From Desulfitobacterium metallireducens DSM 15288 (GTDB taxonomy: Bacteria; Bacillota; Desulfitobacteriia; Desulfitobacteriales; Desulfitobacteriaceae), in the NCBI RefSeq assembly GCF_000231405.2, contig NZ_CP007032.1, forward strand, positions 1,178,001 to 1,242,000: a stretch of 64,000 nt of DNA, given 5' to 3'. Both the position numbers and the translations under genes were made by a program. Position 1 is the first letter of the stretch. Each line of letters opens with the position of its first letter. Positions 1-64,000 of the stretch are shown here, piece by piece. The notes under the pieces were generated by a model, which made no database searches, was not told the origin of the DNA, and was given only the letters and a program-made list of their open reading frames with translations.

Positions 1-242
1 AAGGTATGGTTCGCATGTTTATGAATATTGGGCGACTTCAACAAATTAGGCCGCAGGATATTGTACGCTGGATTGCAGATGAAAGTGGCATACCTGGAAA
101 TATCATTGGGATGATCAATATTTATGATAAATTTACTTTCGTTGAAGTACCTGAAGAGTATGCGAACCGAGTCCTCAGTTGTATGCATCAAAACTTCATT
201 AAAGGACGGAAGGTTAATGTTGAGCCCGCAAAAGCTCGGTAA
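1..242 (+). CDS. DEAD-box RNA helicase, C-terminal DbpA-type RNA-binding domain (partial, 5' end outside window)
   Basis: The reading frame is open from the left edge of the window, so this is the C-terminal end of a longer gene. The 80 or so visible residues resemble the DbpA RNA-binding domain (an RRM-like fold) that follows the two RecA-like cores in bacterial DEAD-box helicases of the DeaD/CshA/DbpA type: a FMNIGRLQ strand, the PQDIVRWIADESGIPG helix, the IGMINIYDKFTFVEVP core and a GRKVNVEPA terminal strand. Such helicases remodel structured RNA or ribosome precursors in the cytoplasm. The helicase core is not visible, so the paralogue cannot be named. A strong intrinsic terminator follows. 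Confidence 0.8.
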   Translation, partial: GMVRMFMNIGRLQQIRPQDIVRWIADESGIPGNIIGMINIYDKFTFVEVPEEYANRVLSCMHQNFIKGRKVNVEPAKAR

Positions 243-280
243 ACCAAATGTTGCACTAGAGAAACATTTGTAACATGAAA

Positions 281-319
281 CAGGATAGCGTTAAAAATTA
301 AAACGCTATCCTGTTTTTT
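281..319 (+). terminator. Intrinsic terminator of the helicase gene
   Basis: A near-perfect 12-bp stem (281-292 with 301-313) is followed by a T-rich tract. It lies 39 bases after the helicase stop codon. Confidence 0.9.
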
Positions 320-473
320 AATTAAGATATTTAGCCAGAAACAGAATATTAACTATAAGTACATAGGCGTTTCTCAGTTCGACAATCTCTCGGAAGAATG
401 ATAATATAATAAGTTAGAAGTTATATTTAAGACTTGTTCAGGGAAAATTTTTGTAAAAGGGATGAAAAAGTCA

Positions 474-1163
474 ATGGCAGGACTATTAGGAGGAGTACTA
501 AGTATTGTTGCTATCGATTTAATTTTAAGCGGAGACAATGCAGTAGTTATCGCTTTAGCGACACTCCGTTTAAATGACAGGGATCGAAAGAAAGGGATAT
601 TCTGGGGAACCTTTGGCGCAGTCGCTCTTAGAATTTTTCTCGCGACGGTTGCAATTATGCTCTTAAAACTACCATTCATCCAGGCTGTGGGAGGAGTATT
701 ATTATCGGGGATCGCTATTAACCTTCTCAAGGATAAACATGATGATGAAAACGTTAAAGCAGCAGGAAGTCTTAAGGAAGCCATTCAAACCATTATTTTT
801 GCTGACTTCTTAATGAGTTTGGATAATGTCCTTGCTGTAGCAGGTGCAGCTAAAGGAAATATATTACTCTTAGTATTTGGTTTAATGATTAGCATTCCAA
901 TCGTCATTTTTGGTAGTAATATTATTTCAAAGTTTATGAAAAAATGGCCCTGGTTGGTTTCTCTGGGTGCTGGTCTGTTAGGATTTACCGCAGGTGGTAT
1001 GATATTAAATGACTCATATTTTAGTTTCCTATCGGAAATACCGATTCTTAATTATCTGATTCCAGGTGTGTTTGCGATGTGTGTTATTATTATTGGAAAT
1101 GCATTGAAGAAAAGGAATAAGTTAAAATCTGTGGAACAAGAGGATGAGCATGAAATTGCATAA
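474..1163 (+). CDS. TerC/YjbE-family integral membrane protein
   Basis: The protein has about seven hydrophobic segments and the family signature near the N-terminus (AIDLILSGDNAVVIALA), with a second related motif in mid-protein (FADFLMSLDNVLAVAGAA). The paired acidic/Asn motifs in membrane helices are typical of TerC/YjbE proteins, which are linked to metal-ion export (manganese in several Firmicutes) and tellurite resistance. The length of about 229 residues fits the short YjbE type. An ATG at 462 lies directly against the AAAAGGG ribosome site (455-461), so the ATG at 474 is the better start. No yybP-ykoY manganese riboswitch was recognised upstream. The gene stands alone between two terminators. 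Substrate is inferred from the family only. Confidence 0.85.
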   Translation: MAGLLGGVLSIVAIDLILSGDNAVVIALATLRLNDRDRKKGIFWGTFGAVALRIFLATVAIMLLKLPFIQAVGGVLLSGIAINLLKDKHDDENVKAAGSLKEAIQTIIFADFLMSLDNVLAVAGAAKGNILLLVFGLMISIPIVIFGSNIISKFMKKWPWLVSLGAGLLGFTAGGMILNDSYFSFLSEIPILNYLIPGVFAMCVIIIGNALKKRNKLKSVEQEDEHEIA

Positions 1164-1181
1164 AGATCACAATCCAATATA

Positions 1182-1224
1182 CCCAGAGTAGTAAAATATT
1201 GACGACTACTCTGGGAGTTTTTTT
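1182..1224 (+). terminator. Intrinsic terminator after the TerC-family gene
   Basis: An 11-bp stem (1182-1192 with 1205-1215) is followed by a run of T residues. Confidence 0.9.
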
Positions 1225-1281
1225 ATATATTGTTGTTTCCTATTGCATTTTGTCAGAGATTGTATTATCCCATAAAAGTGA

Positions 1282-1309
1282 TTGACATGGTTGAAGGATA
1301 AAGTATAAT
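1282..1309 (+). promoter_or_regulatory. recA promoter (sigma-A type)
   Basis: A perfect TTGACA -35 box (1282-1287) and a perfect TATAAT -10 box (1304-1309) are 16 bases apart, placing the transcript start near 1316, inside the LexA site. Confidence 0.85.
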
Positions 1310-1314
1310 TAAAT

Positions 1315-1328
1315 CGAACAAATGTTTT
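1315..1328 (+). promoter_or_regulatory. LexA (SOS) operator of recA
   Basis: The sequence CGAACAAATGTTTT matches the Gram-positive SOS box consensus CGAACRNRYGTTYC at 13 of 14 positions. It sits immediately downstream of the -10 box, where bound LexA would block RNA polymerase. Confidence 0.85.
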
Positions 1329-1376
1329 GTTTTTGACGTTTGTAAACTGATTTTTGAGTTAAAGGGAGGAAAATTG

Positions 1377-2423
1377 ATGGCAGGGACGGACAAGCTAAAG
1401 GCTTTAGATGTGGCATTAAGCCAGATTGAAAAGCAGTTTGGGAAGGGTTCCATCATGAGACTGGGAGAAGCTTCTGCGAAGATGGTAGTTGATGTTATCC
1501 CGACGGGTGCCTTATCCTTGGATATAGCCTTGGGCGTGGGAGGAATACCCCGGGGAAGAATGATTGAAATTTATGGACCAGAGTCCTCAGGAAAAACGAC
1601 AGTAGCTTTGCATATTGTTGCTGAGTCACAGAAAATGGGGGGGACAGCGGCATTTATCGATGCTGAACATGCCCTAGATCCTGTCTATGCGAAGTCGATT
1701 GGCGTCGATATTGATAATTTACTCATTTCCCAGCCTGATACGGGAGAACAGGGATTAGAAATTTGTGAAGCCTTAGTTCGGAGCGGAGCGGTCGATGTTG
1801 TAGTTATTGATTCCGTGGCTGCACTGGTACCTCGGGCTGAAATTGAAGGCGAGATGGGAGACTCCCACGTGGGATTACATGCTCGCTTAATGTCACAGGC
1901 TTTACGTAAATTAACGGGTGTCATTAGCAAAAGCCATGCGTCAGTAATTTTTATTAATCAACTTCGCGAAAAAGTAGGAATTATGTTTGGTAATCCGGAA
2001 ACGACGACTGGCGGTCGGGCACTAAAGTTCTATGCTACGATTCGGCTGGATGTGCGGCGGACAGAAACCCTGAAACAGGGACAAGAAATGATTGGTAATC
2101 GTACAAAGGTTAAGGTTGTTAAGAATAAAGTGGCACCTCCATTTAAAACGGCAGAATTTGATATTATGTACGGCGAAGGAATTTCTCGTGAAGGGTGCAT
2201 AATTGACGTCGGTACAGATATGGATATTATCAACAAATCTGGTGCTTGGTACTCCTATAATGGGGAACGGTTGGGTCAAGGTAGAGAAAATGCGAAGGAA
2301 TATATAAAACAACATCCAGAGATTGAAAGAGAGATCGAACAACAAATTCGAGGAAATATCGACCTCGCCAATGTGCCTTCTACTGATGATACTCCAGAAC
2401 CTGGACTTGGTGATGAAGAATAA
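1377..2423 (+). CDS. recA: Recombinase RecA
   Basis: RecA forms an ATP-dependent filament on single-stranded DNA, carries out strand exchange and triggers LexA self-cleavage. The 348 residues include the Walker A motif GPESSGKT (about 67-74), the MAW-type segment with [11 protein letters not shown], the loop L2 region after INQLREKVG ([10 protein letters not shown]), and an acidic C-terminal tail. Length and sequence are typical for the family. The ATG at 1377 is preferred over the TTG at 1374 because it lies about 7 bases from GGGAGG. The gene is under a strong promoter with an SOS box and is followed, with a short overlap, by recX. Confidence 0.98.
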
Positions 2424-2931
2424 GGTTAACGATTTAAAAAGCGCACTCGATTCTGCTCTAACCTATCTGAGTAGACGAGCTTTAACTTACTATGAACTTG
2501 AGACTAGGCTTGAAAAGAAAGGCTATTCTGAAACAGAAATAGCGGAGGCCATGGTAAGAGTCAAAGGATGGGGTTATGTAAATGACAGAGCATTAGCGGT
2601 TTCTTTCGCTCAAACTAAATTAGTGAGCTATTCTCTCAAACGGGTTAAGCAGGAACTAATAAAGCGTGGCATTGCTGTAGAGCTTATTGATGAGGTATTG
2701 GAAGAAATATATGAGCCTGAACAAGAATTAACCCAATGTATTGATTTGGCAAAAAAAATGTGGTCTGAAGAAGGTAGACGGTGGGAAAGTTCATATCAAT
2801 ATAAGAAGACCTATATGCATATTCCACGAGAACCTTTTCTTAAACAAAAAATAGGACAAAAATTGATGCAAAAAGGATATCCTCAGGAGATTATTCGCCA
2901 AGCGCTATATGAATCATCGAGATGGAATTAA
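2413..2931 (+). CDS. recX: Recombination regulator RecX
   Basis: RecX binds RecA filaments and limits their activity. The protein shows the tandem three-helix repeats of the family: an N-terminal block with [19 protein letters not shown], a middle block with [14 protein letters not shown] and the [12 protein letters not shown] helix, and a C-terminal block ending in [13 protein letters not shown]. Starting at the ATG at 2413 gives about 172 residues and an 11-base overlap with the recA stop, implying translational coupling; longer in-frame starts inside recA give a non-homologous N-terminus. The 3' end of the coding sequence forms one arm of a long hairpin. Confidence 0.93.
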
Positions 2932-2953
2932 ACCATCTTGATGATTCATATAG
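2905..2953 (+). terminator. 21-bp hairpin spanning the end of recX, without a U-tract
   Basis: The left arm (2905-2925) is made of the last recX codons and the right arm (2933-2953) lies just after the stop codon. All 21 positions pair, one of them as a G-U wobble. No T-run follows, so it may be a 3'-end stabiliser or a processing or pause site and not a classical intrinsic terminator. Confidence 0.6.
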
Positions 2954-2983
2954 TCGCTGAAAACCGCTGAATCAAGGATATTC

Positions 2984-3012
2984 TTGACAATTTTTTGAAA
3001 AGATATTAAACT
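2984..3012 (+). promoter_or_regulatory. Candidate rny promoter
   Basis: A perfect TTGACA (2984-2989) is followed after 17 bases by TAAACT (3007-3012). It would give an rny leader of about 235 nt. Confidence 0.5.
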
Positions 3013-3128
3013 CAATTAAGAAGCCTGTTTCCGTAAATTCACCTTTATGGTTTTCTTATAGATTTCATCGTTGTTAGTATAAAATAGGGAGCTTTTTAAG
3101 CTAGCGCGTTTGGGTTTGTAGGATTTTT

Positions 3129-3155
3129 AAGACAAATTCTTTTGATTTGTCTTTT
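3129..3155 (+). terminator. Terminator-like hairpin 1 in the rny leader
   Basis: A 9-bp stem (3129-3137 with 3145-3153) is followed by a short T-run. Confidence 0.6.
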
Positions 3156-3174
3156 CATAAAGGTATTTTATAGA

Positions 3175-3198
3175 AACTGGTGTGATCCAGTTTTTTTA
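3175..3198 (+). terminator. Terminator-like hairpin 2 in the rny leader
   Basis: A 6-bp stem AACTGG/CCAGTT (3175-3180 with 3187-3192) is followed by seven T residues, only 57 bases before the rny start. Confidence 0.65.
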
Positions 3199-3254
3199 TT
3201 TTTATTTGAATTATTTTATTGATTAAGTACAAGGATAAGGGAGGTGAAATCCAC

Positions 3255-4802
3255 TTGGAGGTTACTATTATAGTATCTGGAGTGCTGGTCATTTTAGCAC
3301 TTGGCATAGGTGGCTTTGTAGGGTGGATCATTCGCAAAAATGCGTCTGAAAAAGTAATCGGTTCTGCTGAAGAAGAAGCAAAACGTATCCTGGATAACGC
3401 CCAAACAGCGGCTGAAGCAAAGAAACGTGAGTCAGTTGTCGCTGCTAAAGAAGAGGTCATGCAAATTCGTAATGATGCTGAAAAAGAAGTTCGTGAAAGG
3501 CGTTCAGAGGTTCAACGTTTAGAACGAAGGGTTACGCAAAAAGAAGAGACTCTTGATCGTAAAATGGAGACTCTTGAACGAAAGGAAGAAAACTTACATC
3601 GTAAAGAGGAAGAAACTGAAAAACTTCGCGAAAATTTAACTGCAACCGTAGCGAAGCAAAAGGAAGAATTAGAACGTGTTTCTGGTCTTTCAACAGAAGA
3701 AGCGAAGCAAATCCTCTTACACAGTGTAGAAGTAGAAGTCCAGTATGAATCCGCAATTATGATTAAAGAGATTGAAACTCGGGCTAAAGAAGAAGCGGAA
3801 AAACGGGCAAAGAATATTATCTCGTTAGCTATTCAACGTTGTGCGGCAGATCATGTTGCCGAAACTACGGTTTCAGTTGTAGCGCTACCGAGTGATGAGA
3901 TGAAAGGGAGAATTATCGGGCGTGAGGGTCGTAATATACGGACTCTTGAGACCTTGACCGGTATTGATCTGATCATTGATGATACGCCGGAGGCCGTAAT
4001 TCTTTCGGGATTTGATCCTATTCGTCGAGAAGTTGCACGTATCGCTTTAGAAAAACTGATTGCAGATGGTCGGATCCATCCTGCACGTATTGAAGAAATG
4101 GTTGAAAAGGCCCAAAAAGAAGTGGAACAGAAAATCCGTGAAGAGGGAGAACAAGCGACCTTTGATACAGGCGTGCATGGTCTCCATCCTGAGATTATAA
4201 AACTTTTAGGCCGATTGAAATTCAGAACGAGTTATGGTCAAAATGTCCTCAAGCATTCCATCGAAGTTTCTCATCTAGCAGGTTTGATGGCGGCAGAACT
4301 TGGCGTCGATGTCCAACTCGCTAAGCGCGCTGGATTATTGCATGACATTGGGAAAGCTGTCGACCATGATACTGAAGGAACGCATGTTCAAATTGGTGTA
4401 GACCTTGCGAAGAAGTATAAAGAATCTACTGAGGTTATTCATGCAATTGAAGCCCATCATGGTGATGTTGAAGCTAAGACAATAGTAGCGGTTTTGGTAT
4501 CTGCAGCAGATGCCGTATCGGCTGCACGACCTGGAGCTCGTCGTGAAACATTGGAGTCTTACATCAAACGTTTGCAGAAATTAGAAGAGATTGCGGATAC
4601 TTTTGAAGGAGTCGAAAAATCGTATGCTATCCAGGCTGGCCGAGAAATTAGAATTATTGTAAAGCCGGATAAAGTTGATGACATTTTAGCTCCACGCGTA
4701 GCTCATGAAATTAGCAAACGAATCGAAGATGAACTCGAATATCCTGGACAGATTAAAGTGGTAGTTATTCGGGAGACACGTGCTGTTGATTTTGCAAAAT
4801 AA
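3255..4802 (+). CDS. rny: Ribonuclease Y
   Basis: RNase Y is the membrane-anchored endoribonuclease that starts mRNA decay in many Firmicutes. Seen in order: one N-terminal membrane helix ([16 protein letters not shown]), a long charged coiled coil rich in EEA/KR repeats up to about residue 150, a KH RNA-binding domain ([11 protein letters not shown] near 218-228), and an HD domain with the catalytic HD pair in [10 protein letters not shown] near residue 363. The TTG at 3255 is chosen because it lies about 8 bases from a strong GGGAGGTG site and begins directly at the membrane segment, giving 515 residues, the usual length. The leader may allow attenuation. Confidence 0.97.
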
Positions 4803-4837
4803 AGTCTTAGCTCGTTAATATTTAAACTTTAGATTTG

Positions 4838-4872
4838 AGCAGGCGATGAAAATTCGCCTGCTTTAAATTTTC
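4838..4872 (+). terminator. Intrinsic terminator of rny
   Basis: A 9-bp GC-rich stem (4838-4846 with 4854-4862) is followed by a T-rich stretch. Confidence 0.85.
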
Positions 4873-5032
4873 TCCTTTTTGTGACGAAAAAAATATCAAT
4901 AGTTTATCAATGGAAATATAAGTAATTCGTCGAGTTATCTTCTGAGCAGGACTTTAGGAGAATATGACGAATTATATCTTTTATGGCTAATAAAACTTTA
5001 ATAAATGTGGCTTTAAAGAGAGGATTGAAAAT

Positions 5033-5548
5033 ATGAGGGGCTTTAACTTCAAATATAAGGACGGCGGACAGGTACAAGATGGGGTAGGATTGCTCATTTC
5101 TATTTTGTTACGTTATCCGGAAGTTTGCTCTGTCCGTTATTTACGAGAACAACATGCGCTAAAATTTCAGTTTTTGCTATATGACTCAATTAACATAGCT
5201 GGTTTGCCACAAAATCTGCTTGATGCTTTGGAAGTCTTCCACCAATTAGAATTAAGATCGATGAAGATTTGTCAAGTGGAGGGTCAACAAGAGGAAGATT
5301 TTTATCGCTTAACTGTAACTCGTGATGTAGAGAGTATGAATCAAACTGAAGTAGGACTTATCGTTGACTTAGTTAAAGGAAGTCCCTCGAATGAATTGTT
5401 ATATGAGGAAGTTGAATTACAGGAGGATGAACTTCTTTTCCAGGAAGAGGTTATAGCTCAAGTTCTAGAACATCTTCAAAACAATGAACTCGATAAGAAT
5501 TTTATCGCTGTACGAGATGAAGGCCGGGTTTTCGTTTATAAAAACTAG
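5033..5548 (+). CDS. Conserved-looking hypothetical protein, 171 aa
   Basis: No family was recognised. The protein is soluble, without a signal peptide or membrane segment. The N-terminal half is mixed alpha/beta (GFNFKYKDGGQVQDGVGLLISILLRYPEV), the middle has strands around FYRLTVTRDVESMNQTEVGLIVDLV, and an acidic stretch (LLYEEVELQEDELLFQEEV) precedes the end. Start is the ATG at 5033, preceded by an AGAGAGGA-like site. It sits between rny and ymdB, both connected with RNA turnover and development in other Firmicutes, so a role near that pathway is possible but is only a guess from position. Confidence 0.65.
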   Translation: MRGFNFKYKDGGQVQDGVGLLISILLRYPEVCSVRYLREQHALKFQFLLYDSINIAGLPQNLLDALEVFHQLELRSMKICQVEGQQEEDFYRLTVTRDVESMNQTEVGLIVDLVKGSPSNELLYEEVELQEDELLFQEEVIAQVLEHLQNNELDKNFIAVRDEGRVFVYKN

Positions 5549-5639
5549 AGTTTAGTTTTATAAACCGATGGTTTAGAGCGTGAGTAAATCGAGTACAATA
5601 CAGTTATAAATTTAGGATTGAAAAGAGAAGGTGACCCAT

Positions 5640-6428
5640 TTGAATATCTTATTTATTGGTGATATTTTTGGAAATCCGGGCCGTAATGCGATCCGGTATT
5701 TTCTTAAGGATTTGAAAAAAGAGTATAGTGTTGATGTGACGATTGCTAACGCTGAAAACTCAGCTGGAGGAAAGGGAATAACTCGGGTAATTGCTAATGA
5801 ATTATTCGCTGAAGGTATCGATTTTCTAACGATGGGTAATCATGTTTGGGATCAACGTAGTATTACAAGTTTTATTGATGAAGAACCTCGACTCATTCGC
5901 CCAGCTAACTATCCTATTGGTGCTCCTGGTAAGGGGTATGGTTTTATTCGCGTCGAAGGACAAAAGGTTGGTGTTCTTAACCTTTCGGGACGGGTTTATC
6001 TTCCACCTTTGGATGATCCTTTTAGTATGAGCATCCGTTGGATTAATGAACTGGCTAAGGAAACTTCAATCATTATCGTAGATATTCATGCTGAAGCCAC
6101 TTCTGAAAAAATTGCTTTGGGATGGTTCCTGGATGGTAAAGTAACCGCTGTTCTAGGTACGCATACGCATGTGCAGACAGCAGATGCTCGAATTCTGAAT
6201 AATGGCACAGCCTATATCACGGATGTTGGTATGACTGGACCACGCGATTCAGTTTTAGGAGTGAAGAAAGAACTGATCATCAATCGTTTTCTAACGCAAA
6301 TGCCCGTTAAATTCGAAGCAGCATCAGGACCCATTCAAATCAACGCAGTTGTGATTAACGTAGATGATCGTACTGGAAAAGCTCTCCATATTACACCAAT
6401 TCAAAAAACAGCTGATGTAAAAGAGTAA
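5640..6428 (+). CDS. ymdB: YmdB-type metallophosphoesterase
   Basis: YmdB proteins are metal-dependent phosphodiesterases (2',3'-cyclic nucleotides in vitro) that influence biofilm and sporulation decisions in Bacillus and are commonly encoded next to rny. Visible metal-site motifs are GDIFGNPGR at the N-terminus, NAEN, GNHVWDQ, DIHAEATSEK and GTHTHVQTAD, in the family order. The TTG at 5640 is preferred over the GTG at 5631, since AGAAGG at 5626-5631 overlaps the GTG; this gives 262 residues, near the normal length. No clear terminator separates it from spoVS. Confidence 0.93.
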   Translation: MNILFIGDIFGNPGRNAIRYFLKDLKKEYSVDVTIANAENSAGGKGITRVIANELFAEGIDFLTMGNHVWDQRSITSFIDEEPRLIRPANYPIGAPGKGYGFIRVEGQKVGVLNLSGRVYLPPLDDPFSMSIRWINELAKETSIIIVDIHAEATSEKIALGWFLDGKVTAVLGTHTHVQTADARILNNGTAYITDVGMTGPRDSVLGVKKELIINRFLTQMPVKFEAASGPIQINAVVINVDDRTGKALHITPIQKTADVKE

Positions 6429-6510
6429 AGAAAATTGATATTGTAATATTAACCTCCTGTAAATACATTTTTATCCATGTTTAAAAAATCTGAAAAATCA
6501 CGTAATAAAA

Positions 6511-6539
6511 AGAGGAATTCTTTCTTCTGTCGAGAATAC
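6511..6539 (+). promoter_or_regulatory. Candidate sigma-H promoter of spoVS
   Basis: AGAGGAATT (6511-6519) fits the sigma-H -35 consensus RNAGGAWWW at every position. After 11 bases comes CGAGAATAC (6531-6539), which fits the RNNGAATWW -10 consensus except at its two ends. Bacillus spoVS is sigma-H dependent, which supports the call. Confidence 0.6.
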
Positions 6540-6594
6540 TTTATCAGTGTGGTGGAAATACATGTCAGCGGAAGTGAACAGGAGGTTGTCGTAC

Positions 6595-6855
6595 ATGGAT
6601 GTTTTAAAAGTCTCAGCTAAGTCGAGCCCAAATTCTGTAGCAGGAGCTCTGGCTGGTGTACTCCGTGAAAGAGGCGGTGCAGAATTACAAGCCATAGGTG
6701 CGGGAGCACTGAATCAAGCCGTTAAAGCAGTGGCTATTGCAAGAGGATTCGTGGCTCCAAGCGGAGTAGATCTTATTTGTATTCCTGCTTTCACGGACAT
6801 TCAAATTGACGGAGAAGAGAGAACAGCAATTAAGCTCATTGTTGAGCCTCGTTAA
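6595..6855 (+). CDS. spoVS: Stage V sporulation protein S
   Basis: SpoVS is a small Alba-like protein required for septation control and progression through sporulation in Bacillus. The 86 residues are nearly fully recognisable from the family: MDVLKVSAKSSPNSVAGALA, then GAGALNQAVKAVAIARGF, then VDLICIPAFTDIQIDGEER and a short IKLIVEPR end. The ATG at 6595 lies the right distance from AGGAGG (6580-6585); earlier in-frame starts only add non-homologous residues. Its presence implies the organism makes endospores. A sigma-H-like promoter precedes it and a terminator follows. Confidence 0.97.
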   Translation: MDVLKVSAKSSPNSVAGALAGVLRERGGAELQAIGAGALNQAVKAVAIARGFVAPSGVDLICIPAFTDIQIDGEERTAIKLIVEPR

Positions 6856-6878
6856 TCTCGTGAATGAGGAAAAAAGAA

Positions 6879-6918
6879 AAAGCACCTGTTTGCTACGGCA
6901 TGCAGGTGCTTTCTTTTC
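6879..6918 (+). terminator. Intrinsic terminator of spoVS
   Basis: A 9-10-bp stem AAGCACCTG/CAGGTGCTT (about 6880-6888 with 6903-6911) is followed by a T-rich tract. Confidence 0.9.
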
Positions 6919-7037
6919 TTAAAAGAATATAATTTGAGTGGATAGTATATGCCAACCAATGGCTTTCCTACAATGCATGGGGTCACGCCCTGCAGAATAA
7001 GGTAACCGTAGCTAGATATTAGAAAGGAGAATGAGTT

Positions 7038-7988
7038 TTGTTTAAACCGTTAGTAATAGATGGACACTGTGATAGTATTGGAGACTTTATTCGGGAGAAA
7101 AGAACCCTTCGAGTGGGAACTGAAGGGGGACATTGGGACATAGAACGAGCCCGGGCAGGGGGAATGGCCTTGCAAATAATGGCTTGCTTTATAGAAAGCG
7201 AATTTAAGCCGCATTCCTCTTCGCGAAGAGGCCTAGAATTGATTCAGGCTGCGCAACGGTTTATTGCCGAAAATTATGACCGTGTTCTTTGGATTCGTAA
7301 CCAACAGGATCTGAGTCAGCTTCCCAATTCTGATAAATTAGGAATTCTACTCAGTGTTGAAGGTGGGGAGATTCTTGGCGAAAGTCTTTTTATGCTGGAT
7401 ATCATTTATGAACTGGGAGTACGGGCTCTGGGGTTAACCTGGAATCAACGGAATGCACTTGCTGATGGAGTAGGAGAACAGACGAACAGTCGTTTGACGC
7501 TTTTGGGTCAAAACGTGATCCGACGAATGAATGAATTAGGAATGCTGATTGATGTCTCTCATCTCAATGAAGAGGGTTTCTATCATGTTCTGGAGTTGAC
7601 TGATGTCCCTATTGTAGCTTCCCATTCCTGTGCTCATGCGCTTTGCCCGCACCCCCGTAATTTGACCGACGATCAATTGAAAGCGCTTGCACACAATCAC
7701 GGCCTAGTTGGGATTAATTTTTATTCGCGCTTTCTAACCGAGCAGGGTGAGGCCAGTATAGTTCATGTCGTCCAACATATCGCGCATATAGCGGAGGTAG
7801 CGGGGGTCGAGACGATTGGTTTGGGCTCAGACTTTGACGGAATTGAGCAGGCTCCACGAGGGTTGGAAGATGCTTCAAAATATCCCAATCTAGCAGAAGC
7901 CTTGCTTCAGGCAGGTTTTCATGAAGGAGAGATTGATCAAATCTTTAATAAGAATTTTAGGCGTTTATTGGGAGACGTGATAAAATAA
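7038..7988 (+). CDS. Membrane dipeptidase (renal dipeptidase, peptidase M19 family)
   Basis: M19 enzymes are binuclear zinc hydrolases that cleave dipeptides, including those with a C-terminal D-residue. The sequence shows the first metal motif DGHCDS near residue 8, the bridging glutamate in LLSVEGGEILG, the histidines in DVSHLNEEGF and ASHSCAHAL, and the GLGSDFDGI motif near the C-terminus. There is no signal peptide, so it is probably cytoplasmic, as in most bacterial members. The TTG start at 7038 is supported by AAAGGAGA 8 bases upstream. The 316-residue length is normal. A PHP phosphoesterase and an aminotransferase follow closely, perhaps co-transcribed. Confidence 0.92.
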   Translation: MFKPLVIDGHCDSIGDFIREKRTLRVGTEGGHWDIERARAGGMALQIMACFIESEFKPHSSSRRGLELIQAAQRFIAENYDRVLWIRNQQDLSQLPNSDKLGILLSVEGGEILGESLFMLDIIYELGVRALGLTWNQRNALADGVGEQTNSRLTLLGQNVIRRMNELGMLIDVSHLNEEGFYHVLELTDVPIVASHSCAHALCPHPRNLTDDQLKALAHNHGLVGINFYSRFLTEQGEASIVHVVQHIAHIAEVAGVETIGLGSDFDGIEQAPRGLEDASKYPNLAEALLQAGFHEGEIDQIFNKNFRRLLGDVIK

Positions 7989-8026
7989 GGAGGTATAGGT
8001 TGGATTAGTGAAAAGAGGTTTATAGA

Positions 8027-8890
8027 ATGCGAGTACAATCTTCAAGATTTCCAGAAGCAGATTTGCATTGCCATACGACATCTTCCGATGGTTTGTTTAC
8101 CCCAAGGGAGCTTATTCAAGCGGCTTCTGAGCTTGGTTTAAAAGCTGTAGGGATAACGGATCATGATACTATCAGTGGATGGAGTGAGGCCTTTAACGCG
8201 GGAGAAAAGTACGGGGTTGAAATCCTTCGCGGGGTTGAATTGAATACGGAATGGAAGGGGATTGAGGTCCATATCCTCGGTTATGAGCCTTCGCCAGAAT
8301 CGGGGCAGTTTCAAGCGAAGCTACAAGAACTTCGTGAGGATAGGAGTGAGAGGATATATAAAATCATAGGTCGCTTACATGATTTGAAAATTGAAATCAC
8401 AGAGGAAGAGATTAAAACAGTCGCTCACGGTGAGTCTGTTGGTCGTCCGCATGTTGCGCAAGTGCTTATTCAACGAGGATATGTTAAAACGATTAAGGAA
8501 GCGTTTGATTCTTATATTGGGAAAGGATCGCCAGCCTATGTCCCCCGTTTAAAGCTTACTCCCGAGGAAGGAATTAAGCTTATTCGAACAGCCGGCGGGG
8601 TAGCCGTCTTAGCTCATCCGGGTATCCATCAACTTGGAAATATTATTACGCCTTGGATTAAAGCAGGCTTGCAGGGAATAGAAGTAAGCCATTCTGAACA
8701 TACCCCTGAGGACGAACGACGTTGTCGAGCTTTAGCGAAGCAGTATCATTTAATAACGACCGGAGGCTCTGATTTTCATGGGGAAGAACGCAAGCCCGGG
8801 GTTAAACTGGGAGAATGGGGAACTTCCTATGAGGTCGTCGAGCAAATTCGTGAGTTAGCCGAGAGCTCAAAACGTAAAAATATTAGTTAA
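8027..8890 (+). CDS. PHP-domain phosphoesterase (TrpH/RNase AM-like)
   Basis: The N-terminal DLHCHTTSSDG and GITDHDTISGW motifs, ILRGVELNTEW, and later LAHPG and TGGSDFHGE supply the metal ligands of a PHP domain. Proteins with this layout (about 280-290 residues with a helical insert) hydrolyse 3',5'-nucleoside bisphosphates and trim the 5' ends of RNA in characterised relatives (TrpH, RNase AM). ATG 8027 has AAGAGG about 12 bases upstream. It lies 38 bases after the dipeptidase gene and 27 bases before the aminotransferase gene, which suggests one operon. Exact substrate is inferred from the family. Confidence 0.9.
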   Translation: MRVQSSRFPEADLHCHTTSSDGLFTPRELIQAASELGLKAVGITDHDTISGWSEAFNAGEKYGVEILRGVELNTEWKGIEVHILGYEPSPESGQFQAKLQELREDRSERIYKIIGRLHDLKIEITEEEIKTVAHGESVGRPHVAQVLIQRGYVKTIKEAFDSYIGKGSPAYVPRLKLTPEEGIKLIRTAGGVAVLAHPGIHQLGNIITPWIKAGLQGIEVSHSEHTPEDERRCRALAKQYHLITTGGSDFHGEERKPGVKLGEWGTSYEVVEQIRELAESSKRKNIS

Positions 8891-8917
8891 TAAGAAACAA
8901 GAGTAGGAGGAAAAGGA

Positions 8918-10084
8918 ATGAGAGCACAGCGTTTACAAGGCTTAGGAGCTTCAGTGTTCACAGAGATGGATAATCTTAAACTTGAATTACAAGCTCAAGG
9001 AAAAGATCTCATTAATTTAAGTATTGGTAGTCCGGATAGAGCGCCTTCATTAGACGTGAGGAAAGTATTGAGCGATGCTGTAATGGATGGATCACAATAT
9101 GGGTATACGTTAACTCGTGGAACGAAGGAATTCAGGGAAAGCTGTACTAACTGGTATCAGCAACGCTTTGGAGTGAGACTAGATTCGGAAACTGAAGTCC
9201 TTCCTTTAATGGGCTCTCAGGATGGACTTGCTCACATTTTCTTAGCGTTAATTGATCCTGGAGAAATGGCTTTAATACCCGATCCGGGTTATCCAATCTA
9301 CACCGCTGGCCTTGTGCTTGCTGGTGGACAGAAAGTGTCGTTACCCTTGTTAGAAGAAAATAATTTTTTGCCTAAATTGGATGATGTTGATCCTGAGGTT
9401 GCACGTAAAACTAAGCTTATGATTTTGAATTATCCGAACAATCCTACAGCTGCAGTTGCTTCGCTAGAATTCTTTAATCAAGTTGTCAAATTCGCACAAA
9501 CTTATGATATTGTCGTTTGCCATGACGTAGCTTATTCAGAGCTTGCGTTTGATGGTTATCGCCCCATAAGTTTTCTACAATCAGAAGAGGCCAAGGCGGT
9601 TGGGGTGGAGTTCCATTCTTTATCTAAAACTTATAATTTTGCGGGAGCGCGGTTAGGGTTTGTCGTCGGTAATGCAGAAATCATCGAAGCCTTGAGTGAG
9701 CTTAAATCAAATATTGATTATGGCGTATTTGGACCCGTTCTGAAAGCAGGCTCCTATGCCTTAAATACGCATCAACCTCAAGTGGAAGAGACTCGCGCAA
9801 CATATCAAAAGAGAAGAGATGTCTGGATCCAAGGTTGTGCTGAAGCGGGTTGGAAGATGTCTATACCGAAGGGTTCCATGTTTATTTGGGCGCCTGTCCC
9901 GACAAAACAAGATTCTTTAACCTTTGCTATTGAATTAGCGCGTGAAGCGGGAGTGATCGTCGTGCCAGGAGTCGGTTTTGGCGAACATGGAGAGGGGTTT
10001 GTCAGGATTGCTTTAGTTCAGGAAGAAGACGTACTTCGTGAAGCGGTAAGGCGAGTGCAAGAGTTTTTGAGCCGTAAGGATTAA
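8918..10084 (+). CDS. Class I/II aminotransferase, LL-diaminopimelate aminotransferase-like
   Basis: This is a fold-type I PLP enzyme of 388 residues. Visible signatures are LSIGSPDRAP at the N-terminus, PDPGYPIY, the LNYPNNPT substrate-binding loop, the HDVAYSEL motif, and the PLP lysine in SLSKTYNFAGARLG. The sequence most resembles the DapL/DapL2 type, which makes LL-diaminopimelate from tetrahydrodipicolinate for lysine and cell-wall synthesis, but related alanine/aspartate-type aminotransferases share these motifs, so the substrate is not certain. The start has AGGAGG just upstream. It ends the run that begins with the dipeptidase gene. Confidence 0.88.
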   Translation: MRAQRLQGLGASVFTEMDNLKLELQAQGKDLINLSIGSPDRAPSLDVRKVLSDAVMDGSQYGYTLTRGTKEFRESCTNWYQQRFGVRLDSETEVLPLMGSQDGLAHIFLALIDPGEMALIPDPGYPIYTAGLVLAGGQKVSLPLLEENNFLPKLDDVDPEVARKTKLMILNYPNNPTAAVASLEFFNQVVKFAQTYDIVVCHDVAYSELAFDGYRPISFLQSEEAKAVGVEFHSLSKTYNFAGARLGFVVGNAEIIEALSELKSNIDYGVFGPVLKAGSYALNTHQPQVEETRATYQKRRDVWIQGCAEAGWKMSIPKGSMFIWAPVPTKQDSLTFAIELAREAGVIVVPGVGFGEHGEGFVRIALVQEEDVLREAVRRVQEFLSRKD

Positions 10085-10147
10085 ATCTTTTTTCCCTGGC
10101 ATAGAATATAAAGGAGACAATGTAGGAAAGTGCCGGGGGTGTGAATC

Positions 10148-10435
10148 TTGGAGTGCCAAGAAGAATTGAAGAATCTCCGTGAAGAGTTGCGATTGACCAA
10201 GTCTCGAGTGGGTGAATTGGAGCAACGAGTTGAGCATTTGAGAGTGAGCCGGAGAGTTTTGATGAACTTGCTTGAAAAAGTAGAAAGAGAAAAAGTAACT
10301 TTAGTTCATAAGCTGGAGAAGGAGAACGTTCGGTTACAACGGGATAATACACGGTTTGCTAAATGGATTTTTTCTAAGAATCGCGAAATTATGGAGCTTC
10401 AGGAACGAATTGAAGAACGTCAAGAGAAGGTCTAA
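10148..10435 (+). CDS. Small coiled-coil protein, 95 aa, function unknown
   Basis: Almost the whole protein is a charged heptad-rich helix (LKNLREELRLTKSRVGELEQ onward, then repeated LEKVEREK, HKLEKENVRLQRDN and IMELQERIEERQE), predicted to form a parallel coiled coil. There is no signal peptide or membrane segment. The TTG start at 10148 follows a GGGGGT-type ribosome site. The stop codon lies inside the left arm of a strong terminator hairpin. No function is assigned. Confidence 0.65.
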   Translation: MECQEELKNLREELRLTKSRVGELEQRVEHLRVSRRVLMNLLEKVEREKVTLVHKLEKENVRLQRDNTRFAKWIFSKNREIMELQERIEERQEKV

Positions 10436-10467
10436 ACTTAAATGCAAGTTTAGACCTTCTCTTTTTT
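10423..10467 (+). terminator. Bidirectional-looking terminator overlapping a stop codon
   Basis: A 17-bp perfect stem (10423-10439 with 10445-10461) is followed by six T residues. The left arm is the 3' end of the coiled-coil gene. The facing HD gene ends at 10483, so the hairpin could serve both strands. Confidence 0.9.
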
Positions 10468-10482
10468 AGTTTACATATCGAT

Positions 10483-10989
10483 TTAATGATGATTATCCGC
10501 TATGTAGAGTAACTTTCCTGCTTCCGAATGGGGGGCATGATGATTACGGATTAGCTCGATGACCTCTTCTGTCAGACCTGCCTTGGAGGCGAGCATGGCT
10601 CCCCATTTAGGATGCTGCTGAGCTAAAATGAGCGGGAGTGATAACGCTTGGAATGTTGTGAGCCCTTCAAGAAGATTCTGAACTGGAATAGGAAGTTTAA
10701 CACACAAGACAATGTATACTCTTTGCCAGATTTTCAAAGGATAGCGAGTTTTGCCACAATCGTGTAGAAGTGCAGCTTGAATTAAGATCCTTTTTTGAGG
10801 AAAAGATAAGTGAACTTGATTTTGAAGTAAATCTAGGGCTACATCGATTGCATGACGTTGATCAGCAGGGGGTTGAGATTCAAATAGAAAAAGGGGTGCA
10901 CCAGAAAGAAAGGAATGAACGAGTTGAAGATCTTTGGAGCTAATCCGAGGAAATAAGCCATGATAAAATTGCTCAATACGGTAAAACAT
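10483..10989 (-). CDS. HD-domain phosphohydrolase-like protein
   Basis: The 168-residue protein carries an HD metal-binding motif (LLHDCGKTRYP) preceded by a conserved-type histidine in DQRHAIDVA and followed by a C-terminal RNHHAPHSEAGKLLYIADNHH block. This matches small HDIG-type proteins of clostridia, some of which hydrolyse nucleotides, but no substrate can be named. A basic or hydrophobic helix near IWQRVYIVLCVKLPIPV may mediate membrane association. The start is supported by GAGGAGG 6-8 bases upstream on the minus strand. It is divergent from guaB and convergent with the coiled-coil gene. Confidence 0.8.
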   Translation of the reverse strand: MFYRIEQFYHGLFPRISSKDLQLVHSFLSGAPLFLFESQPPADQRHAIDVALDLLQNQVHLSFPQKRILIQAALLHDCGKTRYPLKIWQRVYIVLCVKLPIPVQNLLEGLTTFQALSLPLILAQQHPKWGAMLASKAGLTEEVIELIRNHHAPHSEAGKLLYIADNHH

Positions 10990-11151
10990 TGCATACCTCC
11001 TCGTTCACCTTGGGTCCAATATATCATAACATTTATTTGGGTGTGAAGTTAATAGAGAATTGGTTCGACTTAGTATTACATTTTTCACTGTGTTATAAAA
11101 AATACTTCTATATTAGTCGATATTCTGATATACTAATTAGAAAACATTTGA

Positions 11152-12618
<1,467 letters not shown>

Positions 12619-12638
12619 GAATAGGGAGGTTAATGATT

Positions 12639-12995
12639 TTGAATCAAGGTGCCTCTCAAGAGCCTGTTCGAACTCTAAAATCCTGGTATTTCGGTTTATT
12701 TATGTTTGCCTTCTATCTTTTTTGGGGTGGATATTTTACCGATCTATCGGTTGCGTCACAGATCGTATTTAACTTTGCTGTATTTTACCCGGCAGGGTTT
12801 CTAGCAGGATACTTTAGTAAGCGCAGTCGATTACGGGATGTTTTTCTTTCAGGATTTTTATTCAATTCCCTGACCTATGGATTGGCTTTTGCTGGAGGAC
12901 AGACAGTGAAGCTCGGGTATGTTGGCGTAGATTTTATCACTATGATTTTGTGGATCTATATTGGAATTTTCGTAGGAAAACGAACAGCGAATTAG
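12639..12995 (+). CDS. Small four-helix membrane protein, unknown
   Basis: About 118 residues with four hydrophobic segments (SWYFGLFMFAFYLFWGGYF, IVFNFAVFYPAGFLAGY, FLSGFLFNSLTYGLAFAGG, VDFITMILWIYIGIFVG) separated by short charged loops. No family was recognised. The TTG at 12639 lies 9 bases from GGGAGG and is the likelier start; the ATG at 12633 is only 3 bases from it. It follows guaB after 14-20 bases and may be co-transcribed with it. Confidence 0.6.
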   Translation: MNQGASQEPVRTLKSWYFGLFMFAFYLFWGGYFTDLSVASQIVFNFAVFYPAGFLAGYFSKRSRLRDVFLSGFLFNSLTYGLAFAGGQTVKLGYVGVDFITMILWIYIGIFVGKRTAN

Positions 12996-13090
12996 CATAA
13001 AAAACCCTTTTTTCCAGAAGGAAAAATATGGATTCTGGCGAATTATTTAACAGAGTCTAATATCTATATACTGGAAAAGGGGGTTTTTCT

Positions 13091-13672
13091 ATGGCTGAAA
13101 TCTCCAGGCGCGAGCGAAAAAAGCAGGAAACGTATGAACGTCTTTACAGCACAGCCCTTTACCTCTTTCAAACTCAAGGTTATGAAACAACCTCAATCGA
13201 ACAGATTACTCAACGTGCGGATGTCGGTAAGGGTACGTTCTATAATTATTTTGACTCGAAGGAAGCAGTTGCCTTAGAATTTTCGCGTCGCCGTTATCAA
13301 GACTTAATCCTGAAAGGACGACTTTCCCAAAGTAATACCATTCGAGAACGTTTATCCAGCTTATTAGAAGCTTGGGCTGATTTTATGGTTCATGAGCGAG
13401 AAATGGCCTGGGTTACCATTAAACAGCGGGATTATGCAGAACTAGATAAAGGACTTCATTATGGAATAATGGGGGTAATCACGCTCGGACAACGGGGAGG
13501 GGAACTTTCGGATCGCTTTGATCCGTGTTTTTTAGCAGAAAGCTTAGAAGGCATGGCCTTACAGCATTTTATTCATTGGCATGTTACGCAGGAAGGAAAT
13601 TTAAAAGAGGAAATGGAGAGAACCATTAGCCTCTTTTTTGAGGGACTGTTCGAGCATAAAATGAAGGCCTAA
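13091..13672 (+). CDS. TetR/AcrR-family transcriptional regulator
   Basis: The N-terminus carries the TetR DNA-binding domain: ALYLFQTQGYETTSIEQITQ followed by the recognition helix region VGKGTFYNYFDSKEAV. The C-terminal ligand-binding half is divergent, as usual. At 193 residues it is of standard length. An AAGGGGG ribosome site precedes the ATG. It lies upstream of uppP and downstream of a small membrane protein; TetR proteins often control adjacent membrane or export genes, but no target can be proven here. An imperfect inverted repeat (CCAGAA...TTCTGG, 13014-13038) in its promoter region could be an autoregulatory operator. Confidence 0.9.
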   Translation: MAEISRRERKKQETYERLYSTALYLFQTQGYETTSIEQITQRADVGKGTFYNYFDSKEAVALEFSRRRYQDLILKGRLSQSNTIRERLSSLLEAWADFMVHEREMAWVTIKQRDYAELDKGLHYGIMGVITLGQRGGELSDRFDPCFLAESLEGMALQHFIHWHVTQEGNLKEEMERTISLFFEGLFEHKMKA

Positions 13673-13745
13673 CATAAAAAATATTTCTACATTCTTTGGA
13701 TTGTGATATATTTATGAAGTAAAAAATTTGTGGAGGGTTAAAAAA

Positions 13746-14525
13746 GTGACCATTTTTCAAGCCATAATATTAGGAATTGTGCAAGGCTTAGGAGAGTTTT
13801 TGCCTATTTCCAGTTCTGCACATCTCGTTTTAATTCCCTGGTTATTTGGATGGAAGGATATGGGGCTCGCCTTTGATGTTGCTTTACATATGGGGACACT
13901 TCTTGCGGTTGTTCTTTATTTTTGGAAGGACTGGATAGGTCTATTAAAAGGAGCACTGAGTCGCAAACCTTCGAACGAAAAACGTTTATTTTGGTATTTG
14001 GTTATTGCTACAGTTCCTGGTGCGCTTATAGGATTTATTTTAGAGGACAAAGCGGCTACTGTTTTTCGATCTCCTCTTTTAATAGGAATTATGCTTATCA
14101 TACTCGGCATAGTCCTGTATTGGGCAGATAATACGCGTCAATTACGAACGTTGGAAACGATGACCTTGATGGATGCAATATTGATTGGTTTATCACAGTC
14201 GCTGGCGATCATACCCGGTGTTTCTAGAGCAGGAAGTACAATGACAACGGCACGGCTGCTTTCCCTGACACGGGAAGACGCTGCTCGATTCTCATTTTTA
14301 ATGTCCACGCCTATTATCATGGGAGCAGGTCTCCTCAGTGTTCGTCATCTTCAACCGTCAGATATTAATCTGGCCTTTGCTATCGGGATAATTACAGCTT
14401 TTATTGTAGGGCTATTCAGTATTTCGTTTTTACTCAGATATTTAAAAACAAGTAATTTTAAAATTTTCGTGGGATATCGTTTTTTTATCGGACTTGGTGT
14501 TATTCTCGTATTCTTTTTTAGATAG
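13746..14525 (+). CDS. uppP: Undecaprenyl-diphosphatase UppP (BacA type)
   Basis: UppP dephosphorylates undecaprenyl diphosphate, recycling the lipid carrier for peptidoglycan; it can confer bacitracin tolerance. The protein has about seven to eight membrane helices and both family signatures: the N-terminal QGLGEFLPISSSAHL with its catalytic glutamate and serines, and the PGVSRAGSTM motif with its arginine. The GTG at 13746 lies about 8 bases from GGAGGG and starts at the conserved N-terminus (MTIFQAIILGIVQG), so it is preferred over the TTG at 13728. About 259 residues, normal for the family. A terminator follows. Confidence 0.95.
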   Translation: MTIFQAIILGIVQGLGEFLPISSSAHLVLIPWLFGWKDMGLAFDVALHMGTLLAVVLYFWKDWIGLLKGALSRKPSNEKRLFWYLVIATVPGALIGFILEDKAATVFRSPLLIGIMLIILGIVLYWADNTRQLRTLETMTLMDAILIGLSQSLAIIPGVSRAGSTMTTARLLSLTREDAARFSFLMSTPIIMGAGLLSVRHLQPSDINLAFAIGIITAFIVGLFSISFLLRYLKTSNFKIFVGYRFFIGLGVILVFFFR

Positions 14526-14535
14526 AGATTAAGTG

Positions 14536-14567
14536 ATGTATAGTGTGAACTATACATTTCCTTTTTT
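14536..14567 (+). terminator. Intrinsic terminator of uppP
   Basis: An 8-bp stem ATGTATAG/CTATACAT (14536-14543 with 14550-14557) is followed by a T-rich tract. Confidence 0.85.
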
Positions 14568-14701
14568 ATGGCCAAAATCAAACTTCGAATTTATAAATTT
14601 TATAATTCTGAGAATTCAGAAACTAAGGGGCAGGATTTCGGAAGTATAACTCGAACCTTCTATTAGAGATAGAGATAGAGATAATCATAGGGGGAAGTTT
14701 G

Positions 14702-15457
14702 ATGGAGTATGAGGCTCAACTGGAAAAGATTCTGGAATGGGTAGGCCCAAGATTGATAAGTTGTCCGGTGCGTGATGGTGTGTCTTTTTATCAAAATACA
14801 GATAAGATATTCAAAATCCGCCGAAGACGTAAAGGCTGGTATCTTGAATTTTCAGTCCCTGTTCCAGCGTGCCCTGATCTCAAAGTATTGTCATCTGAAG
14901 AAGTGGTTGTCCGAAAACTCGGGAGGACGCGCTGGATTTATCGGGGGACATCTGATGAGGACGTTCGACAACTAGTGGTAGCTGCCATGGCGAGCATATC
15001 CCAACCGCGTGCTGTTGAACCTGCGATGATGCGAGATATGAGAATTGTTACCGAATTTACGTGTCCTTGTTTAAAGAAGATGGAGAAGCTACAAAACGCG
15101 TCCAATCTGCCTCAAGAAATATCTCAACAATTAAAAGAAGCATGTGATCTCTTACGTAGCGAACGCTATAATGACTTCATCCCTAGAATAGCGCAAGCCC
15201 TACAGAACATAACTTCACATATGCTTCATGAAAATGGAATAGAACCCTCAGGAGATTTGAGGAATCAACTTGATTCGCTAATAGAACGTGGAATAATTTC
15301 ATCCGTACTTAAAGATGAGGTGGCGGAGCTCTTCAGGACTAATATTCTGGAACGGCATTTTGAAGATCAAATGCGGGCGTACCCGTTAGCCCTAATGCTT
15401 GTTTCATTTACAAGCAAATTAATAAATGTTGAAAAATTAGTAAATCATTGGAGCTAG
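14702..15457 (+). CDS. Hypothetical protein, 251 aa, unknown
   Basis: No family was recognised. The N-terminal half looks like a small beta-rich unit (FKIRRRRKGWYLEFSVPVP, then VVVRKLGRTRWIYRGTSDEDVRQLVVAAM). The C-terminal half is helical (ISQQLKEACDLLRSERYNDF, then LRNQLDSLIERGIISSVLKDEVAELF), which loosely recalls HEPN/DUF4145-like helical domains, but this is not firm. A CPCLKKM motif lies between the halves. It is soluble, with no signal peptide. ATG 14702 has AGGGGGAAG upstream. A short tandem run of AGAGAT units lies about 25-45 bases before the start. Confidence 0.6.
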   Translation: MEYEAQLEKILEWVGPRLISCPVRDGVSFYQNTDKIFKIRRRRKGWYLEFSVPVPACPDLKVLSSEEVVVRKLGRTRWIYRGTSDEDVRQLVVAAMASISQPRAVEPAMMRDMRIVTEFTCPCLKKMEKLQNASNLPQEISQQLKEACDLLRSERYNDFIPRIAQALQNITSHMLHENGIEPSGDLRNQLDSLIERGIISSVLKDEVAELFRTNILERHFEDQMRAYPLALMLVSFTSKLINVEKLVNHWS

Positions 15458-15461
15458 TTAT

Positions 15462-15503
15462 ACCCCCCTTAGTCATCTCATAAGGTGACTAAGGGGGGGT
15501 TTT
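15462..15503 (+). terminator. Hairpin that both ends one gene and buries the next ribosome site
   Basis: The left arm (15462-15475) pairs with the right arm (15486-15500), giving at least 13 bp including a six-base C:G block, followed by four T residues. The right arm contains GGGGGGG (15493-15499), which is the only good ribosome binding site for the ATG at 15505. Confidence 0.75.
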
Positions 15504-15504
15504 A

Positions 15505-16554
15505 ATGAATCGCAGAACACCGCGTGATTATGGATTATGGATGGGAGAACTACCTACAGGCAGGCAGAATGATATTTGTGACGTGCCTGGTGTGATGGTC
15601 GGGAATGTATCGATTATTAGAGGAGAGGGAGCTTTGATTCCCGGAAGAGGTCCAGTTCGTACTGGCGTAACTGCTATTCACCCGCACACTGGGAATCTGT
15701 ATCGAAACCCATGTTGGGCAGGAATCTCTGTTTTTAACGGTTTTGGCAAATCAGTTGGAATCCCTTTTATTCAGGAAACTGGAATTCTCAGCTCTCCAAT
15801 CCTTTTGACAAATACTTTGAGCGTAAGTGACGTTGCTCAAGGTTTATTAACGTATCTCTTAAACCAAAACCCTGAAATCGGTAATGATGCCCGAACTCCA
15901 AATCTTGTCGTTTTTGAGTGTGATGATTCGTATTTGAATGATATTCAAGGTCGGCATGTTAAGCCTGCTGATGCCATTTTGGCCTTAACGCGGGCGAAAA
16001 ATGAGCGTGTTCCCCAGGGTAATGTTGGGGCAGGGACAGGAATGTCCTTATTTCAGCTTAAGGGGGGAATTGGAAGCTCTTCTCGCCTTCTGCGAGCAAA
16101 GGATAAAAACTATGTTTTAGGGATGCTTGCTTTGGCGAATTTTGGTTTGCTGAAGGATTTGCTCATCAACGGGAGACCTATCGGCCAGTTGTTATCCGTT
16201 GGAGCAGAAGGGTATTGCCCTGGCTCTTTAATTCTTATTGGAATGACGAATGCACCTATATCACGATGGCAACTGACAAGGCTTGCTGAAAAGGCTTTTT
16301 TAGGATTGGGGCGTACTGGAGGGCTCTCACGTATCGGCAGTGGAGAATTCTGCCTAATGGTGAGTACCCAAGGTTTAGGATATGAAGATGAAATTTCTGA
16401 CTGGGAAATGGATGACTTTTATCAAGCGGTTGTTGAAACTTCAGCCGAAAGTATTTGGAATGCACTTTTTCAGGCGCAGACCATGGAAGGCAGAGATAAG
16501 AGAATTCGTTATGCTGTACCCATTAAGGAAGTTCTCCAGATACTAAAAATGTAA
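15505..16554 (+). CDS. P1-family (DmpA-like, S58) aminopeptidase/esterase
   Basis: The protein matches the peptidase S58 family of N-terminal-nucleophile hydrolases (L-aminopeptidase D-amidase/esterase, beta-peptidyl aminopeptidase). Signatures are the N-terminal NDICDVPGVMVGN, PVRTGVTAIHPH, the GNVGAGTGM loop and the KGGIGSSSR segment; in this family the precursor is usually cut before a Ser or Thr in such a Gly-Ser context, so the Gly-Ser of GIGSSSR is the candidate cleavage site (inferred). The 349 residues are typical. Its ribosome site lies inside a strong hairpin, so expression may depend on upstream translation or on RNA remodelling. Confidence 0.88.
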   Translation: MNRRTPRDYGLWMGELPTGRQNDICDVPGVMVGNVSIIRGEGALIPGRGPVRTGVTAIHPHTGNLYRNPCWAGISVFNGFGKSVGIPFIQETGILSSPILLTNTLSVSDVAQGLLTYLLNQNPEIGNDARTPNLVVFECDDSYLNDIQGRHVKPADAILALTRAKNERVPQGNVGAGTGMSLFQLKGGIGSSSRLLRAKDKNYVLGMLALANFGLLKDLLINGRPIGQLLSVGAEGYCPGSLILIGMTNAPISRWQLTRLAEKAFLGLGRTGGLSRIGSGEFCLMVSTQGLGYEDEISDWEMDDFYQAVVETSAESIWNALFQAQTMEGRDKRIRYAVPIKEVLQILKM

Positions 16555-16701
16555 TATAAAGTCACGATTGTGGAGATTCCCTTGATAGTACCTATTTTTC
16601 ACAAAAACGCTCTTCTGGATCAGAAAGAGAAAATTTGGTTTCAATTGTCTTAAGACGTGGATGGTGGTTCCGAGTTTAAAATTCCATATTACTTGCGTTT
16701 A

Positions 16702-16734
16702 AAAAAGCGTCGGGCAAACCTCCTCGCTTTTTCT
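16702..16734 (+). terminator. Probable terminator in the gap after the P1-type peptidase
   Basis: AAAAAGCG (16702-16709) pairs with CGCTTTTT (16725-16732) with a 15-base loop. It lies about 150 bases after the peptidase stop; the rest of the 252-base gap shows nothing clear. Confidence 0.5.
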
Positions 16735-16806
16735 CACTGCTTGTGTCATTTTGTACGACGTTAATGCGTAGATATGTAATGTGACAAAAGCTAAGGGAGG
16801 ATCATT

Positions 16807-18036
16807 GTGGAGAAATGGCAAGCAGTTTGGGAAGCTCATCCTGATTTCTTCATTGCAAGAAATTTTCAGGAGTGCCCTAGTGACAAGAAAAAAGACTGGC
16901 GACTTCCAAACCAGTTTGATTATTTTTTAGGAGGAGAGACTTCGCTACGAGTGGGAATTATTGCGAGTTCAAAGATTCCAAAGGAAGAGGATTTTCTACT
17001 TGCAGGAATGTTGTGGGGAAGCCGTTTGAGTAATGGGGCAAAGACAGTCATCTATTTTATTGCCCCTGATTTTTCTCTTTTTTTTCTACAAACTTTAACA
17101 TTGCTTGGAGGAGTTTTGAATGCTCGCGCCGCTTATTGGCGTGAGAAATTAACACCTAGCCTTTATCTTATACCAGAAAATGCAAATCAAAAGAATACTC
17201 ATATTTCTCTAGGGGAAGAGCGTCTTGATTGGAACAGATGGCGTCAGGAACTTAACCCTGTAGCCCAATATCAGCTCGATGTGGTCAAAGCATATGTTGA
17301 TCAATTGCTTAAACGTCAAGTCAGAGTGGATATCAAATCCCTGAGTATTAGCTTCTTGTGGGGAAATCTCGAAATAGCTGAGATTCGGCGCAAAGGGAAA
17401 AAGTTCGAAATCATGACCAAAACAAAGTGGGAACGTGATTCAGCGCTCAACAAACAATGGCAACGTTCGGGCTGGGTTGATGTTTCGGGAGTATTAAACT
17501 TAGAATTCCGTCAGGTGATTACAAGTATTCTGGACCACTTGGAGGAAAAAGAAAAGAGAGGGGATCTTAAGCCTAAAGAAATCCTTTCTCACTATTTACA
17601 TCATGGCAGCGGGATTATTAGCACACTCTGGGGTAGTCCTTGGGAATGGCCATGGCTACCTAAAGAACGGAGTGAGAATTGGGTTCATGAATTAGGGCAA
17701 TGGTACTATTTTCAGGGAGATGGACAGTTAAGCGTCGTTTGTCCGATTCTTGACAAGCCCATGGCTTTTGCGAGCCATTCCCTCCTTTTAAGCAGTGTCT
17801 TGAAAAATAGTGATCTGCTTTGCTCGTGCAAGCTAAAACCTTCTAAACTTTTATGGGATGGGAGGATTATTTGGTTAACGACAACGAGTATGGAAGAAGA
17901 CCTACGCCTATTTCAATCTTGGCTAAAGAATCCAGAGCAATTTCAAATCTGGACATTATCGGATCATTGGCAAACGAAAGGATTGGATGAAATAAACTGT
18001 CGTAGCCAAGTCAACGCTTCACTGATAGAATTTTAG
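16807..18036 (+). CDS. Hypothetical protein, 409 aa, unknown
   Basis: No family was recognised. The protein is soluble, without signal peptide. It is unusually rich in tryptophan (LLAGMLWGS, GSPWEWPWLPK, WVHELGQWYYF, LWDGRIIWLT) and has a basic middle region (EIRRKGKKFEIMTKTKW). It could be a lineage-specific protein with an all-beta or mixed fold. The GTG start at 16807 is well placed behind GGGAGG. The gene is alone, flanked by a terminator-like hairpin upstream and a dispersed inverted repeat downstream. No function is proposed. Confidence 0.65.
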   Translation: MEKWQAVWEAHPDFFIARNFQECPSDKKKDWRLPNQFDYFLGGETSLRVGIIASSKIPKEEDFLLAGMLWGSRLSNGAKTVIYFIAPDFSLFFLQTLTLLGGVLNARAAYWREKLTPSLYLIPENANQKNTHISLGEERLDWNRWRQELNPVAQYQLDVVKAYVDQLLKRQVRVDIKSLSISFLWGNLEIAEIRRKGKKFEIMTKTKWERDSALNKQWQRSGWVDVSGVLNLEFRQVITSILDHLEEKEKRGDLKPKEILSHYLHHGSGIISTLWGSPWEWPWLPKERSENWVHELGQWYYFQGDGQLSVVCPILDKPMAFASHSLLLSSVLKNSDLLCSCKLKPSKLLWDGRIIWLTTTSMEEDLRLFQSWLKNPEQFQIWTLSDHWQTKGLDEINCRSQVNASLIEF

Positions 18037-18050
18037 AGTCTTTAAACGAG

Positions 18051-18098
18051 GGGCTGTTGTACATGTGAAACACTCGGTTCACAGTGCAACAGCTCTTT
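18051..18098 (+). repeat. Dispersed terminator-like inverted repeat, copy A
   Basis: Outer arms GGGCTGTTGTAC and GTGCAACAGCTC enclose an inner hairpin TGTGAA/TTCACA, then a short T-run. The same core (GTT-CAC, GTGAA, GTGCAAC) recurs at 30387-30434 and 50352-50398. Confidence 0.7.
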
Positions 18099-18231
18099 GT
18101 AGCTTAAGGACAAAACGCTTTGCCCGCTTGTCATGGCACCCCAATTTTTAATTGAAAGTTTTAAAGCAGCAATGGTATAAAACACCGATTTAATGTATAA
18201 TTATACGACAGGACATGGAGGAGTGATAGTC

Positions 18232-18729
18232 ATGGAAATTAGAACAGCTAAACTAACAGATGTGGAGCAAATCCAAAAGTTAATCAATGGTTTTGCAGAA
18301 GAAGGCTTAATGCTTGCGCGTTCACGTCACATGCTGTGTGAACATATTCGTGAATTTAAGGTCTATGAGGATGATGGAGAGATTAAGGGTGTTGGTTCAC
18401 TTCATATTCTTTGGGATGATTTGGCTGAGATAAGAGCTTTAGCTATTGATAAGAATTATCAGAGAAAGGGGTTAGGGCGAATGATCGTCGAGTCCCTTCT
18501 GCAGGAAGCGAAAGAGCTTGGTGTACCTAAAGCCTTTACGTTAACTTATCAGCCGGAATTCTTTGCCCGTTTAGGATTTCAGAGTGTGAATAAAGATGAA
18601 TTGCCACAAAAAGTTTGGCAAGAATGTCTTTATTGTATCAAATTCCCGAACTGCGATGAAAATGCGTTACTCATTGATGTAAATAAAAAAGACGGTGAAT
18701 TAACACCGCCAGGTAAAACCGTATTTTAA
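18232..18729 (+). CDS. GNAT acetyltransferase, N-acetylglutamate synthase-like (ArgA C-terminal type)
   Basis: This is a single GNAT domain of 165 residues. The acetyl-CoA-binding motif is seen in YQRKGLGRMIVESLL, preceded by the IRALAID strand; the C-terminal YQPEFFARLGFQSVNKDELPQKVWQECLYCIKFPNCDE segment is typical of stand-alone amino-acid N-acetyltransferases that resemble the catalytic domain of ArgA, which makes N-acetylglutamate for arginine synthesis. ATG 18232 has GGAGGAG upstream; the earlier ATG at 18193 adds a non-family extension. Substrate is inferred from similarity and not from neighbouring arg genes, which are absent here. Confidence 0.85.
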   Translation: MEIRTAKLTDVEQIQKLINGFAEEGLMLARSRHMLCEHIREFKVYEDDGEIKGVGSLHILWDDLAEIRALAIDKNYQRKGLGRMIVESLLQEAKELGVPKAFTLTYQPEFFARLGFQSVNKDELPQKVWQECLYCIKFPNCDENALLIDVNKKDGELTPPGKTVF

Positions 18730-18737
18730 TTGAGTCC

Positions 18738-18959
18738 TTATGCAATAGTAGCGCGAGTATTTTTTCTTAGCACTTGAACGGAACGACGTCTCTGTGACGC
18801 TGTCTTTGTCTTTAAAATAGTTTGGAGAAACTGCCACTGTAGTTCTAAGTAAGCGTTACCCAAATCATGTTCACTTGTTCCATGGGATAAGAGATAATCT
18901 CGAGAGGAATCTTCAAATTCGCGAATAAACTTTAATACCTCTTCATTAGATGACAGCAT
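18738..18959 (-). CDS. Small hypothetical protein, 73 aa
   Basis: A short, helical, soluble protein (EEVLKFIREFEDSSRDYLLSHG, then NAYLELQWQFLQTILK) with a basic C-terminus (QRRRSVQVLRKNTR). No family was recognised. The start is supported by GGAGGA 7 bases upstream on the minus strand. It converges on the GNAT gene with an 8-base gap, leaving no room for a conventional terminator. Confidence 0.6.
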   Translation of the reverse strand: MLSSNEEVLKFIREFEDSSRDYLLSHGTSEHDLGNAYLELQWQFLQTILKTKTASQRRRSVQVLRKNTRATIA

Positions 18960-19108
18960 TTAACATTCCTCCATCCAAATCGGTTATATTTAAACTTGCT
19001 GATATATTCTGTAATTATTTAGCTTGTTTTTATTATATGCAATTCTATTTGTGAAATGTGTTGTAAAAGGAAGAAGTAGACTTGTGAAACCTAGAAAAGA
19101 ATGGAGAA

Positions 19109-19888
19109 CTAATGTGATTTTGTGTAGCTTTTTGAAGAATAGCTATGAGATAGGCTAATTTTCCTCCAGAGAGAGAGATCAAATAATCGTAAATTACCTG
19201 CCCATATATGTTTTTTAGCTAGCTGATGATCCTTAAGCTGGAGGAAGCAATCCGCCAGAGAATGGTGTAAATTGGCTTTATAACTTAAGGATAAGAGAAT
19301 TTGAGTGAACCAAGATGCACCATTACGAGGAAATCCCGTTTGCTGTGATAGGCGCAGACTCCGCTCGTAAATTTTTACAGCTTCTGTATAGCGTTCAAGA
19401 TGCTGTAGCACATGGCCTTGTATTAGAAGGAGTAAAGGATCAGCAAGTGTATAAGGATTATCGCGAAGAACTGACAATGCTTGGCGAGGACGACTTTCCC
19501 GAAGAAGAATGTCGGCAAGGGTGGCACAAAGCAAAGGGTCCTGTGATGGTAAATAGTTCTGAAGTAGATGAATAGCCTGTTCAGTTTCATGTAAATAAAA
19601 ATAGAGTTGGCTGGCAAAACGTGAGATAGCTAGAGTGCTGGTATTTTGAGTGATTTCTCGGGCCATACGTTGTGCTGTAAGCTTTTTATCAGGTGGGGGG
19701 AAATCTTTTTTTCTCATCATTGCAAGATAGGAAAGCAAGGTACAGATGGAAAAAAGACATAGTCCAGGAATAACACCAAATCTCCAAAGTGTTAGCCCTC
19801 CTAAGATTATGGAGAAACTCCATAAGAGAAGAAAAAAATAAAACTTATAGACAAATAAAATTTCACGATCATATTGAATATGGTTCAT
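19109..19888 (-). CDS. Membrane-anchored TPR-like protein
   Basis: Two hydrophobic segments near the N-terminus (FYFFLLLWSFSIILGGLTLW and IPGLCLFSICTLLSYLAMM) are followed by a cytoplasmic part with tetratricopeptide-like helical pairs: SRFASQLYFYLHETEQAIHLL, LCATLADILLRESRPRQALSVL, LIQGHVLQHLERYTEAVKIYERSL, then LHHSLADCFLQLKDHQLAKKH. TPR proteins usually mediate protein contacts. The start has GGAGG on the minus strand at the right distance. The gene stands alone; its partner is unknown. Confidence 0.8.
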   Translation of the reverse strand: MNHIQYDREILFVYKFYFFLLLWSFSIILGGLTLWRFGVIPGLCLFSICTLLSYLAMMRKKDFPPPDKKLTAQRMAREITQNTSTLAISRFASQLYFYLHETEQAIHLLQNYLPSQDPLLCATLADILLRESRPRQALSVLRDNPYTLADPLLLLIQGHVLQHLERYTEAVKIYERSLRLSQQTGFPRNGASWFTQILLSLSYKANLHHSLADCFLQLKDHQLAKKHIWAGNLRLFDLSLWRKISLSHSYSSKSYTKSH

Positions 19889-19955
19889 TTACGTTCCTCC
19901 GTATTCATTTTAGGAAGGCGTCTTTAATTCGATTCAATATAATTAAGAAAAATAC

Positions 19956-19984
19956 TTGAGTATTCTCCAAGATTCGGTTATACT
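19956..19984 (+). promoter_or_regulatory. tRNA-Ala promoter
   Basis: TTGAGT (19956-19961), a 17-base spacer, and TATACT (19979-19984) end 10 bases before the mature tRNA start. Confidence 0.75.
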
Positions 19985-19994
19985 ATTCTGCGTT

Positions 19995-20070
<76 letters not shown>

Positions 20071-20090
20071 TTTAATAAGATTATATGACA

Positions 20091-20132
20091 AGGGTTTCGG
20101 CGATATGTTATTTTCGCTGAACCCCTTTTTTG
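20091..20132 (+). terminator. Terminator of the tRNA-Ala transcript
   Basis: A roughly 13-bp stem with one or two wobble or mismatched positions (20091-20103 with 20114-20126) ends in a run of T residues. Confidence 0.8.
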
Positions 20133-20591
20133 TTATGAGCAGCCTTCCTCACTAAAAATAGTAAATCGCCAGGTAAGACCAGCAGACAACCTGAATATTG
20201 AAAAAATTATTATTTGAAGAAGGATTTTAAACTTGGATAGAGAATATTATGTTTTAAGATGTAAAACAGTGTTTTGGTATAATCAAACTCAAACGCAAGT
20301 TTTCAGAAAATATTTAATTCAGATTCTGATCAAATTCTTTTAATTATTATATTGACTTATGCAGAAATTCGATTCATAATAAACCTATCAAGCAAAATGA
20401 AACTTGGTTTTAAATAGTGAAACATTAACAATACTAAGTTTCAGAGTGTAACCTCCATAATCCAAATAAATTACTCTCAGTTGGATAAACTTGAGAGTAG
20501 GAAAGGGGTGAGAAACTTCTTTCCCAAGTGTAATTGAGTAAAAGAAGTATCTCCAGATTACCTAAAATTTTCATTATGGAAGGGATCATGC
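20133..20591 (+). other. 459-base gap before the CoA-ligase operon: promoter and structured leader
   Basis: No coding sequence was found. The first 200 bases are AT-rich with nothing clear. A promoter lies at 20352-20380. The leader behind it contains three hairpins: GAAACTT/AAGTTTC (20399-20442), ACTCTCA/TGAGAGT (20473-20498) and GGAAAG/CTTTCC (20500-20524). None is followed by a U-tract. No known riboswitch class was recognised. Confidence 0.55.
20352..20380 (+). promoter_or_regulatory. Candidate promoter of the CoA-ligase operon
   Basis: TTGACT (20352-20357), a 17-base spacer, and CATAAT (20375-20380). It would give a leader of about 205 nt. Confidence 0.6.
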
Positions 20592-21869
20592 ATGGCTAGA
20601 TTTTTAGAATATCAAGGAAAAGCATGGCTTGCAAAAGCAGGCATGCCAGTACCGAAAGGCCGACCAGCGTTCACTCCAGAAGAAGTAAAAGAAGTGGCGG
20701 AATGGATTGGTGGACCTGTAGCGGTTAAAGGCCAAGTTCAAGCAGGTGGCCGAGGTAAAGCAGGTATCGTAAAATTAGTCAACACCCCAGAAGAAGCAGC
20801 TCAAGCGGCAGCAGAAATTCTTGCTAAAACGGTTAAAGGATTACCTGTTCAACAGGTGCTTGTCGAAGAGAAAATAAATATTAAGAAAGAATTTTATTGT
20901 TCTTTCGTTGTTAATGGAGCCAGAGAAGCTCGTTCCCCAATGCTCATGTTTAGTACAGAGGGGGGGATGGACATTGAAAGTGTACCTGAAGAGAAAATCT
21001 TTAAATTCAATGTTGACCCGCTTTTTGGATTACAAACCTATGATGCTGTTGATTTACTGGCTAAAGCCGGTGTTCCGGCTAAGGAATTAAGCAAGTTTGC
21101 CAATCTTTTAACAAAATTATCAAAGACCTATCAAAAATATGATTGTCAGACGTTAGAGATAAATCCGTTTATTATGACCGCTGAGGGCGACCTTATTTGT
21201 GCAGATTGCAAGATGGAAATTGATAATAGCGCAGTAGGGCGTCATCCAGAGTTCGAAATTGAGATTGCTCGTGATCTCCCTGGCGTACCGACAGAATTGG
21301 ATTATATCGGGTGGAGTATTGAAGAAACAGATGCTAGAGGTACAGGTTTTCTGATGAACATGGGGTATGATGAAGTCAGTCCGGGCTATATTGGTTATCA
21401 CCCAATTGGTGGCGGTTCAGCCATGATGGGACTGGATGCTTTGAATCAGGTCGGTCTAAAGCCAGCCAACTATGCTGACACGAGCGGAAATCCTGTGGCT
21501 TCGAAAATTTACCGAGTGGCTAAATCTGTTCTTGCTCAGCCGAATATTGATGGCTATTTGTTAGGTGGTTTCATGATGGCTAATCAAGAGCAATGGCATC
21601 ATGCCCACGCTATTGTCAAAGTCTTGCGTGAAATTTTGCCGACTCAAAAACCGGGCTTACCTTGTGTGCTCTTGCTTTGTGGTAACCGAGAAGATGAGTC
21701 CTTAGAGATTCTTCGCACAGGTTTAGCGGATCTTATGACGGTAAACGGCCCAGGAAGAAGAATTGAAATCTATGGTAAAGAACATGTAACAGATACGAAG
21801 TTTGTTGGTGAAAGACTATTACTCTTGAGTAAAGAGTATCGTGCTGAGAAAGAAGCTCAAGGAAAGTAG
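20592..21869 (+). CDS. ADP/ATP-dependent acyl-CoA ligase beta subunit (SucC/MtkA-like, ATP-grasp)
   Basis: The 425 residues follow the SucC layout: an N-terminal ATP-grasp domain (GPVAVKGQVQAGGRGKAGIVKL, then LVEEKINIKKEFYCSFV), the LEINPFIMTAEGDLICADCKMEIDNSA metal/nucleotide segment near residues 190-215, and a C-terminal flavodoxin-like domain. Together with the alpha subunit this enzyme would make a CoA thioester from a dicarboxylic acid. The C-terminal loop of standard SucC (GGI-C-variant) is replaced by LLGGFMMANQEQWHHAH, so succinate is not assured; with a malyl-CoA-lyase-like gene downstream, malate (malate-CoA ligase) is a good alternative. A ferredoxin-like gene follows after 9 bases. 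Confidence 0.85.
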   Translation: MARFLEYQGKAWLAKAGMPVPKGRPAFTPEEVKEVAEWIGGPVAVKGQVQAGGRGKAGIVKLVNTPEEAAQAAAEILAKTVKGLPVQQVLVEEKINIKKEFYCSFVVNGAREARSPMLMFSTEGGMDIESVPEEKIFKFNVDPLFGLQTYDAVDLLAKAGVPAKELSKFANLLTKLSKTYQKYDCQTLEINPFIMTAEGDLICADCKMEIDNSAVGRHPEFEIEIARDLPGVPTELDYIGWSIEETDARGTGFLMNMGYDEVSPGYIGYHPIGGGSAMMGLDALNQVGLKPANYADTSGNPVASKIYRVAKSVLAQPNIDGYLLGGFMMANQEQWHHAHAIVKVLREILPTQKPGLPCVLLLCGNREDESLEILRTGLADLMTVNGPGRRIEIYGKEHVTDTKFVGERLLLLSKEYRAEKEAQGK

Positions 21870-21878
21870 GGAGATACC

Positions 21879-22172
21879 GTGCTGGAATTCGCAGAAAAAA
21901 GTTGTTTGATTAGAATCGATACCAGCAAGTGCGATTCGTGCGAAAGCAAGGCTTGCGCAGATGCCTGCAAGAAATATGCTCGAGGTCTGCTCGGTATTGA
22001 TGATCAGGGAAGAGCCTCTATTACGCATCGTAGCGATGATGAAGTTCTACGGTTAGGAACGGAATGCCTTGCCTGTGAATTTGCTTGTAAATTTCGTGGT
22101 AAGGATGCAATTCGTATTGAAGTCCCGGTTTCCGGTTTAGATGAATACCTCAAAAAACGCAGTTTGGCATAA
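21879..22172 (+). CDS. Small ferredoxin-like iron-sulfur protein within the CoA-ligase operon
   Basis: The 97-residue protein has eight cysteines: C9, a CX2CX4CX3C group at 18, 21, 26 and 30, and a CX2CX3C group at 63, 66 and 70. The spacing resembles a two-cluster ferredoxin with a stretched first motif and a shortened second motif, so one site may hold an incomplete or unusual cluster (inferred). The GTG start has GGGAG upstream. It lies between the beta and alpha CoA-ligase subunit genes, 9 bases after the first and 52 before the second, which suggests a role in the same complex or pathway. Standard succinyl-CoA ligases have no iron-sulfur subunit. Confidence 0.8.
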   Translation: MLEFAEKSCLIRIDTSKCDSCESKACADACKKYARGLLGIDDQGRASITHRSDDEVLRLGTECLACEFACKFRGKDAIRIEVPVSGLDEYLKKRSLA

Positions 22173-22224
22173 ACATGAGTACGTCTAGGTAACAACCGAG
22201 CAAAATGTTAAATGAGGGATAAAA

Positions 22225-23127
22225 ATGGGCATTTTGATCAATAGAGAGACTAAAGTGGTTGTCCAAGGGATCACTGGACGTGAGGGATCAGTTAGGACAA
22301 AGTATATGATGGAATATGGGACGAAGCTCATCGGTGGAACTAGTCCAGGGAAATCAGGTGAGGAAGTCTATGGTATACCCGTGTACAACACGGTGAAAGA
22401 AATAGTGCAGGCCAATGGAGAAATCGACTTTAGTGTTGTATTTGTTCCGGGCCGAGGTCTGAAAACAGCAGTGATGGAAGCTGCTGATGCAGGGGTTAAA
22501 AATATTATTCCCTGTGTTGAAGGCACACCTATTCATGACATTATGGAGATGATCGCTTATGCCAAAATCAAAGGCTCACGGGTCATTGGACCCGGTTCAA
22601 TAGGAATCCTTACCCCAGAAGAAGCAGTTGTCGGCTGGCTTGGCGGAAATGTTGAGTGGGCTAATAAATTCTTTAAGAAAGGGAGTATCGGTGTTTTCTC
22701 ACGGAGTGGGGGACAATCGGGTACAATTCCTTGGGTCTTGAGAGAAGGCGGCTTTGGGGTCAGTACTGTGGTTCACACGGGAACCGAGCCAGTCCTAGGA
22801 ACTTCGATGGCAGATTTGCTCCCCTATTTTGAAGAGGATCCTGAAACTAAAGGGGTTGCGGTTTATGCTGAAATTGGCGGGACACAAGAAGAAGAATGTG
22901 CTGAAGTTATCGCCGCTGGGAAGTTCACAAAACCTTTTGTCATCTACGTTGCTGGAGCATGGGCTCCAGAGGGTCAGCGCTTTTCGCACGCGTCCAATAT
23001 CGTTGAACGCGGACGGGGATCAGCCAAAAGTAAGATGGAAGCCATTCGTAAAGCCGGAGGCTTTGTAGCAGATACACCTACAGATATTCCACTTATTTTA
23101 AAAGAGAAATTAGCGACTGACTTTTAG
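22225..23127 (+). CDS. Acyl-CoA ligase alpha subunit (SucD/MtkB-like)
   Basis: The 300 residues follow the SucD layout: a CoA-binding Rossmann domain (VVVQGITGREGSVRTKYMMEYG, then GGTSPGKSGEEVYGIPVYNTV), IGPGSIGILTPEE, the SRSGGQSGTIPWVL segment, and the C-terminal phosphohistidine region. The canonical GHAGA motif is changed to SHASN (QRFSHASNIVERGRGSAKSK), keeping the histidine. It therefore probably uses a phosphohistidine intermediate but belongs to a divergent subgroup. Substrate could be succinate, malate or a related acid. GTG/ATG choice is simple: ATG 22225 with GAGGGAT upstream. Confidence 0.85.
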   Translation: MGILINRETKVVVQGITGREGSVRTKYMMEYGTKLIGGTSPGKSGEEVYGIPVYNTVKEIVQANGEIDFSVVFVPGRGLKTAVMEAADAGVKNIIPCVEGTPIHDIMEMIAYAKIKGSRVIGPGSIGILTPEEAVVGWLGGNVEWANKFFKKGSIGVFSRSGGQSGTIPWVLREGGFGVSTVVHTGTEPVLGTSMADLLPYFEEDPETKGVAVYAEIGGTQEEECAEVIAAGKFTKPFVIYVAGAWAPEGQRFSHASNIVERGRGSAKSKMEAIRKAGGFVADTPTDIPLILKEKLATDF

Positions 23128-23154
23128 CGGATAAGACCGCGAATTAATATGCTA

Positions 23155-23172
23155 CTAAGGTTTTTACCTTAG
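23155..23172 (+). other. Short intercistronic hairpin between the alpha subunit and the CitE-like gene
   Basis: CTAAGGT (23155-23161) pairs with ACCTTAG (23166-23172) around a TTTT loop. The bases after it are A/T-rich but give no clean U-tract. Confidence 0.5.
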
Positions 23173-23209
23173 ATATAAAAAATTTAAAATTTTTAGGGGG
23201 TAATTAGTC

Positions 23210-24103
23210 ATGGCAGTTATGAGATCTATTATGTACATCCCAGGAAACAATCCCAAATTCATTTCCAAAATATCAACAATCCCAGCAGATATTATCACCT
23301 TTGACCTTGAAGATGCTATTCCACCGGCAGAAAAAGTGGCTACTCGCGAAATGATCAAGGAAAATCTTCAAGTAGGTCATTCTGGTGGAGCACAAGTCTT
23401 TGTTCGTATCAATAACTGGGAAACATTATTGACCGATGACGATCTTGAAGCTATTGTTTGGCCAGGCCTTGACGGTGTAACCTTAGCAAAAACTGGTTGC
23501 GCAGCTGATGTGCAAAGACTGGACTGGAAACTAGAAGAGCTTGAGCGTCGCCGTGGTATCCCAGTCGGAACCGTTAAAATTTCCATGCTTCTTGAAACTG
23601 CTAAAGGTGTTGCCAACGCAGAAGAATGCTGTCTTGCGAGCAAACGTAATGTCAATGCTATTTTCGGTGCAGTAGACTATTGCCGCGATATGCATGTAAA
23701 ATTGACCTCTGCAGCTGTTGAACAACAATATGCACGTGCAAAAGTAGCGGTAGCTTGCCGCATGGCAGGAATTGTCGCAATCGACGCTCCTTTCGTAGAC
23801 TATAAAGACATTCCAGGTTTTGAGAAAAACGTTGCTGATGGTCGTCAAATGGGTTATGAAGGCCGCATGATTATTCATCCAGGACAAGTTGAGCCTTCCA
23901 ATAAATTATATGCTCCAGATCCTGCCGATGTTGAATGGGCAAAGGCTGTTGTTAAAGTCTTCGAAGAAGAAGGTTTGGCCAAAGGTAAAGCTTCCGTTTC
24001 CTTGAACGGGAAAATGGTAGACACGCCTGTTTATCTCAATGCAAAAGACATCTTAGCAACATACCTTGAAATCGAAGCTAAAAATGCAACTATGAATAAA
24101 TAA
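23210..24103 (+). CDS. CitE-like / malyl-CoA or citramalyl-CoA lyase (HpcH/HpaI superfamily)
   Basis: This TIM-barrel CoA lyase of 297 residues shows the N-terminal MRSIMYIPGNNPKFI, the magnesium-binding FDLEDAIPP with its conserved acidic residues, VRINNWET, MLLETAKGV, the FGAVDYCRDM segment, and the AIDAPFVDYKD and EGRMIIHPGQVEP stretches near the C-terminus. Members split malyl-CoA into acetyl-CoA and glyoxylate, citramalyl-CoA into acetyl-CoA and pyruvate, or serve in citrate lyase. No citrate lyase alpha/gamma genes are near, while a two-subunit CoA ligase is directly upstream, so a free acyl-CoA lyase is more likely. Codon use is smooth and regular, suggesting good expression. Confidence 0.85.
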   Translation: MAVMRSIMYIPGNNPKFISKISTIPADIITFDLEDAIPPAEKVATREMIKENLQVGHSGGAQVFVRINNWETLLTDDDLEAIVWPGLDGVTLAKTGCAADVQRLDWKLEELERRRGIPVGTVKISMLLETAKGVANAEECCLASKRNVNAIFGAVDYCRDMHVKLTSAAVEQQYARAKVAVACRMAGIVAIDAPFVDYKDIPGFEKNVADGRQMGYEGRMIIHPGQVEPSNKLYAPDPADVEWAKAVVKVFEEEGLAKGKASVSLNGKMVDTPVYLNAKDILATYLEIEAKNATMNK

Positions 24104-24130
24104 TTGCTATAGAAAATAGATTTGGCTTGA

Positions 24131-24162
24131 ACGCCTGGCTGCAAGCTCATGTAGCCAGGCGT
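24131..24162 (+). other. GC-rich hairpin between the CitE-like gene and malic enzyme
   Basis: ACGCCTGGCT (24131-24140) pairs perfectly with AGCCAGGCGT (24153-24162). No U-tract follows, so it may be a pause, processing or stability element rather than a terminator. Confidence 0.6.
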
Positions 24163-24227
24163 CCTAAATAATGGGACTCCTTATTTTTAAGAGTTAAGTG
24201 ATTTAAGATGAGAGGATGGCGAAGTAC

Positions 24228-25484
24228 ATGTCACGTATTAAGAATCTTCGTGAGGAAGCCTTAGAATTCCATAAGGTAAAACCCGGCAAGCTAGAAGTCA
24301 GAGTTACTGTACCCGCAAATGACGTTGATGATTTAACGTTGGCTTATTCTCCAGGAGTTGCTGAACCCGTCAAAGAAATCGCGGCCCATCCAGAAGATCT
24401 CGATGTATATACCAATCATGCTAATGCAGTTTGTATCGTATCCAATGGTACAGCAATCCTAGGTTTAGGTAATCTGGGTGCTGCTGCTTCAATGCCCGTT
24501 ATGGAGGGAAAAGCGCTACTCTTCAAAACTTTTGGAGATGTTGATGCCTATCCGATTTGTGTTAATACCACTGACGCTGACAAAATCGTTGAATTGGTTG
24601 AGCTTATCGCTCCTTCGTTTGGCGGTGTCAATCTTGAAGATATCAAAGCGCCTGAGTGTTTTGAAATTGAAGGCAAATTGAAAGAACATGGCATCTTCAA
24701 AGGACCGATTTTTCATGATGACCAACATGGCACCGCTATTGTAACTTTAGCCGGTCTAGTCAATGCACTTAAAGTTGTCGGAAAAAACATTGAAGATATC
24801 AAACTTGTTGCAAATGGGGCTGGCTCAGCCGGTATTGCCATTGTTAAGTTGCTCATGAGTATGGGACTAAAGAACGTTATTATGTGTGATACAAAGGGCG
24901 CTATCTACAAAGGTCGTCCTGCAGGTATGAATAAATATAAAGATGAAATCGCTGAAGCTACAAATCCTGAAAGATTCAGTGGCGATCTTGCCGGTGCTTT
25001 AGTCGGTGCGGATGTTTTTGTCGGAGTATCGGCTGCTAATGTCTTGAACGAAGATATGATTCGTTCGATGGCAAAAGATCCGATTGTTTTCTGTCAAGCT
25101 AATCCTGTTCCTGAAATTTGGCCCATAGAGAGAGCCTTTGAAGCGGGAGCTAAAGTGATTTCTACCGGTCGCTCTGATGTTCAAAACCAAATTAACAACA
25201 TCTTAGCTTTCCCAGGAGTATTCCGTGGCGCGATTGATGTAAGAGCAACTGATATTAATGATGCTATGAAAGTAGCGGCAGCATACGCAATTGCTAACCT
25301 TGTTAAAGCTGAAGATCTTCGTACAGATAATATTATCCCAAGCGCATTTGACCCTGAAGTTGCACCTGCAGTTGCTAAAGCAGTTGCTAAAGCAGCGATT
25401 GAAAGCGGTATTGCTCGAAACCCGATTGATCCTGAAATTGTTGCTCAGAATCTTAAAAAAAGATTAGCCAATCAGTACAAATAA
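24228..25484 (+). CDS. Malic enzyme (NAD(P)-dependent malate dehydrogenase, decarboxylating)
   Basis: Malic enzyme oxidatively decarboxylates malate to pyruvate. The small bacterial form (about 418 residues) is shown by LTLAYSPGVAEPV, the tyrosine and lysine regions around YTNHANAVCIVSNGTAILGLGN and MEGKALLFKTFG, the metal-binding FHDDQHGTAIV, the nucleotide-binding VANGAGSAGIAI, and DVFVGVSAAN. The common ANPTPEI motif is ANPVPEI here. The ATG at 24228 is favoured because AGAGGA lies about 8 bases upstream; the ATG at 24216 directly abuts that site. With the lyase and ligase genes it places malate at the centre of this island. Confidence 0.95.
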   Translation: MSRIKNLREEALEFHKVKPGKLEVRVTVPANDVDDLTLAYSPGVAEPVKEIAAHPEDLDVYTNHANAVCIVSNGTAILGLGNLGAAASMPVMEGKALLFKTFGDVDAYPICVNTTDADKIVELVELIAPSFGGVNLEDIKAPECFEIEGKLKEHGIFKGPIFHDDQHGTAIVTLAGLVNALKVVGKNIEDIKLVANGAGSAGIAIVKLLMSMGLKNVIMCDTKGAIYKGRPAGMNKYKDEIAEATNPERFSGDLAGALVGADVFVGVSAANVLNEDMIRSMAKDPIVFCQANPVPEIWPIERAFEAGAKVISTGRSDVQNQINNILAFPGVFRGAIDVRATDINDAMKVAAAYAIANLVKAEDLRTDNIIPSAFDPEVAPAVAKAVAKAAIESGIARNPIDPEIVAQNLKKRLANQYK

Positions 25485-25513
25485 ACCTCACTTTAAAAAA
25501 GAAATTACGAGTA

Positions 25514-25551
25514 ATGGTTACTTCCTCAATATAGGGGGTAACCTTTTTTTG
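25514..25551 (+). terminator. Intrinsic terminator after malic enzyme
   Basis: GGTTAC (25516-25521) pairs with GTAACC (25538-25543), followed by seven T residues. Confidence 0.8.
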
Positions 25552-25590
25552 ATTATTAAAAAATTTTAAAAACTAATTTTACGAAAAAGA

Positions 25591-25619
25591 TTGTAATTTC
25601 AAACATTGTAGAATAAAAT
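25591..25619 (+). promoter_or_regulatory. Candidate promoter of the lut operon
   Basis: TTGTAA (25591-25596), a 17-base spacer, and TAAAAT (25614-25619), placing the start about where the palindromic operator begins. Confidence 0.5.
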
Positions 25620-25629
25620 TAGTTTTGCA

Positions 25630-25646
25630 AGGTGGTCTGACCACCT
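25630..25646 (+). promoter_or_regulatory. GntR/FadR-type operator upstream of lutC
   Basis: AGGTGGTCTGACCACCT is a perfect palindrome around one central base. The TGGTCTGACCA core fits the FadR-subfamily pattern TNGTNNNACNA used by lactate regulators such as LldR. It lies just downstream of the promoter, a position suited to repression relieved by lactate. No such regulator gene is in the window. Confidence 0.75.
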
Positions 25647-25691
25647 GGACATAGTATAAAAAAGAGTAAGAGAGACAAGGAGTTGAGTAGA

Positions 25692-26258
25692 GTGGGAGAT
25701 GTTAATCTCTTATATGATCGTTTCAAAAGTAAGATGGAGTCTGTGTCAGGCGAGTGTTATCGTGCGAATACGGTAGCAGAGGCTCAAAAATTGATGGGTA
25801 AGCTCCTCCAGGAAAAAGGGATCAAGAGCATAGCTATGGTGGATTCACCTTTAGCGAGGAGCTGTGATTTAGCTCATTTTCTCCCTGAAAGTGGACTTAC
25901 CCTACATATGGATCATTATCAAGAAGTAACTCCCACAGTAGATGCCGGAATAACAGAAATGAAATGGGCGATTGCTGAACTCGGAACTTTAGTCCAATAT
26001 GCGGTAGATGTGAATGAACGTCTGTGTTCTGCATTTACTCCTATTCATTTTGCACTTGTGCGGACATCTGCTTTGATTCCAACCTTGCCAGAAGCCTTGA
26101 GCGTAATCCACACGGAACCACAGATTCCTGGATTCATAGGGTTTATTACAGGTCCAAGCCGAACTTCCGATATTGAGCGAGTATTAACCATCGGAGTACA
26201 TGGACCTGGGGAGCTCATCGCTATCTTTGTGGATGATTCGGTCGAGGAGGGAAAATAA
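25692..26258 (+). CDS. lutC: LutC-like lactate utilisation protein (LUD domain)
   Basis: LutC is one of three proteins needed for oxidation of lactate by the LutABC complex. The 188 residues show the LUD pattern: an N-terminal helical part (LLYDRFKSKMESV), then ADV-type strands around GIKSIAMVDSP, the ITEMKWAIAELGTLV motif with its invariant Ala-Glu-Gly/Leu-Thr region, and GFITGPSRTSDIERVLTIGVHGPGEL at the C-terminus, the best family signature. The GTG at 25692 lies about 9 bases from AAGGAG; the TTG at 25683 is too close. It precedes the lutB-lutA fusion by one base. Confidence 0.9.
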   Translation: MGDVNLLYDRFKSKMESVSGECYRANTVAEAQKLMGKLLQEKGIKSIAMVDSPLARSCDLAHFLPESGLTLHMDHYQEVTPTVDAGITEMKWAIAELGTLVQYAVDVNERLCSAFTPIHFALVRTSALIPTLPEALSVIHTEPQIPGFIGFITGPSRTSDIERVLTIGVHGPGELIAIFVDDSVEEGK

Positions 26259-26259
26259 A

Positions 26260-28407
26260 ATGGCAGATGCACAATTTAAACAAAGAATTGAAGATGCGCT
26301 AGAAAATAAAACACTTCGAGGTGCTTTAGGTCGTTTTGTTGATACGTATTCAGATGCACGGGCAAAAGCTTATGAAGGCTATGATGTTGATGCTCTTCGG
26401 GATAAAATTGCTGATGTTAAGTCTTATGCAGCTACACATCTCGATGAGATGATTGATAAGTTCGAAAAAGCAGCGACTGCGCGTGGCGCAAAAGTCTACC
26501 GTGCGAAAACGGGGGAAGATGCCAGACAGTATATTCTCGAACTGGCCAAAAAGCAAAATGTCCACAATATTGTTAAATCTAAATCGATGGCTTCAGAGGA
26601 AATTCACCTTAATCAAACCTTGATTGATGCAGGACTGGATGTGCAAGAAACTGACCTAGGGGAATGGATTATTCAGATGGCGGGCCAACGTCCATCTCAT
26701 ATGGTTATGCCAGCAATTCACTTGACTAAAGAAGAAGTTGCTGATGAATTCACCAAGAATTTACATTATCATAATGATCCGGAAATTTCAAAATTAGTAA
26801 AGACTGCACGTGCTGAAATGCGCAAGAAATTTATGGATGCGGATATGGGAATCTCAGGAGCTAATATTGCAGTGGCTGAAACAGGTACATTGATGATGGT
26901 TACCAATGAAGGTAATGCTCGTTTGACCTCTACCTGGCCTAAAACACATGTTTTTCTTGTAGGAATTGAAAAGTTTGTGAACAATTTTGAGGATGCAAGT
27001 GCAATTCTTCAGATGCTTCCCCGAAATGGGACATGTCAACAGATTACAAGTTATGTCACGATGATTACCGGTCAAACTCCTGCGTATTACCCTGACGGTA
27101 CCATAGATGGTAAGGAATTCCACATTGTCCTTATGGATAATGGACGTCGGAAAATGTATGAGGATGAAAAGTTTAAGAAGACGTTCCAATGTATCCGTTG
27201 CGCAGCGTGCTTGAATGTCTGCCCTGCATTCCAATTGGTTGGAGGACATGTCTATGGCCATATCTATACGGGAGGAATTGGGATCATTCTGACCAACTTC
27301 CTCAATTCAGAAGACGACACAGCTAATCCTCAAAATCTCTGTATTCAGTGTGGAAGATGTGATGAGGTTTGCGCTGGAAAGCTTAATATTTCGGAAATGA
27401 TCTTAGAAATTCGAAATAGAATTGGAGAGAAGAAGGGCTTGCCCTTCGTACAAAAATTTGCATTGGACGTGGTCTCTAACCGTCGTCTTTTTCATTCTCT
27501 CTTGAAGGTAGCTTCTAAAGCGCAATTGCCTTTTTCTAAGGGGCAGCCAATGATTCGTCATCTCCCCATGCTCCTCTCAGGTTTAACTCAAAATGGGAGT
27601 TTACCAACAATAGCTGATGTCCCTTTCCGCGATGTCATTAAGACGATGGATCAAGACGTTAAAGAGCAAAAGGGAACGGTTGCTTTCTTTGGAGGATGCC
27701 TTGTCGATTTTGCTTATCCTAAGATTGGTGAGGGTGTTGTCAGAGGATTAAATGAAAAAGGATACAAGGTGATTTTCCCTGAGGGACAATCCTGCTGCGG
27801 CGCTCCGGCCAGCTATATGGGTGACCGTCAAAATGCCCGTAAATCGGCTGTTATCAATATTGAGGCAATGAATGCAGAAAAAGTAGATTATGTCGTTTCG
27901 GCTTGCCCCACCTGCACCCATGCTTTGAAGGATAGCTTCCGAGAATTAGTTGCGGATGATCCTGCAATGTCGAAACGAGCAGAAGTACTTAGCCGGAAGA
28001 CCTTTGACTTCTCGAAACTTCTATATGACCTAGGAGGTTTGGCGCCAGGCGGGGATGGAGAAAATGTGAAAGTGACCTACCATGATTCCTGCCATTTAAA
28101 ACGTAAAATGGGTGTATATAAAGAGCAACGGGAAATCTTAACGAACATTAAAGGTGTAAATCTCGTTGAGATGAAAGATTCTGATCGTTGCTGTGGTTTT
28201 GGCGGATCATATTCCATTAAATTTCCAGAGATGGCAGGCCCTATTCTTGAGAAGAAATTGAATAATATTAAAGATACAGGGGCTGAAGTTGTCGCTGTGG
28301 ATTGCCCCGGATGCCTGATGCAGATTTATGGTGGATTAGATAAACTGAATTCGCCAGTGAAAGTTAAACACACAGCTGAGATCATTCTCGAAAAGTGGTC
28401 AAAATAA
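26260..28407 (+). CDS. LutB-LutA fusion: lactate oxidation iron-sulfur protein with two CCG domains
   Basis: The 715-residue protein combines two normally separate Lut subunits. Residues about 60-300 are the LutB LUD domain (KSKSMASEEIHLNQTL, ISGANIAVAETGTLMMV). Two ferredoxin-type motifs follow: CIRCAACLNVCP (about 311-322) and CIQCGRCDEVCAG (about 362-374). The C-terminal half carries two cysteine-rich CCG motifs, CCGAPAS (about 511) and CCGFGGS (about 644), typical of LutA/GlpC/HdrB-type electron-transfer modules. It likely oxidises lactate to pyruvate and passes electrons to menaquinone or another carrier. ATG 26260 has GGAGGG upstream. Confidence 0.92.
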   Translation: MADAQFKQRIEDALENKTLRGALGRFVDTYSDARAKAYEGYDVDALRDKIADVKSYAATHLDEMIDKFEKAATARGAKVYRAKTGEDARQYILELAKKQNVHNIVKSKSMASEEIHLNQTLIDAGLDVQETDLGEWIIQMAGQRPSHMVMPAIHLTKEEVADEFTKNLHYHNDPEISKLVKTARAEMRKKFMDADMGISGANIAVAETGTLMMVTNEGNARLTSTWPKTHVFLVGIEKFVNNFEDASAILQMLPRNGTCQQITSYVTMITGQTPAYYPDGTIDGKEFHIVLMDNGRRKMYEDEKFKKTFQCIRCAACLNVCPAFQLVGGHVYGHIYTGGIGIILTNFLNSEDDTANPQNLCIQCGRCDEVCAGKLNISEMILEIRNRIGEKKGLPFVQKFALDVVSNRRLFHSLLKVASKAQLPFSKGQPMIRHLPMLLSGLTQNGSLPTIADVPFRDVIKTMDQDVKEQKGTVAFFGGCLVDFAYPKIGEGVVRGLNEKGYKVIFPEGQSCCGAPASYMGDRQNARKSAVINIEAMNAEKVDYVVSACPTCTHALKDSFRELVADDPAMSKRAEVLSRKTFDFSKLLYDLGGLAPGGDGENVKVTYHDSCHLKRKMGVYKEQREILTNIKGVNLVEMKDSDRCCGFGGSYSIKFPEMAGPILEKKLNNIKDTGAEVVAVDCPGCLMQIYGGLDKLNSPVKVKHTAEIILEKWSK

Positions 28408-28425
28408 GTTAGATAAGAGTTTCTC

Positions 28426-28478
28426 AGACAAAACTGCCTGCTTATTTTAGCAAGCAGTTTTGTCTTTCTGTTTTCTTT
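28426..28478 (+). terminator. Intrinsic terminator of the lut operon
   Basis: AGACAAAACTGC (28426-28437) pairs with GCAGTTTTGTCT (28454-28465), with further pairing inside the loop, followed by a T-rich tract. Confidence 0.85.
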
Positions 28479-28577
28479 CATTCAAAATGGGGAAACTAGG
28501 GAAAGTTAAGGATTCAGCAGGAATTTTGAAAATTAGGGAGAAATACTAAAGTATAACTACAAGGATTAGGTGGAACG

Positions 28578-29273
28578 ATGATAAAAGCAATCCTTTTTGA
28601 CTTAGATGGAACCCTGACGTTAATGGATCAAGAGGAATTCATGCGCAACTATATTGGACTTTTGGCCCCTCGATTCAGCCATCTCATTTCTCCAGAGAAG
28701 TTTGGGAAAAACGTGATGCGTTCAACCGAAACCATAATTAAAGAACCAAAAGAAGGAAAAACGAATCTTCAAAACTTTTTTGAGGATTTTACGAAAGTAA
28801 CAGGTCTCACCTATACTACGCTGTGGCCTATTTTTGAAGAGTTTTATAAAACAGACTTTCCAGCTCTGAGCTGCTTAGTCAAGGTGAATTCAGAGGGTAA
28901 GCGTGCCGTTGAAAGCGCTATCCAACAAGGGTATACTGTAGCGATTGCTTCAAATCCTGTTATGCCAACGCTCGCTATTGAAGAGCGTATTCGATGGGCA
29001 GGATTGTCTCCAGAACAATTTTCGCTCATTCCCTCTATGGAAAATTTCCATTTTTGTAAACCACAGTTGGGATTTTATGAAGAAATTGCCCACTGTCTAG
29101 GATTATCCCCTAAGGAATGCATGATGGTTGGAAATCATCCAATCGAAGATTTAGTCGCGCGAAATACTGGAATGAAAACCTTCCTCGTTGGAACACCCTC
29201 GGAAGACGTTCAAACGGATTATTACGGAGATTTATTGGAGCTGAATAAGCTTATACTTCGTGGAAATATCTAA
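28578..29273 (+). CDS. HAD-superfamily phosphatase
   Basis: The four HAD motifs are visible: DLDGTLT with the aspartate nucleophile at the N-terminus, the motif II serine in IASNPV, the motif III lysine in FCKPQLGFY, and VGNHPIEDL near the C-terminus. A helical cap domain lies between motifs I and II. The 231-residue protein resembles phosphoglycolate phosphatase-like enzymes, but substrate cannot be told from sequence. ATG 28578 lies about 8 bases from TAGGTGG. A small membrane protein gene follows after 18 bases. Confidence 0.88.
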   Translation: MIKAILFDLDGTLTLMDQEEFMRNYIGLLAPRFSHLISPEKFGKNVMRSTETIIKEPKEGKTNLQNFFEDFTKVTGLTYTTLWPIFEEFYKTDFPALSCLVKVNSEGKRAVESAIQQGYTVAIASNPVMPTLAIEERIRWAGLSPEQFSLIPSMENFHFCKPQLGFYEEIAHCLGLSPKECMMVGNHPIEDLVARNTGMKTFLVGTPSEDVQTDYYGDLLELNKLILRGNI

Positions 29274-29291
29274 TCTCAAGGAGACTTTTAA

Positions 29292-29735
29292 ATGGGCGTG
29301 ATTATCCAGCCTTTCTATGTGCAAAAAGTAAAGCATGATGGTGCGCCTGCGATCTCACCCCGAATGGAACGTTTATTTACTGAGTTTCTTGTTCGATATA
29401 GAGAATGGCAATTTTATCAAAAACGCGAATTTGCTTGGTTATTGACAACATTGATTTTAGGGTCAACAAGCTTAGGAACGTGGATGTATCTTCCTTATGC
29501 ATGGAAATTAAATTTCACGCTTTTTTTGTTTTTTATTGGGGTTCTTCGTCGCTATCTTAACGTTAGACAGCGGGTTAATCATCTTTATATTAACGTTCAT
29601 ATTCTCCATCATCATCTTTTGGGAAAATTAGACGTCGGTTTTTGTATTCATCAAGGTGACTGTCACTGTGTTATGCAATTTAAAAAATATGTTTGGGAAC
29701 ACTATAGAATATCTCTCTATGGGGACGGGCTGTAG
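29292..29735 (+). CDS. Small membrane protein, 147 aa, unknown
   Basis: Two adjacent hydrophobic segments (FAWLLTTLILGSTSLGTWMYL and LNFTLFLFFIGVLRRYL) form a membrane hairpin in mid-protein, with a soluble N-terminus and a C-terminal region rich in His and Cys (HILHHHLLGKLDVGFCIHQGDCHC), which might bind a metal. No family was recognised. AAGGAGAC precedes the ATG. It lies between the HAD phosphatase and RidA genes with short gaps, probably in one transcript. Confidence 0.6.
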   Translation: MGVIIQPFYVQKVKHDGAPAISPRMERLFTEFLVRYREWQFYQKREFAWLLTTLILGSTSLGTWMYLPYAWKLNFTLFLFFIGVLRRYLNVRQRVNHLYINVHILHHHLLGKLDVGFCIHQGDCHCVMQFKKYVWEHYRISLYGDGL

Positions 29736-29774
29736 GTTTTCTAGATAAAAATTGGATTAGAGAGGTTGATTCAA

Positions 29775-30155
29775 ATGAAACAAACCGTTATTTCGACAAC
29801 GAAGGCTCCAGCGGCAATTGGACCTTACTCTCAAGGAATCGAAGTTGGAAATTGGGTATTTACTTCGGGTCAGATTCCGTTAACACCCGAGGGAAATTTA
29901 GCAGGTCCAAGTATAGAAGAGCAAGTTCGCCAGGTTTTGCAAAATGCGGAACAAATATTACTGGCAGCGGGGACTTCCCTGGATAATGTCGTTAAAACGA
30001 CTGTTTTTCTTGCTGATATGAATGATTTTCAAATTATGAACAGTATTTATGCAGAGTTTTTCACTGCAGAACCCCCCGCTCGTTCTGCGGTGCAAGTCAC
30101 ACGTCTCCCCAAGGACGTGAAAGTTGAAGTTGAAATGATTGCCTTTAAAAACTAA
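29775..30155 (+). CDS. ridA: RidA family enamine/imine deaminase
   Basis: RidA hydrolyses reactive enamine/imine intermediates made by PLP enzymes such as threonine dehydratase. The sequence shows family features in order: [26 protein letters not shown] at the N-terminus, [16 protein letters not shown], the [11 protein letters not shown] strand, and the C-terminal [24 protein letters not shown] with the substrate-binding arginine. About 126 residues, the normal length. The ATG at 29775 has AGAGAGG upstream and is better placed than the TTG at 29766. Confidence 0.96.
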
Positions 30156-30199
30156 TATTTAAGGGCATTTTAATGAAAATAAAAAAGGAGGCCGTGTAC

Positions 30200-30364
30200 A
30201 TGAAAAAATATGTTTGCTCAGTCTGTGGTTATGTATATGATCCTGAAATTGGTGATCCAGACTCAGGAGTTGCTCCAGGCACAGCTTTTGAAAATATTCC
30301 GGATGATTGGGCTTGCCCGGAATGCGGAGTAGGTAAAGATTCTTTTGAGGTTTCTGAAGAGTAG
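30200..30364 (+). CDS. Rubredoxin
   Basis: This 54-residue protein has the two CxxCG iron-binding motifs ([10 protein letters not shown] near the N-terminus, [11 protein letters not shown] near the C-terminus) and the DWACP segment of a classical one-iron rubredoxin. Rubredoxins carry single electrons in the cytoplasm of anaerobes, often to oxygen- or peroxide-reducing enzymes. The ATG at 30200 has AGGAGG upstream; a further upstream ATG at 30173 only adds basic residues. It follows ridA by 44 bases. Confidence 0.98.
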
Positions 30365-30386
30365 AAAATGAATTTGACAACATAAA

Positions 30387-30434
30387 GAGAAGGGGCCGTT
30401 ACACTTTGTGAACTAAGTGCAACGGCCCCTTCTC
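30387..30434. repeat. Dispersed terminator-like inverted repeat, copy B
   Basis: Fourteen-base arms (30387-30400 and 30421-30434) pair perfectly and an inner ACACTT/AAGTG extends them. It lies between convergent genes and can act as a terminator on both strands. Confidence 0.8.
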
Positions 30435-30463
30435 ACTATTAAGATCTGTTTTGAAAAGGTCTG

Positions 30464-32767
30464 TTATAGGCCAAGGATAGCCGCTTCATCACGATCTAAT
30501 TTCTCCATACACGTTTTCAACCTTTGGTTCAGTCTAGGTTCGGTGACTGCATCCCTCATTTGGCGTAAGAGGTCGATTGTCCGGCGAAATACGGAGATAA
30601 TATCGCCTTCATCGAGATTGCAAAGCTGTTGAATCTCAATGAAGGAAAGCCCCTTGCTCCAAGAGTAGGTAATGATGGAAACACGAGGATCATAGCGCAC
30701 AGTATCAACGCCACAGACCGATTGTATATAGTGCTCTAATTCCTGAATAGGGGTCCAGTCGAGAATAGGTAACTTCTGGAAAAAGTCATTTTTCCTCGAT
30801 TCGAAGTCAATTGCGGATAACAAAGCATTGAGCTGGTTATCATCAAGAGTATCAAAGATATCGGAATAAATAAGTTCTGTAACCAGAAGTTCTTGAACAT
30901 AGATATGTCGTGCACATTCTCCACGTGGGAGAAGCTCTTCTCCGCGAATATATCCCATTTGACGGAGATGGTTTAACTTAAACTGAAACTCAGAAAGGAA
31001 AGAGTGCTGATCAGGGAGGGATGACAGTTCCTTCTTAATTTCAGCTTCTCGTTGTTGAAGTTTTGTTAGGTTCTTGGTTTCTTGTTCACAGATGGAGAGC
31101 TTGGAAGTGGGACAATTTGGAGGTTTTACCTTAAGGAGTTTTTGCCATGTCCTAATCTTCCGTGCCATTTCTCGACCGTAAGCACGATTTTGACGACGGG
31201 GTCCAAGAGCTTGATAAGAGCGATTCAAACGTTCAAGTTCCTTCTTCTTAGGGTAATATTTCAGACAACAGGAGAACGTTCCAGCATGCTCACAGACGAT
31301 TTTCTGAATATCTGTCAGTTGTTGTTTGATTTGCTCAAGTTCCGAAGTGAGATCATCGTTGGCCTGAACATAACTAAAAGCGGCAAAACTTTTGTGAAAA
31401 TATAATCCGATTTGTTCTGGAGTTAATGTGGCTTGGAGATTTAAGACGGTATTGTAAGAGAGCTTAAACTGACTGGTCAAAGGTTCTAAACGTTTGATGT
31501 TGAATCGTGGCGGCGGACTTTTCTCCATATAGTTTAAATCGACCAAAGCAAAAGAATAGCCTCGCTCATCGATTCCACGGCGGCCAGCCCTTCCAGACAT
31601 TTGAAAAAATTCGTGATTTGCCAATGCTCGGAAGTTGCGTCCATCAAATTTATTAAGAGAGTCAAAACAAACGGCTTTAACGGGATAATTAATGCCGACA
31701 CTAAAGGTTTCTGTACAGTAAAGAACATGGATGAGGCGTTTTAAAAATAGCTCCTCAACAATTGCTTTTTGGGCAGGCAGAAGACCCGCATGATGAAAGG
31801 CAATTCCTTTACTGCATAAGCGTTTAAGTTGTCGGGTTGAGGCTGACCACTCTTCTTCAGGTCCAAATTGATGAAGAAATGAGGCTTCAACTTGAGCGCT
31901 CTCACTCGGTTTAAGATAATTAGCAATAGCGGCAAGCTCTCTTGCTTTGTCCGCACATTGTTTACGGCTAAATACAAAATAAAGGGTTGGCAGATATTTA
32001 CGGTGAATCGTTCGGATTAAGTCCAAATGAGTGGTGGGCGAAAAAGGTGAACTTGCGGGATTCTTGCGTTCTTTCATCTTTTGACGGTAATAGCGCCATA
32101 ATTGTTCATAAGTTACAAGCCCCGTATCCTTCGTATAGAAAAAGTAATCTAAAGGGACGATGCGATGTTGCTCTTCAATGAGCGAGACCTTTTCTTCTCG
32201 GATGGATTCAATCCACTGCACCAGTTGTTTGGCATTCGCAATTGTAGCACTCAGTCCGAGAATTTTCATATGTGCAGGGGCTAAGATAATCGATTCTTCC
32301 CAAACAGTTCCCCGCTCCTCATCATTAAGCCAATGAATTTCATCAAAGATAATATGAGTGACACGTTGCAGAGCAGGATCTTCAGTGATGACTTGATTAC
32401 GAAAGATTTCTGTTGTCATAATAAGTAAAGGGGCATCAGGATTCATCACGACGTCACCGGTCATAATACCCACTTTTTCAGGCCCGAATAACTCTTTATA
32501 GTCCTTGAATTTTTGATTACTCAAGGCCTTAATTGGCGCAGTATAAATGACTTGTTGTTTCGCTTCGATGGCCTTATCGACGAGATAATCGGCAACCAAC
32601 GTTTTTCCGGTTCCGGTTGGGGCAGCAACGATAACTGAGCGCCCTTCATCAATAGCGTCTAAAGCTTCAGCTTGAAAGCGATCTAAAGTTAAACCCCGGT
32701 AATTCCGATCTGACATAGGATCACTCATTTCTGTAGTTTTGAAATTGTGATTGTCTAATTTTAGCAA
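30464..32767 (-). CDS. Ski2/Mtr4-like DExH-box RNA helicase
   Basis: The 767 residues include Walker A (APTGTGKT, about 49-56), the DEIH box (FDEIHWL), motif III SATIANA, the second RecA domain with FHHAGLLPAQK and the MSGRAGRRGID motif, then a long C-terminal region with a coiled-coil part and winged-helix/ratchet-like segments (KGLSFIEIQQLCNLDEGDIISVFRRTIDLLRQM) that matches the DSHCT type. Ski2-like helicases unwind structured RNA for decay or processing; bacterial members are less studied. The TTG start at 32767 is uncertain; in-frame ATGs at 32728 and 32716 are alternatives and none has a strong ribosome site. Confidence 0.9.
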   Translation of the reverse strand: MLKLDNHNFKTTEMSDPMSDRNYRGLTLDRFQAEALDAIDEGRSVIVAAPTGTGKTLVADYLVDKAIEAKQQVIYTAPIKALSNQKFKDYKELFGPEKVGIMTGDVVMNPDAPLLIMTTEIFRNQVITEDPALQRVTHIIFDEIHWLNDEERGTVWEESIILAPAHMKILGLSATIANAKQLVQWIESIREEKVSLIEEQHRIVPLDYFFYTKDTGLVTYEQLWRYYRQKMKERKNPASSPFSPTTHLDLIRTIHRKYLPTLYFVFSRKQCADKARELAAIANYLKPSESAQVEASFLHQFGPEEEWSASTRQLKRLCSKGIAFHHAGLLPAQKAIVEELFLKRLIHVLYCTETFSVGINYPVKAVCFDSLNKFDGRNFRALANHEFFQMSGRAGRRGIDERGYSFALVDLNYMEKSPPPRFNIKRLEPLTSQFKLSYNTVLNLQATLTPEQIGLYFHKSFAAFSYVQANDDLTSELEQIKQQLTDIQKIVCEHAGTFSCCLKYYPKKKELERLNRSYQALGPRRQNRAYGREMARKIRTWQKLLKVKPPNCPTSKLSICEQETKNLTKLQQREAEIKKELSSLPDQHSFLSEFQFKLNHLRQMGYIRGEELLPRGECARHIYVQELLVTELIYSDIFDTLDDNQLNALLSAIDFESRKNDFFQKLPILDWTPIQELEHYIQSVCGVDTVRYDPRVSIITYSWSKGLSFIEIQQLCNLDEGDIISVFRRTIDLLRQMRDAVTEPRLNQRLKTCMEKLDRDEAAILGL

Positions 32768-32857
32768 ACTCCAATGGAAGACGCAAATGAGTGGTCTGAA
32801 CTTTCGTTTTTAACCATATGATTTAATCAAGTAATATGCCCTAAAGGGGGAATTCGG

Positions 32858-33739
32858 GTGTGCTCCTTGCGCCTTGAGGTCGAACAAGCTATTGGACTTA
32901 AGTTTCAAATAATAAACGGGGAAGCGATGATTCGATTTGAAGAATCTATGGAAATTCCCCGCAGTGCAGATCTTTTAATGAAAGGGATGTATCAGAATCC
33001 GGATGAAGTTAAGCATGGGTTTCAAACTTTACAACAGGAGACGGCCAATCTACTAGAGATTCTTTTACCGCGGCGATCACGTTTTAGAGAATGGGTTGAG
33101 CAACTCCCTGATCACCCACGAGAAGCAGAAAATTTTCTCAAGGATACCTCTGAACAGTTGAAACGGCAAGACCAACGAATGTTACAAGTCGAAAAGGAAC
33201 TACTCATAAAACTAGAAGATAGTGGTATGCAGGACCTGTTTCCCATTCCTGTGGGGGCATTTGCACTGATAGATACAAGTGAGCCTGCGGTTAAGCTTTA
33301 CCTTCGTCCCTTAGGGCGTTTAGCAGAAATTCTCCAACTCAATCCAGAGCAACTTCGATATGTTGTTCGTCTCCACTATTTGGTTCTGTTACTTTTGATT
33401 GAGGGACTCGATCTGGATGGCCAAGTCTGCAAACGTAAAAATGATGAAAAAGTCCTTGTAAAATTGGCTTGCTTTTTTACGCTTAGACAGATTCAAGGTC
33501 AATCAGAGGCTGCTCATTGCTATAGTGAATGGGTAAAGTCTTGGGGAGGTATTGGCCTCGTGGAAGCTTTCCCTCAGCAGGACAGTATTGAAAAAATACG
33601 CGCCGCCATGATTTTTTGGCGGCGTCGAACAAGCTTAACGTGGGATGAAGCCTGGGAAAAAGTTAAGTCACTGGATTCCGAAGGATTCGCGGATTGTCGA
33701 TTCTCTGAAGGGTTGCGTGAGCATAAATTCTACAACTAA
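32858..33739 (+). CDS. Hypothetical protein, 293 aa, unknown
   Basis: No family was recognised. The protein is soluble and mostly helical, with many charged residues (LLPRRSRFREWVEQLPDHPREAENFLKD, then LKRQDQRMLQVEKELLIKLED), a hydrophobic central helix (YVVRLHYLVLLLLIEGLDL), and a C-terminal IFWRRRTSLTWDEAWEKV segment. The GTG at 32858 is preceded by AAGGGGG. It is divergent from the Ski2-like helicase with about 90 bases between starts, so both may share a control region. It converges on the Crp/Fnr gene with 4 bases between stops. Confidence 0.6.
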   Translation: MCSLRLEVEQAIGLKFQIINGEAMIRFEESMEIPRSADLLMKGMYQNPDEVKHGFQTLQQETANLLEILLPRRSRFREWVEQLPDHPREAENFLKDTSEQLKRQDQRMLQVEKELLIKLEDSGMQDLFPIPVGAFALIDTSEPAVKLYLRPLGRLAEILQLNPEQLRYVVRLHYLVLLLLIEGLDLDGQVCKRKNDEKVLVKLACFFTLRQIQGQSEAAHCYSEWVKSWGGIGLVEAFPQQDSIEKIRAAMIFWRRRTSLTWDEAWEKVKSLDSEGFADCRFSEGLREHKFYN

Positions 33740-33743
33740 TAAT

Positions 33744-34418
33744 TTATGGCCAGTCTGCGAGTTCTTGTGGCCTCAGAATTTCCAGACGCCCCTCTTTAAT
33801 TTGCAGAATATCGAGCCTCTTCCAATTATTGATGGACCGATTAACCAGTTCCCGAGAGGTACCTATCATACTTGCCAAATCTTTATGTGTAAGTGTTCCG
33901 TCAACATAAATATGTTCTCCTGGATTTGGAGCAGGTCGTGCTAAGCGAAGAAGAAGTGCGGCAAGCATCCCTGCAGTTGAGCGACTGGTTAAAATTCGAA
34001 TAAACTCTTGATTGAGGCGAAGCCTTTTACTTAACGTGCGAACAAGGGAAATCCCAAGTTGGGGATGCTTAACTAATAGGTCAGGGATCCCTTGATTCGA
34101 AAGAACAAGGACCTGACTTTCTTGAATTGCTTCAGCTGTCACGGGGTAAGGACCGGATTCTATCAATAAGATTTCGGCTAAACTATCATAGGGTCCACAC
34201 CAGTCGAGAATTTGTTCAGTACCATCAGGTAAGGTTTTACTAAGCTTGATTTGCCCTGATACCACAAAATAAACGTGAGAACCGATTTCACCTTCCGCAA
34301 AAAGTATTTGACCTTTGCGATAACGTCTTACTTTAAATTGAGAATGCAGGGAGTTGAGGTCATCCTCGGTTAGAGTAGAAAAAAGAGAAAATTGCTTTAA
34401 ACCTTGAGGGTCAAACAC
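33744..34418 (-). CDS. Crp/Fnr-family transcriptional regulator
   Basis: An N-terminal cyclic-nucleotide-binding-type beta roll (FSLFSTLTEDDLNSLHSQF, then GQILFAEGEIGSHVYFVVSGQIKLSKTLPDG) is followed by a dimer helix (LGISLVRTLSKRLRLNQEFIRIL) and a winged helix-turn-helix (LTHKDLASMIGTSRELVNRSINNWKR). No N-terminal cysteine cluster of the Fnr type is present. Relatives in this lineage (CprK and others) sense aromatic halides or redox state, but the effector here cannot be told. The GTG at 34418 is preferred: GTGAGG lies 8 bases upstream; the frame extends to 34472 without a ribosome site. Confidence 0.9.
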   Translation of the reverse strand: MFDPQGLKQFSLFSTLTEDDLNSLHSQFKVRRYRKGQILFAEGEIGSHVYFVVSGQIKLSKTLPDGTEQILDWCGPYDSLAEILLIESGPYPVTAEAIQESQVLVLSNQGIPDLLVKHPQLGISLVRTLSKRLRLNQEFIRILTSRSTAGMLAALLLRLARPAPNPGEHIYVDGTLTHKDLASMIGTSRELVNRSINNWKRLDILQIKEGRLEILRPQELADWP

Positions 34419-34669
34419 TTTGAAAAACCTCACTTTATATGGGGAAGATATCGATGATACAAAAAGAATCAAGATAACATATATTAAATATGGAAGATCA
34501 AAGATTTTATTGCGAAAATTTAAAGTTAGGGTGATCCGTTGTGCAAAACCTTGAAATCGAACTCATCTCAATCACTTCAGCGATTACCTCTTCGTTTCGG
34601 GTACTTTGCCTCGTGATAATCACTTTGCTAACCATGCTTATCGCTTTAAATGCAGATTAGGGTTGCGAC

Positions 34670-34939
34670 TTAGGAATGTGAAGGGGTAATCTCTACTTGT
34701 TTGGCTGCCCTGGCCACAGCTGCAATAACCTTAGCTTGGTCAGGGCGTGATTGACTTTCCCATTGGGTTAGAATTTCTCCTTTTAAGGACACATAGTATT
34801 TGGCTGGAAGTTGATTTAATGTGAGTGCTAGAATATCGGCAAGGCAACGTTCACATGTACAGGGCAGGGAAACTTTGGTCATATATTCTTTAAGAGCTTG
34901 TTGGGCAACCGATTCCATGTGATTTTTTAATTCATACAT
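34670..34939 (-). CDS. ComFB-family protein
   Basis: The 89 residues match the late competence protein ComFB family: an N-terminal helical part (LKNHMESVAQQALKEYM), then the CTCERCLADILALTLNQLPAKYYVS signature with its CxCxxC cysteines and the ALxLNxLPxxY motif. Family members are found in many Firmicutes, cyanobacteria and others; ComFB-like proteins have recently been linked to cyclic dinucleotide binding. The start is supported by GGAGG on the minus strand at the right distance. It sits alone between a Crp/Fnr regulator and a selenoprotein gene. Confidence 0.85.
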   Translation of the reverse strand: MYELKNHMESVAQQALKEYMTKVSLPCTCERCLADILALTLNQLPAKYYVSLKGEILTQWESQSRPDQAKVIAAVARAAKQVEITPSHS

Positions 34940-35085
34940 AATTTTACCTCCACGTATATTCTTCCTAACTGTATAATAATTGTTAATGATTGTATGTACA
35001 AGGCCTTGAAAAATTTTAGCATTAAGCTTATCTTAATAAAGAGGATATGCTAAATTAAAAATTATCCCCAAAAGGAGGTTTTAAG

Positions 35086-35748
35086 TTGAGTCTACTTTCA
35101 GAAAAAGATGCTGCTGACATCCGAAAACTCTTTAACGAACAACTTGCTGAGCCTGTTATTTTACGTTTATTTGTTCAGGATAATACTAAACCCGGGGAAT
35201 GTATGTATTGTAAAGAGACGGAGCAGTTGGCTCAGGAAATTACTAACTTAAGCGATAAAATTCGTTTCGAATTGCATCAATATCCTACTGAAGAAAATTA
35301 TGTTAAGCAGTATGATGTTGAGCGAGTTCCCGCGCTTATCCTTGAAAGTTCAGCTGGACAGGACACGGGTGTACGCTTTTATGGTATTCCCTCAGGATAT
35401 GAATTTGGAACATTGATTGAAGATATCGTAGACATTTCTACGGGCAAGACAAAGCTATCTCCTGATCTCATCAGTCAGGTGGAAAATGTGCAGAAAGATG
35501 TTACCATTAAAGTCTTTACAACCCCCACTTGACCGCATTGTCCCCGTGCCGTGCGCACGGCTCACCAATTGGCAATGATCAATCCTCATATTAAAGCCGA
35601 ATGTATTGAGGCGACGGAGTTCCCCGACTTATCACAGAAATATAATGTTTATGGAGTGCCTAAGAGCATTATTGATGAAGACGTTCAATTCGAAGGTGCA
35701 GTGCCAGAAGCACTCTTCGTCCGTAATCTGATGAAAGCTGTTCAGTAA
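35086..35748 (+). CDS. Selenocysteine-containing two-domain disulfide oxidoreductase (PDO/glutaredoxin-like)
   Basis: Reading through the in-frame TGA at 35530-35532 gives 220 residues with two thioredoxin folds. The N-terminal fold has CMYC at residues 39-42. The C-terminal fold has FTTPT, then the TGA residue (149), then PHCPRAVRTAHQLA, so selenocysteine replaces the first cysteine of the usual CPHC active site; VYGVPKSII supplies the cis-proline. The two halves are in the same frame without a frameshift. A palindromic hairpin (35548-35561) follows the TGA at a distance suited to a bacterial SECIS. Related PDO proteins reduce disulfides or peroxides. Start has AAGGAGG upstream. Confidence 0.92.
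35548..35561 (+). promoter_or_regulatory. Candidate SECIS hairpin of the PDO-like selenoprotein
   Basis: GCCGT/ACGGC with a GCGC loop starts 15 bases after the TGA codon; flanking bases can extend the stem. Bacterial SECIS elements lie immediately after the UGA in coding sequence. Confidence 0.65.
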
Positions 35749-35785
35749 GAACAATCGAGTAGAAATTTTAACAAAAGTGAAATAT

Positions 35786-35830
35786 AGGGCTGTCCTGATC
35801 ATAAATTTTCAGGACAGCTCTCTTCATTTA
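35786..35830. terminator. Bidirectional terminator between convergent genes
   Basis: AGGGCTGTCCTGA (35786-35798) pairs with TCAGGACAGCTCT (35809-35821), one wobble. T-rich bases follow on the plus strand and A-rich bases precede it for the minus strand. Confidence 0.75.
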
Positions 35831-35852
35831 AAGATCAAGCTCAGAAAAATCA

Positions 35853-36833
35853 TCACTTCAATTTACTACTTACAGCTTGCCAAAAACGACGTGACTCATA
35901 CCCCAAACGCCAAATTGCAATTCCGCGGAGACGATAATTTTTGACGAAGCTAAGGCGGATTTTTGCTGCTAATTCACTTTCAAACCAAACCGTATGACGA
36001 GTGCGTCCCTGCCAATAATAAAAGTAGGGCTCGACCGCCGGGTCATCCCATAGAATACGAGCATTGGTTTGCTGGACGAGTGTAGGTATGTCATTCATCG
36101 GAATCATTTTAGTGGGACCGTTGGACCAATCATAACCATAAGCCGGTATTCCGATGAGAATTTTATCATGAGGTATAAATTGAATCGCATAATCCAAAGC
36201 TTGAGTCATCCAAGGTAGGGAAGCAATCGAGCCTGCTTCACCTCCGGAATAATGTTCATCATAAGTCATAAGGGTTAGAACATCACAGGTCCGACCAATG
36301 GTAGCAAAATCATACCCAGGAGCCTCCCATTCCGAGCGTTTGGCTGGAATAGAAATGGTTAGTAGAAATCCTCTAGCATGGAGAGTCTCACGCAGAGATT
36401 CGAGAAACGTGTTATAGGCCACTCGATAAGCAGCTTCTATTCCTTCAAAGTCAATATGCACACCAGCTACGCCATTAGGGAGTAGATTAAGAAGGTTTTG
36501 CATACACCGTTCCTGAAGTGTTGAAGAAGATAGGACAGAACGCAAGGGTTGGGGATCGAAAATTTGCCCGTTAAAATTGTGAATGAGAACTAACGGTGAA
36601 ACTCCGTAAGATGAACATTCTTGGATTAGAGTAGAGTTAAACTCGCCTTGTAATGAAGCATCCTCTCCTAATCGATAAGCAAAGTGGGCAATCGTATCAA
36701 GATGTGTATGGTAGCGACGAATCGATTCTAACGAACGCCGATCCTCAGGATAGTCTTCTGCCGTATACCCGAGAACCCAAAGACGTCTTTCTATTAATCG
36801 TTGTGCAGATGGGACCCAAACGGGTGGAGCCAT
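35853..36833 (-). CDS. Glycoside hydrolase family 18 protein (spore peptidoglycan hydrolase-like)
   Basis: The GH18 catalytic motif is seen in GVHIDFEGIE (the terminal Glu is the acid/base), with the LTLMTYDEHYSGGEAG motif and the C-terminal IAIWRLGYE strand, matching the YaaH/SleL/YdhD type of spore-associated N-acetylglucosaminidases. Those usually have LysM repeats before the catalytic domain; here there is no LysM and no signal peptide. The 326-residue protein starts with MAPPVWVPSAQR; GGGGAGG precedes the start on the minus strand. A role in spore cortex or coat is plausible but inferred. Confidence 0.88.
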   Translation of the reverse strand: MAPPVWVPSAQRLIERRLWVLGYTAEDYPEDRRSLESIRRYHTHLDTIAHFAYRLGEDASLQGEFNSTLIQECSSYGVSPLVLIHNFNGQIFDPQPLRSVLSSSTLQERCMQNLLNLLPNGVAGVHIDFEGIEAAYRVAYNTFLESLRETLHARGFLLTISIPAKRSEWEAPGYDFATIGRTCDVLTLMTYDEHYSGGEAGSIASLPWMTQALDYAIQFIPHDKILIGIPAYGYDWSNGPTKMIPMNDIPTLVQQTNARILWDDPAVEPYFYYWQGRTRHTVWFESELAAKIRLSFVKNYRLRGIAIWRLGYESRRFWQAVSSKLK

Positions 36834-37128
36834 GCAAATTCCTCCCCTTCAATGAAATAACCCTTTGCTATAAGATATGAAAGGAAAGAGCAGACCTTCC
36901 TTTTTTAAAATGGTAAAATTTACATAAAAGTATGTTGAATTTCACAAAATTAAAAGAATAATAGTTTGCTTTATAGAATTAGATTTGTTATACTAATATT
37001 AACTCATGAGGTTCCTTTGCAAAAATCTTGAAATCCTTAGTTTACCCTTATTTGGGTTGTCATGGATCGGGAGTTTGCGCAGAGATCAAACTGAGAAAAA
37101 ACTACCCATAATAAGGAGGAAACCTTAA
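36834..37128 (+). other. 295-base gap between GH18 and the zinc-ribbon gene
   Basis: It contains divergent start regions. A small hairpin with a T-run (AAGGAA/TTCCTT, about 36880-36906) points along the plus strand although no plus-strand gene precedes it. An AT-rich promoter-like area lies near 36960-37005 and a leader of about 120 nt precedes the zinc-ribbon gene. No known riboswitch class was recognised. Confidence 0.4.
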
Positions 37129-37437
37129 GTGTTTCAAGACAAAATTTTAACCTGCCGCGATTGTGGCCAAGAATTTACCTTTTCTGCAAGCGAACAAGAA
37201 TTCTATGCTGAAAAAGGATTTGAGAATGAACCTGGTCGTTGCCCTTCATGCCGCCAAGCTCGTAAAGCTGCTAACAATGGTGGAAGAAGAAGCGGAGGCT
37301 TTGGAGCTCGTCCTCAACGTCAAATGTATCCAGCTACTTGCTCCAATTGTGGAGTTGAAACGGAAGTTCCGTTCCAACCTTCTGGCGAAAAACCAGTATA
37401 TTGCCGCGATTGCTATCAATCAATGCGCCGTTATTAA
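37129..37437 (+). CDS. Zinc-ribbon protein, two CxxC pairs (CxxC domain family)
   Basis: The 102-residue protein has an N-terminal zinc-ribbon (LTCRDCGQEFTFSASEQEFYAEKGF...PGRCPSCRQARK), a basic glycine/arginine-rich linker (NNGGRRSGGFGARPQRQ), and a C-terminal second ribbon (ATCSNCGVETEVPFQPSGEKPVYCRDCY). This layout is widespread in anaerobic Firmicutes and other phyla; the family is thought to bind nucleic acid, but its role is unknown. The GTG start has AAGGAGG upstream. A strong terminator follows. Confidence 0.85.
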   Translation: MFQDKILTCRDCGQEFTFSASEQEFYAEKGFENEPGRCPSCRQARKAANNGGRRSGGFGARPQRQMYPATCSNCGVETEVPFQPSGEKPVYCRDCYQSMRRY

Positions 37438-37464
37438 TTTTCAGCTTTGATGAAATATGTGAAA

Positions 37465-37499
37465 GAAAGATTAGAGAGTTCTCTGATCTTTCTTTTTTA
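37465..37499 (+). terminator. Intrinsic terminator of the zinc-ribbon gene
   Basis: A 13-bp stem (37465-37477 with 37480-37492, one wobble) is followed by six T residues. Confidence 0.9.
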
Positions 37500-37598
37500 T
37501 ATTGTTGAAAGAATATGATTTATTAGTTGGTATACGTACAACCAGCCGCTTTTACATTCGTTAAACAGGGTGTAAGCTGGGTTTTCTTTATATTGGGA

Positions 37599-37627
37599 TT
37601 GACAGATTGTAAGGTAAACGATAAAGT
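37599..37627 (+). promoter_or_regulatory. feo operon promoter
   Basis: TTGACA (37599-37604), a 17-base spacer, and TAAAGT (37622-37627). The Fur box at 37633 overlaps the expected transcript start. Confidence 0.75.
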
Positions 37628-37632
37628 ATAGC

Positions 37633-37647
37633 TGAGAAGAATTATCA
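37633..37647 (+). promoter_or_regulatory. Fur box 1 of the feo operon
   Basis: TGAGAAGAATTATCA matches the 7-1-7 Fur consensus TGATAATNATTATCA except at two positions. Confidence 0.75.
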
Positions 37648-37667
37648 GTTAAATTTTACCCATGTAA

Positions 37668-37682
37668 TGAGAATGATTATCA
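37668..37682 (+). promoter_or_regulatory. Fur box 2 of the feo operon
   Basis: TGAGAATGATTATCA matches the 7-1-7 Fur consensus with one mismatch. It ends just before the AAGGAGG of feoA. Confidence 0.85.
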
Positions 37683-37698
37683 ATAAGGAGGCGTCTTT

Positions 37699-37929
37699 AT
37701 GGACTATTCACTAAACCTGCTCCAACCTGGGGAAAAGGCACATATCCGGTCTGTTCTGGATAAGGGAGCGTTGCGACGCCGCATGATGGATATGGGGTTA
37801 GTACCTGGAGCTGAAGTAGAAGTGATCCGATTGGCTCCTTGGGGTGGGCCCATGCAAATTCGTGTAAAGGGATATTATTTAGCAATGCGTCTTTCAGAGT
37901 GTGCTAAGATTCTCATCGATCATAATTGA
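37699..37929 (+). CDS. feoA: Ferrous iron transport protein FeoA
   Basis: FeoA is a small SH3-like cytoplasmic partner of the FeoB iron transporter. The 76 residues show the family pattern: LNLLQPGEKAHIRSVLDKGALRRRMMDMGLVPGAEVEVIRLAPWGGPMQIRVKGYYLAMRLSECAKI is all recognisable in short pieces (RRRMMDMGLVPG, GGPMQIRVKGY, LAMRLSECAKI). The start has AAGGAGG upstream. It is first in feoABC behind a promoter with two Fur boxes, so it should be expressed when iron is scarce. Confidence 0.95.
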   Translation: MDYSLNLLQPGEKAHIRSVLDKGALRRRMMDMGLVPGAEVEVIRLAPWGGPMQIRVKGYYLAMRLSECAKILIDHN

Positions 37930-38016
37930 GAATAATTTGCAGAATTTGACAAAGCAGATTGTGCGTTTTGAGAAACATTCAAAATATTATGCTAAAGTAG
38001 GGAAGGGGAAAATCCG

Positions 38017-40008
38017 ATGGAAAGTCTGAAAATCGCCCTTGTCGGTAATCCAAATGTCGGCAAAAGTACGGTTTTCAATTATTTGACGGGCTTAAATCAA
38101 CAGGTGGGTAATTGGACAGGTAAAACGGTTGAACGTAAAGCAGGCTATTTTAAGGTGAAGGACCAGACCGTTGAATTAGTGGACCTTCCAGGGACGTATA
38201 GCTTGACAGCATATTCTCAAGAGGAAATCGTAACGCGTGAATATATCCTCAATGAAAAACCGGATGTCGTTGTGGCAATGCTCGATGCCTCAAATATTGA
38301 ACGAAACCTATACTTACTTTTACAAATTCTCGAATTAACGACTAATGTTGTAATTGGTCTTAATATGATGGACTTAGCTGTAACATCAGGGATTACCATT
38401 TCAGCCCCCAAATTGAGCCAGACTCTTAATCTTCCCGTGATTGAGGTTATAGCGACTAAAGGCAAGGGAATTAAGGAGCTCTTACAGGAGGCTATCAACC
38501 TAAGCCATCTGCCTGAAGCTCCTCAACCTGTGGTCATGAAATATCCAGAGGAGCTGGAAGCGAAGATAAAGGCGATAGAAGCTGAACTGCCGGAGAGTGG
38601 AGAATTCCCTCGACGCTGGCTTGCTCTTAAATTTATGGAGGATGATCAGGCGCTTAAGAAAACACCTCCTGAATCGGTAAGAAAATTGTTAACAGAGTGG
38701 AATATTTCGGGATGGAATGAGGCCAAACTGGAAATGGCGATCACGGATGCAAAATATCAATTCATTGGTTCGCTTATGCCAGACTTTGTTAGGTATAATC
38801 AAGATAAGGGTGAAAATTGGACTCAAAGGTTAGATCGCTGGGCTTTGTCACCTATCTGGGGGTATCCGATCCTTCTCGCAATTTTGGTTATCGTATTTTG
38901 GTTCTCTTTTGTAGCAAGTGCTCCTTTTGGTGACCTTATCTCGCGTTTTATGGGTTGGGTAGCGGGAGCTCTTGTTGCTCTATTGCAAATGGTTGGAGCA
39001 CCCCAATCTCTTCAAAGTTTAATTCGGGATGGGATATTTGCAGGGGTAGGCGCGGTGTTCGCTTTTGTTCCGCAAATTGGGATGTTTTTTATCTTTTACT
39101 CTATTTTGCAGGATAGTGGCTACTTAGCAAGAGCGGCTTTTCTCGGGGACCGATTTATGCAAGCAATGGGGCTTCATGGAAAATCCTTTTTCTCTTTCGT
39201 ATCGAGTTATGGATGTAATGTTCCGGGAATCATGGCGACGCGGACGTTGGAAAATCCAAAGGATCGACTAATAACGATCCTTCTTAATCCTTTAATTCCA
39301 TGTGTTCCTCGCTTAGGAGTTATGAGCGCGGTCGTAGCAGCATTTTTCCCCGGAGGAAGGGGAGCCTTAGTGATGGTGAGCCTTTTAGGATTAAGTCTCC
39401 TTTTAATCATTTTTTCATCTTTTCTCTTTCGAAAGACAGTTATCCAAATAGAAAAATCTGCCTTTGTTATGGAATTACCCCTTTATCACCGGCCAACGAT
39501 TCGCAATGTGTTGCTTCCAGCCTGGCAGAAAACCTTTAACTTTATGAAGAGAGCATGGACTTTTATCTTAGTCGCTTCCATTATTATTTGGTTTTTAAGT
39601 TCTTTTCCTACGGGTGTCTCTATGGAACAAACTTGGGCAGGAAAACTTGGAAGTGCCTTGGCTGTTATAGGCAGTCCGCTGGGATTTGATTGGCGGATTA
39701 TGGTTGCGATATTGTTTGGTTTTACAGCGAAGGAAACAACGTTGTCCACGTTGGGAATTTTATATGGTGTTACAGCGGATTCTCCTCAATCAATCGCTCA
39801 GGCCATGACGGGGGCCATGACCCCGTTAGTTGCTTTTACGTTTTTAGTGGTTTATATGATTTATATTCCTTGTTTAGCTACTGTTGTAACAATGCATAAA
39901 GAAATCGGGAGTTTGCGATGGACAGGTTTCGGAGTCGTTTATAATCTGCTTTTGAGCTTTGGGGCAGGTTGGCTGGTTTTACAATTGGGACATGTTTTAG
40001 GGTTTTAA
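38017..40008 (+). CDS. feoB: Ferrous iron transporter FeoB
   Basis: FeoB imports Fe(II) through the inner membrane. The 663 residues have an N-terminal GTPase (G1 GNPNVGKST at about 10-18, G3 DLPGTYSLT, G4 NMMD), a helical linker, and a membrane part of about eight to ten helices with the two gate motifs, including YGCNVPGIMATRT (about residues 397-409) with the conserved cysteine, and the later IPCLATVVTMHKE segment. Length is typical of the shorter clostridial FeoB. It lies 87 bases after feoA and 34 before feoC in a Fur-controlled operon. Confidence 0.97.
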   Translation: MESLKIALVGNPNVGKSTVFNYLTGLNQQVGNWTGKTVERKAGYFKVKDQTVELVDLPGTYSLTAYSQEEIVTREYILNEKPDVVVAMLDASNIERNLYLLLQILELTTNVVIGLNMMDLAVTSGITISAPKLSQTLNLPVIEVIATKGKGIKELLQEAINLSHLPEAPQPVVMKYPEELEAKIKAIEAELPESGEFPRRWLALKFMEDDQALKKTPPESVRKLLTEWNISGWNEAKLEMAITDAKYQFIGSLMPDFVRYNQDKGENWTQRLDRWALSPIWGYPILLAILVIVFWFSFVASAPFGDLISRFMGWVAGALVALLQMVGAPQSLQSLIRDGIFAGVGAVFAFVPQIGMFFIFYSILQDSGYLARAAFLGDRFMQAMGLHGKSFFSFVSSYGCNVPGIMATRTLENPKDRLITILLNPLIPCVPRLGVMSAVVAAFFPGGRGALVMVSLLGLSLLLIIFSSFLFRKTVIQIEKSAFVMELPLYHRPTIRNVLLPAWQKTFNFMKRAWTFILVASIIIWFLSSFPTGVSMEQTWAGKLGSALAVIGSPLGFDWRIMVAILFGFTAKETTLSTLGILYGVTADSPQSIAQAMTGAMTPLVAFTFLVVYMIYIPCLATVVTMHKEIGSLRWTGFGVVYNLLLSFGAGWLVLQLGHVLGF

Positions 40009-40042
40009 AATATGTGTATTTAACGTCCGGAGGTAAAATAAT

Positions 40043-40327
40043 ATGTTGAGTGAAGTTTTAAAGATAATGGACCAAGAACGCTCAATCGCTGTTACGGAAA
40101 TCGCTGAGAAGTTGGGTTGGACGCTCCAACGCGTTGATAATACAATAGCTCAACTGGAAAACATGGGATATATTCAAAAAAGAGAAATCATATCTTCCTC
40201 GTGCGGAATGGGAGGCTGTTCGGGCTGTTCCTGTTATAAGGGAACAGATTGTCAGAGGTGTCAATTGATATCTGAGGATCTCTATTCCTGGGTAATTACG
40301 GACAGGGGAAAAAGCGCGCTTCACTAA
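40043..40327 (+). CDS. feoC: FeoC-like winged-helix protein with a cysteine-rich loop
   Basis: The 94 residues begin with a winged helix (SEVLKIMDQERSIAVTEIAEKLGWTLQRVDNTIAQLENMGYIQKR in short recognisable parts) followed by a dense cysteine cluster, CGMGGCSGCSCYKGTDCQRC, with seven cysteines in twenty residues. FeoC proteins have such a wing with cysteines that may bind an iron-sulfur cluster and sense iron or oxygen. Position directly after feoB supports the call. The start has CGGAGG upstream. Confidence 0.85.
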   Translation: MLSEVLKIMDQERSIAVTEIAEKLGWTLQRVDNTIAQLENMGYIQKREIISSSCGMGGCSGCSCYKGTDCQRCQLISEDLYSWVITDRGKSALH

Positions 40328-40407
40328 TTCCTGAGATACCATGGACAATAAATCACTAATCCTTTACAATCAACTCTAGGTGACAAGTGAAAGCGAGGAT
40401 CAAATAA

Positions 40408-41124
40408 ATGGATTTTTCCGGAAAAGATAAAGCGACCTATGTACAAGAAACGTTTAATTCGATCGCCAAACGCTACGATTTGATGAACACACTGATGAGT
40501 TTTGGATTAGATAAGGGGTGGCGGCGGAAGGCAGTACGTACTGTTGAAGCCAAATCTGGCATGCATATGCTAGATGTCTGCTGTGGAACGGGACAGCTAT
40601 CGATAGAAATTGCTGGAGCGATAGGAGCGTCAGGTAAGGTAACAGGCTTGGATTTTTCTGAAAACATGTTAGAAAGAGCCCAAGAAAATATATATTCCTC
40701 ACCCTTTCAATCCGTAATTACGTTGATGCAGGGAGATGCTATGCAACTGCCATTTCCTGATAATACGTTTGATGGAGCAACGGTTGGCTGGGGACTCAGA
40801 AATTTGCCAAACCTTGAACAAGGAGTTAAAGAAATGTACCGCGTGGTTAAGCCCGGTTCTATGGTTGTCTCGTTAGATATGGCCAAACCGACGCTACCCG
40901 TCTTTAAGCAGGGATATTGGTTTTACTTTGATAAGCTTGTACCGTGGATGGGGAAAATATGGGCTGGTAAAGCAAGGGCCTATCAATACCTTCACGATTC
41001 AGCTGTGGAATTTCCTCCTCAACAAGAGTTAGCACAAATTTTTACGCGTTGCGGTTTAGTGGAGACACGTTATCAAAATTTGTTGGGTGGCGTTGTCGCG
41101 ATAGTAAGTGGAAGAAAAGCTTAA
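40408..41124 (+). CDS. menG: Demethylmenaquinone methyltransferase
   Basis: MenG (UbiE family) methylates demethylmenaquinone, the last step in menaquinone synthesis. The SAM-binding motif is LDVCCGTGQLS (the usual LDVACGTGDL with a Cys), then the N-terminal YVQETFNSIAKRYDLMNTLMSFGLDKGWRRK, the FDGATVGWGLRNLPN segment and MYRVVKPGSMVVSLDMAKP, all typical of UbiE/MenG. The 238-residue length fits. GAGG precedes the ATG. It implies menaquinone-based electron transfer, consistent with an anaerobic respirer. No other men genes are in the window. Confidence 0.95.
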   Translation: MDFSGKDKATYVQETFNSIAKRYDLMNTLMSFGLDKGWRRKAVRTVEAKSGMHMLDVCCGTGQLSIEIAGAIGASGKVTGLDFSENMLERAQENIYSSPFQSVITLMQGDAMQLPFPDNTFDGATVGWGLRNLPNLEQGVKEMYRVVKPGSMVVSLDMAKPTLPVFKQGYWFYFDKLVPWMGKIWAGKARAYQYLHDSAVEFPPQQELAQIFTRCGLVETRYQNLLGGVVAIVSGRKA

Positions 41125-41152
41125 AGTACGAAATAAGATTTACAAAAATCAA

Positions 41153-41178
41153 AGGGGACCCAATAGTCCTCTTTTTTT
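41153..41178 (+). terminator. Intrinsic terminator of menG
   Basis: AGGGGAC (41153-41159) pairs with GTCCTCT (41166-41172) with one wobble, followed by a T-run. Confidence 0.8.
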
Positions 41179-41303
41179 GCGTTGTAGTGGATACTAAAAA
41201 TTGTCGCTTATGAAACGAGGCTTTTTTCGATTAAACGAGTTTTCAATAAAATGCGGGTATATGTTAAAATATATTATCTAAGAAAGTGAAGGGAGACAAG
41301 TAT

Positions 41304-41708
41304 ATGTTTATAGATCTTAAAGTTGGATTAAAGGGTCGAGCCGAAAATGTGGTATATGAAGCAAATACGGCTAAAAGTATGAGAAGCGGGTCCTTAGACG
41401 TTTTTGCAACTCCCGCTCTAGTTGCCCTCATGGAAGCTGCAGCAGTTAATGCGTTACAATTTGAGGCTGGGGAATCTAGCGTGGGGACAGCTCTAGAGAT
41501 TATCCATTCTGCAGCTACGCCTATCGGTATGAAGGTGTGGGCTGAGGCTGTTTTAGTTGAAGTGGATCGTCGGCGCTTGGTTTTTGAGATAGACGCATAT
41601 GATGAAGTTGAAAAAATTGGATCAGGACGGCACGAAAGGTTTATCATTCAAGAAGACCGATTCCTTAGTAAGGCCAATCAGAAATCAGGGAACTTAAAAA
41701 ATCAGTAA
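41304..41708 (+). CDS. Hot-dog-fold thioesterase, FlK-like
   Basis: The 134-residue protein resembles the fluoroacetyl-CoA thioesterase (FlK) group of single hot-dog-fold proteins: SMRSGSLDVFATPALVALMEAAAVNAL carries the usual catalytic-region Thr/Glu pattern, and GESSVGTALEIIHSAATPIGMKV the conserved histidine-containing strand. Most such proteins hydrolyse acyl-CoA esters of unknown nature; fluoroacetate itself is not implied. ATG 41304 has AAGGGAGA upstream; an in-frame GTG at 41286 overlaps that site. It ends 25 bases before the YigZ gene. Confidence 0.85.
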   Translation: MFIDLKVGLKGRAENVVYEANTAKSMRSGSLDVFATPALVALMEAAAVNALQFEAGESSVGTALEIIHSAATPIGMKVWAEAVLVEVDRRRLVFEIDAYDEVEKIGSGRHERFIIQEDRFLSKANQKSGNLKNQ

Positions 41709-41733
41709 ATGGTAAATTAGGAGTAATAAAATA

Positions 41734-42369
41734 GTGAGTTATTTAACGATTTTAGAGAAGGGGAATTGGGAACAGACGATTGATAAATCACGGTTTATCT
41801 CACTCGTGTTCCCTGTAAAAACTGTCGAAGAGGTCAATCTGGGCTTAGAGAAGGCTCGACAACTTTATCCTAATGCTCGACATTATGTTTATGCTTATCG
41901 CCTTTATGAAGGTAAGCTTGAAAAATCAACCGATGATGGTGAGCCACAAGGCACGGGTGGAAGACCTGTTTTAGATGTTTTGCAGTTTCGCGAGTTATGG
42001 GATGTATTAGTGGTTGTCATCCGCTACTTTGGAGGAATTCTTTTAGGGACAGGAGGGCTAACGCGAGCCTATGGTGGAACTGCACGGCAACTCTTAGACC
42101 AACTTGAGGTGAGTCGTTTAGTTTCACATACGATTTATGAAGTGGAAGCAGGGTATAATTGGTATGAGACTTTAAAATACCAGTATCGACTCAACAACTG
42201 GGTGACGGGAAGTGAGGATTTTTCTGCTACGGTTAAGGTTGAAGTATTCGTCCGTGATGAAGAAAGACAAAAATTCGAAGAGCGGTTAGCAGAATTTACA
42301 GAACGCGAAGTCGTTTGTCGTGAAAAAGGAAGCATATTACGTGCAGAGTCAGTTGGGTCTCGTTGTTAA
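41734..42369 (+). CDS. YigZ/IMPACT family protein
   Basis: The N-terminal UPF0029 (IMPACT) domain is shown by the KSRFISLVFPVKTVEE start, ARHYVYAYRL, the STDDGEPQGTGGRPVLDVL motif, and the VVVIRYFGGILLGTGGLTRAYG signature; a smaller DUF1949-type domain ends the 211 residues. The eukaryotic relative IMPACT inhibits GCN2, but the bacterial function is not known. The GTG at 41734 has AGGAG upstream. It probably shares a transcript with the thioesterase gene. Confidence 0.93.
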   Translation: MSYLTILEKGNWEQTIDKSRFISLVFPVKTVEEVNLGLEKARQLYPNARHYVYAYRLYEGKLEKSTDDGEPQGTGGRPVLDVLQFRELWDVLVVVIRYFGGILLGTGGLTRAYGGTARQLLDQLEVSRLVSHTIYEVEAGYNWYETLKYQYRLNNWVTGSEDFSATVKVEVFVRDEERQKFEERLAEFTEREVVCREKGSILRAESVGSRC

Positions 42370-42450
42370 CGAGGCTCTTTTCTGTCTAGAGGTTAATTTC
42401 CAAAAGTTTAATGAAATTAGATTGCAGAACTTAAAGAAAATGAATACTTG

Positions 42451-42477
42451 CATTACCAATGGGTGGTGCTTTTTTGT
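42451..42477 (+). terminator. Probable terminator after the YigZ gene
   Basis: GCATTACC pairs with GGTGGTGC (two wobbles), followed by six T residues. Confidence 0.7.
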
Positions 42478-42551
42478 TGGGCTAAGTTTTTTCTAGAGCA
42501 TAGACTGAGTCTGGAATTGAGAAACTAGACCAATGGAAGGTGATAATTAGC

Positions 42552-43976
42552 GTGATAACTCTAGCACATTGGGTATTTCTCATTTTTGTTGTTTTTATCA
42601 TATTGACACTATTTTGGAAAAATCCTCCTGTCTTATCGGCTGCTATTGGGTTATTTGTGGTCGGTTTTGCTTATTCTAGAAATCCTCTTGAATCTATTCA
42701 AATCTCTTTTCGAGCATTGAGTTTGGCGACGACTAATTTATTGTCAGTTATCCTGTTAATTGGGATTGTCGTAGCCTTAACACGTCTTCTAAAGGATACA
42801 GGGGCAGACCAAAGAATTGTGCAACCCTTATTACGTTTGAATCGACTGAGTACTGCTTACTGGTTAATCGGAATTGCAATGTGGATTTTAACCTTAATGA
42901 TTTGGCCCACTCCGGCAATTACTTTATTAGGGGCAGTTGTTGTTCCCGCACTTAAGAAAGTTGGACTTAACCCGTTGGGGCTTGCTTTGAGTTTAACCCT
43001 TTTTGGAGAAGGATTGGGTTTATCCGGCGATTTTATTATTCAAGGAGCGCCGTCTTTATTGAGTAAATCGACAGGTATTCCTGTACCTGTTCTGATCAAT
43101 GAATCTTTGCTCATTGTTTTAAGCAGTGGTTTACTGGCTGTCCTTACTGGGAGCTTACTCTTAAAATTCAAGTTGAAAGACGATAGCAGTCCATGTACTT
43201 TGAAAGATAAGAATCTAGAGCCCACGAAGGTCTTGGTAAAGGCGCGTATACGGCATTCTCCAAATATCATAAAGGGCTTAAATAGGGTAACGGAAGAGAT
43301 AGACTTGAAAAAGTCTAGAATTCTAGGGCTAATCGCTATTTTTTGTTATGGCTTAACTGTCCTTTTTATGTTCTTCTTCAAAATCCGGGGGGATGCTGCA
43401 AGTGCATTAGTCGGGGGTACGACTCTACTAATTCTTTGTATAGGGGTTTTTATTCAGGAGCGCCGGAAAGCATTTACAAGCTTTGTAGGATATTTGAAAG
43501 ATGGACTGCGCTTTTCAATTGGGATTTTTGTTCCGATTGTGGTCATGTCCAGTTTCTTTTTTTTAGGAACTAAAACAGGGTTTCAACAAATATTTCATAA
43601 TGATGGACAGGGCTTTTTTAGCGATTTTGCTTATCGATTATCCGAATTTATCCCCTTAAATTCATGGTCGGTGGGTGGAATTATTGTGTTGGTGGCTATT
43701 CTGGGATCGATGGATGGATCCGGATTTTCCTCCTTACCTCTTGTGGGAGGAATTGCTATTGCCTTATCACAGGCTGCTCAGTTACCAGCAGTTCCTTTTG
43801 CAATTCTTGGTCAGATTATTGGAATTTGGACTGGAGCAGCGCTTATTCCTTGGGGCTTTAGCTCGGTAACATCGGCAATAACTGAAGTAGATTCAAGAAC
43901 GTTATTCCGTTTGACGTTACCTTGTTATCTTGTGGCTATAATTACTGCATTTTTTTTGACAATGTTGAGGATTTAA
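42552..43976 (+). CDS. Multi-spanning membrane permease (ion-transporter-like), substrate unknown
   Basis: The 474 residues contain about eleven to twelve hydrophobic helices with a hydrophilic loop near residues 215-260. Internal features such as two re-entrant-like stretches (IWPTPAITLLGAVVVPALKKVG and GSMDGSGFSSLPLVGGIAIAL) resemble the ion-transporter (GntP/CitM/ArsB-like) superfamily, but no specific family was recognised. The GTG at 42552 lies 8 bases from AAGGTGAT, better than the GTG at 42540. It could take up an organic acid, fitting the carbon island only loosely by distance. Confidence 0.7.
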   Translation: MITLAHWVFLIFVVFIILTLFWKNPPVLSAAIGLFVVGFAYSRNPLESIQISFRALSLATTNLLSVILLIGIVVALTRLLKDTGADQRIVQPLLRLNRLSTAYWLIGIAMWILTLMIWPTPAITLLGAVVVPALKKVGLNPLGLALSLTLFGEGLGLSGDFIIQGAPSLLSKSTGIPVPVLINESLLIVLSSGLLAVLTGSLLLKFKLKDDSSPCTLKDKNLEPTKVLVKARIRHSPNIIKGLNRVTEEIDLKKSRILGLIAIFCYGLTVLFMFFFKIRGDAASALVGGTTLLILCIGVFIQERRKAFTSFVGYLKDGLRFSIGIFVPIVVMSSFFFLGTKTGFQQIFHNDGQGFFSDFAYRLSEFIPLNSWSVGGIIVLVAILGSMDGSGFSSLPLVGGIAIALSQAAQLPAVPFAILGQIIGIWTGAALIPWGFSSVTSAITEVDSRTLFRLTLPCYLVAIITAFFLTMLRI

Positions 43977-44059
43977 TGATGTTTGCTGACTTTTAGAAGG
44001 AATAATCAAAAGTCCTGTCGAATACATGAAAAGTTAATCAGAACAAGGAGGCGAGCAGG

Positions 44060-45100
44060 ATTTTCCTGTATGGGTTAGTTGTTACGATTGTCAGCCTTCC
44101 ATTTATCTTGGTATTTAGTTTTAAATCCTCAGTTTTTGGATTTAAGGCTTTTGAAGGGTTTATTGTTTCTTTATTAGTATGCTTAGATGCCCTAAGTTTT
44201 CCCTTCTTCTTAAGAGCAGGTCTCTTGATAGGTTGGATGATTATGACGGGAATTTGTCTATTGGTTCCGTTCTTGATCATGATCTTATATAAGCGGAAGA
44301 GAATTCAACGCACTCAAAAAATGCATATAAAAGATAAACCTTTGCCATCTTTAGCACTTGAACAATCGCCAGAAAAGAAAAACGAAATACCGTTTAAAAA
44401 TGAAGAGCCCGAAAACGAGCCAGAGCCCGAAAACGAGCCAGAGCCCGAAAACGAGCCAGAGCCCGAAAACGAGCCAGAGCCCGAAAACGAGCCAGAGCCC
44501 GAAAACGAGCCAGAGCCCGAAAACGAGCCAGAGCCCGAAAACGAGCCAGAGCCCGAAAACGAGCCAGAGCCCGAAAACGAGCCAGAGCCCGAAAACGAGC
44601 CAGAGCCCGAAAACGAGCCAGAGCCCGAAAACGAGCCAGAGCCCGAAAACGAGCCAGAGCCCGAAAACGAGCCAGAGCCCGAAAACGAGCTAGAGCCTGA
44701 AATCGAACTAAAGACCGAAAAGATGTCTATGCTTTTAGTAGAGCCTTATCCACTTGAACCAATAGGTATCGATTATGCAACGTGTGAAATATTGGTGTCA
44801 AGTTTCGAAGAGCTCTTGGAAGAAGGGTTTAAGGCAAAAGAACGTGGAGCATCTCAGCAAGCAGCTCAATACTTCTATCTAGCCTTAAAAACTAAGCCTG
44901 AACCTGACCTTGCCTATTACTTGATTACGGATAGCTATGACCTATGGAAATCCGTAAATTTAGTTGATTTGGCAATCTTAAAGCTTGAACCTTTTATAAG
45001 GGACTTTCAAGATGGAGCCACAGAAGTGTGGCAAAAGCGTCTCGATACATGGCTTCTTGAAAATCAGATACAACTTAAAAAACGGATAGGAAAGGAATGA
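44060..45100 (+). CDS. Membrane protein with an EPENEP repeat tract, probable ATT start
   Basis: Two or three N-terminal hydrophobic segments (IFLYGLVVTIVSLPFILVF, FIVSLLVCLDALSFPFFL, GWMIMTGICLLVPFLIMIL) are followed by an acidic tract of sixteen EPENEP hexapeptides plus a degenerate seventeenth, then a helical C-terminal domain (LEEGFKAKERGASQQAAQYFYLALKT) that looks TPR-like. The frame is open back to a TGA at 44027 with no ATG, GTG or TTG before 44108. An AAGGAGG at 44045-44051 points to the ATT at 44060, which restores the first membrane helix. The TTG at 44108 has no ribosome site. Function unknown; it lies 4 bases before the PRC-barrel gene. Confidence 0.7.
   Translation: MFLYGLVVTIVSLPFILVFSFKSSVFGFKAFEGFIVSLLVCLDALSFPFFLRAGLLIGWMIMTGICLLVPFLIMILYKRKRIQRTQKMHIKDKPLPSLALEQSPEKKNEIPFKNEEPENEPEPENEPEPENEPEPENEPEPENEPEPENEPEPENEPEPENEPEPENEPEPENEPEPENEPEPENEPEPENEPEPENEPEPENEPEPENELEPEIELKTEKMSMLLVEPYPLEPIGIDYATCEILVSSFEELLEEGFKAKERGASQQAAQYFYLALKTKPEPDLAYYLITDSYDLWKSVNLVDLAILKLEPFIRDFQDGATEVWQKRLDTWLLENQIQLKKRIGKE
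44405..44692 (+). repeat. Sixteen tandem copies of an 18-bp coding repeat
   Basis: The unit GAGCCCGAAAACGAGCCA (EPENEP) is repeated sixteen times, almost without change; the last copy has one substitution and a degenerate seventeenth unit follows to 44710. The unit length keeps frame, so copy changes would alter only tract length. Confidence 0.95.
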
Positions 45101-45104
45101 TTTA

Positions 45105-45878
45105 ATGAAAGCAAGTAAAGAAATTAAAGGATTGCGAATCATTAGCATAGCAGATGGAACACAAGTTGGAGTTATCAAAGATTTGATTTTAAATCCTAAA
45201 ACGGGGAGTCTAGACTTTTTTATCATTGATCAGCCAGCTGACTATTTTGGAGCCAAGGTAATCCCTTTTAATGATATCGTCGGATTAGGTGAATTTGCTG
45301 TGACGATTCCAGACCCTCAGGTCATTCAAGATGTTTCTCAAAATCTTGAGGCACAAGAACTTTTGAAACAAGATGTAAATGTTATTGGAACAAAAGTTTT
45401 AACCAAAAAAGGAAGTTTAATCGGAGAAGTACAAGAATACCTTGTTGATGAAGAAAAGGGTAAAATTTCAGCTTGTATTTTCGTAACTCCTGATGGTAAT
45501 ACCAGAGAAGTCGCTGCGCAAGATATTATTACCTTCGGCAAAGAACTACTGATCATTGATGTTGTTTATACAGAAACTCTTGTAGGTGAGGCGGGGGTAG
45601 TTACAGATGGAGCTCAATCGATTACACAATCAATTGAAACCGTACCTTTCCTAACAGAGGAGATTCTTACAGAAACTCATCAAGAGAGCAGTACGGAGTT
45701 TAATCTTTTTGAACAGCGTCAGTTGCAGTACTTTATTGGAAAAACTGTAGATAAGAATATCGTTTTGGATAATGGAGAAACCCTTAATACTGGCGAACCA
45801 ATGAGCGATGAGATTATACGCAAAATTACTTCACGCAACAAACTCATGGAAATCACGTCATACCTCCATAAAAATTAA
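45105..45878 (+). CDS. PRC-barrel domain protein
   Basis: The 257 residues contain two PRC-barrel-like domains: residues about 1-75 (KEIKGLRIISIADGTQVGVIKDLILNPKTGSLDFFIID in pieces) and about 90-155 (VIGTKVLTKKGSLIGEVQEYLVDEEKGKISACIFV). The C-terminal part (YFIGKTVDKNIVLDNGETLNTGEPMSDEIIRKI) resembles a third degenerate unit. PRC-barrels occur in RimM, photosynthetic reaction centres and sporulation-related proteins such as YlmC/YmxH, and bind protein or RNA. The gene overlaps closely with its neighbours, forming a likely three-gene operon with the repeat-containing membrane protein and the VanW protein. Confidence 0.85.
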   Translation: MKASKEIKGLRIISIADGTQVGVIKDLILNPKTGSLDFFIIDQPADYFGAKVIPFNDIVGLGEFAVTIPDPQVIQDVSQNLEAQELLKQDVNVIGTKVLTKKGSLIGEVQEYLVDEEKGKISACIFVTPDGNTREVAAQDIITFGKELLIIDVVYTETLVGEAGVVTDGAQSITQSIETVPFLTEEILTETHQESSTEFNLFEQRQLQYFIGKTVDKNIVLDNGETLNTGEPMSDEIIRKITSRNKLMEITSYLHKN

Positions 45879-45883
45879 GGCTT

Positions 45884-47002
45884 ATGAAGAAACGAAAGTT
45901 TTATGTGGTTTTTGGGGTCTTATTTTTGCAAATTGTGACTTCAATTACATTGGCCACCTCAGTCACCTATGGCATGGACTATGCTAAAGCTCCTCAAGGT
46001 TTTCAAGTTTGGGGGATCGACTTATCAGGCCTAAATCAGGAAGAAGCGTATCAACGCCTCGAAGGAGAAATGCCCAGTGAGGTTTCTTATCAAGATTCGA
46101 TGTATCCTCTCACGGTTACTCAGTCTCAAGAGGGTTTACGGGATTGGTTAAATAGTCAATTTGCCCCTGAAAGTAACTCTTGGTGGGTTAATGCTTTAAA
46201 CAATCTGAAACGAATGGGGCCCAAACAATTATCTCCAGAGTTCCTAGATAGGAATGAAATATACCCTCAATTGGAGAATATGGCCCAGCAAATTAATCAG
46301 CAAGGAATGCCTGCAAGTATTCAGATGCAGACTGGACACTTTACGATTCAGAAAGGCTCACCTACAATTGTGATGGATGTTCCTGCTTCCTGGGAGAAAC
46401 TTAACCAAAGCGGGGGTTCAAAGTCTGTACCGCTGGTTGTAAATTCCCAAGAGATTGCACCCAATGAAAAAGACTTGCAGAAAATTAAAGATAAAATAGG
46501 AGATTATACGACTTTTTTTGATTCAACAAATGGGCCGAGGACTAATAACGTTTTTTTAGCGGCTAAAGCATTAGACGGTCAGCTAATTAAGCCAGGTGGG
46601 GAGTTCTCCTTTAATCAGATTGTGGGGAAGCGGGATAAAGAAAAAGGCTACTTGCCAGCCTACACTTTTGTGGATCAAAAGGTTGTTTTGGATGATGGGG
46701 GCGGAATCTGTCAGGATTCTAGTACTCTTTATCATGCGGTGCGACAAGCTCAACTTCAAGTTTTGGAAAGAAATACTCATTCCTTACCGGTGACATATGT
46801 TCCAAAAGGACAGGATGCCACTGTGGCCTATGGGTTATTAGATTTTCGTTTTCGTAATACGACTCGAGGTTATGTTTACCTTGATGTACGCATGGGAAGC
46901 AATTGGCTTCGTATTCAGATTTATGGAGTTGCTGATGCGGAACACCCCGTTCTTGCTGAACCTGATGGCTATCCGATAAAACCAGAGTTTGATATGAAAT
47001 GA
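45884..47002 (+). CDS. VanW-family protein
   Basis: An N-terminal hydrophobic segment (FYVVFGVLFLQIVTSITLATS) directs export or anchors the 372-residue protein. A central peptidoglycan-binding-like region precedes the VanW domain: TTFFDSTNGPRTNNVFLAAKALDG, KPGGEFSFNQIVGKRDKEKGYLPA, DDGGGICQDSSTLYHAV with its conserved cysteine, and LLDFRFRNTTRGYVYLDV. VanW proteins are common in Firmicutes, including vancomycin operons, and act at the cell wall by an unknown mechanism. The stop codon lies inside the perfect hairpin at 46991-47030. Confidence 0.93.
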   Translation: MKKRKFYVVFGVLFLQIVTSITLATSVTYGMDYAKAPQGFQVWGIDLSGLNQEEAYQRLEGEMPSEVSYQDSMYPLTVTQSQEGLRDWLNSQFAPESNSWWVNALNNLKRMGPKQLSPEFLDRNEIYPQLENMAQQINQQGMPASIQMQTGHFTIQKGSPTIVMDVPASWEKLNQSGGSKSVPLVVNSQEIAPNEKDLQKIKDKIGDYTTFFDSTNGPRTNNVFLAAKALDGQLIKPGGEFSFNQIVGKRDKEKGYLPAYTFVDQKVVLDDGGGICQDSSTLYHAVRQAQLQVLERNTHSLPVTYVPKGQDATVAYGLLDFRFRNTTRGYVYLDVRMGSNWLRIQIYGVADAEHPVLAEPDGYPIKPEFDMK

Positions 47003-47030
47003 GCCGCCTGTAGGCGGCTCATTTCATATC
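46991..47030 (+). terminator. Perfect 18-bp hairpin at the end of the VanW gene, without a U-tract
   Basis: The left arm (46991-47008) covers the last codons and stop; the right arm (47013-47030) is an exact reverse complement with a four-base loop. No T-run follows on the plus strand. Confidence 0.7.
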
Positions 47031-47145
47031 TGGTTAAAATTAACTTAAGATTTTAAGCTTATAGTAAGGAAAGAAACGTTTAAATTCTAAGGTAAATGAT
47101 GTACCATTAGAAGTAATGGGAAGACATTAGGAAGGGGCTAACCGA

Positions 47146-48204
47146 GTGAGACAAGTCAGCGTAAATTCACTAAAAATCGGCGACGTCTTAGGAAAAACAA
47201 TTTACTCAAGCAAAGGGAGAGTTCTTCTCGGTAAAGATGTCAAACTAACCCCCTTATACATTGGTAAATTAAAGGATATGGGAATATCTATTGTATATAT
47301 TGAAGATGAACGCTTCGATGATGTTGTGCCAGAAGATGTGATTACGGAGCAACAACGATGGGAAGCTATGGAGCTTATCGAGAAAAGTTCTCAAGCGGTT
47401 CGACTTGGGAAAGACATGAATGGTTTTGAATTAAAAAGTATTGTTAGTAAGATTGTTGAAGAAATTATGTTTAAAAAAGATATTCTAGTGAGTCTCATGG
47501 ACATTCGGAGTCGGGATAACCAAATGTTTGCTCATGCAGTCAATGTTTGTGTCCTTTCTACTGTCCTGGGTAAGGCGATGCTTTTAGATAAGGAGAAGTT
47601 GGAAACACTAGCGATTGGAGCTTTGCTTCACGATGTTGGCAAAATGCAACTTGAGCCAGAATTAGTCTGTAAAAATGAAGACTTAACTTCTAAGGAACTT
47701 GAACGCCTCAAAATGCATACAAGTTTAGGCTTTGACGATTTAAGAAAACGTAAAGAATTTAGCATAGTTGTAGCACATATTGCTTTTCAGCATCATGAAA
47801 ATCTCAATGGCACGGGTTATCCGAGGCAACTCAAAGATGCAGAAATTCATCCTTTAGCTCAAATTGTAGGGCTAACCAATCTGTTTGATAAGCTAACAAC
47901 GGATAATAGTGGTTTAAAAAGGGTGATGCCCCATGAAGCGTGTGAAATTTTAATGGGGCTCGCCGGCAAAGTTTTCCCTCTAGAGTTGGTGCGCGTATTT
48001 TTAAAAAATATAGCGGTTTATCCAACAGGTGTTATGGTTCGCCTTAACACAGGAGAGATTGGTGTGGTAGTTGATCAGAATCTCAGTATGCCAGCTCGCC
48101 CGGTGGTTCGTGTCTTTGAAGATATGGAGCGTAATTCGAGTAAGGGAAAAGAATATAACATGATTGAGCATCGCACGATCTTTATTGATGAGGTGCTGAG
48201 CTAG
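47146..48204 (+). CDS. HD-GYP domain protein (c-di-GMP phosphodiesterase-like)
   Basis: HD-GYP proteins hydrolyse cyclic di-GMP. The 352 residues have an N-terminal domain with strands around SLKIGDVLGKTIYSSKGRVLLGKD, then the HD-GYP domain: FAHAVNVCVLSTVLG, the HD pair in LLHDVGKMQLEPELV, the GYP motif in HHENLNGTGYPR, and KMHTSLGFDDL. The metal-binding histidines and aspartate are all present, so it is likely active. A C-terminal beta extension (VMVRLNTGEIGVVVDQN) is common in this group. GTG start with GGAAGGGG upstream. Its 3' end overlaps the convergent nth gene by 23 bases. Confidence 0.93.
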   Translation: MRQVSVNSLKIGDVLGKTIYSSKGRVLLGKDVKLTPLYIGKLKDMGISIVYIEDERFDDVVPEDVITEQQRWEAMELIEKSSQAVRLGKDMNGFELKSIVSKIVEEIMFKKDILVSLMDIRSRDNQMFAHAVNVCVLSTVLGKAMLLDKEKLETLAIGALLHDVGKMQLEPELVCKNEDLTSKELERLKMHTSLGFDDLRKRKEFSIVVAHIAFQHHENLNGTGYPRQLKDAEIHPLAQIVGLTNLFDKLTTDNSGLKRVMPHEACEILMGLAGKVFPLELVRVFLKNIAVYPTGVMVRLNTGEIGVVVDQNLSMPARPVVRVFEDMERNSSKGKEYNMIEHRTIFIDEVLS

Positions 48205-48841
48205 CTTTGGATTGAGCTTCTGAACAAAAGGGTTGAAGTGGACAAAGCAGGCACTCAGGACGTTTAGCATGGCACATTCTTCGTCCGTGCCAAATCAGAA
48301 GATGATGCGCAAGACTCCACTTTTTCCGAGAAATCAAGCTTTTTAATTGGTCCTCGACGAGATCGGGATTCTTTCCTGTGGCAAGACCCAAACGGTTTGA
48401 GACACGTAATACATGCGTATCTACGGCTAAAGCGGGGATACCAAAGGCATTGCTGAGGACTACATTTGCCGTCTTTCGGCCCACACCAGGGAGCTCCGTT
48501 AATTCCTCAAAGTTTCTCGGTACATCTCCCTGATGTTTTTCGACTAAGATTCTGCAGGTGGCTAAGATATTTTTGGCTTTATTATGATAGAGCCCAATTT
48601 CTTTGATGCTCTGTTCGAGTTCCTCTTGGGTGAGTCGAAGAAGTTTTTGCGGGGTTGTGTATTGTTGAAAAAGACGTTCTGTAATTTGGTTCACTTTTCG
48701 ATCGGTGGCCTGGGCACTCAAAATCGTAGCTATGAGTAGTTGAAATGGATTAGAAAAATTGAGCTCGCAGTGAGCATCTGGATACATTTCTTCTAATAAC
48801 TTAAAGATAGTTTGGGATGGGGCTTGCTGATTATTTTTCAA
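48182..48841 (-). CDS. nth: Endonuclease III
   Basis: Nth is a DNA glycosylase/AP lyase that removes oxidised pyrimidines. The 219 residues show the helix-hairpin-helix LPGVGRKTANVVL with the catalytic lysine, the AVDTHVLRVSNRLGL segment with the catalytic aspartate, and the C-terminal [4Fe-4S] ligands in the CX6CX2CX5C pattern (CHAKRPECLLCPLQPFC). A slightly extended C-terminus (SEAQSKASSAPHQ) overlaps the end of the HD-GYP gene. The start is preceded by GGAGGAG on the minus strand. Confidence 0.97.
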   Translation of the reverse strand: MKNNQQAPSQTIFKLLEEMYPDAHCELNFSNPFQLLIATILSAQATDRKVNQITERLFQQYTTPQKLLRLTQEELEQSIKEIGLYHNKAKNILATCRILVEKHQGDVPRNFEELTELPGVGRKTANVVLSNAFGIPALAVDTHVLRVSNRLGLATGKNPDLVEDQLKSLISRKKWSLAHHLLIWHGRRMCHAKRPECLLCPLQPFCSEAQSKASSAPHQ

Positions 48842-49019
48842 AGGAAGGCTCCTCCTTTTTTACTCTATTTTTGGATGTGGAATCAAATGAATCAAACGCT
48901 TTAATTATATCACAGACTCATGGGTACAATTGTTATAGGTGTTAAGAGGAATTGGTTCAAGAAAGGCGAATAAGAATTTAATTTGCCTTGTGTTGTTAGA
49001 GACCGAAAGGAGTGAAATT

Positions 49020-49775
49020 ATGAAATATGTACGATTCTTTTATGAGGAAAAAATTCAGTTCGGCATATTGGATGAGGGGATAATAACTGTTATAGACCGC
49101 TCATTCCTTGAAAAAGGGAATCTTCCTACAGGCACCACGTTGAGTTTAAAGGAAGTTCAATTATTAGCTCCGGTTCAACCGAGCAAAGTAATCTGTATCG
49201 GGTTAAACTACGCCAAGCACATTGCAGAATTTGGAGGGAGTAAGCCTGAAGACCCTATTATTTTTATTAAACCAAGCACATCGGTGATTGGGCCGGAGGA
49301 AGAAATTGTTGCGCCAGCGATGAGTCAGCAAGTCGATCATGAAGCGGAATTAGCTGTGGTTATCGGTAAAACGGCAAAAGATATCAAGGAAGACCAGGCT
49401 TATGATTACATTTTTGGGTATACTTGTGGGAATGATGTTACAGCTCGTGATCTACAGCGGATTGACGGACAATGGACAAGAGGGAAGGGTTTCGATACGT
49501 TCTGCCCACTTGGGCCATGGATCGTAACCGATCTTGATCCCAGTCATTTGGATATCCGTGCTATCCTCAATGGCAAAGTGAAGCAATCTTCAAATACACA
49601 ATATTTTCTTAACCCTATTGCTAAGCTGGTGAGTTTTATCTCCCAAGTGATGACGCTGCTACCAGGAGATGTCATAATGACGGGTACTCCAGAAGGGGTG
49701 AGCCCGATGAAACCAGGAGACGAAATTGTGGTTCGGGTTGAAGGCATTGGAGAATTGCGAAATCGTATTCGGTAA
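49020..49775 (+). CDS. Fumarylacetoacetate hydrolase (FAH) family protein
   Basis: The 251-residue protein matches the FAH superfamily: VICIGLNYAKHIAE, IFIKPSTSVIGP, VDHEAELAVVIGK with metal-binding Glu residues, YIFGYTCGNDVTARDLQ, KGFDTFCPLGPW, and LLPGDVIMTGTPEGV. Family members hydrolyse or decarboxylate 2-hydroxy-dienoates, acylpyruvates or oxaloacetate. The exact substrate is unknown; oxaloacetate or acylpyruvate activity is common for this size class. ATG 49020 has AAAGGAG upstream; an earlier ATG at 48939 adds an unrelated extension. Confidence 0.9.
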   Translation: MKYVRFFYEEKIQFGILDEGIITVIDRSFLEKGNLPTGTTLSLKEVQLLAPVQPSKVICIGLNYAKHIAEFGGSKPEDPIIFIKPSTSVIGPEEEIVAPAMSQQVDHEAELAVVIGKTAKDIKEDQAYDYIFGYTCGNDVTARDLQRIDGQWTRGKGFDTFCPLGPWIVTDLDPSHLDIRAILNGKVKQSSNTQYFLNPIAKLVSFISQVMTLLPGDVIMTGTPEGVSPMKPGDEIVVRVEGIGELRNRIR

Positions 49776-49809
49776 AGTAGGAGGATGATTTCCCGCGAGG
49801 GAATTAAAG

Positions 49810-50124
49810 ATGGGTTACTGGGTATATATTGTTAGATGTGCAGATCAGACGCTTTATTCAGGTTCGACGACTGACCTAAAACGAAGGCTACATGAGCATA
49901 ATATGGGTAAGGGCGCCAAATACACCCGAAGCCGTACGCCGGTCCAATTAATGCGAGCCTGGCTGGTTGATTCATGGAGTCAAGCGCTTCGTCTTGAGGC
50001 GGGGGTAAAAAAGTGCCCTCGAACGTTTAAAGAAGAGCTTATACGAGATCCTCAAACGGTTAAAGTGTGGGCGGAACAAATGGGTTATGATTTTTCAATT
50101 GAAGTCGCTAAAACGGAAGATTGA
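49810..50124 (+). CDS. GIY-YIG nuclease-superfamily protein (YhbQ/YazA type)
   Basis: The GIY-YIG core is seen as WVYIVRCADQTLYSGSTTDLKRRLHEHN (the Y-I-V and Y-S-G of the motif), then KGAKYTRSRTPVQLM; about 104 residues, the usual stand-alone length. Small members may act on DNA ends or branched DNA but are poorly characterised. The start follows the GCGAGGGAATTAAAG sequence, a modest ribosome site. It shares a closely packed run with the FAH gene before it and the tautomerase gene after it. Confidence 0.9.
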   Translation: MGYWVYIVRCADQTLYSGSTTDLKRRLHEHNMGKGAKYTRSRTPVQLMRAWLVDSWSQALRLEAGVKKCPRTFKEELIRDPQTVKVWAEQMGYDFSIEVAKTED

Positions 50125-50138
50125 AGGGAGGTTTTAAG

Positions 50139-50327
50139 ATGCCGATAGTACAAATTGATCTTTTAGAAGGGCGTACTTATGAACAAAAAAAGGCTATGGT
50201 TGAAAAAATTACGGAAGTTCTCATGGAAACAGCAGAAGCAAAGCGGGAAAGTATTTCAATTATTATTCGAGATATGCCGAGAGAAAATTATGCTCATGCC
50301 GGTCAGCTCGCGAGTGAGAAGAAATAA
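50139..50327 (+). CDS. 4-oxalocrotonate tautomerase-like enzyme
   Basis: The mature N-terminus would be Pro (MPIVQIDLLEGRTYEQKKAMVEKI), the catalytic base of tautomerase-superfamily enzymes, and ESISIIIRDMPRENYA carries the conserved arginine-containing strand. At 62 residues it is the normal short form (DmpI/XylH-like). ATG 50139 is preceded by GGGAGG; the upstream in-frame TTG overlaps the GIY-YIG stop and would hide the proline. The FAH gene nearby hints at a shared degradation step for a ring-cleavage or 2-oxo acid product, which is inferred. Confidence 0.92.
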   Translation: MPIVQIDLLEGRTYEQKKAMVEKITEVLMETAEAKRESISIIIRDMPRENYAHAGQLASEKK

Positions 50328-50351
50328 GCAAGCGTCATATTAAAAAATACT

Positions 50352-50398
50352 AGAGGTTGTTACACTGTGAAATAAGCGTTCATTGTGCAACAACCTCT
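50352..50398. repeat. Dispersed terminator-like inverted repeat, copy C
   Basis: AGAGGTTGTT (50352-50361) pairs with AACAACCTCT (50389-50398), with the inner ACACTGTGAA and TTCATTGTG core shared with copies A and B. It lies between convergent genes. Confidence 0.8.
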
Positions 50399-50417
50399 TC
50401 ATTTAGTAGTTTATGAC

Positions 50418-51812
50418 TTAATAGGAATAGATTCCCCCACCAATAAATTCGCGTAGAAGAGAGTTAAAGGGGACCTTGGAAATATCTAATGGATTAAAAT
50501 GAGAGAGTAACCTCAGTAAATGGACGGCAGTCGAGTAATGAGGATGTTCTTGGGGAACGGTAATAAGTAAAGGTTCAGCATAGGGGCGAAGGGCATTTAA
50601 CTCAAAAAGTAGGCTAGAATCAAACATGACATCCGCTTCCTCCTGATAAGGAAAAATATTTGTGTTTTCGCCGCGTCGGACGCTTGCCCATTGGAGAAGC
50701 GTGTTTTCGGGAGAAATTCCTCGAAATTTATCATCGCGGACCAGTCTTCGAATTAAGCGGACCTCGGTTGTTGGGATTCGATTGTAGGAATCAATATTAA
50801 GTTGAAAAAGTGCGCTCACGTAGATGCGAAAAAGATGGTTACGATCAAGTGAAGAGAGGAGTCGCGGGTTGAGGCCGTGAATCCCTTCCATAACAAGAAT
50901 TTCATCAGCTGAGAGTTTCATTTTTTGGACATATGGCTTTCTCCTTCCGCTTTCAAAGTCGTAAATTGGACATTCGATATCTCCTCCTTGAATTAAAGCC
51001 TGAAGATGACGATTAAGCAAGGGGAGATCAAGCGCTTCTAATGCTTCGAAATCAGGGTGTCCGTCTGCATCCTTAGGCGTATCTTCGCGATCACAAAAAT
51101 AGTTATCAAGGGATAAGGCAACAGGACGTAAGCCGTTGACTCTGAGTTGAGTTGAAAGTCGTTGGGCAAAGGTCGTTTTTCCAGACGAAGAAGGACCTGA
51201 GATAAGGATAATTCTGACATTCTTGCGTTGCTCTAAAATACGGTCGGCAATGAGGGAAACTTTCTTTTCATGAAGAGCTTCCGCAAGACAAATTAATTCT
51301 TGAGAGTGGTGTTCTTGAATGATTCGGTTAACATCTTCAACTTCAGCAAGATGAAGATTCTCACCCCAACGTTGAGTTTCACGGAAGGTCGCTGTTAATT
51401 TTTCAGGAGGAATGAAGGGGGAGAGAGTTTCGGGTTGGTTCGGGTTTGAAAAGAGAAGAATAAATCCCGGAGGATAATGGATAAGACGGAAAGGATAGAT
51501 TGGACCGCTCCGGGGGAGGGGAGGAAAAAGGGATTTTATCTTTTTCTCATTGACTTTACAATGGAAAAAACTATCTCCTTCTAATTGGAATGCTAAGGAT
51601 TGATCTGATTTGACCCAGGTCTTAAGATGTTCTTCAATGTGATTGACCTCACGAACCGATACAAGAGAATTTTCAAATTCACAATAGATGCCATCTGAAA
51701 TCGAGTAAGCAATTTTTAACTGTTCTTGAGGAAATAGTTCTTCGCAGCTATAGATAAGCCCCAAAATCAGGGTCTGACGGTACTGACGATGAGAACTTTC
51801 AAGAAGGTTCAT
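50418..51812 (-). CDS. Nucleoside (uridine-like) kinase
   Basis: The protein has an N-terminal domain of about 230 residues of the type seen before the kinase domain in clostridial uridine kinase-like proteins, followed by a P-loop kinase of the phosphoribulokinase/uridine kinase family: Walker A ISGPSSSGKTTFAQRL, LSLDNYFCDREDTPKDADGHPDFE, IYDFESGRRKP, and VMEGIHGLNP with the Walker B-like strand. It likely phosphorylates a nucleoside or related sugar. ATG 51812 has AAGGAGG upstream on the minus strand; the frame extends to 51995 without a ribosome site. It is divergent from thrC. Confidence 0.88.
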   Translation of the reverse strand: MNLLESSHRQYRQTLILGLIYSCEELFPQEQLKIAYSISDGIYCEFENSLVSVREVNHIEEHLKTWVKSDQSLAFQLEGDSFFHCKVNEKKIKSLFPPLPRSGPIYPFRLIHYPPGFILLFSNPNQPETLSPFIPPEKLTATFRETQRWGENLHLAEVEDVNRIIQEHHSQELICLAEALHEKKVSLIADRILEQRKNVRIILISGPSSSGKTTFAQRLSTQLRVNGLRPVALSLDNYFCDREDTPKDADGHPDFEALEALDLPLLNRHLQALIQGGDIECPIYDFESGRRKPYVQKMKLSADEILVMEGIHGLNPRLLSSLDRNHLFRIYVSALFQLNIDSYNRIPTTEVRLIRRLVRDDKFRGISPENTLLQWASVRRGENTNIFPYQEEADVMFDSSLLFELNALRPYAEPLLITVPQEHPHYSTAVHLLRLLSHFNPLDISKVPFNSLLREFIGGGIYSY

Positions 51813-51840
51813 GAATAACTCCTCCTTAGATAAGAAATGA

Positions 51841-51870
51841 TTAACGAATAAGTGAGTTATACTGTATAAT
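51841..51870 (+). promoter_or_regulatory. Candidate thrC promoter
   Basis: TTAACG (51841-51846), an 18-base spacer, and TATAAT (51865-51870) lie in the divergent gap between the nucleoside kinase and thrC genes. Confidence 0.45.
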
Positions 51871-51942
51871 TGTATCTTATAGAAGGATAAGTGTCTCTTG
51901 GGGGCGAATAACATTAAATTATTATGGCTAGGAGGGAAACGC

Positions 51943-53415
51943 GTGTATATAAGTACGAGAGGAAATTCACCGGAACGATCCGGAAAAGAAGTCATTGCCC
52001 TAGGAATGGTTCCAAACGGAGGGTTATTCGTTCCGAAACATATTCCTGAAATTGATTGGAGAGAGCTCGAAACTTTAAACTACCCAGATTTAGCCCGAAG
52101 TATACTTAAACTTTATCTTCCTGAATTTTCAGATCGTACTTTAGATCAAGCCGTCAATGTCTATCGTTCTGAGCTTTTCAGTTCCGAAAATCCAGCCCCT
52201 TTGGTGCAAGTTGGGAATATGGGTGTTTTGGAATTATGGCATGGCCCAACTTCGGCCTTTAAGGATATGGCTTTACAAGTTCTTCCCCATTTATTGAAAG
52301 AGAGTATCCAGTCTATTGCTCAATTTAATAAGGTCTTGATTTTAGTGGCGACCTCAGGAGATACAGGTAAAGCGGCTTTAGAAGGCTTTCGGAATGTTCC
52401 AGGGATTGAGATTGCGGTTTTCTATCCTGAGAATGGAGTAAGCGCTGTTCAAGAGCGTCAGATGACGACGACTGAAGGTGAAAACACCTACATTATCGCT
52501 GTTAAAGGGAACTTTGATGAGTGTCAGTCGAAAGTGAAGGAAATCTTCGGCTCAAAAGAGATTAAAGGTGATTTTCTAAAAGGAAAATATACTTTTTCTT
52601 CAGCAAACTCCATTAATTGGGGACGACTTTTGCCGCAAATCGTATATTATTTTTGGGCTTATGCTCAGGCCGTCGCTAAGGCGCAAATAAAAGCTGGAGA
52701 ATTTATAAATGTCGTTGTACCTACCGGAAATTTCGGTAACATCTTAGCTGCCTATTATGCTAAAGAGATGGGGTTACCGATTAAGGAATTAATTTGCGCT
52801 TCGAATCAGAATAACGTTCTTACGGAGTTTTTCCAAACTGGAGTCTATGACCGGCAACGGCCGTTCTATTTAACATCCTCCCCTTCGATGGATATTCTCA
52901 TTTCCAGTAATTTTGAACGTTTTCTTTATGAAATGAGTAATCGGGATGAAGAAAAAGTAAAAACTTGGTTTGGAGAACTTCAATCTAAAGGAAAATTTGG
53001 AGTCGATCTTCAGACCTTAGCTAAGGCCAGAGATTATGTTAAAGCTGGTTGGGCGAGCGAAGCTGAGGTAAAAGACATGATTCAGAAGGTTTATACTGAA
53101 CAGTCTTATGTCTTGGATCCACATACAGCTGTTGCAGTAAGAGTTTATCAAAAGTATATGGAGTGTACGGGAGATTCTACTTATACGATTATTGCTTCAA
53201 CAGCCAGCCCCTTTAAATTTGCGGGGACCGTTCTCCAAAGTATCATATCAGAACAAATCACCGAAAATGAGTGGGAAAACCTGGCACAACTCAGTGCTCT
53301 AACGGGTTGGACTATTCCGATGGGGCTTCAAGGGTTGGAAAAAAAGACAGTTCGAAAAGTGGAGAAAACAACTCCCTCAGAGATTCCTCATTTGCTGAGA
53401 CAACTTTTTCTCTAA
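51943..53415 (+). CDS. thrC: Threonine synthase
   Basis: ThrC converts O-phosphohomoserine to threonine with PLP. The 490 residues match the longer bacterial class: YISTRGNSPE start, GGLFVPKHIPEID, the PLP lysine in TSAFKDMALQVLP (K at about 107), ATSGDTGKAALEGF, GVSAVQERQM, and VVPTGNFGNILAAY phosphate loop. The GTG at 51943 lies directly behind AGGAGGG, so the frame upstream to 51898 is not used. No other threonine-pathway gene is in the window. The start region is divergent from the nucleoside kinase gene. Confidence 0.96.
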   Translation: MYISTRGNSPERSGKEVIALGMVPNGGLFVPKHIPEIDWRELETLNYPDLARSILKLYLPEFSDRTLDQAVNVYRSELFSSENPAPLVQVGNMGVLELWHGPTSAFKDMALQVLPHLLKESIQSIAQFNKVLILVATSGDTGKAALEGFRNVPGIEIAVFYPENGVSAVQERQMTTTEGENTYIIAVKGNFDECQSKVKEIFGSKEIKGDFLKGKYTFSSANSINWGRLLPQIVYYFWAYAQAVAKAQIKAGEFINVVVPTGNFGNILAAYYAKEMGLPIKELICASNQNNVLTEFFQTGVYDRQRPFYLTSSPSMDILISSNFERFLYEMSNRDEEKVKTWFGELQSKGKFGVDLQTLAKARDYVKAGWASEAEVKDMIQKVYTEQSYVLDPHTAVAVRVYQKYMECTGDSTYTIIASTASPFKFAGTVLQSIISEQITENEWENLAQLSALTGWTIPMGLQGLEKKTVRKVEKTTPSEIPHLLRQLFL

Positions 53416-53504
53416 AATCAACTGATGAATTTCATATTTATTAAACAAGGAAGTGATGTTCACTTCCTTGTTTTTACTCAGCTCTATAAATGCTTTGTCA
53501 AACA

Positions 53505-54386
53505 TCAAGAGCATGGGGAAGTTAGTGCGGGAGGAAGTGCCTTTGGGTAGGAGCCTAAAAGCTTAGTCGAGACATTTTTTTCACGGAGTGACCATAGGGC
53601 TTCTTGAATGATGGGGGAAAAAACGTAACCATCAATATCAATGAAAAAAACGTATTCTCCTAATTTCTTTTTAGAGGGACGAGACTCAATTCGGCTCATG
53701 TTGATGTTGCGAGTTGCAAATTCCAAAAGAATCTGGGATAGAGAGCCGGCGACGTTGGGGGCGATAATGAGTAAGGAAGTCTTATCTTCTGCACTCATTT
53801 CAGGACTCATTTCTGCTAAAGAATGGGTAACGAAGATAAACCGGGTTGCATTAAGCATGGCATCCTGGATTCGCTCTTCTTGACAATGAAGCGAATATAG
53901 TTCGGCAGCTCGGTGAGTTCCAATAGCCGCCCAGTTTTCTTGAGTAGAAGAGACTTTCTGAGCAGCTTGGGCAGTACTGAGAGAAACGATTTGTTCGGCC
54001 TGAGGAAGATGCGTTTCTAAGAAATCTCGACATTGCCCGAGAGCTTGTTCATGGGAATACACCCGTTCAATTTGGCTCAACTCCAAGGGCTTGGGAGTTA
54101 ATAAACATTGCTCAATGGGGTGAATGAACTCCTTAAATATATAAATATTTTCAGTTTGCCCTAACGTATCCATTGTGGCTCCCACTTGCCCTTCCGTCGA
54201 GTTTTCAAGCGGAACAAAGCCATAATCAATTTCGTGGCGATCACAAGCGGAAAGAAGTTTGGGGATTGTACTGAAGGGGATGGGATCAGGACGATTTTCC
54301 TTCCAGTCTTCCTGTTGAGACATAAAAAGTTGAAGGGCCTCTTCTGAAAAACTTCCCTTGGGACCAAGAAAACCAATGCTGCTCAT
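53505..54386 (-). CDS. pheA: Prephenate dehydratase
   Basis: PheA converts prephenate to phenylpyruvate in phenylalanine synthesis. The 293 residues contain the periplasmic-binding-like catalytic lobes (IGFLGPKGSFSEEAL, DYGFVPLENSTEGQVG, the TRF motif within LNATRFIFV) and a C-terminal ACT regulatory domain (LLIIAPNVAGSLSQILLEFATRNINMSRIESRP, with the ESRP phenylalanine-binding motif). It stands alone and is preceded on its strand by a full T-box leader, so its expression should rise when charged tRNA is scarce. Confidence 0.95.
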   Translation of the reverse strand: MSSIGFLGPKGSFSEEALQLFMSQQEDWKENRPDPIPFSTIPKLLSACDRHEIDYGFVPLENSTEGQVGATMDTLGQTENIYIFKEFIHPIEQCLLTPKPLELSQIERVYSHEQALGQCRDFLETHLPQAEQIVSLSTAQAAQKVSSTQENWAAIGTHRAAELYSLHCQEERIQDAMLNATRFIFVTHSLAEMSPEMSAEDKTSLLIIAPNVAGSLSQILLEFATRNINMSRIESRPSKKKLGEYVFFIDIDGYVFSPIIQEALWSLREKNVSTKLLGSYPKALPPALTSPCS

Positions 54387-54429
54387 ATTTAAACCTCCTA
54401 AGCTGACTATATATGATAAGATAATAGAA

Positions 54430-54690
54430 AAAGGCTTAGCGCCCTAAAGGGACGAGCTAAGCCTCGTGGTACCACCCTCATTGCCAGTTCAATATAATGA
54501 ACCGACCACTTGAATCTCCTGACTAATTAGGAATACCTGATAACGGGGGTATCCGGCGTTCCCTACTACACGTTCAAGAACGCAACTCCTGAGTGAATTT
54601 CCGTTCCAGTAAGCACCAAGGCTTTCAGTCTATGGCCTAGGTTCCCTGAGGGTCTGGGTTACGTATACTCTCATTCATCGTTATTAACAC
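54430..54690 (-). promoter_or_regulatory. T-box leader controlling pheA
   Basis: On the minus strand the leader runs from about 54690 to 54430. It has the canonical T-box core AGGGTGGTACCACG (near 54467-54480), an upstream stem I region with GAAAGCC and a candidate TTC specifier (54595-54597), and a terminator (54435-54470, stem GGCTTAGC/GCTAAGCC, then a T-run) that competes with the antiterminator. TTC would call for tRNA-Phe, fitting pheA. Confidence 0.93.
54595..54597 (-). promoter_or_regulatory. Candidate specifier codon (TTC, Phe) of the T-box
   Basis: A TTC triplet followed by A on the minus strand lies in the part of stem I where the specifier is expected. Phe fits the downstream pheA gene, but the alignment was made by eye. 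Confidence 0.5.
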
Positions 54691-54807
54691 GCAAGATTTT
54701 AAATGATTATATCAGGAAAATTTTGAATAGGGAAGGAATTTTTATAATTTTCTTCGAACAATAAGAATGAACTTGCAGAATTAGGATCGACACGCTAAAA
54801 TAATGAT

Positions 54808-54890
54808 TGGAAGGTTGGGGAACCTTCCTGGGAGATAGGTGGACGAGGTGGCAGAAACAGGCAGTGGTACGTACGCTGCCTGTTTCACTT
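54808..54890 (+). other. Structured leader upstream of the CYTH gene
   Basis: Two hairpins are seen: GGAAGGTT/AACCTTCC around a GGGG loop (about 54808-54827) and ACAGGCAG/CTGCCTGT around an 11-base loop (about 54857-54883), the second followed by T-rich sequence. It could be a terminator or attenuator in front of the gene. It matches no riboswitch class I recognise. Confidence 0.5.
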
Positions 54891-54940
54891 TATATATTTA
54901 TATATATTTATATATTTTTTTCTATAAAAGGAGTGAACGT

Positions 54941-55426
54941 ATGGCGATTGAGATAGAACGCAAATATTTAGTGCACCAGGAGTTACTTCCTCGCTTAGAA
55001 GATGGAACGAGAATGATTCAGGGATATATATCTATGCAGCCGTCTATCCGCTTTCGTGTTATCGAGCAGGATGTGATTATTACTATTAAAAATTTACAGA
55101 AGGATGGAAGTCGCTTCGAATTTGAAACGATTAAACGTGAAGTGAGCTTGGCTGAGCAGGAACAGCTGTTTGAGTTAGCCCTTTTCCCAAGCATTGAAAA
55201 GGTTCGCTATCGTCATCCTTACCTAGGACTAGTGTGGGAAATTGATGTCTATCAAAGAGAAAATTTAGGGCTAATTACTGCAGATGTGGAATTGCCGAGT
55301 TTTGATTATAATATAAAATTTCCACGCTGGATCAATGCTCAACGAGAAATTACGCAGGATTCGCAATATTTCAATGTCAATCTTGGACAAAAACCTTATA
55401 CGAAATGGAGGAGTACAGACGAATAA
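54941..55426 (+). CDS. CYTH-domain triphosphatase-like protein
   Basis: The N-terminal EIERKYLV signature is diagnostic of the CYTH superfamily (class IV adenylate cyclase, thiamine triphosphatase, inorganic triphosphatase). A triphosphate tunnel is suggested by alternating charged strands: IRFRVIEQDVIITIK, FEFETIKREVSL and VWEIDVYQRENLGLITADVELPS. In bacteria most short forms hydrolyse tripolyphosphate. About 161 residues. ATG 54941 has AAAAGGAG upstream; the frame extends to 54839 through a structured leader region and is not used. pepF follows after 62 bases. Confidence 0.9.
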   Translation: MAIEIERKYLVHQELLPRLEDGTRMIQGYISMQPSIRFRVIEQDVIITIKNLQKDGSRFEFETIKREVSLAEQEQLFELALFPSIEKVRYRHPYLGLVWEIDVYQRENLGLITADVELPSFDYNIKFPRWINAQREITQDSQYFNVNLGQKPYTKWRSTDE

Positions 55427-55488
55427 ATTGCTAAATTTTCCTGCTCCTGTGTATAATAATTCAGAAAACATTTTAAGGAGGGTTATCT

Positions 55489-57294
55489 GTGGAACATGCA
55501 AAATTGAAATCCAGATCGGAAATTCCTGATGAATACAAATGGCGTCTTGAAGATATTTTTCCTAGTGATCAAGCGTGGGAAGAGGAATTCGTGAAAGTGG
55601 AAAAAAGCCTGGAACAAGCCTCTCAATTTCAGGGTAAATTAGGAGGGAGTGCGGACCAGTTAATCGCTTGTTTTGAATGGATGGATGGAGTTGGATCAGA
55701 TCTAGAAGAAATCTATACATATGCCCGCATGAGACGAGATGAGGATAACCGAGAAGCTCTCTATCAGGGAATGACCGACCGGGCAGGAGCACTCTCAGTT
55801 AAGTTGGGTAGTGCATTAGCCTTCGTGGTTCCTGAACTATTGGCGATTCCGGAGAAAAGGCTAGCGGAATTTAGCAAGACTAACCCTAAGTTAGAAATTT
55901 ACGATCATGCTTTAGAAGACATTTTGCGCAAACGGCAACATGTTTTAAGTACAGCTGAAGAAAAGATATTAGCAGAAGCAGGCGAAATGGCAGAAGCGCC
56001 GAGTATGATTTTTGGAATGGCTAATAATGCCGATCTCAAATTCCCATCAATTAAGGATGAGAAAGGGCAAGAAGTCGAGCTAACTAAAGGAAATTACTCG
56101 CAATTTATGGAAAGCTCTGACCGCATCGTTCGAAAAGAGGCTTTTGAAACGCTGTATCACACCTATCAAAAGCAAATCAATACGTGGGCGGCGACCACAA
56201 ATGCCAATGTCAAAGCAGATGCTTTTTTTGCTAAAGTTCGAAAGTATCCCTCGGCAATTGAATCATCTTTGGATGATGATCGGGTTCCGCTCACTGTGTA
56301 TGATGCTTTAATTAAGACGGTTCGTGAATATCTACCGGAAATGTATCGTTATATGCGTCTCCGTAAAAAAATGCTGGGACTTGATGAACTTCATATGTAC
56401 GATATATACGTTCCGATCGTCCCAGAGGTAAAAATGGAGATTCCTTATCCAGAAGCACTGAAAATGGTTCGTGAAGGCCTTAAACCCTTGGGAGAAATCT
56501 ATCTCAAGATATTGAATGAAGGGTTTGATTCGCATTGGGTCGATATTTATGAGAATCAGGGTAAAACGAGTGGAGCCTATTCTTGGGGAACGTATCGCTC
56601 TCATCCCTATGTTTTACTAAACCATCAGGATACATTAGATTCCATGTTTACCATCGCTCATGAGATGGGACATTCCCTGCATACCTATTTATCAAATCAA
56701 ACTCAACCGCATCTTTATGCCGGTTATAAAATATTTGTCGCTGAGGTTGCTTCAACTTTAAATGAAGCTCTTGTTATGGAACATCTCCTAAAGACGACAG
56801 AAGATCCTAAGGTGCTCGCTTATCTGCTCAATCATTACTTAGAACAATTCAGGGGGACGATCTTTAGGCAAACGATGTTTGCTGAGTTTGAACAGAATAC
56901 CCATGCTTGGGTAGAGCATGGCGAAGCGTTGACGGCAGATCTCTTGTCGCAACAATACCTGAAATTGAATCAGGAGTATTACGGTCCAGACGTGGTTTCT
57001 GATTCGGAGATTGCTTTAGAATGGACAAGAATCCCGCATTTCTATAATTCGTTCTATGTTTATAAATATGCAACAGGTTTCTCTGCAGCAACTGCCCTTG
57101 CTCGTAAAATTCTTCAAGAAGGTGAACCGGCAGTAAAACGTTATCTATCTTTTCTCTCGAGTGGAAGCTCAGATTATCCGATTGAACTTTTGCGCAAAGC
57201 AGGGGTAGATATGGAAACGCCGGGTCCCGTGAAAGAGGCCTTGGAAGTCTTTAAGGGGTTGGTAGATCGTTTGGAAAAAGTTCTTGAGGAATAA
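55489..57294 (+). CDS. pepF: Oligoendopeptidase F (M3B family)
   Basis: PepF is a cytoplasmic zinc endopeptidase that degrades short peptides. The 601 residues include the HEXXH motif in TIAHEMGHSLHTY (HEMGH at about 391-395) with the third zinc ligand in the FVAEVASTLNEAL segment (Glu) downstream, and family features such as the N-terminal EIPDEYKWRLEDIFPSDQAWE and the SGAYSWGTY loop. Length is normal. The GTG start at 55489 has AAGGAGGG upstream. Confidence 0.97.
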   Translation: MEHAKLKSRSEIPDEYKWRLEDIFPSDQAWEEEFVKVEKSLEQASQFQGKLGGSADQLIACFEWMDGVGSDLEEIYTYARMRRDEDNREALYQGMTDRAGALSVKLGSALAFVVPELLAIPEKRLAEFSKTNPKLEIYDHALEDILRKRQHVLSTAEEKILAEAGEMAEAPSMIFGMANNADLKFPSIKDEKGQEVELTKGNYSQFMESSDRIVRKEAFETLYHTYQKQINTWAATTNANVKADAFFAKVRKYPSAIESSLDDDRVPLTVYDALIKTVREYLPEMYRYMRLRKKMLGLDELHMYDIYVPIVPEVKMEIPYPEALKMVREGLKPLGEIYLKILNEGFDSHWVDIYENQGKTSGAYSWGTYRSHPYVLLNHQDTLDSMFTIAHEMGHSLHTYLSNQTQPHLYAGYKIFVAEVASTLNEALVMEHLLKTTEDPKVLAYLLNHYLEQFRGTIFRQTMFAEFEQNTHAWVEHGEALTADLLSQQYLKLNQEYYGPDVVSDSEIALEWTRIPHFYNSFYVYKYATGFSAATALARKILQEGEPAVKRYLSFLSSGSSDYPIELLRKAGVDMETPGPVKEALEVFKGLVDRLEKVLEE

Positions 57295-57402
57295 TTTCAG
57301 GAAAGTTTGAGAGAACCTTGACAAACGATATAAGATGGACGAATATTAATGTGCAGATACCCCTTGGGGGAATATGTGCCTGGAAGAAAGGATGGATGAA
57401 CA

Positions 57403-58272
57403 ATGAGTGAAGCGTGTAGTTCATGTTCAGCTGCTGGAAGCTGTACAACCGGTAGTTGTTCCACTGAACCTCAATTAACTGAAGCGCAAAAAGCCAGCAA
57501 GATTGGTAAAATAATTGCGGTTATGAGTGGTAAAGGTGGAGTCGGAAAATCGTCGGTGACGAGTATGTTAGCCGTAAGTTTAATGCGGCAAGGTTATAAA
57601 GTCGGCATCTTGGATGCGGATATAACCGGACCGAGCATTCCTAAAATCTTTGGAATTACGGAAAAGGCCAATGTTAATAAAATTGGCGTGACTGCCCCTG
57701 TAAGTAAGGGCGGGATTAAAGTGATGTCCTTGAACTTAATGCTTGAGAATGAGGACGATCCAGTTATCTGGAGAGGTTCAATTATTACTCAATTAGTTCA
57801 ACAATTTTGGACGGATGTGGTGTGGGGAGAACTTGATTATTTATTAATTGACCTGCCCCCAGGGACAGGAGATGTCCCGATTACAATCTTCCAAAGTCTT
57901 CCTGTTAATGGGGTAGTTATGGTTACAAGTCCTCAGCAATTGGCGGGTATGATCGTTCGGAAAGCGATTAAAATGGCTAAAAAGTATGAGACAACTTTCT
58001 ACGGATTAGTTGAAAATATGGCTTACGTCTCTTGCCCAGACTGTAATACGAAAATTGAGATTTTCGGTGCACCTAAGGGTGAAGAAGAAGCGAGTAAGAA
58101 TGAAATCCCGTATTTAGGACAGTTGCCTATTGATCCTGTACTCTCCAGCATGTCTGATCTTGGTAAAATTGAAGATTATCAAACCGATAACTTTGATAAG
58201 ATTGTCAAGAAAATGCTTGAAGAAGTGGCTAAAGATAATACTCATGCTAAGTCTGAGGATGCAGCTCAGTAA
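57403..58272 (+). CDS. Mrp/NBP35-type P-loop iron-sulfur carrier ATPase
   Basis: Mrp/ApbC/NBP35 proteins bind and transfer iron-sulfur clusters using a deviant Walker A. The 289-residue protein has an N-terminal Cys-rich segment (CSSCSAAGSCTTGSC), the P-loop MSGKGGVGKSS, DADITGPSIPKIFG, LIDLPPGTGD, and the C-terminal CPDC motif that binds the bridging cluster between two subunits. The Cys-rich N-terminus resembles that of NBP35-like clostridial forms. It is relevant to the many Fe-S proteins here, including the nearby HesB-like selenoprotein. A terminator follows. Confidence 0.95.
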   Translation: MSEACSSCSAAGSCTTGSCSTEPQLTEAQKASKIGKIIAVMSGKGGVGKSSVTSMLAVSLMRQGYKVGILDADITGPSIPKIFGITEKANVNKIGVTAPVSKGGIKVMSLNLMLENEDDPVIWRGSIITQLVQQFWTDVVWGELDYLLIDLPPGTGDVPITIFQSLPVNGVVMVTSPQQLAGMIVRKAIKMAKKYETTFYGLVENMAYVSCPDCNTKIEIFGAPKGEEEASKNEIPYLGQLPIDPVLSSMSDLGKIEDYQTDNFDKIVKKMLEEVAKDNTHAKSEDAAQ

Positions 58273-58297
58273 GGAGAAACGGAAAATTGAACAGTTA

Positions 58298-58327
58298 GGG
58301 CTTGCGTTTTGACGCAGGTCCTTTTTT
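58298..58327 (+). terminator. Intrinsic terminator after the Mrp gene
   Basis: A 10-bp stem (58298-58307 with 58312-58321, with wobbles) is followed by six T residues. Confidence 0.85.
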
Positions 58328-58358
58328 CCCAAAGCGGAGAAATAAGAAGTGAGGTGAA

Positions 58359-59627
58359 ATGGCTTTGTCAGTAGTGTTAGAATCAACCATACGAAATATC
58401 GATTTAGCGCCTCAAGGTCAACTTAAAATTGAATGGGTTCAAGGGCATATGCCGGTTTTAAATCAATTACGTAAAGAATTTGAACAGGAACTTCCCTTTA
58501 AAGGAAAAAGAGTCGTTGTTTGCTTACATTTAGAGGCTAAAACAGCTTACTTAGCTAAAGTCATTCAAGCCGGGGGTGCAGAAGTTACGGTAGTTGCCAG
58601 TAACCCTCTATCTACTCAGGATGATGTTGTTGCTGCCTTAGTTAAGGGAGGAATTGGGGCTCATGCATGGCATGGAGCAACGGCGGAGGAATACCATCAA
58701 CATATTCATCAAGCGCTAGATTTTAAACCGGATTACATCATTGATGATGGCGGAGATCTTGTTTCAACTATCCATCGGGAAAGAAGAGAACTCATTTCTC
58801 AGGTCAAAGGTGGAGCTGAGGAAACCACGACGGGTATTCTTCGACTCAAAGCGATGGAACAAAATGGAGAACTTGGATTCCCAATGATTGCAGTCAATGA
58901 TGCTCAAATGAAATATTTGTTTGATAATCGTTATGGCACGGGTCAGTCAGTTTGGGATGGCATTATGAGAACTACCAATCTCGTCGTTGCGGGTAAAACT
59001 GTCGTCGTAGCGGGGTATGGCTGGTGCGGTAAAGGTGTAGCTATGCGGGCCAAAGGTCTTGGCGCTCGTGTTATTGTTTGCGAAGTGGACGCTATTAAGG
59101 CTAATGAGGCTTGGATGGATGGCTTTCAAGTTATGCCAATGATCGAAGCCGCAACTCGAGGAGATTTCTTTGTCACAGTGACTGGAGATAAAGATGTTAT
59201 TCGCGGTGAGCACTTTGAGGTCATGAAGAATGGCGCGATCCTTGCTAATGCTGGTCATTTTGATGTTGAAGTTAACAAAGATGATTTGAAGGCGTTAGCT
59301 AGCGAGACCCGTATTGTTCGCCCAAATATTGAGGAGTTTAAACTCGCTGATGGGAGAAAGCTTTTCTTGCTTGCTGAAGGACGGCTTGTGAACCTGGCGG
59401 CTGGGGATGGTCATCCTGCAGAAGTTATGGACATGACATTTGCTCTCCAGGCTCTGTCTTTGTATGCTTTAGCAACACAAGCTGAACCCTTGCCCGTAAA
59501 AGTGTATCCCGTCCCTCATGAAGCAGATCTACGTGTTGCTTGTCTTAAACTTGAAGCATTAGGTCTCCAAATTGATGATTTAAGTGAGGAACAGAAATCT
59601 TATTTATCCAACTGGGTTCATGGTTAA
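58359..59627 (+). CDS. ahcY: Adenosylhomocysteinase
   Basis: AhcY reversibly splits S-adenosylhomocysteine into adenosine and homocysteine with bound NAD. The 422 residues show [19 protein letters not shown] with the catalytic region, [33 protein letters not shown], the NAD-binding [15 protein letters not shown] and the C-terminal [23 protein letters not shown]. The sequence is the shorter form typical of archaea and anaerobic bacteria. No SAH riboswitch was recognised in the 86-base gap upstream, most of which is a terminator. The start has GAGGTG upstream. Confidence 0.96.
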
Positions 59628-59690
59628 GCTTAAACGTCATGCTGGCGGGTTATACTAGGATTATCTTGAAGAGAAAGGTCGGATAATCCA

Positions 59691-59933
59691 TTGTTTAAAA
59701 CCTTATGGCGTTTATTGGTTGTTGTTGTTTTTATCTTACTTATAAAAAATACATTTACTTCTCAAACTCAAGCGTATATTATTTGGCCGGAAAATTCGAA
59801 TTTCGTCGAACAAGTAAAATTTCAAATGAATCGACTTCAAGAAAATGCCCAAGATTTACCGGCCAATGTTGAAATGGAAATTAAACGCTTGTGGAAGGAT
59901 CTAAAACCAGGTAATGACGCTAAACTTGTTTAA
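59691..59933 (+). CDS. Small single-pass membrane protein, 80 aa
   Basis: A TTG start at 59691 gives a short protein with one N-terminal hydrophobic helix (LWRLLVVVVFILLIKNTF) and a soluble helical tail (NFVEQVKFQMNRLQENAQDL, then VEMEIKRLWKDLKPG). No family was recognised. AAAGG lies about 12 bases upstream, so the start is only moderately supported. It lies between ahcY and a HesB-like selenoprotein gene. Confidence 0.6.
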   Translation: MFKTLWRLLVVVVFILLIKNTFTSQTQAYIIWPENSNFVEQVKFQMNRLQENAQDLPANVEMEIKRLWKDLKPGNDAKLV

Positions 59934-60043
59934 AATGTCATCTTATACTAAAGAATCAGTTTGACATTGTGCAAAATTCCATGTATCATAAGTTCATATC
60001 CAAACTAATTAAAATGATTCTAAAAAAGGAGCGCGATTGAGTT

Positions 60044-60370
60044 ATGGTTGGTATTACAGAAATCGCAGCCCAGAAGGTGAAAGAGGTTATTGCAAGTCAG
60101 AATAAAGATAATTCCTACTTGCGTCTCTATGTCGCTGGCTTTGGCTGAGGAGGGCCGAATTTCGGCATGACTCTGGATGAGTCAAAGAATGAAAATGATA
60201 TTGTAGATGAAGGTTTTGGAGTCACGATCCTTACTGAGGATAAACTGACAGAATATCTTGAAGGTGCAGTTATCGATTATGTAGAGTCTCAGTATGGTGG
60301 TGGGTTCGAAATCAAAACGAATAATCCTGGTGGTGGCTGTGATTCGGGTTGCAGCAGTTGCGGGAGTTAA
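60044..60370 (+). CDS. HesB-like selenoprotein (IscA/HesB superfamily)
   Basis: The frame from ATG 60044 runs through an in-frame TGA at 60146-60148 to a TAA at 60368-60370, giving 108 residues. N-terminal ITEIAAQKVKEVIASQ and YLRLYVAGFG precede the TGA (residue 35), followed by GGPNFGMTLDES. In IscA/HesB proteins a cysteine stands at this point, so selenocysteine replaces the first cluster-binding cysteine. The C-terminus ends in a GGGCDSGCSSCGS cluster. HesB-like selenoproteins are known in some anaerobes. A short GCCGA/TCGGC hairpin starts 5 bases after the TGA. AAAGGAG lies upstream of the start. Confidence 0.9.
60149..60185 (+). promoter_or_regulatory. Candidate SECIS region of the HesB-like selenoprotein
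   Basis: The sequence right after the TGA folds into a GCCGA/TCGGC hairpin (about 60154-60166), with room to extend. Bacterial SECIS elements occur at this position. Confidence 0.55.
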
Positions 60371-60376
60371 TTCATT

Positions 60377-60412
60377 AAATAAAGAGCTTTTTAAGCTCTT
60401 TATTTATTTTGC
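60377..60412 (+). terminator. Intrinsic terminator of the HesB-like selenoprotein gene
   Basis: A perfect 13-bp stem (60377-60389 with 60393-60405) is followed by T-rich sequence. Confidence 0.85.
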
Positions 60413-60602
60413 TTATATGGTGTTTATATTAATCTTTTAGGGTATATCCGCAAATTTGGGGAATATTAGAGATTAGCAGATATTTAATCTTAGGTTAATA
60501 TTTCTAAACGTATCGTCATGATTGCATTCATTTTTAGAGATTCTCTTGAGTATGAATAGATAGAGGCCAGTTTTAAAGTTTCATATAACCATGTAAAATA
60601 GA

Positions 60603-60608
60603 TATAGT
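60603..60608 (+). promoter_or_regulatory. Candidate -10 box of the large non-coding RNA
   Basis: TATAGT (60603-60608) has TTCATA 17 bases upstream (60580-60585), a weak -35. It would start transcription near 60615, just before the GC-richer block. Confidence 0.4.
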
Positions 60609-60614
60609 ATTTAT

Positions 60615-61218
60615 TATTCCTTTGGGCAATGGTGCGTTATTCTAGTGCACGAAATGGCAATCGAAGGCGGGCCTAAGAATCCGCCGAGGGCATACCGATG
60701 AAGTTCCTGGTGGTGGCTTACGACGCCCAGTCGAGGGTTGCTGCTGGGAGTTAAGGTTCAGGGGGATCCGCAATGGCATGCGGGCGCTACCCTTAACCGT
60801 GGAGGCCTAAGTACGTGGTTCCTTTAGGGGTTACGGCTTGGGGTATGAACCTGCATTAGGAAGGAACTTAGTGCAGCGTAGCCTGCCTTGAGGTGGAAAA
60901 GTTGGGAAGGTGAGAGGGACTTGGACTATGTTGGCCGATATAGTTCAGTCTGCCGGAAATTCTTTTCTGCAAAAGAGGCTAGATTGTTAAGGAGTGTCAA
61001 GGAAAACTTCTAGAACGATAATCAGTGAGGATTGAAGTGCGGTCTCAGTGGCGATCAAGTTCTGAGTGCTGGTAACACCTCAGGTTAAGAGAAAAGGGAA
61101 ACCGCCTCAAGGGAAACCTGGGGATCTTAGCGGGAAAACCTACTTGACCTAAGCCGTAATATTTTTTCACTGATGTCCTAAAGCCCAAAGGCACACCTCT
61201 CTTATGAGAGGTGTTTTT
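60615..61218 (+). ncRNA. Large structured non-coding RNA candidate (about 600 nt; OLE-class possible)
   Basis: The block has no open reading frame of useful size, is clearly richer in G+C than its surroundings, and contains many short inverted pairs, for example GGCGG/CCGCC (about 60666-60684), GTTAAGG/CCTTAAC (about 60750-60800), a long pairing of CTAAGT-GTTCCTT with AAGGAAC-TTAG, and GACTATG/TATAGTTC. It is bounded by a promoter-like -10 box and by a terminator at 61193-61218. Length, host group and isolation from genes are compatible with OLE RNA of anaerobic Firmicutes. RNase P, tmRNA and group II intron signatures were looked for and not found. Confidence 0.65.
61193..61218 (+). terminator. 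Intrinsic terminator after the large RNA
   Basis: ACACCTCT (61193-61200) pairs with AGAGGTGT (61207-61214), followed by a T-run. Confidence 0.9.
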
Positions 61219-61296
61219 GGTTTTTAACTTTAAATTACCATAAATTAGATGGAGGAATTTAAGGCTCTTTATCGAATAATAATAAAATAATCAGTT

Positions 61297-61432
61297 CTGC
61301 TGAATTCTGTAGGGTTAGATCACTTGTGAGCTGAGACTACAGAGCGGGGGATTTCCTATGGGGTGAATCGCAAGTGATTGCGTAGGGCTTTACACCTTGA
61401 TGCCCGAATCCGTCAACTAACCTCGTAAGCAA
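61297..61432 (+). promoter_or_regulatory. Cyclic di-AMP riboswitch (ydaO-yuaA)
   Basis: The conserved blocks are present in order: CTGAATTCTGT near the 5' end, GCGGGGGATTTC, GGGGTGAATC, GTAGGGCTT, then GCCCGAATCCGTCA and CTAACCTCGTAAGC. This class normally lowers expression of cell-wall hydrolase and potassium-transport genes when c-di-AMP is high. It lies 20 bases before the ATG of an NlpC/P60 gene and no terminator separates them, so control may act on ribosome access. Confidence 0.95.
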
Positions 61433-61452
61433 AGAAAGGTGGATTCCGTTTA

Positions 61453-62187
61453 ATGATTTCATCCTCACGTAAAGTGTGGGTGGGCAGTATGACTTTGTCC
61501 AGCGTACTGCTATTCAGTAGTTTAATGGGTGCACATTACCCTGCCCAGGCTGCTGAACCTACGACTAGTTTGAAGACAATAGTATTATCATCAAACTCTG
61601 TGTCTGGATATTCAGCTTCAGCAACACGCAACAAAATAATTGCTTCAGCGGGAAAAACTCAGACTAAACAGGCTGAGCCTACTCCAAAAGTCCAAGTTGC
61701 CGTAGCTGAAGACAGGAAGGCAGAAGTTGCAAAGACTGAAACGAAGAAAGAAACTGCAAGTAAGCCAAAGCAAGTTGCAAGTGCAACTAAACAACAAACA
61801 CAAGTATCTCGGAGTAGCAGTACTGATTCTTCCAAATTGGTAAGTAACGCAATGAGCCTTATTGGTACCTCTTATGTATTTGGAGGAACAAGCCGGAGCG
61901 GTTTTGATTGTTCTGGTTATACCCAATATGTGTTTAAAGGGTCAGGAATAAGTTTGCCACGTACTTCTTACGCTCAATTTGGAGTAGGGTCTGCAGTTTC
62001 TCGCAATCAATTACAACCTGGAGACTTGGTGTTTTTCTCGACTTATGATCAGGGAGCTTCCCATGTTGGAATCTATGTCGGTGGAGGAAGTTTCGTTCAT
62101 GCCTCAAACAGTGGAGTTAGAACCACAAGTTTATCGGAGAGTTACTATGCTTCCCGTTATATGGGAGCAAGAAGAGTCACAAACTAG
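61453..62187 (+). CDS. Secreted NlpC/P60 cell-wall hydrolase
   Basis: A signal peptide (VWVGSMTLSSVLLFSSLMG, cut near AQAAEP) precedes a low-complexity Lys/Thr/Ala-rich linker (KTETKKETASKPKQVASATK). The C-terminal NlpC/P60 domain, about residues 130-244, has the catalytic cysteine in RSGFDCSGYTQYVF, the histidine in SHVGIYVGGG and the third residue in FVHASNSG. Such enzymes cut gamma-D-glutamyl-diaminopimelate bonds in peptidoglycan. No LysM or SH3 domain was seen. It is under a c-di-AMP riboswitch, matching the usual partner of this class. Confidence 0.96.
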   Translation: MISSSRKVWVGSMTLSSVLLFSSLMGAHYPAQAAEPTTSLKTIVLSSNSVSGYSASATRNKIIASAGKTQTKQAEPTPKVQVAVAEDRKAEVAKTETKKETASKPKQVASATKQQTQVSRSSSTDSSKLVSNAMSLIGTSYVFGGTSRSGFDCSGYTQYVFKGSGISLPRTSYAQFGVGSAVSRNQLQPGDLVFFSTYDQGASHVGIYVGGGSFVHASNSGVRTTSLSESYYASRYMGARRVTN

Positions 62188-62194
62188 TACAGAG

Positions 62195-62241
62195 GGCATA
62201 AAAAGAGAGTAGCAATTTTGCTACTCTCTTTTTATGCCTTT
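62195..62241. terminator. Long bidirectional terminator hairpin
   Basis: A perfect 21-bp stem (62195-62215 with 62218-62238) with internal A and T runs serves the NlpC/P60 gene on the plus strand and the Cys-rich gene on the minus strand. Confidence 0.9.
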
Positions 62242-62242
62242 C

Positions 62243-62404
62243 TCAAAGCTGACTGGGAAGCCAGGGAACTGGTTTATAGCCAGAGCACTCCCCACCGGGC
62301 TCGGCAGATGTTAAATTATGAATATAAAAGTCGGTTTTAGTGCACTGCTGGGTTCGCTTAAAATAGCACTCACGGCACAGTTCCACACGATAATTAAGAA
62401 TCAC
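62243..62404 (-). CDS. Cys-rich mini-protein, 53 aa, overlapping uvrC
   Basis: A GTG start at 62404, 9 bases behind AGGAGG on the minus strand, gives a 53-residue protein with CRECYFKRTQQC near the N-terminus and a later single cysteine in GGECSGYKPVPWLPS. The CxxC-x7-C pattern suggests a small zinc- or iron-binding unit. It overlaps the uvrC stop by 11 bases, implying translational coupling. No family was recognised. Confidence 0.6.
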   Translation of the reverse strand: MILNYRVELCRECYFKRTQQCTKTDFYIHNLTSAEPGGECSGYKPVPWLPSQL

Positions 62405-64000
62405 GTTTCTTTTCCTCCTGAAAGTGCTGATAGATGATTTCGGCAATCTGAGCGGGTAAGCCTGCTTTCTGGAGCTCTTCTAAACTGGCTGTACGAACCT
62501 TAGCCGTTGATTTAAAGTAGCGGAGAAGGGTTTGACGACGTTTGGGACCTACTCCAGGGATTCCATCTAATTCGGATAGGATCATATTTTTGGCGCGCTG
62601 TTGGCGATGGAAGGTAATCGCGAAACGGTGAACTTCATTTTGGATGCGCTCTAATAAATGAAAGGTAGGCGAATTCTTTTCAACTATAACAGGAAGTCCT
62701 TTTTCATTGAGCAAACCTGCTGTTTGGTGATGATCATTTTTTACCATACCCGCAATGGGGATATTTAACTGGAGGGAATGGAGAGCATCAAGAGCAGCAC
62801 TAATTTGTCCTTTACCTCCATCGAGTAGTATCAGGTCCGGGAGGTGTGAGTTTTCTTGTTTAAGGCGGTTATAGCGGCGGGTTATAACTTGGCGCATTGC
62901 TGCGGTATCGTCCATATTGGCCATCGGATAAATTTTAAACTTACGGTAGTTATGGCGATTGGGCTTACCGTCCAAAAACTGAACCATGCCAGCAACGGTG
63001 TTTGTACCCGCAGTATTTGAAATATCGAAGGATTCAATGATACGGGGAGCAGAAAGATTTAACGATTTCCCCAAATCATCTAAAGCTTGCAGGTTCTCTT
63101 CGATATGTCGCACCTCAAGTGTAATTTGGTCATGCAACGTTTTTTTAGCATTTTCCATCGCCATATGCACTAAGTCGCGTTTCTGTCCTTTTTGGGGAGC
63201 TAGGATCGGAAAGAGCCGAGATAAGAGCGTAATATCAATTGGCGGAACAAGGATTTCCTGAGGAAGGGTGATCTTGTCTGTGTAAAATTGAGCTACGAAG
63301 GAAATGAAAGCTTCTTCTGGGTTTTCAAAGAAAGGAAAAATAAAGTTGTCTCGGGATAACAACTTGCCTTGACGGAGGTAGAAGACTTGAATACAGATTT
63401 GATCTTTAGTGACAGAATAACCTAAGACATCCCGATCCACAAAATCGTTGAGGGTAATATTTTGTTTTTCACCGACTTTTCGCAAATCGGCGATTAAATC
63501 GCGATATTCTTTAGCCCTTTCAAATTCTAAGGCCTCTGCAGCATCCTGCATCTTCTGTTCGAGTTGAGTAATTATTTTATGCTGATCTCCTTTTAAAAAA
63601 GAGGTTACTTCTTTACGCATTTGTTCATAAGCACTAGATTGAATGTCTTCAATACACGGACCAAGACATTGATGAAGATGATAATAAAGACAAGGCTTGG
63701 ACGGAACATGACGACATTTGCGGAAGGGAAATAGTCGGTTTAGCAGACGAGAAGCTTCTTTAGCTGCAGTTGCATTGGGGTACGGCCCAAAGTATTTCCC
63801 GGATCCTTTTTTTACTTTTCGTGTCACCATAATTCGAGGGTGTAACTCTTCGGTTATAGCGATAAAGGGGTAAGATTTATCATCTCTTAAGAGAATATTA
63901 TATTTCGGATTATATTTTTTGATAAGATTACATTCAAGGACAAGGGCTTCAACTTCAGATTCCGTGAGAATTGTTTCAAAATCAGCGATTTGGCTGATCA
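62394..64000 (-). CDS. uvrC: UvrABC excinuclease subunit C (partial, 5' end outside window)
   Basis: UvrC makes the two incisions in nucleotide excision repair. The frame is open to the window edge on the minus strand. Visible are the end of the GIY-YIG domain (LIKKYNPKYNILLRDDKSYPF, then GSGKYFGPYPNA), the cysteine-containing CRHVPSKPCLYYHLHQCLGPC segment, the UVR motif (MQDAAEALEFERAKEYRDLI), the RNase H-like 5' endonuclease domain (ESFDISNTAGTNTVAGMV, LILLDGGKGQ), and the C-terminal helix-hairpin-helix (LDGIPGVGPKRRQTLLRYF). Only the first part of the protein is missing. Confidence 0.97.
   Translation of the reverse strand, partial: ISQIADFETILTESEVEALVLECNLIKKYNPKYNILLRDDKSYPFIAITEELHPRIMVTRKVKKGSGKYFGPYPNATAAKEASRLLNRLFPFRKCRHVPSKPCLYYHLHQCLGPCIEDIQSSAYEQMRKEVTSFLKGDQHKIITQLEQKMQDAAEALEFERAKEYRDLIADLRKVGEKQNITLNDFVDRDVLGYSVTKDQICIQVFYLRQGKLLSRDNFIFPFFENPEEAFISFVAQFYTDKITLPQEILVPPIDITLLSRLFPILAPQKGQKRDLVHMAMENAKKTLHDQITLEVRHIEENLQALDDLGKSLNLSAPRIIESFDISNTAGTNTVAGMVQFLDGKPNRHNYRKFKIYPMANMDDTAAMRQVITRRYNRLKQENSHLPDLILLDGGKGQISAALDALHSLQLNIPIAGMVKNDHHQTAGLLNEKGLPVIVEKNSPTFHLLERIQNEVHRFAITFHRQQRAKNMILSELDGIPGVGPKRRQTLLRYFKSTAKVRTASLEELQKAGLPAQIAEIIYQHFQEEKKRDS

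Follow-up and report, generated by a model that had tools for sequence, protein, structure and literature searches.

The locus and its transcription signals

Towards the end of the window (the 64,000-nucleotide stretch of Desulfitobacterium metallireducens DSM 15288 DNA that was analysed), a gene-free block lies between a HesB-like gene, recognised by its Pfam match, and a c-di-AMP riboswitch followed by an NlpC/P60 hydrolase gene (Table 1). The first-pass annotation of this DNA had named the HesB-like gene and the riboswitch correctly, and had described the block as GC-richer than its surroundings, about 600 nt long and free of coding frames, with borders that prove right to within a few bases. 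The longest ORF lying wholly within it is of 49 amino acids, and GC content peaks there at 55%; in the 300-nt windows it is 30-35% immediately 5′ of the block and 41-44% on the 3′ side.

Table 1. Features of the OLE locus, with positions counted from the first nucleotide of the window
Feature	Position	Strand	Basis or remark
T-box leader	54445..54687	-	109 bits
Gene of an 80-aa protein	59691..59933	+	no Pfam match
HesB-like gene	60044..60370	+	Pfam PF01521
Terminator-like hairpin 3′ of HesB-like gene	60376..60406	+	sets the gene apart from OLE
Promoter-like site TTTAAA-16-TAAAAT, TG directly 5′ of the -10 box	60572..60599	+	consensus scan
OLE RNA (RF01071), full length	60613..61195	+	cmscan, mapped pairs, covariation
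Intrinsic terminator of OLE: 9-bp stem, 4-nt loop, T-tract	61193..61218	+	hairpin spans 61193-61214
c-di-AMP (ydaO/yuaA) riboswitch, neighbour outside OLE	61319..61446	+	cmscan 75.5 bits, gathering score 38
NlpC/P60 hydrolase gene 3′ of the riboswitch, neighbour	61453..62187	+	Pfam PF00877, E 2.9e-34

The terminator-like hairpin ends the HesB-like gene, and OLE is therefore probably a transcription unit of its own. The clean terminator noticed at the first reading is indeed found at the end of the block, and most relatives have a hairpin and a T-tract at the same position, with a changed stem sequence. The promoter-like -10 box is also present and a similar box (TACAAT/TAAAAT) precedes OLE in most members of the family, but taken alone the site does not rise above chance, the promoter-consensus scan having returned 3 sites for 2.6 expected from shuffles.

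Codon 35 of the HesB-like gene is an in-frame TGA (AGFG-U-GGPNFG), with the hairpin-like sequence GCCGAATTTCGGC after it. The same TGA occurs in the HesB-like gene of another OLE locus (L026), and the host genome has a tRNA-Sec (67.7 bits). The gene very likely encodes a selenoprotein, a member of the HesB-like family already known (PMC1794560). A search of viral contigs with the HesB-like protein gave no relative. The 80-aa protein encoded further upstream has a membrane-anchor-like start, and relatives of it are encoded near OLE in loci L003, L006, L020 and L026. A T-box leader lies on the opposite strand.

Identity and structure of the OLE RNA

The gene-free block is an OLE RNA, a class already catalogued. 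The cmscan search against Rfam proposed by the first-pass annotation matched the block with the model RF01071 at 409.5 bits (E 7.1e-118), against a gathering score of 50, and the match is end to end, covering positions 1-616 of 616. A scan of the 3.18-Mb genome with the model found a single OLE copy. Counted to the end of the model the RNA is 583 nt long, and ~606 nt with the terminator included, and its predicted fold is more stable than those of 100 of 100 dinucleotide shuffles (z -2.98). The original guess of an OLE RNA, possibly a diverged one or else a new class, is thus borne out in its main part by the model match, by the standard pairs and by the compensatory changes described below. 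The copy may be called diverged in that its score lies below most and one small hairpin is absent, but it is a full-length match to the model of a known class, which rules out a new one.

When the Rfam structure is mapped on the host RNA, both positions are occupied in 146 pairs, of which 134 are standard. The copy lacks thirteen pairs of the model, including those of a small hairpin at model positions ~424-435. Covariation was assessed in an alignment of 44 OLE sequences from the class, made up of the host copy and its relatives, where 87.6% of the paired cells can pair. Changes on both sides affect 82 of the 146 pairs (576 cells), compared with 50.9 pairs and 180 cells in a shuffle control that is inflated by the relatedness of the sequences; none of 500 shuffles reached the observed value. 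Sliding the partners by 1-3 columns lowered pairing to 38-47%, with at best 46 pairs changed on both sides; this control favours the tested structure, which is the Rfam consensus fitted to the host copy. Compensatory base changes, whose absence among relatives had been named at the outset as evidence against a structured RNA, are abundant in this alignment, which strongly supports the predicted secondary structure.

The small hairpin is absent from the aligned OLE copies of f1, the Desulfosporosinus family to which the host belongs, and of f3, a neighbouring family of the same order, with the exception of L002, and present in the canonical loci L027-L031. The joining strands GUUAA and GUGGAG, tied to the kink-turn of OapC, are invariant in the 44 sequences. 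A cryo-EM study exists of the OLE RNA dimer of Clostridium acetobutylicum (PMC12286853) and, reading it onto the host sequence, these strands would correspond to J4a/5 and J6/7.

The oapA partner gene and the displaced ole gene

A profile built from the five OapA proteins of L027-L031 found one strong match in the host genome (G000:C1:2047422-2048012, E 2.7e-65). The five proteins have a DxxxD motif in common, which reads DIIGD in the host OapA. The OapA-like membrane protein gene that the first-pass annotation had suggested looking for is therefore present, but it lies 808 kb from ole instead of adjoining it. Adjacency of ole and oapA is the commonest arrangement among OLE carriers and is not obligatory. 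Canonical loci of the class have the order ispA-(DUF212)-ole-oapA-dxs (L027-L031), and families f2 and f4 retain it. The host oapA locus reads ispA-DUF212-oapA-dxs, with 34 nt separating DUF212 from oapA at the expected place of ole. Likewise, oapA stands between DUF212 and dxs without a gap for ole in 25 of the 25 f1 and f3 loci that were inspected (L130-L154), and many genomes of these two families, the host's included, have ole near an ahcY-like gene, mrp or uvrC. The simplest and likely reading of this gene order is that ole left the ispA-DUF212-oapA-dxs operon once, in a common ancestor of f1 and f3, and came to lie between the ahcY-like gene and uvrC.

Both ole and oapA are present in 42 of 83 genomes of the class and both are missing from 37, so that 79 of 83 agree (Fisher p ~1e-18, relatedness ignored). 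The discordant genomes, two of each kind, comprise three incomplete assemblies (76-86%) and one that is 95% complete. Genome G044 has the two genes and its congener G045 has neither, and genus g4 is mixed. The host family thus provides a natural experiment on ole and oapA: the genes are unlinked and yet retained or lost jointly, a pattern that speaks for partners in function rather than for mere inheritance of an operon. The pattern further suggests that ole suffices as a stand-alone gene under its own promoter. Two OLE genes, L002 and L026, and one oapA occur in a draft genome (G041) of 78% completeness and 5% contamination; L002, which retains the small hairpin, has a different context and may lie on a contaminant contig. 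Among the papers that a literature search covered, which did not include the first descriptions of OLE from 2006 and 2011, none names OLE RNA alongside either Desulfosporosinus or Desulfitobacterium.

Among the other protein partners of OLE, the likely OapC (YbxF) is an 83-aa protein of the L7Ae family whose gene directly follows rpoC, a candidate assigned by gene order; a second L7Ae protein, adjoining infB, was taken as YlxQ. OapC is present in ~45% of OLE carriers. OapB (YbzG) was not found in a KOW-family search, which a diverged OapB could escape: the two KOW proteins detected have positions that fit ribosomal protein L24 and NusG, and no ORF lies between map and infA. OapB is absent from ~40% of OLE carriers (PMC11332333). 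The genome also encodes a CNNM-domain protein of 459 aa (L157, G000:C1:1736378-1736959) that resembles MpfA in sequence. MpfA tends to be missing where OLE occurs (PMC11332333), and its coexistence here with OLE and OapA is contrary to the reported anticorrelation.

We give a probability of about 0.98 to the overall reading that the block carries the host's ole gene, whose free-standing OLE RNA works with the membrane protein OapA. A novel RNA class, large and structured but resembling OLE only in size and host, is excluded for practical purposes because the RF01071 covariance model matches end to end (E 7e-118). Long invariant stretches common to the host copy and the canonical L027-L031, as well as the presence of the same partner gene, oapA, speak against such a class, whereas the score under most OLEs, an oapA that does not adjoin and the one missing hairpin would fit it. 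Nearly as improbable is a non-functional copy that has been decaying since the move. Apparently defective ole genes are known from rare organisms without OapA (PMC11332333), but in the host oapA is intact, 134 of 146 mapped pairs and the invariant blocks are retained, promoter and terminator are in place, and co-occurrence with oapA is kept across the family; a pseudogene was rejected with structure and partner both intact.

The riboswitch neighbourhood and comparison with known OLE RNAs

A c-di-AMP riboswitch lies 117-407 nt 3′ of OLE in 17 of 26 loci of the family, an NlpC/P60 gene following it in all 17, and three more loci have one within 1.4 kb. None occurs within 1.5 kb of OLE in the f3 loci scanned. 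Among the matches listed for 399 genomes of the phylum, no adjacent pair was found outside the family, and the riboswitch link was rejected as a general rule for OLE. The adjacency was probably inherited by shared descent from one event and gives weak support to the proposed connection between OLE and c-di-AMP (PMC11332333). The Breaker group has voiced, as speculation, the idea that OLE is a c-di-AMP synthase ribozyme (PMC11332333). The neighbouring riboswitches might reflect such a c-di-AMP-linked ribozyme, but we consider this improbable: the genome contains five of these riboswitches, the terminator of OLE precedes the adjoining one, and confinement of the adjacency to one family, shared neither by the loci of the neighbouring family nor by the listed phylum matches, fits a single inherited arrangement. 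Only slightly less doubtful is a functional tie between the displaced ole gene and the adjoining c-di-AMP-controlled cell-wall hydrolase; if true, OLE and c-di-AMP signalling would converge on one stress response in the host family.

Of the bacterial RNAs that lack a known activity, OLE is one of the largest, and a scaffold or regulator at the membrane is its most likely role, one that we hold somewhat more probable than all others together. Transcription of ole would start at a promoter of its own and stop at its own terminator, giving a free-standing RNA of ~600 nt, which folds into the OLE structure, as model match and covariation show, and probably dimerises. OapA proteins, made from the distant gene, would hold the RNA at the membrane as they do in other species, and OapC, placed at the kink-turn, would join OLE RNA and OapA into the OLE ribonucleoprotein. 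Membrane binding and stress phenotypes of OLE are documented (PMC12265935, PMC11332333, PMC9723947), and the membrane ribonucleoprotein model derives from work in Halalkalibacterium halodurans (PMC12265935, PMC9723947, PMC12054373), where roles of the complex in cold, alcohol, high Mg2+ and poor carbon sources were shown. It may by extension aid the host in surviving these same stresses.

The canonical OLE RNAs (L027-L031; Halalkalibacterium halodurans) and the host RNA are alike in full-length structure and invariant sequence blocks, and canonical hosts are likewise anaerobic Firmicutes with oapA in the genome. The host copy shares 61-63% identity with L027-L031 and scores 409 bits against their ~520; scores are 380-440 bits in the host family and its neighbour, whereas over half of the 284 genomes sampled in the phylum that bear OLE reach 488-583 bits. 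Unlike the canonical genes, the host ole lies far from oapA, has its own promoter and terminator and lacks the hairpin. The OLE RNAs of the Desulfosporosinus family and of f3 (L003-L026, L032-L044) are closer, with 74-86% identity and minor sequence changes only; their genes are likewise unlinked in the loci examined and they miss the same hairpin, the f3 loci differing from the host by having no riboswitch nearby. The OLE RNA described here is thus ordinary in kind, and its displaced gene, with co-occurrence kept, is a modest addition to what is known of the class.
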